Positions 1 to 45,474 of a DNA stretch of 45,474 bases are shown one piece after another. Below the pieces are notes generated by a model that did no database searches, was not told where the DNA came from, and saw nothing but the letters and a program-made list of their open reading frames with translations. The stretch is from Gemmatimonadota bacterium (GTDB lineage Bacteria; Gemmatimonadota; Gemmatimonadetes; Longimicrobiales; Gaopeijiaceae): assembly GCA_015664885.1 (NCBI GenBank), contig DQPL01000046.1, forward strand, positions 1 through 45,474. The letters run 5' to 3'. A program made the position numbers and the translations under genes. Each line of letters begins with the position of its first letter. The first letter of the stretch is position 1.

Positions 1-238
1 CCTCCGAGATCGAGATCACCTTCCCGTGGCCGGGGGCCACGACCGCGCCGGCGTCTTCCGGAAGCACGGGCGTCGGGTCCCGAAAGAACCAGAGCGTGAA
101 GAGCGACAGGACCGAGAGCAGCGCGGCAACGCCTCGTAACCATGGCCCACCGATACTTGCTGCGACTCCGACCCACGCGAGGCCCGCCAAGAGCACCCCG
201 ATGGCCACGAACGGGTACCCTTCGCGGGCAAAACTCAC
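1..238 (-). CDS. psd: phosphatidylserine decarboxylase proenzyme, N-terminal part (runs off the window)
   Basis: Converts phosphatidylserine to phosphatidylethanolamine at the inner membrane. Only the first 79 codons are in the window. Reading from a GTG at 238, the protein begins with a hydrophobic stretch (about residues 10-55), typical of the short archaeal/Gram-positive type Psd. It is followed by WFFRDPTP and then PGHGKV, which match the FFRDPxR and PxDGKV blocks of the family, although the Asp of PADGKV is His here. The start overlaps the purC stop as GTGA, so it is probably translated from the same mRNA. The catalytic Gly-Ser processing site lies outside the window. Family call is good; subtype is inference. 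Confidence 0.8.
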   Translation of the reverse strand, partial: MSFAREGYPFVAIGVLLAGLAWVGVAASIGGPWLRGVAALLSVLSLFTLWFFRDPTPVLPEDAGAVVAPGHGKVISISE

Positions 239-1182
239 CGATCGGTCCCGAACAGCGGAGGTCGGTAGTCAGCCAGCTCAATGCCGGTCAGGCGGTGGAA
301 CACGTCTTGGTAGCGGTCGCTGGTGGCTGCCACGACGGTATCCGGCAGGTCCGGCGCCGGCGGGCTCTTGTTCCAGCCCTGCAGCTCATCGAGCCAGTCG
401 CGCACGGGCTGCTTGTCCAGCGACGGCTGTCCGCGGCCGACCGAGTAGCTTTCTTTGGGCCAGAAGCGAGAGGAATCCGGCGTCAACACCTCGTCGATCA
501 GCAGCAGCTCTCCGGCGGCGTCGAAGCCGAACTCGAACTTCGTGTCGGCGAGGATGATGCCGCGGATGTCCGCGACACCCCGCCCGTATCCGTAGATGTC
601 GAGGGACAAGTCACGCAACCGGTCGGCCAGCTCTGTGCCCAGCAGCTCCTGGGCCTGGGCGATGGTGATGTTCTCGTCGTGCTCGCCCTGCTCGGCTTTG
701 GTGGCTGGCGAGAAAATCGGCGGGTCGAGCCGCTGGCTCTCCAGAAGACCCTCCGGCAACGGCTCGTTCGCCAGTGTGCCGTTGCTCCGGTATTCCTTCC
801 ATGCCGAGCCGGTGATGTGGCCGCGCACCACACACTCTACGAGTACTGGTTGCGTGCGCGTGACCAGCATCGCCCGCCGCGCCCATGTTTCTCGGCTCGT
901 GGCGAGATCCGGATGACGCGCGATGATCGCGTCGGGGTCGACAGCGATGAGGTGGTGCGCGAGGCGGTCCTCCAGCTGTTCGAGCCACCACGCGGTAACC
1001 AGCGTGAGCACTTCGCCTTTGTGCGGGATGGGCTGGCCCAAGATGACGTCGAACGCTGAAATGCGGTCGCTGGCGACCATCAGGAGCGTGCGGGCGTCGA
1101 CCTCATACACGTCTCTTACCTTGCCGCTGTGCAGCAGTAGCAGGTTTAGTTCGGAGTCCTGCTGCGAGCCTTCGTCAGACAT
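235..1182 (-). CDS. purC: phosphoribosylaminoimidazole-succinocarboxamide synthase (SAICAR synthetase)
   Basis: Joins CAIR and aspartate, using ATP, to make SAICAR in purine synthesis. The 315-residue protein starts MSDEGSQQ and shows SGKVRDVYE and ASDRISAFD in the ATP-binding N-terminal half. Further on are ILADTKFEFG and LIDEVLTPDSSRFWP, the conserved substrate-site blocks. This is the longer (about 300 aa) form rather than the about 240 aa enterobacterial form. The ATG at 1182 is chosen because it overlaps the end of purB by 8 bases and sits just before the conserved start; an upstream extension in the same frame would lie wholly inside purB. It follows purB, the next enzyme of the pathway, in one transcription unit. 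Confidence 0.95.
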   Translation of the reverse strand: MSDEGSQQDSELNLLLLHSGKVRDVYEVDARTLLMVASDRISAFDVILGQPIPHKGEVLTLVTAWWLEQLEDRLAHHLIAVDPDAIIARHPDLATSRETWARRAMLVTRTQPVLVECVVRGHITGSAWKEYRSNGTLANEPLPEGLLESQRLDPPIFSPATKAEQGEHDENITIAQAQELLGTELADRLRDLSLDIYGYGRGVADIRGIILADTKFEFGFDAAGELLLIDEVLTPDSSRFWPKESYSVGRGQPSLDKQPVRDWLDELQGWNKSPPAPDLPDTVVAATSDRYQDVFHRLTGIELADYRPPLFGTDR

Positions 1183-2617
1183 GGAGCTCGGCCTTCTGAA
1201 GCTGCTGCGCTTCCTGCGAGAGGCGTTCCAACACGGGGGCCACCGTTGTGTCGAGGAATCGTGCGACCTGTTCGGGCGCCCGCCCCACGAACCGCACGGG
1301 ATCAACGAGCGCCTGCAGCTCATCTTCGTCGAGCCCGAAGGCCTCGTCTCCCGAGATCCGCGCCAGAAGGTCGGCCTGTGCGCCGCCCTCCTTCATGCGG
1401 GCTGCTGCGGCCATCGAATGCTTGCGAATCCGCTCGTGAAGCTCCTGCCGGTCGCCCCCGCGTGACGTGGCTTGCATCAAAATTGTCTCGGTTGCCATGA
1501 AAGGAAGGTGTTCAGCGAGATTGCGGCGCACGACTTCCGGATTCACGATCAGACCCGTGGCGACGTTCTCGGCGAGCACGAGGCAACCGTCGAGGGTCAG
1601 AAACGCGTCCGGCACCGACAGTCGCCGGTTGGCCGAGTCGTCGAGCGTGCGTTCGAGCCATTGCGTGGCCGCGGTGAATGCCGGGTCCTGCGCGAGCACG
1701 ATGACGTGGCGGGCTAGAGCGCACATACGTTCGGCGCGCATGGGGTTGCGCTTGTACGGCATCGCGGACGATCCGATTTGCTCGGACTCGAACGGCTCCT
1801 CTACTTCACGCAAGTGCGCGAGAATCCGCCAGTCGTTTCCCATCTTGGAGAGTGAAGCTCCGACCCCTGCGAGCGATGCCTGTACCGCGAAGTCGACCTT
1901 TCGTGGATACGTCTGGCCGGTCACTGCATATGTGCTCTCGAAGCTCATGCGCTGGCCCACCGCTCGGTCGAGTGCGTCGACCTTGTCGTGTGCCCCCTCG
2001 AACAGCTCCAGGAAGGAAGCCTGCGTGCCTGTCGTGCCACGCACGCCACGGAAGCGCAGAGCGTCGATACGATGATCGAGCTCTTCGATGTCGAGCAGCA
2101 GGTCCTGAATCCAGAGCGTGGCGCGCTTGCCCACGGTCGTCGGCTGAGCCGGCTGGAGGTGCGTGTATGACAACGTGGCCATAGACGCGTGTTCCCGAGC
2201 GAAGTCCGCGAGTGCCGCAACGCAACGAACGAGCCGCTTGCGGATCAGACCCAGAGCCTCCCGGTGAAGGATTAGATCGGTGTTGTCCCCAATGAAGGCA
2301 CTGGTGGCGCCCAGATGGATGATGCCCTTGGCCTCCGGCGCGTCGTCCCCGAAGAGGTGCACGTGCGCCATGACGTCGTGACGGAAGCGCCGTTCGTACT
2401 CGGCCGCGCGCTCCAGGTCGAGCGAATCCAGCGAGGCGCGCATCTGCTCGAGCGCGGTGTCCGAAATGTCGATCCCGAGCTCGGCCTCCGATTCCGCTAA
2501 TGCCAGCCAGAGCCGGCGCCAGGTCCCGAAGCGTTTTCGCGGCGAGAAGATCTGCTGCATCTCACGCGACGCATATCGCTCGGAGAGAGGGTGGGAATAT
2601 CGGTCGTGCGATGTCAT
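1175..2617 (-). CDS. purB: adenylosuccinate lyase
   Basis: Cleaves SAICAR to AICAR plus fumarate, and adenylosuccinate to AMP plus fumarate, so it acts twice in purine synthesis. 480 residues, the normal length. Visible family blocks are GIIHLGATSAFIGDN (about 98-112), the catalytic-His block YTHLQPAQPTT (His153) and the fumarase/aspartase signature around SSAMPYKRNP (283-292). The ATG at 2617 begins MTSHDRYSHPLSERYAS, the usual N-terminus; the open frame upstream lies within degP and is ignored. It begins only 2 bases after the degP stop and overlaps purC at its end, so it is probably co-transcribed with both. Confidence 0.96.
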   Translation of the reverse strand: MTSHDRYSHPLSERYASREMQQIFSPRKRFGTWRRLWLALAESEAELGIDISDTALEQMRASLDSLDLERAAEYERRFRHDVMAHVHLFGDDAPEAKGIIHLGATSAFIGDNTDLILHREALGLIRKRLVRCVAALADFAREHASMATLSYTHLQPAQPTTVGKRATLWIQDLLLDIEELDHRIDALRFRGVRGTTGTQASFLELFEGAHDKVDALDRAVGQRMSFESTYAVTGQTYPRKVDFAVQASLAGVGASLSKMGNDWRILAHLREVEEPFESEQIGSSAMPYKRNPMRAERMCALARHVIVLAQDPAFTAATQWLERTLDDSANRRLSVPDAFLTLDGCLVLAENVATGLIVNPEVVRRNLAEHLPFMATETILMQATSRGGDRQELHERIRKHSMAAAARMKEGGAQADLLARISGDEAFGLDEDELQALVDPVRFVGRAPEQVARFLDTTVAPVLERLSQEAQQLQKAELHV

Positions 2618-2619
2618 GT

Positions 2620-4098
2620 TCACCGTCTCCAGTAGAACTCGCGCACGTATCGGCCTCCGTCGTGCTCGAAGATGATCGCGACGCGACCGGTCCCGCGGAC
2701 TGCCTCGAAGGCCTGTGCGGTTTCGTCCGCAGTGCGGACACGCATGCGGTTGATCTGCAAGATCACGTCGTTCTCGCGCAGTCCGAGCTGCTCGGACAAG
2801 CGATCGGAGATGGCGGTCACCAGCGCGCCTGACTCGCTCACGAGATCTCGCTCTGCCTGGATCTGCGGTGTCACCGAAATGAGCTGAATGTCGCGTAACA
2901 CGGTCACGCGCTCTGCGGTCACGGATGGATACGATATCGTTTCCAGCGAGACCGGTCGGTTCTGGCCTTCCACGTTCAGCGTGAGGCGGTCTCCTGCCCG
3001 GAGATCGAGCAATACACCCTCGAAGTCCAGGGGCCCCGTGAGCGTGCGCCCGTTCGCGGTGAGCAATCGGTCCCCAGGCTCGAGCCCGGCGACACCTCCC
3101 GGCGAGCCGTCGACGACGCGCGAGATTCGAACGCCGTGTGTGCGCCCCCATTGGTCTGCATCGAGAGGCTCGACCTCGATGCCCACCCAGGCGCGGATCA
3201 CCTCTCCGGTGCGCACGAGGTCATCCGCGATGCGCATGGCGCGGTCGATCGGGATCGCAAACCCGAGCCCTTCGCTTCCACCGCTGCGTGAAATGATGGA
3301 TGCGTTGATGCCGATCACCTCTCCCGCGGCGTTTACCAAAGGACCGCCTGAATTGCCTGGATTGATCGAAGCGTCTGTCTGGATCATGCCGAAGTAGAAG
3401 CTGGCGTCCTCCGAGGAGGGGACGATGTTGCGACCCGCCGCCGAGATCACTCCGGCCGTCACGGTCGGCTTGGTATCGGAGGCGTAGTTACCGAGAGGGT
3501 TCCCGATCGCGAGTGCCCATTCCCCGATCATGAGCCCCTCGACGGTGCCGATAGGGGCGGACGGCAGATTCTCACCTACGATGCGCAGTACGGCAATGTC
3601 GGACACCGGGTCGCTGCCGATCACCGTGGCGTCGAAGTCGCGCCCACCCGGCAGGGTGACTCGGATCTGGTCCGCTCCGGTGATCACGTGGTCGTTGGTG
3701 AGCACTATGCCGTCGCTGCGCACGATCACACCGGAGCCGAAGCCCGCGCTGCGCTGCAGTGGAGGCATGAAGAGACGCTCATAGCGCGTCCGGGCCGGAA
3801 CCCGCTGAGTGCGGATCACGCTGATGCTGACAACGGCCGGAGCAACTCGCTGCGCGGCGCGAACGATCGCTGTTGTCCGGCTCTGCTCCAGCTCGCCGGC
3901 TACCCCGCGAGGACGCTCCTGCACGGCGGGTGCGGCGCCGAGCGAGGCGTTTTTGGCCGGAGCGAGGTCTGCGGACGCGGAGGGTTGCTCGTCCTGCGTG
4001 GTGGACGCGGCGGCGTCAGCCAACTCCTGTGAGCACGCAGAAGCGCACACCAGAGCGGCCAAGAGGCCAATCGCGGCGACGCGTCTTCTATCCGTCAT
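2620..4098 (-). CDS. DegP/HtrA-type periplasmic serine protease with two PDZ domains
   Basis: Envelope protease/chaperone of the HtrA family. The 492-residue protein has an N-terminal secretion signal (hydrophobic about 8-22, ending in CASAC, possibly but not canonically a lipobox). A low-complexity Ala/Pro linker follows, then a trypsin-like domain with the complete triad His137 (LTNDHVI), Asp167 (PVSDIAVL) and Ser250 (INPGNSGGPL). Two PDZ-like domains occupy about 300-390 and 400-490. It sits between a sugar-phosphate enzyme gene and the purine genes, which is a co-expression arrangement rather than a pathway link. Which HtrA paralogue (DegP, DegQ, DegS) it corresponds to cannot be told from sequence alone. 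Confidence 0.92.
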   Translation of the reverse strand: MTDRRRVAAIGLLAALVCASACSQELADAAASTTQDEQPSASADLAPAKNASLGAAPAVQERPRGVAGELEQSRTTAIVRAAQRVAPAVVSISVIRTQRVPARTRYERLFMPPLQRSAGFGSGVIVRSDGIVLTNDHVITGADQIRVTLPGGRDFDATVIGSDPVSDIAVLRIVGENLPSAPIGTVEGLMIGEWALAIGNPLGNYASDTKPTVTAGVISAAGRNIVPSSEDASFYFGMIQTDASINPGNSGGPLVNAAGEVIGINASIISRSGGSEGLGFAIPIDRAMRIADDLVRTGEVIRAWVGIEVEPLDADQWGRTHGVRISRVVDGSPGGVAGLEPGDRLLTANGRTLTGPLDFEGVLLDLRAGDRLTLNVEGQNRPVSLETISYPSVTAERVTVLRDIQLISVTPQIQAERDLVSESGALVTAISDRLSEQLGLRENDVILQINRMRVRTADETAQAFEAVRGTGRVAIIFEHDGGRYVREFYWRR

Positions 4099-4132
4099 GC
4101 TAAACGCGTGATCGGAACGGTGGACAAGGCGC

Positions 4133-4789
4133 TCAGATTTCCGCGCCCAACTTGTTCCAATCCGCCAGGAATCCTTCGAGGCCGCGGTCGGTCAGCGGGT
4201 GCTTGCTGAGTTGCCACAGAACCTTGGGGGGCATGGTGCAACAGTCCGCGCCAAGCATCATGGACTCCACCACATGCACCGGGTGGCGAATCGAAGCGGC
4301 CAGGATCTGCGTCTCGTACCCGTAGGTGTCGTACACCTGACGGATCTGATGGATGAGGTCCATGCCTTCCCCCGATATGTCGTCGATCCGGCCCACGAAC
4401 GGAGACACGTACGTCGCGCCGGCTTTGGCGGCCAACAGTGCCTGCGAGACGGAGAAACAGAGCGTCACGTTGGTGGAGAATCCTTCGGAGCGAAGGTCGC
4501 GACAGGCCTTCAGCCCGTCCTCGGTGAGCGGCACTTTGACCACCGCGTTCTCGTGGATGGCCGCCAACTTCCGTCCTTCCACGACCATGGTTTCGCGGTC
4601 GGTTGCCACGACCTCGAGGCTGATCGGGCCGTCCACGATCTCGCAGATCTTCAGGTAGATCTCCTTGGGGTCCCGGTCGCCCGCGACTTTCGAGATGAGT
4701 GACGGATTCGTCGTGATGCCGTCGACGAGGCCGGCGTCTGCTGCGCGGCGGATCTCGTCCAGGTCGGCAGTGTCCAGGAAGATCTTCAT
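4133..4789 (-). CDS. transaldolase / fructose-6-phosphate aldolase-like protein (short MipB type)
   Basis: Class I aldolase acting on sugar phosphates in or beside the pentose phosphate pathway. The 218-residue length and opening [13 protein letters not shown] are typical of the short transaldolase/FSA subfamily. The block GITTNPSLI (25-33) and the Schiff-base lysine Lys85 in VVKVPLT are present. Later blocks STNVTLCFS and SPFVGRIDD (phosphate site) are also intact. The ATG at 4789 overlaps the truA stop as ATGA, which supports this start. Whether it is a true transaldolase or an F6P aldolase needs assay; subfamily members of both activities share these motifs. Confidence 0.9.
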
Positions 4790-5601
4790 GCGGTGGCGGT
4801 GCTCCGTGAAGGTGAGGCCGGCGTCTCATCGGCCAGCGGGGCGCTCTCCGGGTACTCCACCCGCGCGAGGAAGAGCCCTTCCGGCGGCGCGGGTGGCGAC
4901 GTGGTCAGCTCCGCGTGGCCCGAGAGCAGCGCGGCGATGTCCTCGCTCGCTCGGCGGTGGCGCGCGATGTCGATCATGGTGCCGACCAGGTAGCGCACCA
5001 TGTGGTGCAGGTAGCGGTCCGCCGTGATGTCGAACCGCACGCCCAGATCCCAATCGGTCCATGCGGCCTTCGCCACTTCGCACTGGTATCCGCGTTCCGG
5101 CTGCCCCGATTTGGCAAAGGCCTCGAACGAGTGTTTGCCAAGGATGTGCGCAGCCCCAGCGGCCAATGATTCCGCGTCGAGTAGCTCGCAGAGCGCCCAG
5201 CACTGTCCTCGTTGGAAGGGAGACCGGGCCTGCTCATCGATACCCACGCGATAGGTGTACGTCCTGGCGATGGCGTCGTACCGAGGATGAAAATCGGGCG
5301 GCGCTTGGCGTACCGACTCGATCCAGATCTCCCGCGGCAGCGTCGCATTCAACGCCTTCAAGAGTCTTGCGGAAGTCCAACGCTCCGGCATGTCGACCGA
5401 GGCGACTTGTCCGGTGGCGTGCACGCCCGTGTCGGTGCGGCCTGCGCCGATGACCGTGCGGGGAGAACCCGCCAGTTGGGTGAGAGCAGCTTGCAGGTCG
5501 CCTTGAACGGTCCGCTGCTGGGGCTGGTACTGCCATCCGTGGAACGCTGAGCCGTCGTAGTGAACGGTGAGCTGCAATCGGTTCGTCTCGGGGGCTTCCA
5601 C
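4786..5601 (-). CDS. truA: tRNA pseudouridine(38-40) synthase TruA
   Basis: Isomerises uridines 38-40 in the anticodon arm of tRNAs. The 271-residue protein has the TruA opening [17 protein letters not shown] and the catalytic Asp57 in [10 protein letters not shown]. Later blocks [15 protein letters not shown] and [13 protein letters not shown]-like sequence ([13 protein letters not shown]) are clear. It starts with GTG at 5601 and is the first gene of a minus-strand run truA, transaldolase, degP, purB, purC, psd. The C-terminal about 25 residues after LARVEYPE are low-complexity and unlikely to be functional. A divergent intergenic region of 149 bases separates it from trpD. Confidence 0.95.
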
Positions 5602-5750
5602 CGCGAAAAGTTAGATTGGTGGAGGCGGATGTCAAGCGAGGCCGACAGGGCGTCGATTGGCCGAAAAACGGCTCGGAGCTTAGGATTTCTGCCTACGGGC
5701 GGCGGTTCGCGCTCCCCTTCCGAGCGCCTTCGAGAATCTGGAGTGTGCGT
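5602..5750. other. divergent intergenic region between truA and trpD
   Basis: 149 bases that must hold the promoters of the truA operon (minus) and of trpD (plus). I see a small hairpin GCCG-AAAAA-CGGC near 5662-5674, but no tryptophan-rich leader peptide and no run of U, so no trp attenuator can be claimed. A GGAG at 5740-5743 stands 7 bases before the trpD GTG and is a plausible ribosome site. Confidence 0.5.
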
Positions 5751-6794
5751 GTGTCCGACCAGCCCCATGACCTGGACTTGAAGGGACTCATCGCCAAGGT
5801 CGTGCAGGGCGTTCACCTGAGCGCCGAGGAAGCCGAGGGCGCGTTCGACCTCTTCATGGCGGGCTCGGCCTCCGAGGTGGAAATGGCGGGCCTGCTCGTC
5901 GGTCTCCGAGCCAAGGGCCTCCAGCCGGCGGAGGTCGCTGGAGGCATTCGCGCGCTCAGGAAGGCCATGGTGCCGGTGTCGTCGTCCGACCCCTCCACAC
6001 TCGTGGACACAGCCGGCACAGGTGGCGGAGAGGTCACGACGTTCAACATCTCCACGGCGGCGGCGCTCGTAGCGGCCGGTGCAGGTGTGCCGATGGCCAA
6101 GCACGGGAACCGCTCGTTCACCTCACGATGTGGTAGTGCTGACGTACTCGAGGCACTGGGGGTCAAGATCGACCTCACGCCTCAGCAGATGGGGGAGGTG
6201 CTCTCCGAGGTGGGGATCGTCTTCATGTTCGCCCCGCTGTTGCACCCGGCCATGCGGCACGTCGGACCCGTCCGTCGCGCGCTCGGCACTACCACGGTCA
6301 TGAACATCCTTGGTCCGCTCACGAACCCCGCGGGCGCCCAACGCCAGGTCTTCGGTGTCGCGGACCCGGAGCTCATCGATCTCGTCGCCGACTCTCTGCA
6401 GGAGCTCGGCCATATTCGGGCGCTGGTCGTACATGGGGAGCCGGGTATGGACGAGATCAGCCCCTCGGGCGCAACGAGCGTCGCTCAGCTCACCGAGGCC
6501 GGTCTCACCCGTTTCGAGGTCACGCCCGAGGCGCTGGGCCTCGAAACTGCCGACCTGGCCTCGCTTGCCGGTGGAGAGCCGTCGCAGAATGCCGAAACGA
6601 TTGAACGAGTTCTGGGCGGCGAACAGGGTGGGGCCAGAACCGCGGTCGTGCTGAATGCGGCGGGAGCCATTTTCGTGGCAGGTTCGGTCGAATCCCTCGA
6701 CGCCGGGGTCCGCGTGGCCGAATCCAGCATCGACGATGGGCGTGCAACCCAGGCCCTGGATCGACTCAAGGCGGCCACTCAGGCGCGGAGCTGA
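5751..6794 (+). CDS. trpD: anthranilate phosphoribosyltransferase
   Basis: Transfers phosphoribose from PRPP to anthranilate, the second committed step of tryptophan synthesis. With the GTG start at 5751 the protein is 347 residues, the family norm. The PRPP-binding block DTAGTGGGEVTTFNIST, the anthranilate block KHGNRSFTSRCGSADVLEALG-like (KHGNR followed by CGSADVLEALG) and NILGPLTNPA are all present. The frame stays open upstream to 5616, but that part has no family character and the GGAG at 5740 favours the GTG. It stands alone on its side of lexA: the next trp genes resume at 7504. Confidence 0.95.
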   Translation: MSDQPHDLDLKGLIAKVVQGVHLSAEEAEGAFDLFMAGSASEVEMAGLLVGLRAKGLQPAEVAGGIRALRKAMVPVSSSDPSTLVDTAGTGGGEVTTFNISTAAALVAAGAGVPMAKHGNRSFTSRCGSADVLEALGVKIDLTPQQMGEVLSEVGIVFMFAPLLHPAMRHVGPVRRALGTTTVMNILGPLTNPAGAQRQVFGVADPELIDLVADSLQELGHIRALVVHGEPGMDEISPSGATSVAQLTEAGLTRFEVTPEALGLETADLASLAGGEPSQNAETIERVLGGEQGGARTAVVLNAAGAIFVAGSVESLDAGVRVAESSIDDGRATQALDRLKAATQARS

Positions 6795-6834
6795 GCCCCC
6801 CGCGCGGCATGGGCCGGCCCGGGCGGCTCGGCCG

Positions 6835-7443
6835 TCAGTACTTGCGGATGACTCCCACTACCACGCCTTGCACCCGAACATCGGTAGCATCGACGACGAT
6901 GGGCTCCATGGTGGGGTTCGCTGGCTGCAACCGTATCCGTCCGCCGGGCTCCCGGTAGAGCTTTTTGACCGTCGCCGCTTCGCCCGACACGAGCGCAACG
7001 ACCATTTGCCCGTCCTCCGCCGACTCCTGGGCTTGCACGACGATGTAGTCTCCGTCCCGGATCTGCTCCTCGATCATCGAGTTGCCCTCGACCCGCAGCA
7101 CGTAGTTGTCCTTTCGGCGGCGTACCATGTCCGGAGGCACGGCAAGCGTCTCGTTGTCTTGCACAGCCTCGATGGGCAGGCCCGCCGCGACCGCTCCGAG
7201 TAACGGCAGTTCGATAGAGGGCTCACCCTGGCCGGGTCTCACGAGCTCGATGGAGCGGCTCTCATTGTAGGACTTTCTTATATAGCCCTTGCGCTCCAAA
7301 TTGCTCAGGTGCTCGTGGACCGTCGCGAGCGATGCGTACCCGAAGGACTTCGCGATCTCCTCGAAGCTCGGGGCATAGCCCTGATTGGCGATGAAGTCGC
7401 CGATGTAGTCGAGGATTTCTTTTTGTCGCTTGGTCAGGGGCAT
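6835..7443 (-). CDS. lexA: LexA repressor
   Basis: SOS-response repressor that self-cleaves with activated RecA. From the ATG at 7443 it has 202 residues: a winged helix-turn-helix (about 1-65, MPLTKRQKEILDYIGDFI) and an S24 peptidase domain. The cleavage bond Ala87-Gly88 lies in GAVAAGLPIEA; Ser122 (VEGNSMIEEQI) and Lys160 (AATVKKLY) form the dyad. The recognition region ASLATVHEHLSNLERKGYI looks more like Gram-positive LexA than E. coli LexA, so a GAAC/GTTC-type box is expected. An in-frame ATG at 7458 would add MESKG. The gene lies antisense between trpD and trpC. Its upstream region carries repeated GAAC words (separate entry). Confidence 0.95.
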   Translation of the reverse strand: MPLTKRQKEILDYIGDFIANQGYAPSFEEIAKSFGYASLATVHEHLSNLERKGYIRKSYNESRSIELVRPGQGEPSIELPLLGAVAAGLPIEAVQDNETLAVPPDMVRRRKDNYVLRVEGNSMIEEQIRDGDYIVVQAQESAEDGQMVVALVSGEAATVKKLYREPGGRIRLQPANPTMEPIVVDATDVRVQGVVVGVIRKY

Positions 7444-7466
7444 TCCCTTGCTCTCCATTCCCAGGT

Positions 7467-7502
7467 GAACCCGAACAGGAACCGAAGTAAGGTTACCCGA
7501 AC
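7467..7502 (-). promoter_or_regulatory. candidate LexA operator region: repeated GAAC words upstream of lexA
   Basis: On the plus strand GAAC occurs at 7467, 7473 and 7479 (exact 6-base steps) and again at 7499. GGAACC at 7478-7483 and GGTTACC at 7491-7497 form an imperfect dyad around 7 bases. GAAC/GTTC is the half-site used by Gram-positive and alphaproteobacterial LexA proteins, and LexA normally represses its own gene. The cluster begins about 24 bases upstream of the lexA ATG and ends at the presumed trpC start, so it could affect both genes. The spacing does not equal a known consensus (CGAAC-N4-GTTCG or GTTC-N7-GTTC), so this remains a candidate. Confidence 0.45.
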
Positions 7503-7503
7503 G

Positions 7504-8331
7504 TTGCCCGAAACACAAGATCCTGCCTCGCTTCCTGGCGTCCTCGCGGACATCGTGAGTACCAAGCGCGCGGAGCTGCGGGCGCTTCAGGACCGAGCGC
7601 CCGAGCTCGAAGCCGCGCTCGAGCAGGCGCCTGAAGTGCGCGACTTCCGGGCGGCCATCTCGGTCCCTGGCACGGTTTCTCTGATTGCCGAGTGCAAGCG
7701 GCAGTCCCCAGGCGCCGGGCCGATTCGTCCCGCGCTCGAGCCTGCCGAGCTCACGAGGTCGTATGAGAACTCGGGGGCGGCTGCGCTCAGCGTCCTCACC
7801 GACCAGGAGTACTTCGGGGGCTCCAACCTGGACCTCGTCGAGATCCGGGGTGCGACGGCGATCCCTGTTCTTCGCAAGGACTTCACGCTCGATTCTCTAC
7901 ATGTGATCGAGGCGCGGGGGGTGGGTGCCGACGCGGTTCTGCTCATCGTGCGCATCCTGTCCGACGACGCGCTGCGCGGGCTCTTGAGGCATGCGGAGGC
8001 ACTCGGCATGCACGCTCTCGTCGAAACACACGATGCGTACGACCTGGAGCGCGCCATGGCGGCCGGCGCGAAAATCATCGGGATCAACAACCGAGACCTG
8101 GCGACATTCACCACCGATCTCGAGATGACGCTGAGACTCGTGGAGCAGATCACAGGCGACGCTGTCGTGGTGTCCGAAAGCGGGATTCGCGATGCCGCCG
8201 ACGTGGCACGCCTGGGCCAGGTCGGTGTCGATGCGGTGCTTGTGGGGGAGACCCTGCTCAGGGCTGCAGACCCCGGGGCGGCGGCCGCGGAGTTGTCCCG
8301 GGTCGCCCGCGTGGAGCGTGTCCATGCGTGA
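7504..8331 (+). CDS. trpC: indole-3-glycerol-phosphate synthase
   Basis: Closes the indole ring: CdRP to indole-3-glycerol phosphate. A TTG at 7504 gives 275 residues beginning MPETQDPAS, with the usual first helix LADIVSTKRAEL. The TIM-barrel blocks are present: IAECKRQSPGAG (catalytic Lys), VLTDQEYFGGS, PVLRKDF (catalytic Lys), ALVETHD, GINNRDLATF and VVSESGI. The frame is open further upstream but there it reads antisense to lexA. The GTG at 7555 would cut into the conserved first helix. A weak TAAGG lies about 12 bases before the TTG. trpF follows with an 8-base overlap. Confidence 0.93.
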   Translation: MPETQDPASLPGVLADIVSTKRAELRALQDRAPELEAALEQAPEVRDFRAAISVPGTVSLIAECKRQSPGAGPIRPALEPAELTRSYENSGAAALSVLTDQEYFGGSNLDLVEIRGATAIPVLRKDFTLDSLHVIEARGVGADAVLLIVRILSDDALRGLLRHAEALGMHALVETHDAYDLERAMAAGAKIIGINNRDLATFTTDLEMTLRLVEQITGDAVVVSESGIRDAADVARLGQVGVDAVLVGETLLRAADPGAAAAELSRVARVERVHA

Positions 8332-9010
8332 GACCCCGCTCGTGAAGATCTGCGGCCTCCGGCGCCGGGAAGACGTCGTCATGGCGGACGAGCAGGGCGC
8401 CGACTTTCTGGGCGTCGTAATGACCTCGGGATTCTCGCGCAGCGTCGAGCCGCGAGCCGCCCACGCGTTGATGGACGGCGTGCGCGCCCGACCGGTAGCC
8501 GTGTTGGTCGACGAGTCCGCGGACGAAGCAGAGAGAATGGCCGAGGCATTGGGTGCCCACGTGATTCAGCTGCATGGGCGCGAGCCTCCCGAAGTTCTGG
8601 AATCGCTGGCTCGACGAGGACATTGGTCTCTGTGGAAGGGCGTCCGGGCGCGAACCGTCGACGATGTCGTGGGGGCGCTCGACGAGTATCGCGGCCTTGC
8701 CGACGGGCTGCTGCTCGAGGGATGGAAGGAAGGCGTCGTAGGCGGTGGTGGTGTCCGTCTAGAGCTCGAGCCCGAGCCGGTCCACGAGCACATGTCCGAT
8801 GCTCAATACCTGATACTGGCGGGTGGACTGCCCCCCGCCACAGTACGAGCAGCGGTCGCGCGCTTCCGACCCGACGTGGTCGATGTGTCCTCCGGCGTCG
8901 AGTCCGAGGTCGGGGAGAAGGACCCGGAACTGGTGCACGCGTTCATCTCCGCTGCTCGGTCGGCGAGCTCGGCTGCGGCCCACCCCTCCGAGCAGGAGGC
9001 TCCGCCATGA
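8324..9010 (+). CDS. trpF: phosphoribosylanthranilate isomerase
   Basis: Amadori rearrangement of PRA to CdRP. 228 residues from the ATG at 8324, which overlaps the trpC stop by 8 bases. Family marks are [12 protein letters not shown] at the start (catalytic Cys), [14 protein letters not shown] in the middle and [10 protein letters not shown] ... VDVSSGVES at the end (catalytic Asp and the phosphate loop). The central [19 protein letters not shown] replaces the more usual LLD...GGTGKTFDW block, so this part is divergent. It overlaps trpB as ATGA. Confidence 0.92.
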
Positions 9011-10209
9011 GTGCTCCGACTCCTTCGCTGACGGGGCGTTTCGGGGAGTTTGGCGGCCGTTATGTGCCCGAGACGCTGATCAGCGCGCTGGACGAACTCG
9101 TCGTCGCTTACGAGGAAGCTGGACGGGACCCAGGCTTCGCGGCCGATCTAGAGCACTTGCTGACCAACTTCGTGGGGCGGCCCACCCCGCTCTACAAGGC
9201 CGAGCGCCTCGGCGCGGAAATCGGGCACCCGGCCGTCTATCTCAAACGCGAGGATCTCAATCACACCGGCGCGCACAAGATCAACAACACGATGGGGCAG
9301 GTGCTGTTGGCTCGGCGCATGGGTAAGCACCGGATCATCGCGGAGACGGGAGCGGGGCAACACGGAGTCGCGACCGCGACCGCCTGCGCGCTATTCGACC
9401 TCGAGTGCGTGGTGTACATGGGTGAGGAAGACATCGAGCGCCAAGCGCTCAACGTCTACCGAATGGAACTGTTGGGTGCCGAGGTCCGACCGGTTTCGTC
9501 GGGTACGCGGACCCTGAAAGACGCGACCAACGAAGCGATCCGGGATTGGGTCACCAACGTCGGCGATACCCACTACATCATCGGGTCGGTTGTCGGTCCG
9601 GATCCCTTTCCACGCATGGTGCGCGACTTCCAGTCGGTGATCGGTCGAGAAGCACGCGCTCAGATTCTCGAGGCTGAGGGCCGCCTTCCCGAAGTGGTAG
9701 TCGCCTGTGTTGGCGGAGGGTCGAACGCGATGGGTATGTTCTCGGAGTTCGTCCCGGAGGAGGGCGTTCGACTAGTCGGTGTGGAGGCCGCCGGGGAGGG
9801 CGTCGAGACCGGCCGGCACTCCGCTTCGCTCAGCGCGGGTAGGCCAGGTGTCCTGCACGGCTCGCTGAGCTATCTTCTGCAAAATTCGGACGGACAGGTG
9901 GCTCCTGCCCATTCTATTTCGGCAGGACTCGATTATCCGGGTGTTGGGCCTGAGCACTCGTACTTGAAGGAACAGGGCCGCGCGACGTACACGTCGGTCA
10001 CGGATCACGAGGCGTTAGAGGCCTTTCGTCAGCTCTCACAACTGGAGGGTATCATCCCCGCGTTGGAGTCTGCTCACGCCATCGCTTATGTGCTCCGTGA
10101 AGGCGCGTCGTACAGGGATGGCGGACCGTTGTTGATCTGCCTCTCAGGCCGTGGCGACAAGGACGTCGCCCACGTAGCCCGCGTCGAGGGACGCGGCATG
10201 CTGCTGTAG
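9007..10209 (+). CDS. trpB: tryptophan synthase beta subunit
   Basis: PLP enzyme joining indole and serine into tryptophan; works as an alpha2-beta2 complex with TrpA. 400 residues. It shows [15 protein letters not shown], the PLP lysine Lys91 in [24 protein letters not shown], the PLP-phosphate loop [10 protein letters not shown] and the C-terminal CLSGRGDKD. This is the standard TrpB1 type rather than TrpB2. It starts inside the trpF stop (ATGA). An unusual 75-codon ORF separates it from trpA, whereas the two genes normally adjoin. Confidence 0.97.
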
Positions 10210-10217
10210 GCGATGGT

Positions 10218-10445
10218 TTGACGGACGTCGCGATCGGAGTTGTCGCGCAGGTCAATTCCGATCTGAGCCTGCTGCATCGACCGACCATCCGCCTGATTTC
10301 GGACCCGCAGGGACAACCGCTGCCGAGACCTCGCACGGTCGATCTGTCCACGGCCGACCCGACTACCGGTCAGGTGCGGAAGATCATCAAGACCACAGAT
10401 CCACAGAGGTACGGGATCCGCGTCAGCGACTACCTACTGGCTTGA
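10218..10445 (+). CDS. small 75-aa protein between trpB and trpA, resembling an HD-GYP C-terminal tail
   Basis: Open frame from a TTG at 10218, 8 bases after trpB, ending in TTGA where the last TGA overlaps the TTG of trpA. This fit between two operon genes argues that it is translated. By eye, the residues HRPTIRLISDPQGQPLPRP, then VDLS, resemble the short beta-rich tail that follows the HD-GYP domain in some cyclic-di-GMP phosphodiesterases. No HD-GYP motif (HD...GYP) is present and no upstream frame supplies one. It could be a detached domain, a relic, or a translation-coupling spacer for trpA. The homology is recalled, not searched; function unknown. Confidence 0.6.
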   Translation: MTDVAIGVVAQVNSDLSLLHRPTIRLISDPQGQPLPRPRTVDLSTADPTTGQVRKIIKTTDPQRYGIRVSDYLLA

Positions 10446-11239
10446 TCTCTCAGGCGTTCGAGGCTCGCCGTTCGCAGGGTCGAGCCGCCCTCGTACCCTA
10501 CGTCACTGCCGGATATCCTGCGATCGATTCGACAGTGCCGCTCTTGGAGGCCCTGGCGTCGGCCGGGGCAGATGTGCTCGAGTTGGGCATTCCGTTCTCG
10601 GACCCGCTCGCCGATGGACCCACCATTCAGCGCTCCTCGTTCGCTTCGCTGGAGGGCGGGACGACCGTGCGTTCCGTGCTCGCCGACCTACGCGTGTTCC
10701 GCTCGCGAAACGCGACGCCGGTGGTGCTGATGACCTACCTGAACCCGGTGCTGCGCTACGGAATCGATTCCTTCCTGGCGGATGCCGTCGAGGCTGGAGC
10801 GAACGGCCTCCTCCTCACCGACCTGCCGACCGGTGCCGATCCAGGTCTGGAGGAGCGGGTCTCCGCGTCACCGCTCGACCTGATCCGACTCGTCGCGCCG
10901 ACCACTGATCCGGACCGAGTTCCCGAAGTAGCCGCAGGCGGTTCGGGCTTCCTGTACTACATCTCCCGCACGGGCGTCACCGGAGCGACGTCCGAGCTGA
11001 GGGATACTATCGGTGACGAGGTCGGCCGAGTGCGTGCGGCGGTCTCGCTACCCGTTGCTGTCGGGTTCGGGATCTCGACGCCGAAGCAGGCTGGGGAGGT
11101 CGCGGCGGTAGCTGACGGGGTCGTCGTGGGAAGCGCGCTGATTCACCTGCTCCAAGACGGGGAAATCGATTCTGCCGCCAGCTTCCTGTCATCCCTCCGA
11201 TCTGGCATGGACGCCGCTCGATCCGATCATTCTTCGTGA
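10442..11239 (+). CDS. trpA: tryptophan synthase alpha subunit
   Basis: Splits indole-3-glycerol phosphate to indole and G3P, passing indole to TrpB. 265 residues from a TTG start at 10442. The catalytic pair is Glu47 (VLELGIPFSDP) and Asp58 (LADGPTIQ). Other family blocks are VLMTYLNPVLRYG, LLTDLPTGAD, YYISRTGVTGA (phosphate loop) and VAVGFGISTP. The TTG overlaps the stop of the 75-codon ORF as TTGA. Its 3' end overlaps the convergent NFACT gene by 13 bases, so it is the last gene of the trp unit. Confidence 0.96.
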   Translation: MISQAFEARRSQGRAALVPYVTAGYPAIDSTVPLLEALASAGADVLELGIPFSDPLADGPTIQRSSFASLEGGTTVRSVLADLRVFRSRNATPVVLMTYLNPVLRYGIDSFLADAVEAGANGLLLTDLPTGADPGLEERVSASPLDLIRLVAPTTDPDRVPEVAAGGSGFLYYISRTGVTGATSELRDTIGDEVGRVRAAVSLPVAVGFGISTPKQAGEVAAVADGVVVGSALIHLLQDGEIDSAASFLSSLRSGMDAARSDHSS

Positions 11240-12867
11240 TCGGCATCGTCGAGCGTTTCGAGCACGCGCTCGTCTGGTTCGACAAAGAGCGTGCGTACGC
11301 GATCGGGCAGAACCGAGCCTGGCTTTGCCCCGCGCGGCTTGCGCACATACTTGCGCAACGTCCAGTCGACCGGCGCACTGCCCGACGTGCGGGCCTTCGA
11401 GTGTAGCGCTGCCAGGATTGCCGCCTCCTCCAGGTCACGGGCCGGAGGATTGCCAGGTCCGTTCCACCTCAGAATCACGTGGGCTCCCGCCGTGTGGCGG
11501 GCGTGCAGCCAGATGTCGGTAGGCGCGGAGTGATGAAACGTGAGGTCGTCGTTGTGGCGCGCGCCACGTCCGACACGAATCTCGATGCCGCCAGAGCTGC
11601 GGTAGCGGCGGTACGGGGGTAGCCGTTCGGTCTGCCCCCGTTGCCCGGGCAGTACGTCATCCGGAATGGCCGCCTCGATCTCGCTCGCCTGCGCGTCCCC
11701 AGAACCGGCCCGCTCGACGAGCGAACGCAAGGTCGTGAGCCCGGATTCGGCATTGGCGATAAGGGACGGCAGCCGTGCCCGGGCTCGCGTAGCCTTGCCG
11801 GCGCGATCGTAATAGGCGCTCGCGTTGGCGTGGGGGGCTAGAGCGGGATCTAGCTCAACCACGACACCATTTCCTTCGAAGTCCTCGAGGCTCACGCTGG
11901 TGACACCGCTGGGGATTTCGGAGAAGCGGGCGAGGATGAGGTCCCCGATCGTGCGTAGAGCGTCCTCGTTCGGTAGACCGCCCAGCTCAGCAATCAACCG
12001 AGTCACTCTACGCTCCGCCTGCTCGATGGCGCGCTCGAGGCGGCGAAGCAGCTCCGGATCGAGCAAGGCGGCCCGCGAGCCGTCGGTACCGTCCTGGTCG
12101 GCCATGCGCTCGAGCCCGGCAATGAGCGACGCCACCGGCTCGGCGTCCTCGTGAGGCAGCCGGAAAGGGTACGGCTGCAGCCCTCGCGGCGACGGCAGCA
12201 GCACGGGCTCCGGTTCGGCGTCCGCGGACGCCCACAGCCGCCAAAGTGCCAGACCGCCCTTCTCCAGCGATTCGTCGAGAAAAGCGCCGGCGTTCAGGGG
12301 TGACGTCCACGCGACGTTGGAGATCAACCGTTTGCGACGTTTCTTCTCGTCCGGCCCCGAAGTCAACTCTCGCCACTCGTCGATCGTCATGACCCCGTCG
12401 GCGCCGCTTCGGGCCGAGGGGGCTGGAAGGGCGTAGGGCTGTCCCACACGCAGAGTGCGCTTGCCAACGCGCGTGTGCAGAACGTGCCGGATCACTTGTT
12501 CTTCTCCCTCCGTCACAATGCAGTTCCACTGATTCCCGAGCAGCTCGATCATGAGGTCCCGGGACTTGCGGCGACCACGCACCGGCATCAACTCGAAGAC
12601 CAGAAGCCGCTCGTCCTCGGGTGCGTAGACCCGACGGACTCGCGTCGGCAGCTTGATGGCGCCCGGCCCAGGCTCGGAGGCGGCGAAAGTTTGGAGATAT
12701 CCGTGCTTCGGGTGGAGTCGCCACAGGAGTGTCGAGTCGCGGAAGAAGAGCACGACGTCTCGCCGGACTCCGTCCAGACGGATCGCCGTGAGCCGCGCGC
12801 GTGCGAGGCGCTCGTCGAGCTCGTGCGCCGTATGCCGCACAAGCAGTGCGTCCCATCGCATCGACAT
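11227..12867 (-). CDS. NFACT-family protein, RqcH-like (ribosome-associated quality control)
   Basis: Bacterial RqcH binds stalled 50S-peptidyl-tRNA complexes and directs C-terminal alanine tailing; older annotations say fibronectin-binding protein. The 546-residue protein has an NFACT-N region (about 1-190), a central helical part with a coiled-coil-like segment (about 280-420), and an NFACT-R domain near the C-terminus. That domain shows DIWLHARHTAGAHVIL and RKPRGAKPGSVLP. At the position of the Asp-Arg pair needed for tailing in B. subtilis RqcH, I align Glu-Arg (DERLLVF), a conservative change. The start is ATG 12867 or ATG 12861 (MRWDALL); neither has a clear ribosome site. It converges on trpA with a 13-base overlap. 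Confidence 0.85.
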   Translation of the reverse strand: MSMRWDALLVRHTAHELDERLARARLTAIRLDGVRRDVVLFFRDSTLLWRLHPKHGYLQTFAASEPGPGAIKLPTRVRRVYAPEDERLLVFELMPVRGRRKSRDLMIELLGNQWNCIVTEGEEQVIRHVLHTRVGKRTLRVGQPYALPAPSARSGADGVMTIDEWRELTSGPDEKKRRKRLISNVAWTSPLNAGAFLDESLEKGGLALWRLWASADAEPEPVLLPSPRGLQPYPFRLPHEDAEPVASLIAGLERMADQDGTDGSRAALLDPELLRRLERAIEQAERRVTRLIAELGGLPNEDALRTIGDLILARFSEIPSGVTSVSLEDFEGNGVVVELDPALAPHANASAYYDRAGKATRARARLPSLIANAESGLTTLRSLVERAGSGDAQASEIEAAIPDDVLPGQRGQTERLPPYRRYRSSGGIEIRVGRGARHNDDLTFHHSAPTDIWLHARHTAGAHVILRWNGPGNPPARDLEEAAILAALHSKARTSGSAPVDWTLRKYVRKPRGAKPGSVLPDRVRTLFVEPDERVLETLDDADHEE

Positions 12868-12940
12868 GCACAAAGCTAACCCGGTCAACGAGCCTGGCGG
12901 CCCGACTTCTACCCAGGGCCGGTAGCGGCCATGTTTAGCC

Positions 12941-13522
12941 GTGAACAATTGTCAACACCCCCTCATCGAGGCCGCAGCCCAAGGCACGTTGCCCGAATGG
13001 GCGGCGGTGAGCCCGGGCCGGCGTGCGCACATGGCTCGCGTTTCTGAGCTGCTGGATGCGTGGGCCGCCGCGCTCGGACTCCCCGAGTCGGAGCGGTGCC
13101 GGTGGCGCGCAGCTGGCTTTCTGCATGACGCGCTTCGCGAGGTAGCGCCGGACGCGCTGCGGGCCAAGGTGCCCCGCGCGCAGTCTTCACTTCCTGGGCC
13201 GATTCTACATGGGCCAGCAGTAGCTGAACGGCTGCGTGCGCAGGGCGTGTTGGACGGAGAGCTGCTGTTCGCGCTCGCCTATCACACCTTGGGGAATGCG
13301 TCGCTGGGCACGCTGGGCCGAGCCCTGTACGTGGCGGACTTTCTGGAGCCGGGGCGAGGCTTCATGCCGGAGTGGAGGGAAGGACTGCGGGCGCGAATGC
13401 CCGCGGAGCTCGACTCTGTCACGCGCGAAATCGTCGGAGCGCGTATCCGATACGTCGTCGATCGTGGCCTCGATCTGCTTCCAGATATAGTCGAATTCTG
13501 GAACGTCCTGGTGACAGAGTGA
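12941..13522 (+). CDS. yqeK: HD-domain YqeK-like hydrolase (Ap4A hydrolase type)
   Basis: YqeK proteins hydrolyse symmetrical Ap4A. The 193-residue protein carries the HD metal ligands His30 (RRAHMARV), His62-Asp63 (GFLHDAL), His90 (LHGPAVAERL) and His115 (AYHTLGN). YVADFLEPGR follows, the YqeK block usually written YLADKIEPGR. GTG at 12941 is used; MNNCQHP has no family counterpart, so a later start is possible. It overlaps the next gene as GTGA. In many bacteria yqeK is followed by rsfS; that gene is not seen here. Confidence 0.85.
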   Translation: MNNCQHPLIEAAAQGTLPEWAAVSPGRRAHMARVSELLDAWAAALGLPESERCRWRAAGFLHDALREVAPDALRAKVPRAQSSLPGPILHGPAVAERLRAQGVLDGELLFALAYHTLGNASLGTLGRALYVADFLEPGRGFMPEWREGLRARMPAELDSVTREIVGARIRYVVDRGLDLLPDIVEFWNVLVTE

Positions 13523-14004
13523 TTGCTGGCTCTCGCGCTCGAATCATCTGGAGTCTGGTGCTCGTGGGGGTCGCCGTTGGGGTGGGCATCTCGGTCGCTG
13601 GATTTGGAACGGCGTCCCCGCCAGAAGTCGGGGACGTGCAGCGAAGTCCGATGCCGACCACGCGTGTCAGGGTAGAGGTCTTGAATGCGGGCGGGATCAC
13701 CGGTCTGGCGCGCGACGCCACCGAATACCTGCGCGACTCCGGCTTCGACGTCGTGGGCTTTGGGAATGCTCGGGACTTCGATGCCGATAGTTCGGTTGTT
13801 CTGGACCGCGTGGGTCAGGGCGAGATAGCGAGGGCCGTTGCGGACGTTCTCGGAATCGATAACGTCCGGAGCCAGCCGGATTCGAATCTCTATGTGGATG
13901 TGTCCGTACTGCTGGGAAGTGAATGGCGGCACCCGGACCTACCCGAGCCCGATTGCTGCGAGCAGCCCGCATGGTGGGATCCGCGCGGTTGGTTCGGCCG
14001 GTAA
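13519..14004 (+). CDS. membrane-anchored LytR C-terminal-domain protein
   Basis: 161 residues from a GTG at 13519 that overlaps the yqeK stop (GTGA). One N-terminal membrane segment (about 8-29) is followed by a Pro/Thr linker. A LytR_C domain (about 48-134) then begins VRVEVLNAGG and ends LYVDVSVLLG. In LytR-CpsA-Psr proteins this domain follows the catalytic LCP domain; here it stands alone, so this is not itself a ligase. The tail is unusual, with Cys-Cys (PDCCEQPAWW). Its position between yqeK and lepB suggests a cell-envelope role, which is inference. Confidence 0.75.
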   Translation: MIAGSRARIIWSLVLVGVAVGVGISVAGFGTASPPEVGDVQRSPMPTTRVRVEVLNAGGITGLARDATEYLRDSGFDVVGFGNARDFDADSSVVLDRVGQGEIARAVADVLGIDNVRSQPDSNLYVDVSVLLGSEWRHPDLPEPDCCEQPAWWDPRGWFGR

Positions 14005-14029
14005 TCGACCACCCATGACCACGGAATAG

Positions 14030-14788
14030 ATGGCGAACAGCGAGGCCAAGGCGGGACCGGCTGGAGGGAAGCGCGGTGGCGAGGCCGGAAAGTCGAAGAA
14101 GGACGCGCCGCTGCAAAACACGGTGGCCGAGTGGACAAAGTCGATTGCTATCGCCGCGCTGCTCTTCTTTTTCCTTCGTTCCTTCCTCGTGCAGACCTTC
14201 GTCATCACATCGGGCTCGATGGAGGAGACCCTGCTGGTAGGGGACATGTTGATGGTGAATCGCGCCTCCATCGGGTCGCATATCCCGTTCACCGATGTGC
14301 GAATTCCCGGTTACTCGACGCCCAAGCGCGGAGACGTACTGGTCTTCGACCCACCGCACGAAGAGACACTGAAGCTCGTGAAGCGTCTCGTGGGCATGCC
14401 AGGCGATACGCTCTCCATGAAGAATCGCGCGCTGTACGTGAATGATGAGGCGCTCGACGAGCCCTACCTCAAGCACAGCGACGTCGCAGACGAGATGCAC
14501 CCCTGGATGGTGTGGCAGACGGAGTTTCTGCTGCCCGGCGCCGATACCCAAAGCTATGCGCCGACACGGGACAATTGGGGGCCGCTCCTGATCCCCGAGG
14601 ATCGATACTTCATGATGGGGGACAACCGCGAGACGAGCCTCGACTCCCGTTACTGGGGCCTTCTCGAGGGGTGGCGCCTCGAGGGTAGGGCGGTCTTTAC
14701 GTACTTCTCCTACAACAAGGAATCGTACCGGCCCTTCCCGTGGCTACGCGAGATTCGCTTCGGCCGAATCGGTCGCGCCATCAGGTAG
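14030..14788 (+). CDS. lepB: signal peptidase I
   Basis: Removes signal peptides from exported proteins at the outer face of the inner membrane. 252 residues: a charged, Gly/Lys-rich N-terminus (1-30), one membrane segment (about 36-56), then box B with the nucleophile Ser63 (ITSGSMEETLLVGD). The general base Lys118 lies in KLVKRLVGMPGD, and box E reads MMGDNRETSLDSRYWG. All catalytic parts are intact. The ATG at 14030 follows the LytR_C gene by 25 bases. The 3' end overlaps the convergent rlmN by 8 bases. Confidence 0.95.
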   Translation: MANSEAKAGPAGGKRGGEAGKSKKDAPLQNTVAEWTKSIAIAALLFFFLRSFLVQTFVITSGSMEETLLVGDMLMVNRASIGSHIPFTDVRIPGYSTPKRGDVLVFDPPHEETLKLVKRLVGMPGDTLSMKNRALYVNDEALDEPYLKHSDVADEMHPWMVWQTEFLLPGADTQSYAPTRDNWGPLLIPEDRYFMMGDNRETSLDSRYWGLLEGWRLEGRAVFTYFSYNKESYRPFPWLREIRFGRIGRAIR

Positions 14789-15869
14789 TCGCGCTACCTC
14801 GACCCTTTTCGAGCTGCACGAGCGTGTGCCCTCGTAGCTGTCCGCATGCGGCGTCGATGTCGCGTCCGCGCGTCTCCCGCACCGCCGCGGAAACGCCGGC
14901 TGCTTCCAAGACGGCGGCGAACGCCCTGATCTGCTCCGGGGGGGACGGCAGCCAATCCTGATAAGGAATCGGATTGAAGGGGATGAGGTTGACGAAGGCG
15001 CGGACCTGGTTCGCGATCTTGGCGAGCTTGGGTGCGAGCGCCAAGTCGTCGTTGATTCCCCCGATCATGGTGTACTCGAAGGTGATCCTCTTGCCGCCGC
15101 CATCGTCGAACTTCTTAAGGGCTTCCAGCAGCTCGGGCAGCGGGTGTCTCTTCTCCAGCGGGATCAGCGAGCCTCGAAGCTCAGTTTCCGGAGCGTGCAG
15201 AGAGAGCGCCAGCCGGAACTGTTCGGGCCGTTCTGCGAGCTCGAGGATGCCCGGCACCATACCGACGGTCGACACCGTGATCCGTCTGGCACCGACCCCG
15301 TAGCCCTGGTTAAGGATGGTGAGCGACGGAAACACGGACTTCCGGTTCGCCAGCGGCTCCCCCATGCCCATGTACACGATGTTGGTGATGGGGCCGCGCT
15401 CGTTCTTCTCTACCCACCGCCGGGAGGCCCGGTACTGGCACACGATTTCGCCCGCAGTGAGCTGTCGGTCGAAGCCACCCCATCCGGTCGCGCAGAACGT
15501 GCAGCCGATCGCGCACCCGGCTTGCGACGAGATGCACAGGGTCATGCGCTTCCTGCTCGGGATCAGCACCGATTCGATCAATTCGCCATCGGCGAGCCGC
15601 CAAAGGTGTTTGACGGTGCCGTCTTCGCTGAGCGCGACCTGCGCCGCCTCTGCTTCGACCATTGCAAAGCGATCATGGAGCGCTTCCCGCTCGCCGACCG
15701 GCAGGTCCGTCATCTGCTCGATCGACGGCGCGAGTCCCTCGTAGATCCACCGCCTGACCTGCGCGGACCGATACGCTGGCTGCCCCCTGGCTTCGAAGTG
15801 CTCTTTCAGGGCCAGGTCGAGCTCGTCAGGTGTCAGCGAGAGCAGATCTGTGGCTTGCGTAGGAGGCAT
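14781..15869 (-). CDS. rlmN: dual-specificity 23S rRNA/tRNA adenine-C2 methyltransferase RlmN
   Basis: Radical SAM enzyme that methylates C2 of A2503 in 23S rRNA and A37 in some tRNAs. 362 residues. The iron-sulfur motif CxxxCxxC is visible as CAIGCTFC in SSQAGCAIGCTFCATG; NIVYMGMGEPL and RITVSTVGMVPGI are typical. The second catalytic cysteine is in RGRDIDAACGQL near the C-terminus. It starts with ATG at 15869, divergent from aspS with only 40 bases between, so their promoters must overlap. Confidence 0.96.
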   Translation of the reverse strand: MPPTQATDLLSLTPDELDLALKEHFEARGQPAYRSAQVRRWIYEGLAPSIEQMTDLPVGEREALHDRFAMVEAEAAQVALSEDGTVKHLWRLADGELIESVLIPSRKRMTLCISSQAGCAIGCTFCATGWGGFDRQLTAGEIVCQYRASRRWVEKNERGPITNIVYMGMGEPLANRKSVFPSLTILNQGYGVGARRITVSTVGMVPGILELAERPEQFRLALSLHAPETELRGSLIPLEKRHPLPELLEALKKFDDGGGKRITFEYTMIGGINDDLALAPKLAKIANQVRAFVNLIPFNPIPYQDWLPSPPEQIRAFAAVLEAAGVSAAVRETRGRDIDAACGQLRGHTLVQLEKGRGSATT

Positions 15870-15909
15870 TGTTTAACTTAGCGGCCGACCAAAATTCGCT
15901 GAAGGTGAG

Positions 15910-17700
15910 ATGATCGACATAGAAAACGAACGGACTCAGCTGCGCTCGCGCATGGTGGGTGGCCTCCGGGCGGAGCACGCTGGCGAGGGCATGGAGTTGG
16001 TGGGCTGGGTCCACCGTCGTCGAAACTTGGGCGGCCTGGTCTTTGTGGACCTGCGTGACCGCAGCGGTCTATTGCAGGTCTCCTTCGGTCCGGACTGGAC
16101 CGATGCGGCGAGCATGGAGATCGCGGGCGAAATCGGGCACGAGGATGTGATTCGAGTCGTCGGGACGGTCGAGGTTCGGCCCGAGGGTGCCAGCAACAAG
16201 GACATCGAAACCGGCAAGATCGAGATTAAGGCGACCAGCGTGGAGATCCTTTCCGACGCCGAGACGCCGGTCATCCCCGTGTACCGGGCGCCGGAAGACG
16301 AGTTGCCCGCCGAAGAACTTCGCCTGCAGCACCGCGTCCTGGACCTGCGACGGCGGGAGCTTCAGCAGACGCTGATTCTCCGGCACAAGCTCATTCTGGC
16401 GACACGCAACTACATGGACGAGCACGGCTTCATTGAGGTCGAGACGCCCATCCTGACCAAGGCGACGCCGGAGGGCGCGCGCGACTACGTGGTGCCGAGC
16501 CGTGTGCACAAGGGTGAGTTCTACGCGCTTCCCCAGAGTCCTCAGATCTACAAGCAGATTCTGATGGTCGCGGGCTTCGACCGGTACTTCCAGATGGCGC
16601 GTTGCTTCCGCGACGAGGATCTGCGCGCGGACCGTCAGCCCGAGTTTACCCAGATCGACGTGGAGGCGTCCTTCGTAGAGCCCGAGGACATCTTGGCACT
16701 GATGGAAGGGCTCATGGCTCGCCTCTCCGAGGTCGCCGAGATCGACGCGTCGCTGCCGTTCCCCCGCCTCACGTGGGCGGAGGCGATGGACCGGTTTGGA
16801 TCCGACCGTCCCGACTTGCGCTTCGGCCTCGAGATCGAGGATTGGACGGAGGCAACGGCCTCCCTGGACTTCGGCATCGTCCGGTCGGCGGTGACAGCTG
16901 GGGGCCGCGTTCGGGGCCTTCGCTTGAGCGGTGGAGCGCGGCTGTCCAGAAGGCAGATCGAGGCGATCGAAAACGAGGCCAAAGCGACCGGAGCTCCAGG
17001 TCTTCTTTGGGCCAAATGCACCGAAGAGGGTGCATCGGGGCCCATCGGGAAGTTCTTGCAGCCCGAGCACGTCGTCTCTATGGGCCTACAGGCCGGCGAC
17101 CTCGCCTTGGTTTCCGCGGGCGCCGACCAGGTCACGTCGCCCGCGCTGGCGGCGGCGCGCATGGCGGCCATTGCGGCGCTCGAGCTAAAGCCCGAGAAGG
17201 AGCATGCTTGGCTCTGGGTTACCGAATTCCCGGTCTTCGATGAAGAGGACGGAGTCTTGTCCGCGAGCCACCACCCGTTCGTGATGCCGCACATGGACGA
17301 CGTAGACTTGCTCGAGACGGACCCGGCAGCGGTGCGGGGAACCGCGTATGATCTCGTGTACAACGGAACCGAATTGGGCTCCGGTAGCATCCGGATTCAT
17401 CAGCCTGAGCTGCAGCGGCGCATTTTGCGGGCACTCGGGCTGGGCGACGGGGAGATCGATGAGAAGTTCGGGTTTCTACTCGGCGCTTTGGCCGCGGGAG
17501 CGCCACCCCATGGGGGCATCGCGTTGGGAATGGACCGAATCGTGCAGCGCTTCACTGGATCAGGTAGTCTGAGGGACGTGATTGCGTTCCCGAAGACCAC
17601 TGCTGCGCGTGCTCTTTTCGAGGGCGCGCCCACGGCAATCGATGACGCGCAGCTAGAAGCGTTGGGTATCACCGTCACGAGGAGAAACGAGGAAGGCTGA
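15910..17700 (+). CDS. aspS: aspartyl-tRNA synthetase
   Basis: Charges tRNA-Asp with aspartate. 596 residues, the bacterial-type length including the inserted GAD domain. The N-terminal OB fold has GWVHRRRNLGGLVFVDLRDR; class II motif 2 is visible as FRDEDLRADRQPEFTQID, and motif 3 as GGIALGMDRIVQRF near the C-terminus. The GAD insertion covers roughly residues 290-420. A strong GAAGGTGAG precedes the ATG. Whether the enzyme is discriminating or also charges tRNA-Asn cannot be decided from these residues; gatCAB is not in the window. Confidence 0.97.
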   Translation: MIDIENERTQLRSRMVGGLRAEHAGEGMELVGWVHRRRNLGGLVFVDLRDRSGLLQVSFGPDWTDAASMEIAGEIGHEDVIRVVGTVEVRPEGASNKDIETGKIEIKATSVEILSDAETPVIPVYRAPEDELPAEELRLQHRVLDLRRRELQQTLILRHKLILATRNYMDEHGFIEVETPILTKATPEGARDYVVPSRVHKGEFYALPQSPQIYKQILMVAGFDRYFQMARCFRDEDLRADRQPEFTQIDVEASFVEPEDILALMEGLMARLSEVAEIDASLPFPRLTWAEAMDRFGSDRPDLRFGLEIEDWTEATASLDFGIVRSAVTAGGRVRGLRLSGGARLSRRQIEAIENEAKATGAPGLLWAKCTEEGASGPIGKFLQPEHVVSMGLQAGDLALVSAGADQVTSPALAAARMAAIAALELKPEKEHAWLWVTEFPVFDEEDGVLSASHHPFVMPHMDDVDLLETDPAAVRGTAYDLVYNGTELGSGSIRIHQPELQRRILRALGLGDGEIDEKFGFLLGALAAGAPPHGGIALGMDRIVQRFTGSGSLRDVIAFPKTTAARALFEGAPTAIDDAQLEALGITVTRRNEEG

Positions 17701-17718
17701 GGCTTTCCAGGAGAGACT

Positions 17719-18705
17719 TTGGCCAACGGCGAAACGATCGTAGAGCATCGACTCGATGCGGAGGGAGCAGACCCCCTCACGCTGACCGGGGTGACCGATC
17801 GAAACCTGCAGGAAATCACTCGACTCTTCGGCATCCGAGTCGTCATGCGCGGCGATCATCTCATCCTCTCCGGCAGTCTGGACTCGGTGGAGAGGGCTGC
17901 GCCGGTCGTGCAGCACATGATCGAGCTTTCTCGTTTGCGTGCGCCGTTCGACGTGGCCGACATAGGCCGATTCGCCGACGGCGGCGATGCGCTCGGTCCC
18001 GAGGGCATCGTGCACCCCGACGACGAAATACGCATCGCGATCCCAGGCTCGCGGCGGGTCATCGTCCCCAAATCCGACGGCCAGCGGCGGTACGTGCAGC
18101 GGATCACCAACAACGACATCGTGATCGGCATCGGTCCTGCCGGGACGGGGAAAACGTACCTCGCTGTGGCGTGCGGACTCGATGCGCTCTACAAGAAGCG
18201 TGTGCGCCGGATCGTGCTGGTACGCCCAGCGGTAGAGGCGGGTGAGAACCTGGGCTTTTTGCCAGGGGACCTTCAGGAGAAGGTCGACCCCTATCTGCGC
18301 CCGCTGTACGACGCGCTCGAGGACATGATGCCGCCCGATCGCATGCGGCGCGCACTGGAGGAATCGACGATCGAGATCGCCCCGCTGGCGTATATGCGCG
18401 GCCGCACCCTGTCGGACGCGTTCGTCATTCTCGACGAAGCTCAGAACGCTACCACGGCACAGATGAAGATGTTTCTGACCCGCCTGGGGCTGAATTCCCA
18501 GGTTGTGATCACCGGAGACAAGACGCAGATCGATCTTCCGCGCAAGATCGACTCCGGTCTCTTGGAGGTCGAGCGTATTCTGTCGGACATCAACGGCATC
18601 TCGATCGTGTACCTCTCCGCCAAGGACGTTATCCGGCACCGGCTCGTGAAGGACATCATCAACGCATACGCGCGGGCTTCGGAGGAGGACGACGAGCCGT
18701 CGTGA
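17719..18705 (+). CDS. phoH: PhoH-like ATPase
   Basis: PhoH proteins are cytoplasmic ATPases linked to RNA metabolism, often beside ybeY. 328 residues from a TTG at 17719 with AGGAGAG about 7 bases upstream. A KH-like N-terminal region (about 20-75) precedes the P-loop IGPAGTGKTYLA (139-146) and the Walker B-type FVILDEAQN, with the family tail VITGDKTQIDLP. The gene is the first of phoH-pgpH-ybeY, a conserved order in several phyla, and overlaps pgpH as GTGA. Confidence 0.93.
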   Translation: MANGETIVEHRLDAEGADPLTLTGVTDRNLQEITRLFGIRVVMRGDHLILSGSLDSVERAAPVVQHMIELSRLRAPFDVADIGRFADGGDALGPEGIVHPDDEIRIAIPGSRRVIVPKSDGQRRYVQRITNNDIVIGIGPAGTGKTYLAVACGLDALYKKRVRRIVLVRPAVEAGENLGFLPGDLQEKVDPYLRPLYDALEDMMPPDRMRRALEESTIEIAPLAYMRGRTLSDAFVILDEAQNATTAQMKMFLTRLGLNSQVVITGDKTQIDLPRKIDSGLLEVERILSDINGISIVYLSAKDVIRHRLVKDIINAYARASEEDDEPS

Positions 18706-20978
18706 GTCGCCAAGACGACCGTAACGGGGGCAGTTCCTTACTGCGTAGGCTGTGGGGAGAGCTTGGTGTTTCCTGGGGTGAGCGCATTCTCCATCACGGC
18801 GCGCGCGTCCTGTTGGTCGTGGTTCTAGCTGGATTACTCACCTCGTTTTTCCTGCCCGCTGAAGGGCCGGTCGTCCAGCCTTACGACTCCTGGAGCGTTG
18901 CCCCTGAGGACGTCATCGCCCGGTTCTCATTCGACGTCCCCAAGACCCCTGCCGAGCTGGAGGCGGAGCAAAACTCGGTGCGCGAAGGAGTGCCCCCTAC
19001 GTTCGATTTCGTCCCCGAATTCGCTGACACGATGAGGGCCGAGCTCGAACGCTTCTTCGATCAACTCGACTCTGCCGTCGTGGCCGACGACCGCGCGCGG
19101 GTACAGTCGATCCTCGAGGGAAGTCGGATTACGGCCAGTGCGGCTCAGGTGGTCGACTTCATCGGGGACAGCACGTTGCGCCATACGTTCCGTGCCTCCG
19201 CAGTAGCGGCGACGCGCGGGCTTCTCGCGGAAGGTGTGGTCGACGTCACAGTGATGGGTGAAGTCACCACCAACACGATCTATGTGCGCGTAGGCGGCGA
19301 TATCCCTGAGCGCACCAGGCCCTCCGCAGACGTTGCCACATCGCGAGACTTTTATGACCAGGCGGCTCTCGCGCTCCCGCCTCTCACCACGCCCGACGAG
19401 TCTGAGCTGTTCCGCATGATCTTGATCGGGCATATGCAGCCGACCTACTTGCTCAACGTACTCGCGACGGAGATCGATCGGGAGGCGCAGGCGCGGGCTG
19501 TTCCGCTCATCAAGCAAAGAGTGTTGGAGGGGCAGGCAATCGTTCGACAGGCGGATCCTGTAGGTCCGGAAACGTTGGAGCGACTGCAAGCCTACGCCGT
19601 GCAGCTGCGAACTCTTGGCGAAGGGGAAACGGCTCGGGTGTCTGCCGGGGCCGTAATCGGAGCGGCTTTGCTCAACGTGATGCTGTTTTCTCTGTTCGGC
19701 CTGCTGCTCTTCTTCAACCGCCCCGAAGTGTATGCCAACTTCCGCTGGCTACTGTTCATCGCGCTGCTGGTTGCGGCGTACTTCACGGCGGCGGTGGGCA
19801 TCGACCGCGGTAATATCTCCGCGGAGTGGCTTCCCATCGCGTTCGTGGCGCTGCCAGTCGCAGTGTTGTGGGACTCGCGTATGGCGCTATTCCTCGTACT
19901 GGTGGTCGCAACGATCACGGGGACTTTGCCTCCCTTCGCCGGTTACGGGACCATGCTCGTGGTCATGGCTACGGGCGCCGCCGCCGCGATGAGCGTGCGC
20001 GCCGTGCGTCGCCGTTCGGAGACCTGGGTCGCGATCGCGATCATTTCCGCGGCCGGTGGCCTGATGCTGCTGGCTCATGGACTGACGATGTCTCACCGCA
20101 TGATGGACATCGCTCAGGACACCGCCATCGTCGCCGTAGCCGCCACGGTGTCGGCGCTGCTCGCGACGGGTTTCCTGTTTGTATTCGAGCTCTTCACGGG
20201 CATCACGACCGACCAGACGCTGCTCGAATGGGCCGATCCGACACGACCGCTGCTTCGTCGCCTGTCCCTCGAAGCGCCTGGTACCTACGCACACACGATC
20301 AACGTTGCCAACCTCTCCGAAACCGCCGCCACCGCGATCGGTGCGAACGGTCTCTTGACCCGGGTCGGCGTCCTCTACCACGACGTGGGAAAGATGCTCA
20401 AGCCTCACTACTTCGTGGAGAACCAGCAGGGCGGGCGGAATCCGCACGACAAGCTCAAGCCTGAGACCTCGGCCGGCATCGTGCGCGAACACGTGACCGA
20501 GGGTGTCCGGCTTGCCAAAGAGGCGAAGGTGCCCGAATTGCTGATCCAGTTCATCCTGGAGCACCACGGCACGCAGAGGATCGGATTCTTCTACGAGAAG
20601 GCCAGCGAGGAAGCCGACGGCGACATCGACGAAGAGCGCTTCTCCTATCCGGGTCCGAAGCCCCAGTCCATGGAGACCGCGATCGTGATGCTCGCGGACT
20701 CCTGCGAGTCCGCGACGCGTGCCCTGCAAGACCCGACGCCGGAGCGCGTGCGCGACCTGATCGACAATGTCGTCGAGGGAAAGATCAGTGACCGGCAGCT
20801 CAACGAGGCTCCACTCACTCTGCGAGAGATCGCGCAGGTGAAGGAGCAGTTCGTCAACATTCTCTCGGGCGTGCTTCACAGCCGCATCGAGTATCCGTCC
20901 ACGAAGCACCTGACGGAGGGCGAGGAAGAGAACGATGGCGGAGAAGGCGAAGAGTCGGACGCTACGGAGGTCGCCTGA
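18702..20978 (+). CDS. 7TM-HD domain membrane phosphodiesterase (PgpH/YqfF type)
   Basis: PgpH proteins hydrolyse cyclic-di-AMP. The 758-residue protein has one N-terminal membrane helix (about 28-50) and a large extracytoplasmic 7TMR-HDED domain (about 55-300). Seven membrane helices follow (about 305-510). The cytoplasmic HD domain has TYAHTINVANLSE, VLYHDVGKMLKP, then FILEHHGTQ and MLADSCESATRAL. The metal ligands are all present. It ends in an acidic tail. GTG at 18702 overlaps the phoH stop. Cyclic-di-AMP as substrate follows from the family; a synthase gene (dacA/disA) is not in the window. Confidence 0.92.
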   Translation: MSRQDDRNGGSSLLRRLWGELGVSWGERILHHGARVLLVVVLAGLLTSFFLPAEGPVVQPYDSWSVAPEDVIARFSFDVPKTPAELEAEQNSVREGVPPTFDFVPEFADTMRAELERFFDQLDSAVVADDRARVQSILEGSRITASAAQVVDFIGDSTLRHTFRASAVAATRGLLAEGVVDVTVMGEVTTNTIYVRVGGDIPERTRPSADVATSRDFYDQAALALPPLTTPDESELFRMILIGHMQPTYLLNVLATEIDREAQARAVPLIKQRVLEGQAIVRQADPVGPETLERLQAYAVQLRTLGEGETARVSAGAVIGAALLNVMLFSLFGLLLFFNRPEVYANFRWLLFIALLVAAYFTAAVGIDRGNISAEWLPIAFVALPVAVLWDSRMALFLVLVVATITGTLPPFAGYGTMLVVMATGAAAAMSVRAVRRRSETWVAIAIISAAGGLMLLAHGLTMSHRMMDIAQDTAIVAVAATVSALLATGFLFVFELFTGITTDQTLLEWADPTRPLLRRLSLEAPGTYAHTINVANLSETAATAIGANGLLTRVGVLYHDVGKMLKPHYFVENQQGGRNPHDKLKPETSAGIVREHVTEGVRLAKEAKVPELLIQFILEHHGTQRIGFFYEKASEEADGDIDEERFSYPGPKPQSMETAIVMLADSCESATRALQDPTPERVRDLIDNVVEGKISDRQLNEAPLTLREIAQVKEQFVNILSGVLHSRIEYPSTKHLTEGEEENDGGEGEESDATEVA

Positions 20979-21397
20979 CAGTTCAGGTCAACCTAGGAGT
21001 CTTCGACGGGGTTGAAGAGGCGCTGTTGGAGGCTGCGGTGAGGAAAGCGCTCGACGCAGACGGACGCGAGGCCGAGCTCTCGGTCACGCTGGTCGACGAC
21101 GCGGAAATCACGCGTCTCAACCGAGAATACCGCGGCAAGGATCGACCTACCGACGTGATTTCCTTTTCGCTCGGCAGTCCGGATCAGCCGCTGGGAGACG
21201 TCTACGTCGGGGCAGAGCAGGCCCGTCGGCAGGCCGAGGCGCTGGCAGTGCCCTTGAGTGAGGAGTTGGTCCGTCTCGCGATCCACGGCACGCTGCATGT
21301 GCTCGGGCACGACCACCCCGACGGCGATGACCGCTTTTCCAGCCCCATGTACGTGCTTCAGGAGCAGCTTGTCGGCGAGGTCCTGAGTCGGAGCTAG
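20975..21397 (+). CDS. ybeY: endoribonuclease YbeY (likely CTG start)
   Basis: Zinc-dependent RNase needed for 16S rRNA maturation and ribosome quality control. The metal site HGTLHVLGHDHPDGD is complete, and RGKDRPTDVISFSLG is the family core. The usual first beta strand, here TVQVNLGV, is encoded upstream of the first ATG/GTG/TTG in this frame, which is a TTG at 21026. The only start that keeps it is a CTG at 20975, which overlaps the pgpH stop as CTGA and follows GGAGG at 20966-20970. With it the protein has 140 residues, near the family norm. The stop codon lies inside the left arm of a long inverted repeat. Confidence 0.88.
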   Translation: MTVQVNLGVFDGVEEALLEAAVRKALDADGREAELSVTLVDDAEITRLNREYRGKDRPTDVISFSLGSPDQPLGDVYVGAEQARRQAEALAVPLSEELVRLAIHGTLHVLGHDHPDGDDRFSSPMYVLQEQLVGEVLSRS

Positions 21398-21699
21398 CTG
21401 CCCGCGGTAGAAGTACAGTGGGCCGCGTTGCGGTGCCACGGCCCTAGATCCTAGGCGGGGCGACGACGCCATAGCCGTCGCTACGGCTAGGAGCCCCAAC
21501 GACGGAGATGGGGCCGTGCCACCGCAACCCACACACAGTAAAGCGTTACCAAACATGGTGTTGGGCGCAGGGGGGTCGCGGCCCAATAGGTCGTTACTCC
21601 TCCTCGCCGTAGAACAACTACGACTCGTCGTCGTGCCTACTATTGAACTCGCGAGACCCCTGCGCGCGGCCCACTGTACTTCTACCGCGGGCTGCTAGC
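21393..21699. repeat. 307-bp structured element bounded by 35-bp inverted repeats (MITE-like or structured RNA)
   Basis: Fills most of the 354-base gap between ybeY and mgtE. Arms 21393-21427 and 21665-21699 pair at 34 of 35 positions. Inside are two further long imperfect stems. The first pairs 21427-21444 with 21511-21528 (17 of 18), extended inward by GGGGC 21457-21461 with GCCCC 21493-21497 and TAGCCGT 21472-21478 with ACGGCTA 21483-21489. The second runs 21566-21589 against 21640-21664 in three blocks (CGCAGGGG, TCGCG, CAATAG). Together they make a three-way-junction shape. No convincing coding frame is inside. The outer GCTAGC on each side is self-complementary, so it could be either repeat end or target duplication. 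Candidate non-autonomous mobile element or stable RNA. Confidence 0.75.
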
Positions 21700-21751
21700 C
21701 GGCTGTCCCCCATTGCCTTGCGGGCGTCACGCGCCTCGGGGATCTTCTTCA

Positions 21752-23101
21752 ATGGGCACGTCTGAGCACGACATCGAGCAGCGCCAAAAACGCCTGCAGG
21801 CCCTCGCGGCCCGTGGCGACCTTGCAGGCGTGCGCGAGCACGCGGCCGAGCTTCATCCGTCCGACCTGGCGGATCTGGTCGAGTCGCTGGACGAGGCTCA
21901 GCAGATCGAGCTGCTTTCGGCGCTGCCGACCGAACTTGCCTCCGATACACTTGCCGAGATGGAGGAAGGCGAGGAGCGCGGCGACCTTCTGGCCGCGCTC
22001 ACGCCCGAGAAGGGTGCAGAGCTGCTGCATGATCTGCCTGACGACGACGCGGTCGACCTCATCAGCGAGCTCGAGCCCGACGAGCAGAGCAAGATCCTCG
22101 CAGAGTTGTCCGTGGATGAGGCCGGCGAGCTCAAGGGCTTGCTGCAGTACGACGAAGAGACCGCCGGCGGGCTCATGACCACCGAATTGGTAGAGTTAGA
22201 AGCGAGGCTGACCGCGGGCCAAGCGATCGAGCAAGTCCGCGCGCAGGGGCAGGAGGTCGAGGACTTCTATACGGTCTTCGTGGTCGACGCGGACCGCAGG
22301 CTCCTGGGCACACTGCGACTCGACGATCTCATCATCGCCCACCCTGAGGAGAGCATCGAAGCGCTGGTCGAGGAGCCTGTAGCAACCGTTATGCCCGACG
22401 TCGATCAAGAGCAGGTGGGGCGGCTGATCGCACGCTACAACCTTGCCGCGATCGCGGTCGTCACGGAGGCCGGCGAGCTGCTCGGTCGCATCACCTTCGA
22501 CGACGTCATCGACGTCATCGAGGCCGAGCAGACCGAAGACATTTTCCGTCTCGCCGGGGTCACGGACGAAGACGAGCTCAAGCACACATGGACCCAGTCG
22601 GTACGGACTCGCTTGCCCTGGCTGCTGCTGAACCTGCTCACGGCCTCACTGGCCGCTTCGGTGATCCTCTTGTTCGAAGAGACGATCGACGCGGTGATCA
22701 CGCTCGTGTTCATCGCGCCCATCATTGCGGCGATGGGGGGGAGCTCGGGCACGCAGTCGCTGGCGGTGACCATACGCCGGATCACCATCCAGGGATCAGG
22801 CTCTGCCAGAGGCTTCGTGGCCAAGGAGATCCTGATCGGTCTCGTCAATGGCGCCGTGCTGGGAGGCGGGATCGCAGCGATCGCTTTCGTGCTGGACGGC
22901 GACCCCATGCTGGGTATGGTCGTCTTCTTGGCGATGTGGGGGAATCAGGTCGTAGCCGGTTTCGCCGGCGCCTTCATCCCGACGACGCTCGACCGCATGG
23001 GTGTAGACCCCTCGGTCGCGTCGTCGGTCTTCGTGCACACCCTAACCGACCTGTGCGGTTTCTTCCTGCTGCTGGGCCTGGCATCGAAGCTCTTGCTATG
23101 A
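21752..23101 (+). CDS. mgtE: magnesium transporter MgtE
   Basis: Mg2+ channel of the inner membrane gated by its cytoplasmic domain. 449 residues: an acidic superhelical N domain (about 1-130), two CBS domains (about 130-255) and a five-helix membrane domain from about 285. The membrane part has MGGSSGTQSLA and DPSVASSVFVHTLTD, the latter carrying the pore-region Asp. ATG 21752 (MGTSEHDIEQ) is chosen over an upstream in-frame start that would run into the repeat element. No M-box riboswitch is visible upstream. meaB begins 7 bases after it. Confidence 0.94.
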   Translation: MGTSEHDIEQRQKRLQALAARGDLAGVREHAAELHPSDLADLVESLDEAQQIELLSALPTELASDTLAEMEEGEERGDLLAALTPEKGAELLHDLPDDDAVDLISELEPDEQSKILAELSVDEAGELKGLLQYDEETAGGLMTTELVELEARLTAGQAIEQVRAQGQEVEDFYTVFVVDADRRLLGTLRLDDLIIAHPEESIEALVEEPVATVMPDVDQEQVGRLIARYNLAAIAVVTEAGELLGRITFDDVIDVIEAEQTEDIFRLAGVTDEDELKHTWTQSVRTRLPWLLLNLLTASLAASVILLFEETIDAVITLVFIAPIIAAMGGSSGTQSLAVTIRRITIQGSGSARGFVAKEILIGLVNGAVLGGGIAAIAFVLDGDPMLGMVVFLAMWGNQVVAGFAGAFIPTTLDRMGVDPSVASSVFVHTLTDLCGFFLLLGLASKLLL

Positions 23102-23108
23102 GGATGAG

Positions 23109-24173
23109 ATGAGTCACGAAGCCGGGGGGCTTTCACCAGCCTTGAGCTCAGTGCTCGAGCGATTCCTCAGCGGGGAAGTGACGGCGTTGGCTCGTGCGAT
23201 CTCGATCGTTGAAGACGAGCGCGACGGTTTCGAGGACCTCCTGCACCGCGTCTTGACTGTTGGGCCGAGCACGTGCCGAGTGGGGTTCACGGGTCCGCCC
23301 GGAGCGGGCAAGTCGACCTTGGTCGCGGGCGCGGCCGCGTCGTACCGGGAGCACGACGAGCGCATCGGAGTGATCGCGGTCGATCCTACATCCCCTTATT
23401 CGGGAGGCGCGCTACTGGGAGATCGGATCCGGATGAACGACCTGACGACCGATCCCGGAATCTTTATCCGCTCCATGGCCACGCGGGGCTCTCTGGGCGG
23501 GCTGGCAACCACCACCAAGGAAGTGCTCGACCTCATGGATGCCTTCGGCTTCGATCGCGTGCTCGTCGAGACCGTCGGGGTCGGCCAGACCGAGCTCGCG
23601 ATCACCGCAGCGGCGGACACGGTCATCGTCGTGCTGGTGCCCGAGTCCGGAGACGCGATCCAGGCGATGAAGGCGGGCTTGATGGAGATCGCCGACATCT
23701 TCGTCGTGAATAAGGCGGACCGCCCGGGGGCGGATCGGCTCGCGAAGCAGATCCGACAGGCGCTACACCTAAAGGCGGGCCACGCGCTCAAGGACATACC
23801 GGCGCACCATGGCGTGGATCTCTCGAACGCCCTCCGTAAGGAGCGCACCACCGACGCGGAGGCTGTGGAGCAAGGGGGGTGGTCGATTCCGGTGCTCTCG
23901 ACCGTTGCCCACAGCGGCGAGGGCTTGCCCAAGCTGCTCGAGGCGGTCGAAGCCCACCGCGCCTGGCTACAGGCCAGTGGTCAACTCGAGGCCTGCCGTC
24001 GGGCTCGAGCCAGGAACCGAGTTCAGGACGTAGTGGAGCGGGAGATGCGGAGAGTGGCTCGGCGCTCCGAGTTCGCCACCGAACTGCTCGAATCGGCGCT
24101 CGATGACATCGCGGAGCGCGTGGAGACGCCATATTCCGTCGCACGCCGAATCCTGGACGGCCTTCTGCGTTGA
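23109..24173 (+). CDS. meaB: G3E-family GTPase MeaB/ArgK-like, acyl-CoA mutase chaperone
   Basis: MeaB-type GTPases load and protect the adenosylcobalamin of acyl-CoA mutases. 354 residues. The P-loop GPPGAGKST (62-70) is followed by VIAVDPTSPYSGGALLGDRIRM-type sequence (AVDPTSPYSGG, GDRIRM). Further blocks are RSMATRGSLGGLA, the switch region ETVGVGQTE and the base-specificity NKAD (FVVNKADRPGAD). The ATG follows GAGGATGA. It lies 70 bases upstream of the mutase large subunit, the normal partner. Confidence 0.95.
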   Translation: MSHEAGGLSPALSSVLERFLSGEVTALARAISIVEDERDGFEDLLHRVLTVGPSTCRVGFTGPPGAGKSTLVAGAAASYREHDERIGVIAVDPTSPYSGGALLGDRIRMNDLTTDPGIFIRSMATRGSLGGLATTTKEVLDLMDAFGFDRVLVETVGVGQTELAITAAADTVIVVLVPESGDAIQAMKAGLMEIADIFVVNKADRPGADRLAKQIRQALHLKAGHALKDIPAHHGVDLSNALRKERTTDAEAVEQGGWSIPVLSTVAHSGEGLPKLLEAVEAHRAWLQASGQLEACRRARARNRVQDVVEREMRRVARRSEFATELLESALDDIAERVETPYSVARRILDGLLR

Positions 24174-24243
24174 AGCCTTTTCGCGGCTAGATTGATCTTT
24201 GCCGGGCTGCGGGAACCTGCACGAGTGTTGTTGAGGAGTACGA

Positions 24244-25965
24244 ATGTCGACGATCGAGAAAAATGTCCCAGGGACGCGCGAGCTAGCGGACCTCGTGCGC
24301 GAGCAGGAGGAGGAGCTCGCGCACCTGAGAGCGCGTCTGGCGGAGTGGGAGCGTACCTACGACGCCACGCCCCAGAGGGACGCGCTCTTCTCGACTTCTT
24401 CGGGCGCCGAGGTCAGGCCTCTGTACACCGAGCTCGATCGCGAAGGCAGCGATCCCGGGAACGATCTCAGCCTCCCCGGTGAGTTTCCGTTCACACGGGG
24501 TCCATACCCCACGATGTACCGGACCCGTCTTTGGACGATGCGCCAGTTCGCGGGCTTTGCCACGGCGGAGGAAACCAACGAGCGCTACAAGTACTTGCTG
24601 GCGCACGGCCAGACCGGCTTGTCGGTCGCCTTCGACTTCCCCACGCTCATGGGCTACGACGCCGACCACGCGCGTTCGTTGGGAGAAGTGGGGGTCTGTG
24701 GCGTCGCGATCTCGTCGCTCGACGATATGGAACGTCTTTTCGTCGGCATTCCGCTGGACCAGGTCTCGGTCTCGATGACGATCAACGGTCCGGCCATCAT
24801 CCTCTTCTGCTTCTATGTCGCCGCGGCCGAGAGACAGGGCATCTCTGCCGAGGTCCTGCGCGGCACGGTGCAGAACGACATCCTCAAGGAGTACCAGGCC
24901 CAGCACGCCTGGGTCTTCCCCCCGGAGCCCGCCCTACGATGCATCATCGACATGTTCGAGTGGTGCAGCGAGAACACGCCCAACTACAACCCGATCTCGA
25001 TATCGGGCTACCACATTCGAGAGGCTGGGTCGACCGCGGTGCAGGAGCTTGCGTTCACACTGCGCAACGGCTTCGAGTACGTCGAGCGCGGCATTGCGCG
25101 AGGTCTCGACGTGGACAGCTTCGCGCCTCGCCTCTCCTTCTTTTTTGATATTCACAACGACTTCTTCGAAGAGATCGCCAAGCTGCGCGCGGCGCGGCGC
25201 ATCTGGGCGCGGCGCATGCGGGACGTGTACGGCGCGAAGAAGCCGGAGTCTTGGCGGTTGCGCACGCATGCGCAGACCGCTGGTGTGAGCCTCACCGCAC
25301 AACAGGCCGAGAACAACATCGTGCGGGTCGCCTACCAGGCGATGGCGGCCGCGTTGGGTGGCACGCAATCGCTGCACACCAATTCAATGGATGAGACACT
25401 CGCTCTGCCTACGGAGAAGGCGGTGCGCATCGCACTGCGGACGCAGCAGGTCCTTGCGTTCGAGTCCGGCGTCACCAACACCATCGACCCCCTCGCCGGA
25501 TCGTATTACGTGGAGTCGCTCACCGATTTACTCGAGCGCGAAGCGCTTGACATGTTCGACGAGATCGACGCGTTGGGCGGTGTCGTACCTGCCATCGAAC
25601 AGGGATGGTTTCAGGGTGAGATTGCCGCGTCTGCCATGCGACAGCAGCGCGAGATCGAGTCCGGCGGGCGCGTCGTCGTGGGCGTGAATCACTTCATGGA
25701 AGGCTCCGAGAAGATCGAGATCGATCGGCTGAAGATCGATGAGTCGGTCGAGCGGCTTCAGGTCGCCCGCATGGCGGAATTGCGTGCCAGCCGGGATTCG
25801 GCGCGCGTCGATCAAACTCTCGCTGCCTTGCGCCACGCGAGCTCGGGCGCGCAGAACCTCGTACCAGCGATTCTGGACTGTGCCCGCGCGTCGTGCACGC
25901 TCTACGAAATTCGACACGCCATGGAAGAGGTCTTTGGCTCGTACAAGGAGCCTGTCTTCTTCTGA
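24244..25965 (+). CDS. B12-dependent acyl-CoA mutase large subunit, isobutyryl-CoA-mutase-like
   Basis: Catalytic TIM-barrel subunit of a two-part adenosylcobalamin mutase; 573 residues, with no B12 domain of its own. Key positions compared with P. shermanii methylmalonyl-CoA mutase: Tyr75 is kept (GPYPTMY), His244 is kept as His257 (SGYHIRE), Tyr89 is Phe102 (MRQFAGF), and Arg207 is Gln220 (EYQAQH). Spacings between these sites agree exactly (118 and 37 residues). Phe/Gln is the pair described for isobutyryl-CoA mutase and removes the arginine that holds the malonyl carboxylate. Text such as NERYKYLLAHGQTGLSVAFD also follows IcmA more than MutB. So the substrate is likely a non-carboxylated acyl-CoA (isobutyryl/butyryl, or pivalyl/isovaleryl); which one is open. 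Confidence 0.88.
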   Translation: MSTIEKNVPGTRELADLVREQEEELAHLRARLAEWERTYDATPQRDALFSTSSGAEVRPLYTELDREGSDPGNDLSLPGEFPFTRGPYPTMYRTRLWTMRQFAGFATAEETNERYKYLLAHGQTGLSVAFDFPTLMGYDADHARSLGEVGVCGVAISSLDDMERLFVGIPLDQVSVSMTINGPAIILFCFYVAAAERQGISAEVLRGTVQNDILKEYQAQHAWVFPPEPALRCIIDMFEWCSENTPNYNPISISGYHIREAGSTAVQELAFTLRNGFEYVERGIARGLDVDSFAPRLSFFFDIHNDFFEEIAKLRAARRIWARRMRDVYGAKKPESWRLRTHAQTAGVSLTAQQAENNIVRVAYQAMAAALGGTQSLHTNSMDETLALPTEKAVRIALRTQQVLAFESGVTNTIDPLAGSYYVESLTDLLEREALDMFDEIDALGGVVPAIEQGWFQGEIAASAMRQQREIESGGRVVVGVNHFMEGSEKIEIDRLKIDESVERLQVARMAELRASRDSARVDQTLAALRHASSGAQNLVPAILDCARASCTLYEIRHAMEEVFGSYKEPVFF

Positions 25966-25977
25966 GCCGGGAGGCCC

Positions 25978-26394
25978 ATGTCAGAGAGCATTCGCAAAAT
26001 TCGAGTACTCGTAGCCAAGCCTGGACTGGATGGCCACGATCGCGGGGCGAAGGTCATCGCTGCTGCGTTTCGAGACGCCGGCTTCGAGGTCATCTACACG
26101 GGTCTGCACCAGACGCCTGAGATGATCGTCAGCGCCGCTGTTCAAGAGGACGTCGACGTCGTGGCGATGTCGGTGTTGTCCGGCGCGCATCTGACGCTTT
26201 TCCCCCGCGTAAAGGCACTGCTCGACGATGCCGGAGCCGATCATGTCCTGCTCACCGGCGGCGGTATAATCTCCGAGGACGACATGGCGGCGCTCGACGA
26301 GCAGGGAATCGGGAAGCTGTTCGGTCCGGGCACGCCCACGACCGCCGCGATCGACTACATCCGCGAGTGGTTCTCTACGCACGAGGCGGTGTGA
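25978..26394 (+). CDS. acyl-CoA mutase small subunit, B12-binding
   Basis: Holds adenosylcobalamin for the adjacent large subunit. 138 residues, a stand-alone cobalamin-binding Rossmann domain as in IcmB. The base-off/His-on motif DGHDRG gives His20 as the cobalt ligand; SVLSGAH and LLTGGGI form the nucleotide-tail pocket. It begins 12 bases after the large subunit and overlaps the carboxyltransferase gene as GTGA, which ties the mutase to the carboxylase in translation. Confidence 0.93.
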
Positions 26395-28010
26395 CCCAAC
26401 CTCGCCGCCCCCGCGGCCGGATGGCAGAGCTTTCCTTCGATCTACGAGAGCTCCGTGACCGCTTGTACGATGGGGGTGGCGCCGAGCGTATCGCGCGCCA
26501 GCACGCCCAAGGGAAGCTGACCGCGCGTGAGCGAGTCGACCTCTTGCTGGACGACGGGGAGCCCTGGCTCGAGATCGGGCTCCTCGTCGCCTACGACCTC
26601 TACGACGGGGCGGCACCGAGTGCAGGCGTGGTCACCGGCGTCGGACGCGTGTCTGGGCGCGAGGTCGTCATCGTCGCCAACGACGCTACGGTCAAGGCGG
26701 GGTCGTGGTGGCCGGAGACGATCACCAAGATCCTGCGGGCTCAGGAAGTCGCGATGCGCTGTCGTGTCCCGATTCTCTATCTCGTGGATTCGGCCGGCGT
26801 CAATCTCCCTTACCAGGGTGGCGTGTTTCCGGGTCAGTACGGCGCCGCGCGCATCTTCTACTACAACTCCGTGATGCGGCATTATCTGCGCGTGCCCCAG
26901 CTTGCTGCGGTCATGGGGCCGTGCATTGCCGGTGGCGCCTACCTGCCTGCGCTGTCGGACGTAATCCTCATGGTCGAGGGCACGTCGTTCATGGGGCTCG
27001 GTGGGCCCAACCTCGTGAAAGGGGCGACGGGCCAGGTCGTGGGCGCAGAGGAGCTTGGCGGTGCGCGCGTGCACACGGAGGTCAGCGCGGTAGCGCACTA
27101 CATGGTCGAGAGCGACGAGGCGTGTATCGCTCGGCTGCGACAGCTCGTCGCCGAGCTACCGAAGAGCGACGTGGTCACGGTGCGCACCGCAACCCCACCC
27201 AAACGGTTGGCGTACGAGCTCTACGACATCATGCCAGACGATCATCGCCACCCCTACGACACTCGTGCCGTGCTCGAGTGCATCTTGGACGGTGAGGAGC
27301 TCGACGAGTTTCAACCCGGCCACGCGCCGGAGATGATCTGTGGTACGGCGTTCCTCGACGGCCACCCCGTCGGGGTCATCGCCAACGCCCGGGGTATGTT
27401 CAAGAACCCCGACGGTCCCCCGCGGCTCGGTGGCATCGTGTATACCGAGAGCGCGAGAAAGGTGGCGTACTTCATCGAGACCATGAACCGCCACGAGACG
27501 CCGATTCTGTTCATTCAGGATGTCTCAGGCTTCATGGTGGGTACGGAGGCCGAGCACTCCGGAATCATTCGGGCCGGAGCGGAATTCGTGGAAGCGATGG
27601 CCACCGCCACGGTGCCCAAGCTCGTGCTCACCCTCAACCACGCGTCAGGGGCCGGGTACTACGCGATGGCCGGGCAGGGCTTCGATCCGGATTTCATTCT
27701 CTCGCTACCTACGGGCCGCATGGGGGTGATGGAGGGCGAGAGCGCGGTCATGGCGCTCTTCAGCGCCCAGATCGAGCGCCTCAAGGAGGCAGGCGAGCTC
27801 CCCGACGAGGACCTGACCACGCGGATGGACGAGGTCCGGGCAGAGTACGACCGGCAGCTCGACGCCCGCTTCGCGGGAGCCCGTGGGTTCGTGGACGAGA
27901 TCGTCATGCCCGAAGAACTACGGCCGGCGCTGGCACTCTTGCTTCGCACCGCGCTCCACAACCCAGGCCCGCACCTGGGTGCCTTTCAGATCCCGGGCGT
28001 AGCCAAATGA
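26391..28010 (+). CDS. acyl-CoA carboxylase carboxyltransferase (beta) subunit, MCC-like
   Basis: Transfers CO2 from carboxybiotin to an acyl-CoA. 539 residues from GTG 26391 (GTGA overlap); an ATG at 26421 ([15 protein letters not shown]) is an alternative. Both crotonase-fold halves are present. The blocks [17 protein letters not shown] and [11 protein letters not shown] match the methylcrotonyl/geranyl-CoA carboxylase branch (CxAGGAYxPAxSD, VKAATG) rather than propionyl-CoA carboxylase. The second half has [13 protein letters not shown]. No biotin carboxylase/BCCP subunit gene is in the window, so it must come from elsewhere. The exact acyl substrate is inferred. Confidence 0.88.
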
Positions 28011-29389
28011 GCGACAACGGTCGCGTCGTGCGCGTCGCCAGTGGACAGGGTTTCTGGGGCGACGATCTCGAGGCGCCCGTGCGCCAAGTCGAGGGCGGAC
28101 CCATCGACTATCTCATGTTGGACTACCTCGCCGAGGTGACCATGTCCATCATGCAGAAGCAGCGCGCTCGCGACCCGAACGCCGGTTATGCTCGGGACTT
28201 CGTGTCGCTGATGCAGCGCATCTTCCCGGCGTGCATCAAGCAAGGGGTGCGGGTCGTCACCAACGCCGGGGGCGTGAACCCCAGGGGCTGCGCCGAGGCG
28301 CTCGCCGAGGCCGGACGTACGGCGGGTGTCGCCGGGCGCGCGACGGTCGGCCTCGTGACCGGTGACGACCTGATGGATCGCCTCGACTCACTTCTCGGGG
28401 AAGGGCACGAGCTGAGACACATGGAGACCGGCGCTCCCCTCTGTGAGGTACGCGAGCGAGTGCAGAGTGCGAATGCCTATATAGGGGCGGCGCCCATTGT
28501 GCGCGCGCTCGAGTTCGGTGCGGATGTGATCGTTACGGGACGCAGCACCGACACGGCGCTCACCTACGGCCCACTGATGCATGAATTCGGATGGGCCGTG
28601 GACGATGTCGACCAGATCGCTGCCGGCGTCGTGGCCGGCCATATCAACGAGTGCGGAGCCCAGTCCACCGGTGGCAACTGCATGATCGACTGGTGGCAGG
28701 TTCCGGACCTCGCGGCGGTCGGTTTCCCGATCGTCGAGGTTGGCGCCGATGGCGCATTCGTGGTGACCAAGCACCACGGCAGCGGCGGTTGGGTCACGCG
28801 AGCTTCGGTGACCGAACAGATCCTCTACGAGATGGGCGATCCCACCACGTACATCACGCCAGACGTGATCGTGGACTTCACCAGCATCCAGCTCGATGAT
28901 CAGGGCGATGACCGCGTTCGTGTTCACGGGATCACGGGCCGGGCCCGAACCGATTTCTTGAAGGTGTCGATCGCGTACTCCGCCGGTTGGAAGGCCACCG
29001 GCACGCTCACCTATTCGTGGCCGGACGCGGCGGCCAAGGCGAAGGCGGCCGATCGAGTTCTGCGCGAGCGTCTGGACCGACTCGGACTACGATTTGACGA
29101 AATGCGCACCGAGTTGGTCGGCTGGGATTCGACGCACGGTGCGCTCGCCGGCGAGCCGCCCGCCGATCTGCCGGAGGTCCAACTTCGCGTCGGCGTGCGA
29201 GCCGATGAGCGCGCGTCTGTCGAGCGATTCACCCGTGAAATCGCACCGCTGGTACTGACCGGGCCACCGTCGGTGACCGGCTTCGCGGGTGGACGCCCTC
29301 GCGTTCAGGAGATCATGGCGTACTGGCCGGCGCTCATCGAGCGTTCGGTGGTCGAACCACACCTGGTCGTCGACGTGAAGGAGGTGTGA
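28007..29389 (+). CDS. AtuA-like acyclic terpene utilisation family protein (DUF1446)
   Basis: Family named from the citronellol/geraniol catabolism cluster of Pseudomonas; its reaction is not established. 460 residues with blocks VVTNAGGVNPRGCAEAL, ADVIVTGRSTDTALTYGPL and VAGHINECGAQSTGGN, which are the conserved glycine-rich and cysteine-bearing parts. The ATG overlaps the carboxyltransferase stop (ATGA). Homologues often sit beside methylcrotonyl- or geranyl-CoA carboxylases, as here, so a role in branched acyl-CoA breakdown is likely. In many proteins the next small domain is fused to it; here that domain is a separate gene. Confidence 0.85.
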   Translation: MSDNGRVVRVASGQGFWGDDLEAPVRQVEGGPIDYLMLDYLAEVTMSIMQKQRARDPNAGYARDFVSLMQRIFPACIKQGVRVVTNAGGVNPRGCAEALAEAGRTAGVAGRATVGLVTGDDLMDRLDSLLGEGHELRHMETGAPLCEVRERVQSANAYIGAAPIVRALEFGADVIVTGRSTDTALTYGPLMHEFGWAVDDVDQIAAGVVAGHINECGAQSTGGNCMIDWWQVPDLAAVGFPIVEVGADGAFVVTKHHGSGGWVTRASVTEQILYEMGDPTTYITPDVIVDFTSIQLDDQGDDRVRVHGITGRARTDFLKVSIAYSAGWKATGTLTYSWPDAAAKAKAADRVLRERLDRLGLRFDEMRTELVGWDSTHGALAGEPPADLPEVQLRVGVRADERASVERFTREIAPLVLTGPPSVTGFAGGRPRVQEIMAYWPALIERSVVEPHLVVDVKEV

Positions 29390-29790
29390 CACCCATGGCT
29401 CGAGTTCAGCTGGTGCACGTCGCGCACACTCGCTCAGGCGACAAAGGTGACACCGCCAACGTGGGAGTGATCGCCTATGACTCCGAGCACTATGATCTGC
29501 TTTGTAGTCAGCTCACGGCCGACCGTGTGAAGGCCCACTTCGGATCGATGGTACGCGGCGACGTCGAACGGTTCGAGCTTCCCAACTTGGGGGCGCTCAA
29601 CTTCCTTTTGCACGGTGCTCTGGGAGGTGGCGGCACCATGTCGCTCATGAACGATGCGCAAGGAAAGGTGTTCAGTACGGCACTGTTGAGAATTGAGATC
29701 GAAGTCCCCGATGAAGTCGCGCACGCCGTGCAGGGGCGGGGCCGCATGCCGGCTGACGGGGCAATGCGAAGAAGCGAGCGTACGCCGTGA
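29386..29790 (+). CDS. AtuA C-terminal ferredoxin-like-fold domain protein
   Basis: 134 residues. GTG 29386 overlaps the previous stop (GTGA); ATG 29395 is an alternative that starts MARVQLVHVAHTRSGDKGD. The sequence AHTRSGDKGDTANVGVIAY and the later LMNDAQGKVFSTALL match the domain that follows AtuA-type proteins. It probably forms a complex with the 460-residue AtuA-like protein encoded just before it. Function unknown beyond that association. Confidence 0.8.
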   Translation: MTPMARVQLVHVAHTRSGDKGDTANVGVIAYDSEHYDLLCSQLTADRVKAHFGSMVRGDVERFELPNLGALNFLLHGALGGGGTMSLMNDAQGKVFSTALLRIEIEVPDEVAHAVQGRGRMPADGAMRRSERTP

Positions 29791-30560
29791 ACGCGTTCCC
29801 AGTTCTGCCATACACCGTCGACAACGGCATCGTGACGCTCACGCTCAACCGACCGGACAAGCGTAACGCGCTCAACCAGGCCATGGTCAAATCGCTCAAG
29901 GCGTTTCTCGCGCGCGCGGCGGATGATCCGGCGGCGACGGTGGTGGTGATCACCGGACGGGGGAAGGACTTTTGCGCCGGGGCGGACCTCGCGGAGCTCG
30001 AGCAGATGGTCACGCTGGGTCAGGAAGAGAATCTTGAAGACGCGCTCTCGCTCGGTGAGCTCTTCATCCAGATTCGGCGGCACCCGCTGCCGGTGATCGC
30101 GCTGGTAAAGGGGCGTGCACTCGCGGGCGGCTGCGGGTTGGCTACCGCGTGCGACATCGTGATCGCGCGCGACGACGCGGAGTTCGGCTATCCGGAGATC
30201 CACCTCGGCTTCGTGCCCGCGATGGTGATGGCGATCCTCCGCCGGAAAGTGCCGGAGGTGCAGGCCTTCGAGCTGGTCACCAAAGGCGATCGCATCTCTG
30301 CCCAGGAGGCGAAGGACATCGGGATCGTGACCCGAGTATTTCCTGCGTTCACCCACACGGAGAACGTGAAGCAGTACCTGCAGGTGTTCGGCCAGAAGTC
30401 TCGCGCCGCACTCATCCGCACCAAGAAGCTTCTCTACGATCTCGACGGTATGGACTTCGAGTCCGGCATCCGCCGCGGTGCCGAAGTCAACGTGGAAGCG
30501 CGCATGAGCGAGGAGTGCCGTGACGGCGTTCGGCGCTTCCTAGAGAAATCGGAAGACTGA
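29787..30560 (+). CDS. enoyl-CoA hydratase/isomerase family protein, methylglutaconyl-CoA-hydratase-like
   Basis: Crotonase of 257 residues starting with GTG (GTGA overlap). Oxyanion and CoA blocks are KDFCAGADLAEL and KGRALAGGCGLATACDIVIA; the catalytic-region block is FGYPEIHLGFVPAMV. GFVPAMV followed by ILRR and AFELVTKG resembles the 3-methylglutaconyl-CoA hydratases (LiuC/AtuE type), which would fit the MCC-like carboxyltransferase upstream. The glutamate often found in the GGGxE position is absent (GGCGLA), leaving Glu of YPE as the acid/base. Specific substrate is inference. Confidence 0.85.
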   Translation: MNAFPVLPYTVDNGIVTLTLNRPDKRNALNQAMVKSLKAFLARAADDPAATVVVITGRGKDFCAGADLAELEQMVTLGQEENLEDALSLGELFIQIRRHPLPVIALVKGRALAGGCGLATACDIVIARDDAEFGYPEIHLGFVPAMVMAILRRKVPEVQAFELVTKGDRISAQEAKDIGIVTRVFPAFTHTENVKQYLQVFGQKSRAALIRTKKLLYDLDGMDFESGIRRGAEVNVEARMSEECRDGVRRFLEKSED

Positions 30561-30800
30561 GTGTCTCTCTTCCTTAGCCGGTCGAGCAAGCCCAGTCACA
30601 TGCTCGAGTGGAAGGTGCGCGTATTCACGGTGGGTGCGGCCATGGCGCTGATGGGCATCTTTCTGGAGCAGCGCTGGCTGACGGGTGCGGCGATTGCGGT
30701 CTTGGTCGCCGGTGCGCTGCTGCGCTTCCCGTTTTCATCGGATGCTGCGGAGGGCGGTGAACCAGGATCGACGGAGGAAGAGGGCGACGCCGAGGACTGA
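30561..30800 (+). CDS. small membrane protein, function unknown
   Basis: 79 residues from a GTG that follows the hydratase stop with no gap. Two closely spaced hydrophobic segments (about 22-36 and 40-56) are followed by an acidic, Glu/Asp-rich tail (GGEPGSTEEEGDAED). I do not recognise a family. The tight junction suggests co-translation with the hydratase. It could be an inner-membrane anchor or a stress-type small protein; no direct evidence for either. Confidence 0.6.
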   Translation: MSLFLSRSSKPSHMLEWKVRVFTVGAAMALMGIFLEQRWLTGAAIAVLVAGALLRFPFSSDAAEGGEPGSTEEEGDAED

Positions 30801-31130
30801 TCCTGGCAGTACCGCAGCTGACTTGGGCACAGATCGGCGGACCTAGCGTTGCACGATCCTGACATCTCCCTGACACACCAGCAACCGCGCCGCTCAATGG
30901 AGTGTCCGACCCAATCCGCGTAGGTGTGCATGCACGGGCGGATTTCACCTGGGCCAACGAATTGCGCCGGTCTGCCACTCTCAAGCTCGATGCCGTCGAA
31001 CGGTACGCGCGGGCACGGGGATGCCGACGGTCCGCGCTTCTTCGTTACTTTGGAGAGGCGTCGCCGCGTACATGTCATGCTTGCGACCGCCGCCATCCCA
31101 CGTGAACACACCTCCCATCAACGAGCTTCC
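30801..31130. other. 330-base interval between the small membrane protein and the acyl-CoA dehydrogenase
   Basis: The first about 100 bases show no gene. From 30902 a short frame holds a RecQ-type zinc-domain relic (separate entry). Within it AATCCGC 30913-30919 pairs with GCGGATT 30938-30944 around the palindrome GTGCATGCAC 30926-30935, a possible hairpin. The promoter of the dehydrogenase, if it has its own, must lie here; I see no clear one. Confidence 0.5.
30902..31105 (+). pseudogene. relic of the RecQ helicase zinc-binding domain
   Basis: A 67-codon frame whose second half reads KLDAVERYARARGCRRSAL, then LRYFGEASPRTCHACDRR. RecQ zinc domains have C-x16-C-x2-C-x2-C (E. coli: TCRRLVLLNYFGE...PCGNCDIC). 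Here Cys41, Cys58 and Cys61 keep exactly x16 and x2, but the fourth ligand is Arg64. The helicase domains, the rest of the RecQ C-terminal domain and HRDC are all missing, and the first 25 residues are unlike RecQ. The likeliest reading is a decayed fragment left by deletion of a recQ gene. A very small zinc protein with another fourth ligand (His65 is next) is possible. Confidence 0.65.
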
Positions 31131-32402
31131 ATGCATCGCTACCTCAACTCGGACCACGTAGCCTTACAGGCGCGGGTACGCCGTTTTGGGGAGAACGCGA
31201 TCGCTCCGGTGGCTCGAGAGCTCGACGAGACCGCAGAGTTCCCGTGGGAGAACGCCAAGTTGATGGCCGAGATGGGGCTCTTCGGAGTTCCCGTGCCCAA
31301 GGAGCTGGGTGGCCTCGGCCTCGACTACTTGAGCTACATCCTGGTAGTGGAGGAACTGGCCAAGTTCGACGCCAGCCACTCGATCACGGTCTCCGCGCAC
31401 ACGACCCTGGGCACCTCACCGATCGTGGCCTTTGGCACCGAGGACCAGAAGAGGGAGTTCATACCGCCGTTGGCCAGCGGTGAAGTGCTCGGCGGTTTTG
31501 GGCTCACCGAACCGGGGGCGGGCTCGGACTCGGGAAGCACGCGGACCCGGGCCGTGCGTGAGGCGGGTGGCTACCGCCTGAACGGATCGAAGATCTTCAT
31601 CACCCATGCGGGTGTGGGTGAGATTTTTGTGGCGACGGCGGTTACGGACCCTGACATGGGACGTCGGGGCATTTCGAGCTTCATCGTCTGCAAACCGACC
31701 GTGGACCTTGCGCGGGCAGAGGCGGTGGGCTGGGGCCACCGGCCGGACTTGCCGTTTTCGCAGGGCCTGAGCGCGGGGGAGCAAGAGGACAAGATGGGCT
31801 GGAGGGCTTCGGATACGCGCGAGTTACTTTTCTCCGACGTGCTCGTGCCGGTGGAACAGCGTCTGGGTGAAGAAGGGCTTGGTTTCATCAACTTCATGAA
31901 GACGCTCGATGCCGGACGTATCGGAGTAGCCGCGCTCAGCCTCGGCCTGGCCGACGGCGCGTTCCAGACCGCTTTGCGCTACGTGAACCAACGGCAGCAA
32001 TTCGGCCGTAAGGTTTGGGAATTCCAACAGGTTCAGTTCCGGCTCTCGGATATGGCCACGGAGATCGAGGCTGGAAGGCATCTCGTATACCACGCTGCCT
32101 GGTTGAAGGACCGTGGCGCTGCGTTCTCGAAAGAAGCGGCCATGGCGAAGCTGTACTGTTCCGAACTCGCCATGCGTGCCACGTTGGGCGCCATCCAAGT
32201 AATGGGTGGTGCCGGATACACGAGTGACTACCCCGTTGAGCGCATGATGCGCGACGCTAAGATCTGCGAGATCGGCGAGGGTACGAGTGAAATTCAACGG
32301 TTGGTGATCGGTAGGCACATCGTTGCCGAGCTGATGACGGACCGAATCGAAGAACCATCCCTGGCGAGCTCACGAGAGCCCGTGGGGGCGGAAACAGACT
32401 AA
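31131..32402 (+). CDS. acyl-CoA dehydrogenase
   Basis: FAD enzyme oxidising an acyl-CoA to the 2-enoyl-CoA and passing electrons to ETF. 423 residues, starting MHRYLNSDHVALQARVRRFGE. Blocks are FGLTEPGAGSDSGSTRT (FAD/substrate loop), VNQRQQFGRKVWEFQQVQF and QVMGGAGYTSDYPVERMMRDAKICEIGEGTSEIQR-type C-terminus (VMGGAGYTSDYPVER, then EGTSEIQR). It is larger than the usual about 385 because of an insertion near 205-240 (WGHRPDLPFSQGLSAGEQ). As the last gene of the mutase/carboxylase region it could act on isovaleryl- or isobutyryl-CoA; that is inference. Confidence 0.93.
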   Translation: MHRYLNSDHVALQARVRRFGENAIAPVARELDETAEFPWENAKLMAEMGLFGVPVPKELGGLGLDYLSYILVVEELAKFDASHSITVSAHTTLGTSPIVAFGTEDQKREFIPPLASGEVLGGFGLTEPGAGSDSGSTRTRAVREAGGYRLNGSKIFITHAGVGEIFVATAVTDPDMGRRGISSFIVCKPTVDLARAEAVGWGHRPDLPFSQGLSAGEQEDKMGWRASDTRELLFSDVLVPVEQRLGEEGLGFINFMKTLDAGRIGVAALSLGLADGAFQTALRYVNQRQQFGRKVWEFQQVQFRLSDMATEIEAGRHLVYHAAWLKDRGAAFSKEAAMAKLYCSELAMRATLGAIQVMGGAGYTSDYPVERMMRDAKICEIGEGTSEIQRLVIGRHIVAELMTDRIEEPSLASSREPVGAETD

Positions 32403-32593
32403 CAGTTCGACCCGCAGCGGTAGGGGGCCGGCGCAGCCTCGGGAGGAGCCCGAGAACGCCGACGCCACCGCGCCCGGGATGCCGAGGGCCAGACGGTCGC
32501 CGGACTCGCTCACCAGACCGAGGTGGGAGGGTTCGGGACGCGGACGGCACCGGTTCGGGAGACGCGGATCGACAGAAACAACGGAGTATTATT
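32403..32593. other. intergenic region between acyl-CoA dehydrogenase and RNase G
   Basis: 191 GC-rich bases without a gene. CTCGGG 32438-32443 and CCCGAG 32449-32454 form a 6-bp hairpin without a U tract, so it is at best a weak terminator. The end is AT-rich (TATTAT at 32588-32593, directly before the rng TTG) and could be a -10 element, but no good -35 stands 17 bases upstream. Confidence 0.4.
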
Positions 32594-34156
32594 TTGAGGA
32601 GAGAAATCCTCTTGAGCGCGACCCCGCAAGAGTCATGGGTGGCGCTCCTGGAAGACCAGCAGTTGGTCCAGGTCATGCTGGACCGTCCCGATCAGGGGCG
32701 ATCGCTCGGCGACATCTTCATAGGCAAGGTCGAAGCAGTGCTTCCGGGCATCCAAGCGGCCTTCGTCGACATTGGGGCCGAGAAGGCCGGCTTCCTTCAC
32801 GTCTCGGACCTGAACTACGGCGACGACGAAGACCCGGACGCCGAGAATGGGGATGGGGACGGTAACGATCGAGGCCGTGGACGCGGTCGCCGACGCCCGA
32901 AGAAGTACCCCCCGATCCAGGAAAACGTCCAGAAGGGCCAGAGCATCCTAGTGCAGGTCACCAAAGAGCCGATCAGCACCAAGGGATCGCGCCTGACCGC
33001 GCAGGTTTCGTTGCCGGGCCGCTTTATGGTGTACATGCCCTATACGTCACACGTGGGAGTGAGCAGAAAGATCGAGGGGCGTGACCAGCGCTCGAAACTG
33101 CGCAAGATGGCGAAGCAGATCGTGAAACCGGGAAGCGGCGGCATGATCGTGCGAACCGTCGGCGAAGAGGTCACCCAGAAGAAGCTGGCCCGAGAGTACA
33201 AGCTGTTGCACGAGAGCTGGACCAAGATCCAGAACCGCGCCAAGGGCCGGAAAGCTCCAGCTTCGGTACACCGCGAGGCGCAGTTGATCAGCGGCGTGAT
33301 CCGCGACCTGTTCAGCGACAAGTTCGACGCGGTCCGGATCGATTCGGAGCCGATGTACAACGAGGTGCTGGAATACGTCAAGAGCGTGGATCCCGACCTT
33401 CAGGGTCGCATCCACCTGCACTCGGGTCCCGAACCCCTCTTCGACCAATTCGGGATCGAGGAAGAGATTCAGCGGGCGTTCCAGCGTAGCGTGCACCTCA
33501 AGTCCGGGGGGCACATCGTGATCGAGCCGACTGAGGCGCTGGTCTCGGTCGACGTGAACACAGGCCGCTTCACCGGGAAGGGCAAGAAGGACCCCGACGA
33601 GACGATCCTGAGGACGAACCTGGAGGCTGCGCGGGAGATCGCGAAGCAACTCCGACTTCGGGACATCGGCGGTATCATCGTCGCCGACTTCATCGACATG
33701 GAGTCCCAGGCCCACCGCGACCAGGTCTTGAACGAGTTACGTACACAATTGGGGAAGGACCGAGCTCGCACGAAGGCGTTCAGGGTCTCCGATCTAGGCT
33801 TGATCGAGATGACGCGACAACGCGTGCGCCCCTCGCTCTATCAGTCCTTGACGTCCGAATGCACGTTGTGCGGTGGGATGGGGCGGGTCTACACACCTGC
33901 GACCGTGGTTCGCCGGATCGAGCGCTCGCTGCGCCGGGCGGCATCCTCCAAGCAGGAGAAGCAGATCGTCGTGCGAGTACACCCTGAGGTGGCGCTGAGG
34001 GTGATCGAGGAGGAACCAGGGCTGTTGAAGAGGCTGCGCAACCGGACTCGCCTGCGACTCGATCTACGCGACGACCCCCTCATGAGGCTCGATGAGTTCA
34101 GATTGCTGTCCGGCCCCGCCGAGACCGACGTCACCAACAAGTACGTGGCGGCCTGA
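32594..34156 (+). CDS. rng: ribonuclease E/G family endoribonuclease (RNase G)
   Basis: Single-strand endoribonuclease for rRNA maturation and mRNA decay. 520 residues, RNase G size with no long RNase E tail. An S1 domain (about 36-140) is interrupted by a low-complexity acidic-then-arginine insert (about 76-104). Catalytic metal ligands are Asp320 (VSVDVNTG) and Asp365 (VADFIDM); the zinc-link CxxC is Cys423/Cys426 (ECTLCGGMG). TTG at 32594 keeps the conserved opening MRREILLSATPQES, with CGGAG about 9 bases upstream; a TTG at 32612 would lose it. It precedes rplU-rpmA, a common order. Confidence 0.93.
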   Translation: MRREILLSATPQESWVALLEDQQLVQVMLDRPDQGRSLGDIFIGKVEAVLPGIQAAFVDIGAEKAGFLHVSDLNYGDDEDPDAENGDGDGNDRGRGRGRRRPKKYPPIQENVQKGQSILVQVTKEPISTKGSRLTAQVSLPGRFMVYMPYTSHVGVSRKIEGRDQRSKLRKMAKQIVKPGSGGMIVRTVGEEVTQKKLAREYKLLHESWTKIQNRAKGRKAPASVHREAQLISGVIRDLFSDKFDAVRIDSEPMYNEVLEYVKSVDPDLQGRIHLHSGPEPLFDQFGIEEEIQRAFQRSVHLKSGGHIVIEPTEALVSVDVNTGRFTGKGKKDPDETILRTNLEAAREIAKQLRLRDIGGIIVADFIDMESQAHRDQVLNELRTQLGKDRARTKAFRVSDLGLIEMTRQRVRPSLYQSLTSECTLCGGMGRVYTPATVVRRIERSLRRAASSKQEKQIVVRVHPEVALRVIEEEPGLLKRLRNRTRLRLDLRDDPLMRLDEFRLLSGPAETDVTNKYVAA

Positions 34157-34270
34157 CCACGGGCCCGACCGCGCGAATTCTGGCGGCGACGTCTTGACCG
34201 CATTCCTGATCGGATCGACATTTACAGGCTCTGCATCAAAAAAAGCCGAGAAGGCACTCAGGAAGTCACT

Positions 34271-34588
34271 ATGTACGCTGTATTCCAGACGGGCGGTAAG
34301 CAGTTTCGGGTCGAAGCAGGCGTCCGCCTTCGCATTCCCTCGCTCGATATCGAGCCTGGGGGTACGGTCACGTTCGACAACGTCCTGCTTGCCGGCGACG
34401 GTGAGCAGAACATCCTGGTGGGCACGCCCACCGTGGATGGGGCCTGGGTGAAGGCGGAAGTGATCCGCCACGGACGTGCCGACAAGATCATCGTCTTCAA
34501 GCGTAAGCGCCGCAAAGGCTACAGGAAGAAGCAAGGCCACCGGCAAAACTTCACGGAGATCAAGATCGAGGAAATCGCGCTCGCATAG
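34271..34588 (+). CDS. rplU: 50S ribosomal protein L21
   Basis: Large-subunit ribosomal protein. 105 residues opening [17 protein letters not shown]; the C-terminal basic block [17 protein letters not shown] is the L21 signature. An AGGAAGTCACT stands before the ATG. The 114 bases upstream contain TTGACC (34194-34199) with a GACATT 17 bases downstream, a weak promoter candidate. Directly after the stop is a GC hairpin (GCGCGCC-TCC-GGCGCGC, 34588-34604) without a U tract. Confidence 0.98.
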
Positions 34589-34604
34589 CGCGCCTCCGGC
34601 GCGC
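34588..34604 (+). repeat. GC hairpin between rplU and rpmA
   Basis: Seven perfect base pairs around a TCC loop starting at the last base of the rplU stop. No U tract follows and rpmA lies 44 bases downstream, so it is more likely an mRNA processing/stability structure than a terminator. GCTCGCATAG at 34579-34588, the end of rplU, is repeated at 34624-34633. Confidence 0.5.
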
Positions 34605-34647
34605 CCGTGCGCTTCTCGAACCAGCTCGCATAGACGGGTAGGACCTC

Positions 34648-34914
34648 ATGGCACATAAGAAAGGGGTAGGCTCCAGCCGCAACGGTCGTGACAGCAACGC
34701 GCAGCGCTTAGGAGTGAAGCGCTTCGGGGGGCAGGAAGTCACCGCTGGCTCCATTTTGGTGCGCCAGCGCGGCACGCGCATTCATCCCGGCCGCAACGTC
34801 GGCCGCGGTAGCGACGACACGCTGTATTCGCGCGTCGACGGCATCGTGACATACGAGCGCATGCGCGCTCGGAAGGTCGTATCGGTTTACCCGTCGGGCT
34901 CCACGGCTGAATAG
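34648..34914 (+). CDS. rpmA: 50S ribosomal protein L27
   Basis: Ribosomal protein whose N-terminus reaches the peptidyl-transferase centre. 88 residues, starting [20 protein letters not shown], followed by [20 protein letters not shown] and [10 protein letters not shown]. It begins directly with MAHKKG, so it lacks the cleaved N-terminal extension seen in Firmicutes L27. GTAGGAC precedes the ATG. A strong hairpin terminator follows. Confidence 0.98.
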
Positions 34915-34934
34915 TTCTGCCAGCCGCGAATAGG

Positions 34935-34979
34935 GGTCCGGTCCCGGTGGCGTAGCCACCGGGCCGGACCTCTTCGCTT
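34935..34979 (+). terminator. intrinsic-type terminator after rpmA
   Basis: GGTCCGG 34935-34941 and CCCGGTGGC 34943-34951 pair with GCCACCGGG 34955-34963 and CCGGACC 34964-34970: a 16-bp stem with one bulged T and a GTA loop. The tail TCTTCGCTT is only moderately T-rich. Position after the rng-rplU-rpmA run and before a gene with its own strong ribosome site supports termination here. Confidence 0.8.
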
Positions 34980-35089
34980 AGCGCTCTCAGCGCGGGCGGT
35001 ACCGCCTGAATTCCTCCTCTGGACTTCGATTCACAACACAATCCTGCGATACTCGCATGGGGGACAGGCGACATGGAAGGAGGTTCACT

Positions 35090-36049
35090 ATGTCAACGCA
35101 GAAGCACCGCGAGTCGCTGACTCGTACGAATAGATGGTGGTATGCGATGCCGGTCCTATTGGCGCCCTTTTTGTTCATGGGCGGCGAGCGTGAGATCGAG
35201 CCAGTGGCGACCCTCGTGCCCGCGGTCACGCTCGAGGCGCTCGGCACACGCCTGCCGCTCCACGTAAACGCACGTGTCGAGCGCTGGATGGAGCGATTCC
35301 AGACCACACAGAGGGCGGAATTCGAGACGCTGCTGAAGCGGCGCAGCGTGTACGACGAGCTCGTGCGCGGGAAGTTGCGCCAGCGCGGCATGCCCGAGCA
35401 GTTAATCTACCTGGCGATGATGGAGTCCGGATTCGAGACGCGGGCCGTTTCCAAGGTCTATGCCGTGGGCCTCTGGCAGTTCATGAGCCCTACCGCGCTG
35501 CAGTACGGATTGCGTGTGGACGAATGGGTCGATGAGCGACGGGATCCCGTGAGAGCCACCGACGCCGCATTGGACTACCTCGAGTGGCTTCACGATCGCT
35601 TTGGCTCTTGGTACCTCGCCGCCGCCGCGTACAATGCCGGACCGGGGCGGGTGGAGCGCGTGTTGAACCTGCATGCCGAAGGGCGTACCGGCGACGAAGA
35701 CGTCTACTGGGAAGTTCTCGATCATCTGCCTCGGGAGACCCGGCACTACGTGCCTAGGCTCGTGGCCGCCACGATTCTCGCGGAAGACGCCGAGGCGTAC
35801 GGCTTTGTCGTCGACTTCTCCGATCCCTACCGCTTCGATCGGGCCTTCGTCCCCGGAGGCACCACGCTGGCAAGTGTGGCCGCGAGCCTCGGAGTGGACG
35901 AGCGCGTGTTGCGTGACCTCAACCCGCACCTGATGAGACGCGTCACGCCTCCCGATGAGATGTACGGTGTACGCGTCCCCGTCGGGGACGCCCGACAAGT
36001 GGTGGCGCTCCTGAATCGCGACCTGATGACGAGACGCGCCGACGACTGA
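35090..36049 (+). CDS. lytic transglycosylase, SLT domain (MltD-like)
   Basis: Cuts the glycan strand of peptidoglycan in the periplasm. 319 residues from the ATG at 35090, preceded by AAGGAGG at 35077-35083. An N-terminal membrane or signal segment covers about 16-31. The SLT domain has the catalytic Glu112 in YLAMMESGFETRAVS, followed by AVGLWQFMSPTA and AAAYNAGPGRVERVL. Residues 250-315 (FVPGGTTLASVAASLGV ... LNPHL) look like a LysM-type binding domain. MltD class is by domain order; lipobox absent. Confidence 0.9.
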   Translation: MSTQKHRESLTRTNRWWYAMPVLLAPFLFMGGEREIEPVATLVPAVTLEALGTRLPLHVNARVERWMERFQTTQRAEFETLLKRRSVYDELVRGKLRQRGMPEQLIYLAMMESGFETRAVSKVYAVGLWQFMSPTALQYGLRVDEWVDERRDPVRATDAALDYLEWLHDRFGSWYLAAAAYNAGPGRVERVLNLHAEGRTGDEDVYWEVLDHLPRETRHYVPRLVAATILAEDAEAYGFVVDFSDPYRFDRAFVPGGTTLASVAASLGVDERVLRDLNPHLMRRVTPPDEMYGVRVPVGDARQVVALLNRDLMTRRADD

Positions 36050-36061
36050 CCCGGTCAGCTC

Positions 36062-36400
36062 TCAGCCTTCGTCGGCTCCCAGAGGAGACGGAGCGCCTGA
36101 GTCATGCGGAAGGGGTGGCCCCCACCGGGTCCGCCCCTCCTGCGTATCTCTCGCCGAGGCGATGATCCTCCAGATCACGTCTCGCGTCAGTTCTTCGTCG
36201 ACTCCGAGTTCGCGCGCGAGCTCGGCTGCCCTGCGCACGACCTTGGCCTCTTGCGGCGGGTCGAGCACCGGCAGCCCGAGCGCCTCTTTGGCCTCTCCAA
36301 TCTCGATGACGAGGTCCTTCCGTCGGCCGATGAGCGCAACCAGCTCGCGATCGACCGCCCGGATCTTCACGCGCAGCTCCTCCAGGTGCTCATCGCTCAC
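36062..36400 (-). CDS. chorismate mutase type II (AroQ domain)
   Basis: Converts chorismate to prephenate for Phe/Tyr synthesis. 112 residues: LRVKIRAVDRELVALIGRRKDLVIEIGEAK-type first helix (LRVKIRAVDRELVALIGRR), then LPVLDPPQEAKVVRRAAELA and a third helix VIWRIIASAR. The arginines and lysine of the AroQ active site appear to be kept (Arg in VKIRAVD, Arg in GRRKD, Lys of EAK). It has a GTG start and overlaps the symporter stop (GTGA). The C-terminal 20 residues after SARDTQEG are unstructured. Why it lies at the end of a fatty-acid/transport operon is unclear. Confidence 0.88.
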   Translation of the reverse strand: MSDEHLEELRVKIRAVDRELVALIGRRKDLVIEIGEAKEALGLPVLDPPQEAKVVRRAAELARELGVDEELTRDVIWRIIASARDTQEGRTRWGPPLPHDSGAPSPLGADEG

Positions 36401-37854
36401 TGGAAGAAGCCCTTCAGATGGTCTTGGTCCTGTCGCGGTGTCATCAAGCTGACGGCTATGAGCGTGGGCACGTGCACGATGAGACCCAGCACACCTTCAT
36501 GCATTTCGAACGGGCTGAGCTCGGGGTTCAAGTAGAAGAAGAGTGCCGTTGCCAGACCCGCGAGCAGCCCCGCGATCGCCCCACTGGTGGTCGCCCTCCT
36601 CCAGTACATCGCGGCTACCACGGGAGGCGCAAGCTGAGAGATGATGGCATAGGCCGAAAGGAGAAGCACTACCAGCGACGAATCCGGGTCCAACGCAAAG
36701 TAGTACGCGATCGCGCCAGTGAGTAAGACGACGCTCCGCATGAGCTTTCTCTGGGCGCGATCGTCGAGCTCCACGTACTGCGTTACGCCGTCTTGCACCA
36801 GTACCGACGCGGAGGCGTGCAAGAGGGCGTCTCCGGTCGACATCGACGCCGAGAGCGCGCCGGCACAGAAGAGCCCGACGACGATCGCCGGCAGGCCGGT
36901 CTCGAGGATCATGAACGGCAGGATGAAGTCGGGCGCCTGCGGCTCCCCCGCGAAGAGCACACCCGAAAAGCCGATGAGGAAGATCGGGATCAGGAAGAGC
37001 TGGAAGGTCGGGAACAGGATGACCGTCCGGCGCAGCGTGTCGTCGTCCTTTGCGGTGAACGCCTTCATGAACAGATGGGGCCACATCATCAGCCCCACGG
37101 CACTGACGATGATGACCGTCGAGTACGCACCCCAACTCCACGGCTCGCCGGCTGCGGTGAGTCCCGGCAGTTCCAAAAGCTCGGGCCGTTCCGAAGCGAT
37201 GCGCTCGAACATCGGCCGGATGCCGCCGTAGAGCCGAAACGGTAGGTAGAGCCCCAGCGCCCAGGCGATCACCACCATGAAGATGCCCTGGAACGTGTTG
37301 GTCCATCCGACCGCCATGGCGCCGGCCGAGAGCACGTACACGATGACGATGCCGTAGGCGACCGCCGCGCCGAGCCAAATCGGCACGTGCCCGTCGGTGA
37401 CCGCATTGATCACGATGCCGGCACCGCGCATCTGCAGCGTGATGTACGGCACGAAGGCCACGAGGCTGACCAGTGCGATGAGAGACGAGAGGCTTTTCGA
37501 GGGAAAGCGGCCTTTGACCAGCTGCGCTTGCGTCACGTAGCCGTGTCTGCGGCCGAGCGATGCGGCGCGCGGCCCCATCCAATAGAACGGAGCCATGCCT
37601 AGCGCGCCGTACGCGAGGATGTAGAACGAGGCCGCGCCCCGGGAGTATGCCCATCCCGGGCCGCCCAGGAAGGCGAACGCGCTGAAGACGGACGCCCCCG
37701 TGACGAAGTACATCACCAGCAGCCCGAAGCTGCGGTCGGCCGCGACGAACCCCGCCACGCTGTCCGAAGAGCGCCGACCGGCCAAGAGGCCGACCGTGAG
37801 GGTAAGCAGCAAGTATGCCGCGATGATGATGGAGATGAGCACCCATCGCTCCAT
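36397..37854 (-). CDS. sodium:solute symporter family protein
   Basis: Na+-driven uptake of a small organic solute through the inner membrane. 485 residues with about 13 membrane segments. Family marks are FVTGASVFSAFAFLGGPGWAY in the first helices, GYVTQAQLVKGRF, the central GWTNTFQGIFMVVIAW and GALSASMSTGDALLHASASV with the sodium-site serines. It starts at ATG 37854, overlapping by one base (TGATG) the DUF3311 gene, a small partner also seen with PanF/acetate-type symporters. Its 3' end overlaps the chorismate mutase start. Substrate unknown. Confidence 0.9.
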   Translation of the reverse strand: MERWVLISIIIAAYLLLTLTVGLLAGRRSSDSVAGFVAADRSFGLLVMYFVTGASVFSAFAFLGGPGWAYSRGAASFYILAYGALGMAPFYWMGPRAASLGRRHGYVTQAQLVKGRFPSKSLSSLIALVSLVAFVPYITLQMRGAGIVINAVTDGHVPIWLGAAVAYGIVIVYVLSAGAMAVGWTNTFQGIFMVVIAWALGLYLPFRLYGGIRPMFERIASERPELLELPGLTAAGEPWSWGAYSTVIIVSAVGLMMWPHLFMKAFTAKDDDTLRRTVILFPTFQLFLIPIFLIGFSGVLFAGEPQAPDFILPFMILETGLPAIVVGLFCAGALSASMSTGDALLHASASVLVQDGVTQYVELDDRAQRKLMRSVVLLTGAIAYYFALDPDSSLVVLLLSAYAIISQLAPPVVAAMYWRRATTSGAIAGLLAGLATALFFYLNPELSPFEMHEGVLGLIVHVPTLIAVSLMTPRQDQDHLKGFFQ

Positions 37855-38093
37855 CAGCGATCCCTCCCTCGAGCTGGATCTCCCTCTGAGCGATACCGTC
37901 GCTCGACTCGATCGAGCAGATAGAGCACGAGCACCGAGCCCGAAACCCAGCCCGCGATCCATGCCATGCTGAAGGGGAGGCCCAGAACGAATGGTTCGAC
38001 GTGTGCGAATGGCAGCAAGCCCGGCCAGGTGACGAAGAACGTCATGAGCGCCAGGTAGACGACCGTCAGTGTGCGCGCTGTCTTCAAGCTCAT
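37854..38093 (-). CDS. DUF3311-type small membrane protein
   Basis: 79 residues with two membrane helices (about 8-26 and 40-62) and the family feature FVLGLPFSMAWIAGWV. Such proteins are commonly encoded just before sodium:solute symporters and are thought to be an accessory subunit. ATG 38093 overlaps the preceding stop (ATGA), and the stop overlaps the symporter ATG by one base. No biochemical role is established for the family. Confidence 0.8.
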   Translation of the reverse strand: MSLKTARTLTVVYLALMTFFVTWPGLLPFAHVEPFVLGLPFSMAWIAGWVSGSVLVLYLLDRVERRYRSEGDPARGRDR

Positions 38094-38923
38094 GGCGTCT
38101 GCTCCCGTGACACGTAGCCCTCCGAAAAGAGCAGAAGGGTGCCCGAGCGTCCGAGGTTGGGGCCGAAGAGGATGCCAGAGTCGATGGGACGCAGGAAGAC
38201 AATCGCGCCAATCGTGTAGGGGTCGATGGTATCGAACAACTCAAGCGGGAAAGGCGCACCGTCCAGCATCACTTTGGCGCAACCCATTGCGCGGGCCATG
38301 ACGCAGACTCCCTTGTCGAAGCTGTAGGTCACCGTCGCCGCCAGGTGTGCCCACCTCATCATCGACACGATGTCGCTGCTCGACTCGCGGATCCGCTCGA
38401 GCTCCTCGCCCATGACGACCTTCCCGGACAGCGAGGAGGGGTCCATCCCGACGATTTGCCGCACCCAAAGGCGCACCTGCTCACCGCGCACTGTGACCCG
38501 GATGTCACCGATGGGCAGCGGGGCCGGACGTACGGCGAGCTCCAAATCGTAGTTGCGGTCGACGCCGATCTCTAGAAGCAAGCTCGTCATCGGTTCATAA
38601 CCGAGCCGTTGCACATGGAGGAAGTACTCCCCGGCTTCCGGGACCTTGAGCGCGAAGCGGCCAAGGTCGTCGGCGATCGACTCACTAACCCGGTTACCGC
38701 TGCGCGTCAGCAGTTCCACGCTCGCTCCCGGAACCGGAATGTCGTTGGTCTCATCCAGGACTGTGCCATGCACCGTTTGGGCCCGGAGCGATCCTGCTGG
38801 GGTCAGGATCGAGGCGATCAGCGCCACCATTGCCAGCGCGACTCGCGGAAGCGAAGCGCCGGTCCTCATCGATCGCGCACGCGCGCGATCGCCGCGTCGG
38901 CAAGCAACCGTCGTAGCGCGCAT
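38090..38923 (-). CDS. secreted protein with carboxypeptidase-regulatory-like domain
   Basis: 277 residues. A signal peptide ends about residue 49 (ALAMVALIASILTPAGSLRAQ). A beta-sandwich CarboxypepD_reg domain follows (about 49-130: VHGTVLDETNDIPVPGASVELL ... GRFALKVPEAGEYFLHV in pieces). The C-terminal half (VMLDGAPFPLELFDTIDPYTIGAIVFLRP) resembles the plug of TonB-dependent receptors, but no barrel follows. ATG 38923 is chosen for its GGGAGG ribosome site; ATG 38869 gives a tidier signal peptide but lacks one. A 9-bp hairpin (38870-38878 with 38883-38891) lies just before that second ATG. Outer-envelope location is likely; role unknown. Confidence 0.75.
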   Translation of the reverse strand: MRATTVACRRGDRARARSMRTGASLPRVALAMVALIASILTPAGSLRAQTVHGTVLDETNDIPVPGASVELLTRSGNRVSESIADDLGRFALKVPEAGEYFLHVQRLGYEPMTSLLLEIGVDRNYDLELAVRPAPLPIGDIRVTVRGEQVRLWVRQIVGMDPSSLSGKVVMGEELERIRESSSDIVSMMRWAHLAATVTYSFDKGVCVMARAMGCAKVMLDGAPFPLELFDTIDPYTIGAIVFLRPIDSGILFGPNLGRSGTLLLFSEGYVSREQTP

Positions 38924-38979
38924 CGGTCCTCCCTTGCAGTGGCAACCGTGCAATGCTAGCCCGTGTAGACGCTCTGCCG

Positions 38980-39840
38980 CTACTCGGTCCAGTCGTAGAA
39001 GCCGCGCCCGCTCTTTTTTCCGAGCCTGCCCTCGGCCACCATGCTGCGGAGTAGGGCAGGGGGTTCGAATGCGTCGGACTGGAGCGTGGCGTGCAGGTAT
39101 TCGGCGATGCCGAGGCGTATGTCCAGCCCGACGAGGTCGGTGAGCCTGAGCGGGCCCATGGGGTGGCGGTATCCGAGCTCCATCGCCTTGTCGATATCCT
39201 CGGGGCTCGCGACGCCCTGCTCGACCATACGGATGGCTTCCATGCCGAGCACGATACCTAGGCGCGAAGACGCAAAACCGGGCGCGTCGCGCACCACGAT
39301 CGGCTGCTTGCCGAGCCGAAGCGCAAAGGCCACCGCGGCGTCCCGTGTCTCATCAGAGGTCTCAGGGCCCCAAACCACCTCGACCAGCTTCATGATGTGC
39401 ACCGGATTGAAAAAGTGCATGCCCACGAAGCGGCTGGCGTCCGAGACGGCTCCGGCGATCTCGCCGATCGACAGCGAGGACGTATTGCTCGCCAAAATCG
39501 CATGGTCGGGCGCGGCGCCGTCCACCTCGGCGAAGATCTTCGCCTTCAGCTCCACCAATTCCGGTGCGGCCTCGATGACGAGGTCGACGCCGTGCACGGC
39601 ATCCGCGATGACCGTTGCGATCGAGATGCGGGCCAGTGCGCTGTCTCGCTCTTCCTCGGTGACTTTGCCGCGCGCCATTCCCTTGTCGAGGTTCGCGCGC
39701 ACACGTTCGGCGCCCGAGCTCGCTGCTTTTTCGTCGACGTCGAAGAGGCGGACGTCACATCCAGCCATGGCACAAATCTGCGCGATGCCGTGCCCCATGG
39801 TGCCCGCACCCAGTACCGCGACGGTGTGGATTGCGCTCAC
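38980..39840 (-). CDS. 3-hydroxyacyl-CoA dehydrogenase (3-hydroxybutyryl-CoA type)
   Basis: NAD(P)-dependent oxidation of 3-hydroxyacyl-CoA. 286 residues, the short monofunctional form. Rossmann motif VLGAGTMGHGIAQ (9-21), catalytic His142 in VGMHFFNPVHIMKLVEVV (with Glu154) and Asn145, and C-terminal domain DAPGFASSRLG ... GPLRLTDLVGLD and GKKSGRGFYDW. GTG 39840 overlaps the thiolase stop (GTGA). A long open frame continues upstream but only antisense/out of frame to thiolase. Follows crotonase and thiolase genes: a complete beta-oxidation set except the dehydrogenase step. Confidence 0.93.
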   Translation of the reverse strand: MSAIHTVAVLGAGTMGHGIAQICAMAGCDVRLFDVDEKAASSGAERVRANLDKGMARGKVTEEERDSALARISIATVIADAVHGVDLVIEAAPELVELKAKIFAEVDGAAPDHAILASNTSSLSIGEIAGAVSDASRFVGMHFFNPVHIMKLVEVVWGPETSDETRDAAVAFALRLGKQPIVVRDAPGFASSRLGIVLGMEAIRMVEQGVASPEDIDKAMELGYRHPMGPLRLTDLVGLDIRLGIAEYLHATLQSDAFEPPALLRSMVAEGRLGKKSGRGFYDWTE

Positions 39841-41033
39841 GGCGCCTCGTAGAGGCTCGCGATTCCCTGGCCCACGCCGATGCACATGGTCGCGAGCCCA
39901 CGTTTGACGCCGCGCCGCTTCATCTCGTGTAAGAGCGTTACGACGATCCGTGCGCCCGAACAGCCGACCGGGTGACCGAGCGCGATCGCTCCTCCGTTCA
40001 CGTTGACGATCGCTTGGTCGAGGCCGAGTTCGGACATGCATGGCACCGCCTGAGCCGCGAACGCCTCGTTCAGCTCGACGAGGTCCAGGTCGTCGACGCT
40101 CCATCCCACTCGGTCGAGTGCCTTGCGCGTCGCCGGAACCGGCCCGATGCCCATCCGTTGCGGCTCCACGCCCGCGACCGCGCCACCCACGACTCGCACC
40201 ATGGGCTCCAGACCCAACTCCTTGCCGCGCTCGGCCGAGACGACTAGGAGCGCGGCGGCACCGTCGTTGATTCCGGAGGAGTTGCCCGCGGTCACGGTGC
40301 CCCCCTCTTTGAAGACCGGACGGAGCCGCGCGAGCGCCTCGAGCGTCGAGCTGGGGCGCGGGTGCTCGTCGACATCGAAGATGACAGGGTCTCCCTTCCT
40401 CTGTGGGACCGAGACAGGGACGATCTCGTCGGCGAATCTGCAGGCGGCGATTGCCGCGGCCGCGCGCGCCTGACTCTCGGCGGCGAAGGCGTCTTGAGCC
40501 TCCCTGGACGCGTTGTGGTCCTGCGCGACGATCTCCGCGGTCTCGCCCATGCCGATCGTCCACTCCGGCGTGAACTTCGGATTCGGGAAGCGCCACCCGA
40601 GCACGGTGTCCGCCATCGACGGATGGCCGCGCTGGTATGCCACGGACGGCTTGAGCATCACGAACGGTGAGCGACTCATGCTCTCCACGCCGCCGGCGAT
40701 GAAGACGTCGCCCTCGCCGGCCGAGATCGCATGGAACGCGGAGAGCACCGTCTGCATGCCCGATCCGCACAAGCGGTTCAGGGTCTGCCCCGGCACCGTG
40801 ACCGGAAGACCCGCGAGCAGGAGCGCCATCCTGGCGACGTTTCGGTTGTCTTCGCCTGCCTGGTTGATGCAGCCGAAGAGCACGTCGTCGATCGACTCGG
40901 GATCGATCCCGGTCCGCTGCACCAGAGCCTTGATGGCCACTGCGGCGAGGTCGTCCGGACGAACTGACGCCAACGCGCCACCGTGTCTTCCAATCGGGGT
41001 CCGTACCCCGTCGACGATCCAAGCTTCAGCCAT
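39837..41033 (-). CDS. thiolase (acetyl-CoA acyltransferase)
   Basis: Cleaves 3-ketoacyl-CoA with CoA, or runs the reverse condensation. 398 residues, starting [19 protein letters not shown]. The acyl-enzyme Cys89 is in [33 protein letters not shown] (His) and the C-terminal CIGVGQG follow. That last block is usually CIGGGQG, so one glycine is valine. Text such as LGWRFPNP recalls the PcaF/PaaJ (3-oxoadipyl-CoA) branch, but that assignment is weak. It starts 16 bases after the crotonase stop. Confidence 0.93.
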
Positions 41034-41049
41034 GTCGTTCCGGTCCCGG

Positions 41050-41850
41050 CTATTTGCCTTGGAATTCAGCTTTCCGCTTCTCGATGTACGCGTTGAGTCC
41101 TTCCGTGGCGTCGTCGCTCGCGAATAGCTGTGCCTGCAGTTCACGCTCGAGCGCGAGCGCGAGCTCGAAGGGCATTTCGGAGCCCGTCTGCACCGAGCGC
41201 TTGATGAGGCCGACGGCCTTGGTCGCCTTGTTGGGCGTCGTGAACTGTGCCGCATACTCGAGCACTGCTGCCAGGAACGAGTCGCGGTCCTCGCTCTCGT
41301 AGATCTCGTTCACGAGCCCGAGTTCCAGCGCTTTTTCGAAGCCGAAGGTCGAGCCTTCGGTCATCAATTGGATGGCCTTCGACTTGCCCACCATTCGTAC
41401 CAAGCGCTGCGTGCCGCCCGTGCCCGGAAGCACGCCTAGCGCGACTTCAGGAAGGCCGCACTTGCCCGCGTCTTTACGCGCGATCCGGATGTCTGCGGCC
41501 ATCGCGATTTCGAGACCGCCGCCGACCGTGTGGCCGTTGAGTGCCGCGATCACGAGCTTCGGTGTGTGCTCGAGGCGATTGAGCGTCTCGTTGGCGTGCA
41601 GGCAGAAACAATACTTCCAGTCGGGGTCCGCTTCGGAGAGCATTCCGATGTTTGCGCCGGCGCAGAAGAACTTCTCACCCGCGCCGGTGATCACGATCAC
41701 CTCGACCGCTTTGTCGAAGCGAGCCTTTACGACGCTCTCGTCAATCTGCCGCATCATCTCGTGCGTATATGTATTTGCGGGCGGATCGTCGAGCGTGAGA
41801 ATCGCGATCCCGTTCTGCACCTCGTACTGGACCAGTACCTTCTCGGACAT
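41050..41850 (-). CDS. enoyl-CoA hydratase
   Basis: Crotonase of 266 residues hydrating 2-enoyl-CoA. Both active-site glutamate blocks are present: NGHTVGGGLEIAMAADIRIA and CGLPEVALGVLPGTGGTQRL. The oxyanion block is KFFCAGANIGML. First gene of the minus-strand run crotonase, thiolase, hydroxyacyl-CoA dehydrogenase, then the secreted protein, DUF3311, symporter and chorismate mutase. GAGG stands about 11 bases before the ATG. It differs from the hydratase at 29787 in keeping the first glutamate, so it is the better candidate for straight-chain beta-oxidation. Confidence 0.93.
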   Translation of the reverse strand: MSEKVLVQYEVQNGIAILTLDDPPANTYTHEMMRQIDESVVKARFDKAVEVIVITGAGEKFFCAGANIGMLSEADPDWKYCFCLHANETLNRLEHTPKLVIAALNGHTVGGGLEIAMAADIRIARKDAGKCGLPEVALGVLPGTGGTQRLVRMVGKSKAIQLMTEGSTFGFEKALELGLVNEIYESEDRDSFLAAVLEYAAQFTTPNKATKAVGLIKRSVQTGSEMPFELALALERELQAQLFASDDATEGLNAYIEKRKAEFQGK

Positions 41851-42054
41851 CTGCGCTACCTCAAGTCTTTAGATCATGTTTAGGGGCGCACCGTATACAC
41901 GCCGGAGAGCCGGTGTTCCGCCCCTCGGACCCGGCGAAACGTCAGTCGTGACGTGGGGTTCACGGCCTCTCGGCACGCCGGATGTCGTGGAGGAAAGGCC
42001 GACCGACTCGGGTCAGGGTAGCCACGGGGCGGTGGATGGCACGAACTTCTAAGT
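41851..42054. other. divergent intergenic region
   Basis: 204 bases between the crotonase operon (minus) and the lipoprotein gene (plus); it must hold both promoters. GGGGCG near 41882 and CGCCCC near 41922 form an inverted pair. I see no clear -35/-10 pair and no riboswitch-like fold. Confidence 0.4.
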
Positions 42055-42804
42055 ATGAGACTCCGTTTGCCGAACACTCCACGGCTTCTGAGGCCTGGCT
42101 CGTTTGTGATGATGGCCGCTGTGCTCGGGACGCTACTCGGGTGCGAAGACGCGACGACCGACCCGCTGGCTCGCATCGTTGCGGGGGAGACCGCCGGGGC
42201 GCTCGCGCTCGGAGTCGACCTTCCCCATCCGGGCTCGTGGACCGTGCCGGATGACGCAGCTCCCGAGTCGGCGGATGCGCTCGTGCGCTGGCTGACCTCC
42301 TGGGACCTGCCCGGCGACGAGGGTCGAGGGGTTCGTAACCTCACGTATTCGTCGCTGGCGACGCTCTTCGTTCCAGAGCTCGGCCGCGGCGGCATCGGCG
42401 AGCAGCTCGACCGACTTGCCGAAGGCGTGAGACGAGCCCTGCTGCTGCCCGAAGAACAGCTGCCGGAACGCATCCGCGTCCGTATTTCGGAAGCCGCGAA
42501 CGCGCACGCGCTGGCGCTCGACGCGCTGCGGGCCGAGAATCTACGGGACGCCATGGTGCAGTTGCTCGCCGGGTCCGATGCGCTGCGTGAGGTCGGACCG
42601 GAAGCGGTCGCGAGGACGATGGTGTCTGAAGTGGTCGCCGACCGCCGAAACATTTCGGCACGTGACTCGTACTCTGAACAGGATCTCGAGCGTCTCGACC
42701 GTCTGCTGCGTGGGGGGCGAGAGGCTCTGTCGGACCAGGATTGGGTGCGCGCGATCAGACGAGCGTACTATGCCAGAGGGCTGATGGTACGTGATGGCGC
42801 TTGA
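42055..42804 (+). CDS. lipoprotein of unknown function
   Basis: 249 residues with a lipoprotein signal: hydrophobic about 15-29 and lipobox LLGC with Cys30. The mature part is mostly helical, rich in Glu, Arg and Ala, with no cysteine or recognisable catalytic motif. SEVVADRRNISARDSYSEQDLERLDRLL-like segments (SARDSYSEQDLERLDRLL) and ALSDQDWVRAIRRAYYARGL at the end look like a helical-repeat fold. It lies 36 bases upstream of nfeD on the same strand. I do not recognise the family; outer or inner membrane anchoring is inferred. Confidence 0.7.
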   Translation: MRLRLPNTPRLLRPGSFVMMAAVLGTLLGCEDATTDPLARIVAGETAGALALGVDLPHPGSWTVPDDAAPESADALVRWLTSWDLPGDEGRGVRNLTYSSLATLFVPELGRGGIGEQLDRLAEGVRRALLLPEEQLPERIRVRISEAANAHALALDALRAENLRDAMVQLLAGSDALREVGPEAVARTMVSEVVADRRNISARDSYSEQDLERLDRLLRGGREALSDQDWVRAIRRAYYARGLMVRDGA

Positions 42805-42840
42805 ATTCAACGTAGGACGTCGTACGGGAGGGACCGCATC

Positions 42841-44196
42841 ATGAACCGCCGTCAACGTGTTTGCCTGCTTGCCTCTGCGGTCGTGCTCGGACCACTCGCG
42901 CTGCCTGTACCGGCCCAAAACAGGCACACGGTCTACCGCGTGCCTGTTACAGGTGTGATCGAGCTTGGTCTGGCTCCTTACATCGAGCGTAGCGTGAGCG
43001 AGGCCGCCGCCGCGGGCGCCAGTGCGATTGTGCTCGACATCGATACGCCGGGCGGCCGGGTGGACGCCGCGGAACGCATCGCGGATGCGCTCTCCGACTC
43101 CGAGGTTCCCGTGTACTCCCTGGTGAATCGGCGTGCCTTCTCGGCGGGCGCGCTGATTGCGCTCTCGACGTCACGCATTTACATGCGGCCCGGATCGGTC
43201 ATCGGTGCCGCGACCCCGGTCGACGGCTCCGGCAAGAAAGCCCCCGAGAAGATCGTGTCCGCGATGCGCAGTGAGATGCGCGCGCTCGCCGAAGCCCAGG
43301 GTCTCGACCCCACCGTCGCCGCCGCGATGGTGGACGAGGACGTCGAGATCGAGGGTGTCGTGGAGTCCGGCAAGCTGCTCACATTGACAACGTCGGAGGC
43401 CGTAGCGCTCGACTATGCCGTAGAGATCGAGGACCTCGACGCGCTGCTGGCCGCGCTCGGCTACAGTGGCGCGGACGTGGTCACGTCCAAGGTCAATTGG
43501 GCTGAGCAGTTGGTGCGTTTCTTCTCCAACCCGATTGTCGCTCCGTTCTTGCTGTCCCTGGGGTTCCTGGGGCTGTTGGCGGAGATCAAGACCCCGTCGT
43601 TCGGCATGGCCGGCGCGGCGGGTGTGATCTCGCTGAGCCTTTACTTCGGCTCGCATCTGATCGTCGGACTGGCCGGCCTGGAGGACGTGCTCATCTTCGG
43701 TGCCGGCGTGGTCCTGCTGGGTGTGGAGGCACTCGTCATACCCGGGTTCGGGCTCTTCGGAGTCGCTGGAATCCTAGCGGTCGCAGCCGGCTTGTTCATG
43801 AGCATGCTGGGCTCGCTTCCTACGGCGTCCGAGTACACGTCGGCCGGCATGATACTGACGACGACTGTGTTGCTGGTCCTCGTCTCGGCGTGGGTGCTCA
43901 TACGTACGCTGCCGAGGACCTCGAGGTTGGCCAAGAGCGGCATCTTCCTGTTGCAGCGGACCGACCGCGCGATCGGGTACGAGTCCGCCGAGGTACGAGA
44001 CGACTTGATGGATAGCGTCGGCACCGCGATCACCGACCTGCGTCCGTCGGGCACCGCGCTGTTCGGCGACGAGCGCATCGATGTCGTCTCCGAGTCGGAA
44101 TGGATCACCGAGGGCACACAGGTGCGTGTCATCAGCGCTGAGGGATATCGACACATCGTCCGCGCCGTTTCTGCCGATGAGGCGGAGAACGTCTGA
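42841..44196 (+). CDS. NfeD-family membrane serine protease (long form)
   Basis: Long NfeD proteins join a ClpP-class protease, membrane helices and an OB domain, and work with a neighbouring flotillin/stomatin. 451 residues: signal peptide (1-25), protease domain (about 30-215) with nucleophile Ser101 (RRAFSAGALIAL) and Lys137 (APEKIVSAM) in the positions of the archaeal 1510-N dyad. Four to five membrane helices (about 230-350) are followed by an NfeD OB domain (about 375-445: VGTAITDLRPSGTALFGDERIDVVSE in part). GGGAGG lies 5' of the ATG. Followed by floA after 39 bases. Confidence 0.9.
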   Translation: MNRRQRVCLLASAVVLGPLALPVPAQNRHTVYRVPVTGVIELGLAPYIERSVSEAAAAGASAIVLDIDTPGGRVDAAERIADALSDSEVPVYSLVNRRAFSAGALIALSTSRIYMRPGSVIGAATPVDGSGKKAPEKIVSAMRSEMRALAEAQGLDPTVAAAMVDEDVEIEGVVESGKLLTLTTSEAVALDYAVEIEDLDALLAALGYSGADVVTSKVNWAEQLVRFFSNPIVAPFLLSLGFLGLLAEIKTPSFGMAGAAGVISLSLYFGSHLIVGLAGLEDVLIFGAGVVLLGVEALVIPGFGLFGVAGILAVAAGLFMSMLGSLPTASEYTSAGMILTTTVLLVLVSAWVLIRTLPRTSRLAKSGIFLLQRTDRAIGYESAEVRDDLMDSVGTAITDLRPSGTALFGDERIDVVSESEWITEGTQVRVISAEGYRHIVRAVSADEAENV

Positions 44197-44235
44197 GGGC
44201 GCCACGAACAACACTCACCAATTGAGGCTCTCTTA

Positions 44236-45231
44236 ATGGAACCCGCACTCGTCTTCCAGTGGTTTCTGATCGCCGCGATCGCCGCGGTATTTTCCATCGT
44301 CGTTTGGTTGGTTCCGCTCCGCCTGTATATCGAGGCGTTTTCAGCGGGTGTGCATGTGGGTTTCGGCAACCTCATCGGCATGCGCCTGCGCAAGGTGATC
44401 CCGTCGGGCGTGGTTCGCCCCCTCATCACCGCGACCAAAGCCGGTATCGACCTCGACATCAACCAGCTCGAGGCGCACTACCTCGCAGGCGGTGATGTGC
44501 ATCGCGTAGTCGGGGCGCTCATCAGTGCCGACAAGGCGTCGATTGAGCTCGCGTTCAATCAGGCCGCGGCCATCGACCTCGCCGGACGGGACGTCTTCGA
44601 GGCCGTACAGGTTTCGGTCAACCCCAAGGTCATCAACACGCCGAAGGTGGCAGCGATGGCCAAAGACGGTATCCAGCTCATTGCCATCGCGCGCGTTACG
44701 GTGCGCGCGAACATCAACCGACTCGTCGGTGGTGCTGGTGAGGCGACGATCCTGGCACGCGTCGGTGAGGGCATCGTATCCACCATCGGTTCGGCGGAAT
44801 CACACAAGAAGGTGCTCGAGAACCCGGACGCGATCTCCAAGACCGTGCTCGCCAAAGGGCTGGATTCGGGCACCGCCTTCGAGATTCTCTCCATCGACAT
44901 CGCGGACGTGGATGTCGGCAAGAACATCGGTGCCGAGCTCCAGACGGATCAGGCTGAGGCGGACAAGCGCGTCGCGCAGGCGCGCGCCGAGGAGCGCCGC
45001 GCGATGGCGGTCGCGAAGGAACAGGAAATGAAGGCGCTGGTTGAGGAGATGAGGGCCGAGGTCGTGAAGGCCGAGGCGGAGGTCCCGCTCGCGCTTGCAG
45101 AGGCGTTCCGTGCGGGGCATCTCGGGGTGATGGACTACATGCGGTACAAGAACATCCAGGCGGACACGTCGATGCGGAAAGCGATCGCGGGACCCGACGA
45201 TGGTGGATCCAGCACCATTGAAGGCGACTAG
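44236..45231 (+). CDS. floA: flotillin-like protein FloA
   Basis: Membrane scaffold of lipid microdomains. 331 residues: one N-terminal hydrophobic hairpin (about 5-28), then [25 protein letters not shown], the SPFH-like domain with [21 protein letters not shown], and [30 protein letters not shown] in pieces. A coiled coil rich in Ala/Glu/Arg occupies about 235-290 ([22 protein letters not shown]). These are hallmarks of the YqfA/FloA family. It is placed after nfeD, the usual partner. Confidence 0.94.
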
Positions 45232-45240
45232 GCGCAGCTC

Positions 45241-45474
45241 ATGGAAGGACTGGTCTTCCTCGTCGTGATCGTGGTCTTCTCCATCTTGGAGAGCGTTCTC
45301 AAGAAGCGGAAGGCTGCGCAGGCCCGGTTGCACGGCGAAGCACCGGAGGACGATCTGCACGCGCCGACCTACGACGCCCATCCCTCCTACGACGATGACG
45401 CATCGTACGACGACGGCCCATCCTACGACGAGGGACCCTCCTACGACGACCAGATCGACGACGACGTTCCGGAG
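45241..45474 (+). CDS. membrane protein with SYDD repeats, 5' part (runs off the window)
   Basis: 78 codons before the window ends, from an ATG 9 bases after the floA stop. It opens with one membrane helix (EGLVFLVVIVVFSILES) and a basic stretch KKRKAAQAR, so the tail should be cytoplasmic. Then comes an acidic region with four 6-residue repeats SYDDDA, SYDDGP, SYDEGP, SYDDQI (45385-45456). I do not recognise a family. Placement after nfeD-floA suggests a partner of the flotillin complex, which is inference only. Confidence 0.7.
   Translation, partial: MEGLVFLVVIVVFSILESVLKKRKAAQARLHGEAPEDDLHAPTYDAHPSYDDDASYDDGPSYDEGPSYDDQIDDDVPE
45385..45456 (+). repeat. four tandem 18-bp repeats encoding SYDD[D/G/E]x
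   Basis: Units at 45385, 45403, 45421 and 45439 all read TC(C/G)-TAC-GAC-GA(T/C/G) and then diverge. The window ends 18 bases later, so the copy number may be higher. Third-position changes between units show the repeat is not brand new and the amino acids are kept. Confidence 0.85.

Follow-up and report, generated by a model that had tools for sequence, protein, structure and literature searches.

What is a 75-codon open reading frame (ORF) doing between trpB and trpA? The locus lies in a stretch of 45,474 nucleotides from a Gemmatimonadota bacterium, hereafter the window, in which 8 nt separate the end of trpB from the ORF, and the trpA start codon overlaps the stop codon of the ORF (Table 1). 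A preliminary description of this DNA had recorded the arrangement exactly, with the 75 codons, the 8 bases after trpB and the TTGA; it had gone on to propose that trpA depends on the ORF for its translation, and that the ORF is either a captured HD-GYP fragment or a new TrpAB-associated protein.

The reading frame and its source genes

The neighbours match their Pfam families, trpB to PALP (E 2.1e-44) and trpA to Trp_syntA (E 1.8e-82), while a Pfam search with the ORF itself returned nothing at E <= 10. The trpC/trpF and trpF/trpB junctions of the window overlap too. Overlapping stop and start codons are the arrangement of a translationally coupled pair, and the overlap suggests that trpA is translated from the ORF, as had been proposed.

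Table 1. Positions in the window of the ORF between trpB and trpA (the scar ORF), its parts and its neighbours
Feature	Position	Strand	Remarks
lexA-like gene (presumed, from its sequence)	6835..7518	-	between trpD-like and trpC-like genes, on the opposite strand
trpF (presumed, from gene order)	8324..9010	+	earlier member of the same tightly packed run
trpB	9007..10209	+	ends in TAG; start codon shares ATGA with the stop codon of the ORF before it
scar ORF	10218..10445	+	75 codons, TTG start, TGA stop; in-frame fusion of gene 1 start and gene 2 end
gene 1-derived start of scar ORF	10218..10237	+	joint within about 10229-10237, where both alignments overlap
gene 2-derived tail of scar ORF	10230..10445	+	about the last 71 of 471 codons
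TTGA	10442..10445	+	trpA start codon on scar ORF stop codon, 4-nt overlap
trpA	10442..11239	+	265 aa, TTG start

An ORF similar to the presumed lexA-like gene stands in the same place in a distant relative (L261:1598-2257).

The peptide of the scar ORF is matched in 56 of 59 genomes at E <= 1 (the window's own included); the strong matches are mostly the C-terminal ends of long frames, and the weak ones look like noise. Against G001, the only other genome of the same genus, it shares 72% identity (E 6e-30) with the end of the gene directly upstream of trpA. Given this match, and weaker ones to the ends of similar genes in many relatives, we regard the frame as beyond chance. In G001, as in many Gemmatimonadota, the gene order is trpB - gene 1 - gene 2 - trpA. 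Gene 1 encodes 581 aa with HEAT repeats and starts with a TTG 8 nt past trpB; gene 2 encodes 471 aa with an HD domain and a GYP motif at residues 320-322, and its stop codon shares a TTGA with trpA. The best HD-GYP matches of gene 2 in the PDB cover residues 219-384 and 217-384, and by its motifs and its likeness to solved members gene 2 is of the HD-GYP type, a putative phosphodiesterase. The scar ORF corresponds to residues ~401-471, past the HD domain, whereas the PDB matches finish by residue 387; it contains neither the HD metal-binding domain nor the GYP motif, which falls in the deleted part of gene 2. The likeness to an HD-GYP tail noted at the outset is thus borne out, in that the source gene matches solved HD-GYP proteins and the ORF is the stretch beyond them. 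In the structure model of gene 2 (mean pLDDT 77.6, parts of the HD domain <50), a strand at 394-397 is also among what the window copy has lost.

How the two genes came to be one short frame can be read from the alignment with G001. When positions 10101 to 10560 of the window were aligned by BLASTN, the part up to about 10237 paired with the beginning of gene 1 and the part beyond about 10229 with the gene 2 tail; TTGACGGA is the start common to gene 1 of G001 and the window ORF. Since both ends align in this way, the ORF is an in-frame fusion of the two genes. The trpB-trpA gap measures 3165 bp in G001 and 232 bp in the window, so that about 2.9 kb are absent from the window genome relative to G001. 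That genome is in 136 contigs, with an estimated 99.26% completeness and 1.75% contamination; across its contigs, the search for the body of gene 2 and an orthologue of gene 1 returned only distant HD proteins and a weak partial gene 1 match. The flanks of the joint therefore match a longer intact locus whose missing part is absent elsewhere in the genome, as in a deletion remnant, and by this comparison it is close to certain that the window ORF originated by deletion of a native two-gene insert. On another contig, a 292-codon frame (L258, G000:C45:18495-18671) weakly matches gene 1 residues 101-161 (E 5.9e-7) and is perhaps a paralogue of the N-terminal part of gene 1.

The intact pair and its repeated loss

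The intact pair is widespread. Among the best 80 of 332 gene 2 relatives kept from a scan of named genomes, 77 carry titles of Gemmatimonadetes, Gemmatimonadota or a subgroup, the other three being titled Gammaproteobacteria (L215), uncultured bacterium (L236) and Bacterium HR33 (L241). The full order trpB-gene 1-gene 2-trpA is present in 57 of these 80; in 7 the two genes occur with no trp gene in the vicinity, and 16 show a partial arrangement, mostly near a contig end. A sample of 200 genomes from the phylum contained gene 2 in 132, and its tail occurred in 88/102, 103/118 and 12/12 genomes of three other families. On this wide presence, the intact pair is native and old and the state of the window is derived. 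The preliminary description had called for a search of relatives at the same place, and would have counted its absence from all those with intact trpBA, or a disrupted frame in close strains, as a refutation. As phrased, this refutation does not apply, since many relatives carry the full-length genes in place of a small ORF and others nothing.

Elsewhere the pair occurs apart from its usual neighbours. At ten loci (L093, L094, L095, L213, L214, L227, L234, L235, L240 and L256), gene 1 and gene 2 stand together with no trp genes near. The best trpA found elsewhere in G011, G020 and G051 is divergent, which looks as though trpBA had been exchanged and the pair had stayed behind.

Within the window's own family, where trpA was found in 112 of 121 genomes, the window is not the only place with a remnant. 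The 140 loci examined in the family and its order comprise 57 with the full pair, 8 with remnants and 51 where tblastn gave none; a further 19 run into contig ends, and 5 have no trpA. Dropping these 5 leaves 135 classified loci. Reading the gaps and scanning the loci classed as 'none' added four scars, G028, G141, G142 and G140, which with the window and the 8 tblastn remnants makes 13, every one in the window's family. At the remaining 47 'none' loci, no trace of gene 1 or gene 2 was recognised by reading the gaps and scanning 24 of the 51. G028, G141 and G142 were first recognised by reading the sequence; the scan, which took the 24 loci with a gap >= 30 nt and compared each with 200 shuffles, gave 0/200 shuffles as high for G028 and G142, 2/200 for G140 and 20/200 for G141. 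The scan did not recover G141, so its assignment rests on its gene 1-like start.

The scars take several forms. Nine of the 13 are one continuous ORF from the start of gene 1 into the end of gene 2, of 75 aa in the window (G000), 65 in G006, 77 in both G125 and G091, 345 in G137, 352 in G136, 140 in G131, 64 in G141 and 56 in G028, where the stop codon of gene 2 itself is lost and the frame is lengthened by a few codons. Two more, G014 and G033, are out of frame and, read by eye, retain relays of overlapping stop and start codons. The last two are untranslated vestiges: the tail frame of the gap lacks a start codon in G142 and is interrupted by a stop in G140. In G004 and G143, intact genomes of the same genus as G142, 64-67 nt lie between the gene 2 stop and the position aligned with the first codon of trpA.

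On a tree of TrpB and TrpA, which leaves out L088, L089, L090 and L176 (divergent trpB/trpA) and the loci without trpB, scars stand beside intact sisters: G000 by G001 (100), G125 by G128 (96) and G131 by G129 (85). The pairing of G125 with G128 is why G006 is counted apart from G125, and the members of G136/G137 and of G028/G141 retain different parts, so that neither member can derive from the other. With G014 and G091 taken together and G142 and G140 set aside, the 13 scars still represent at least 10 separate events. Several lineages lost everything, for example G123, G124 and G126, where the stop codon of trpB itself overlaps a trpA start; a scar is thus not indispensable.

Two further observations concern loci outside this count. 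In L040 and L101 (genus g24), a trpB-trpA gap of ~90 nt ends in a four-codon ORF that starts with three ATG codons and whose TGA, read by eye, overlaps the TTG of trpA; this ORF may be all that is left of a relay. In two more distant families, searches with the tail gave 8 matches with open frames <=350 codons, of which 6 were fetched: contig ends interrupt L259, L260, L263 and L264, and L262 (G265) is a remnant of the tail with no trp match. The sixth, L261:5031-5562 (G392), lies between trpB and trpA and is a shortened gene 2 whose GYP motif is altered and whose ORF contains possible trpA starts; it stands outside the 13 and is probably another separate decay.

Why the frame stayed open

What, then, would have kept such a remnant readable? 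We propose the following course. From the ancestral order of trpB, the HEAT-repeat gene 1, the HD-GYP type gene 2 and trpA, one or more deletions in the window lineage, totalling about 2.9 kb, took out nearly all of both inserted genes and fused the opening few codons of gene 1 in frame to the last ~71 of gene 2, as the comparison with G001 shows. A ribosome finishing trpB would restart at the TTG of the scar 8 nt on, read through to the TGA and restart once more at the overlapping TTG of trpA. The scar would have stayed open because the trpA start codon sits on the gene 2 stop codon. The coupling of trpA to the upstream genes through the scar is suggested by the spacing of the frames. Because the scar products differ from lineage to lineage, the function that they share would most simply be translation itself, with trpA staying coupled upstream. 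We consider this account as a whole, a deletion scar kept open as a translated bridge to trpA, to be the likely one.

The strongest competitor is that the ORF is a leftover of the deletion whose frame is under no selection. G140 and G142 with their untranslated vestiges support it, as do the lineages that retain nothing; the proportion of readable scars speaks against it. In-frame junctions make up 9/13 of the scars against the 1/3 expected at random (binomial p = 0.009) and 9/11 of those counted as overlapping trpA (p = 0.0014), or 8/10 (p = 0.003) without the doubtful G028, whose overlap would need a CTG start. Among the scars found regardless of frame, namely the window and the tblastn remnants, 7/9 are in frame (p = 0.008). 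All these binomials treat the deletions as independent.

The overlap with trpA also speaks against a neutral remnant, although with less force than the counts suggest. A 4-nt overlap of the tail stop with the trpA start is present in the window and in 8/8 tblastn remnants, as opposed to 16/70 gene 2 loci (Fisher p = 1e-5, which is too small because the rows are related). The 70 loci are complete or contig-cut (13 are cut by contig ends, and two of the 70 are from G008), and scoring covered 4-nt and 1-nt overlaps only, so that some of the other 54 may overlap by more. The window and 7/8 of the tblastn remnants, moreover, fall within a clade in which 12/14 intact pairs on the tree already overlap trpA, and the association of overlap with scars is therefore confounded by ancestry. 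An NTGA overlap also arises easily once the frames fit, which weakens it as support for coupling. An exception in favour of the association is G033, which overlaps trpA although the intact G030, G099, G023 and G116, to which it is related, are without such an overlap.

Does the protein sequence show the relaxed constraint that a pure relay would predict? Among 21 pairs of our choosing, dN/dS between a scar and its nearest intact relative is 0.40 for G000-G001, 0.45 for G125-G128, 0.24-0.33 for three further pairs with G006 or G125, 0.08 for G131-G129 and 0.06-0.11 for pairs with G136 and G137; between the scars G014 and G091 it is 0.14. Over matched codons, 11 intact pairs give 0.05-0.27 (G000 columns), 0.08-0.43 (G125) and 0.09-0.53 (G006), so that of these three sets only G000-G001 lies clearly above its control, a point in favour of a neutral remnant, and the G125-G128 pair and the G006 pairs, the latter at 0.24-0.32, do not. 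The dN of G000 against eight intact relatives exceeds that of G001 in 7 of 8, by little. An earlier comparison of the scars with the last 100 codons of intact pairs (0.05-0.18) had appeared to support relaxation, and was set aside as a comparison of unmatched codons. With matched intact pairs reaching 0.27, 0.43 and 0.53, the argument is dropped except, weakly, for G000: relaxed protein constraint is not general in the scars. Taking both sides together, we find a neutral remnant unlikely.

Over its final 15 codons, the window ORF does not differ from G001. A constraint at the RNA level on the end of gene 2 was considered and rejected, as the last 15 codons of 11 intact overlapping genes, taken as a block, are synonymously unexceptional (57/452 windows as high). 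Some 20 to 10 codons before the gene 2 end, synonymous sites of the overlapping genes are more alike than in the body (0.80 and 0.72, compared with 0.55); in 20 non-overlapping genes, this holds in part (0.70 and 0.58, compared with 0.55).

Less probable still, and in our judgement doubtful indeed, is that the tail of gene 2 remained functional as a small protein, for instance by binding TrpA or TrpB. The last ~20 residues are recognisable in most scars, the matched codons carry no general sign of relaxed constraint, and structure prediction gives the scar a fold of fair confidence (pLDDT 87.5, pTM 0.73). A fold search of this model against the PDB, however, gave 0/72 matches at E <= 0.001, and the strand modelled at gene 2 residues 394-397 is missing from the window copy. 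The nine fused products, from 56 to 352 aa, retain different parts, G141 only about five residues of gene 2, and this variation between lineages argues against one conserved protein function. The suggestion of a new TrpAB-associated protein is accordingly doubtful, given that the scar products of relatives have no common body, and the 75-residue product of the window is probably a by-product with no function in itself.

Two explanations can be treated briefly. Most of the genomes compared, the window's included, are draft assemblies, and the 136 contigs and estimated contamination of the latter might invite the idea of an assembly artefact; but the joint lies in frame inside a 45-kb contig, comparable scars occur in other assemblies and the body of gene 2 is not on other contigs, which makes an artefact very improbable. 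That the ORF was captured by transfer or recombination, as its likeness to HD-GYP tails had first suggested, is scarcely credible, because the full gene is native to the exact spot in relatives and deleted in the window genome, and the scar agrees at either end with the genes found at this locus in G001.

Meaning and comparison with known systems

The deletion scar as a translated bridge leads to a broader idea, which we put forward tentatively and with a little more doubt than belief. The overlap of stop and start codons may act as an evolutionary ratchet, in which, once the stop codon of gene 2 has become the start site of trpA, the pair can be lost only if the ribosome still travels from trpB to trpA; the at least 10 deletions in the family would then tend towards readable scars, and gene 1 and gene 2 would form a signalling unit that is old in the trp operon of the phylum and yet dispensable. 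With natural deletions repeated at one operon site, it can be tested directly whether coupled translation restricts gene loss, and, if the ratchet is true, they are a natural experiment in how coupling limits the ways in which genes leave an operon. A small ORF in an operon may, by the same reasoning, be a scar that matters as translated sequence and not as protein. The locus also draws notice to a HEAT and HD-GYP pair within the tryptophan operon of many Gemmatimonadota. The window ORF alone is of modest interest; it merits closer attention as a member of a set of about a dozen parallel scars, and for the pair inside the trp operon, of which the literature listed gave no report.

Genes foreign to the pathway have been described between trpB and trpA before, in Flavobacterium, in Burkholderia and on one Sargasso Sea contig, and the accessible part of that report (PMC2395257), which concerns the same place as gene 1 and gene 2, mentions neither a HEAT/HD-GYP pair nor a scar. 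Among the matches listed for the open-access literature, the titles and abstract openings held no report of such a pair or scar between trpB and trpA. From the solved HD-GYP phosphodiesterases (for example PDB 5z7c, 4mcw and 4r8z), matched by gene 2 within residues 217-387, the window ORF differs in having none of the HD domain.

The proposed bridge has its closest parallels in systems in which the translation of one frame affects the next. The minigene mg2 of the axe-txe operon, as it appears in the excerpt available of PMC8708949, is likewise a short operon ORF whose translation affects the following gene; it consists of two codons in a toxin-antitoxin operon and its effect was shown by experiment, whereas the window ORF is a remnant of two genes. 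In E. coli, translation of trpA is coupled to that of trpB by a stop/start overlap (Aksoy 1984; Das and Yanofsky 1989, both as cited in PMC10666635). There too, going by the text available of that source, the trpA start overlaps the stop codon of the frame that precedes it in a compact trp operon, but the partner is trpB itself; in the window, the partner in the putative coupling is a leftover ORF.
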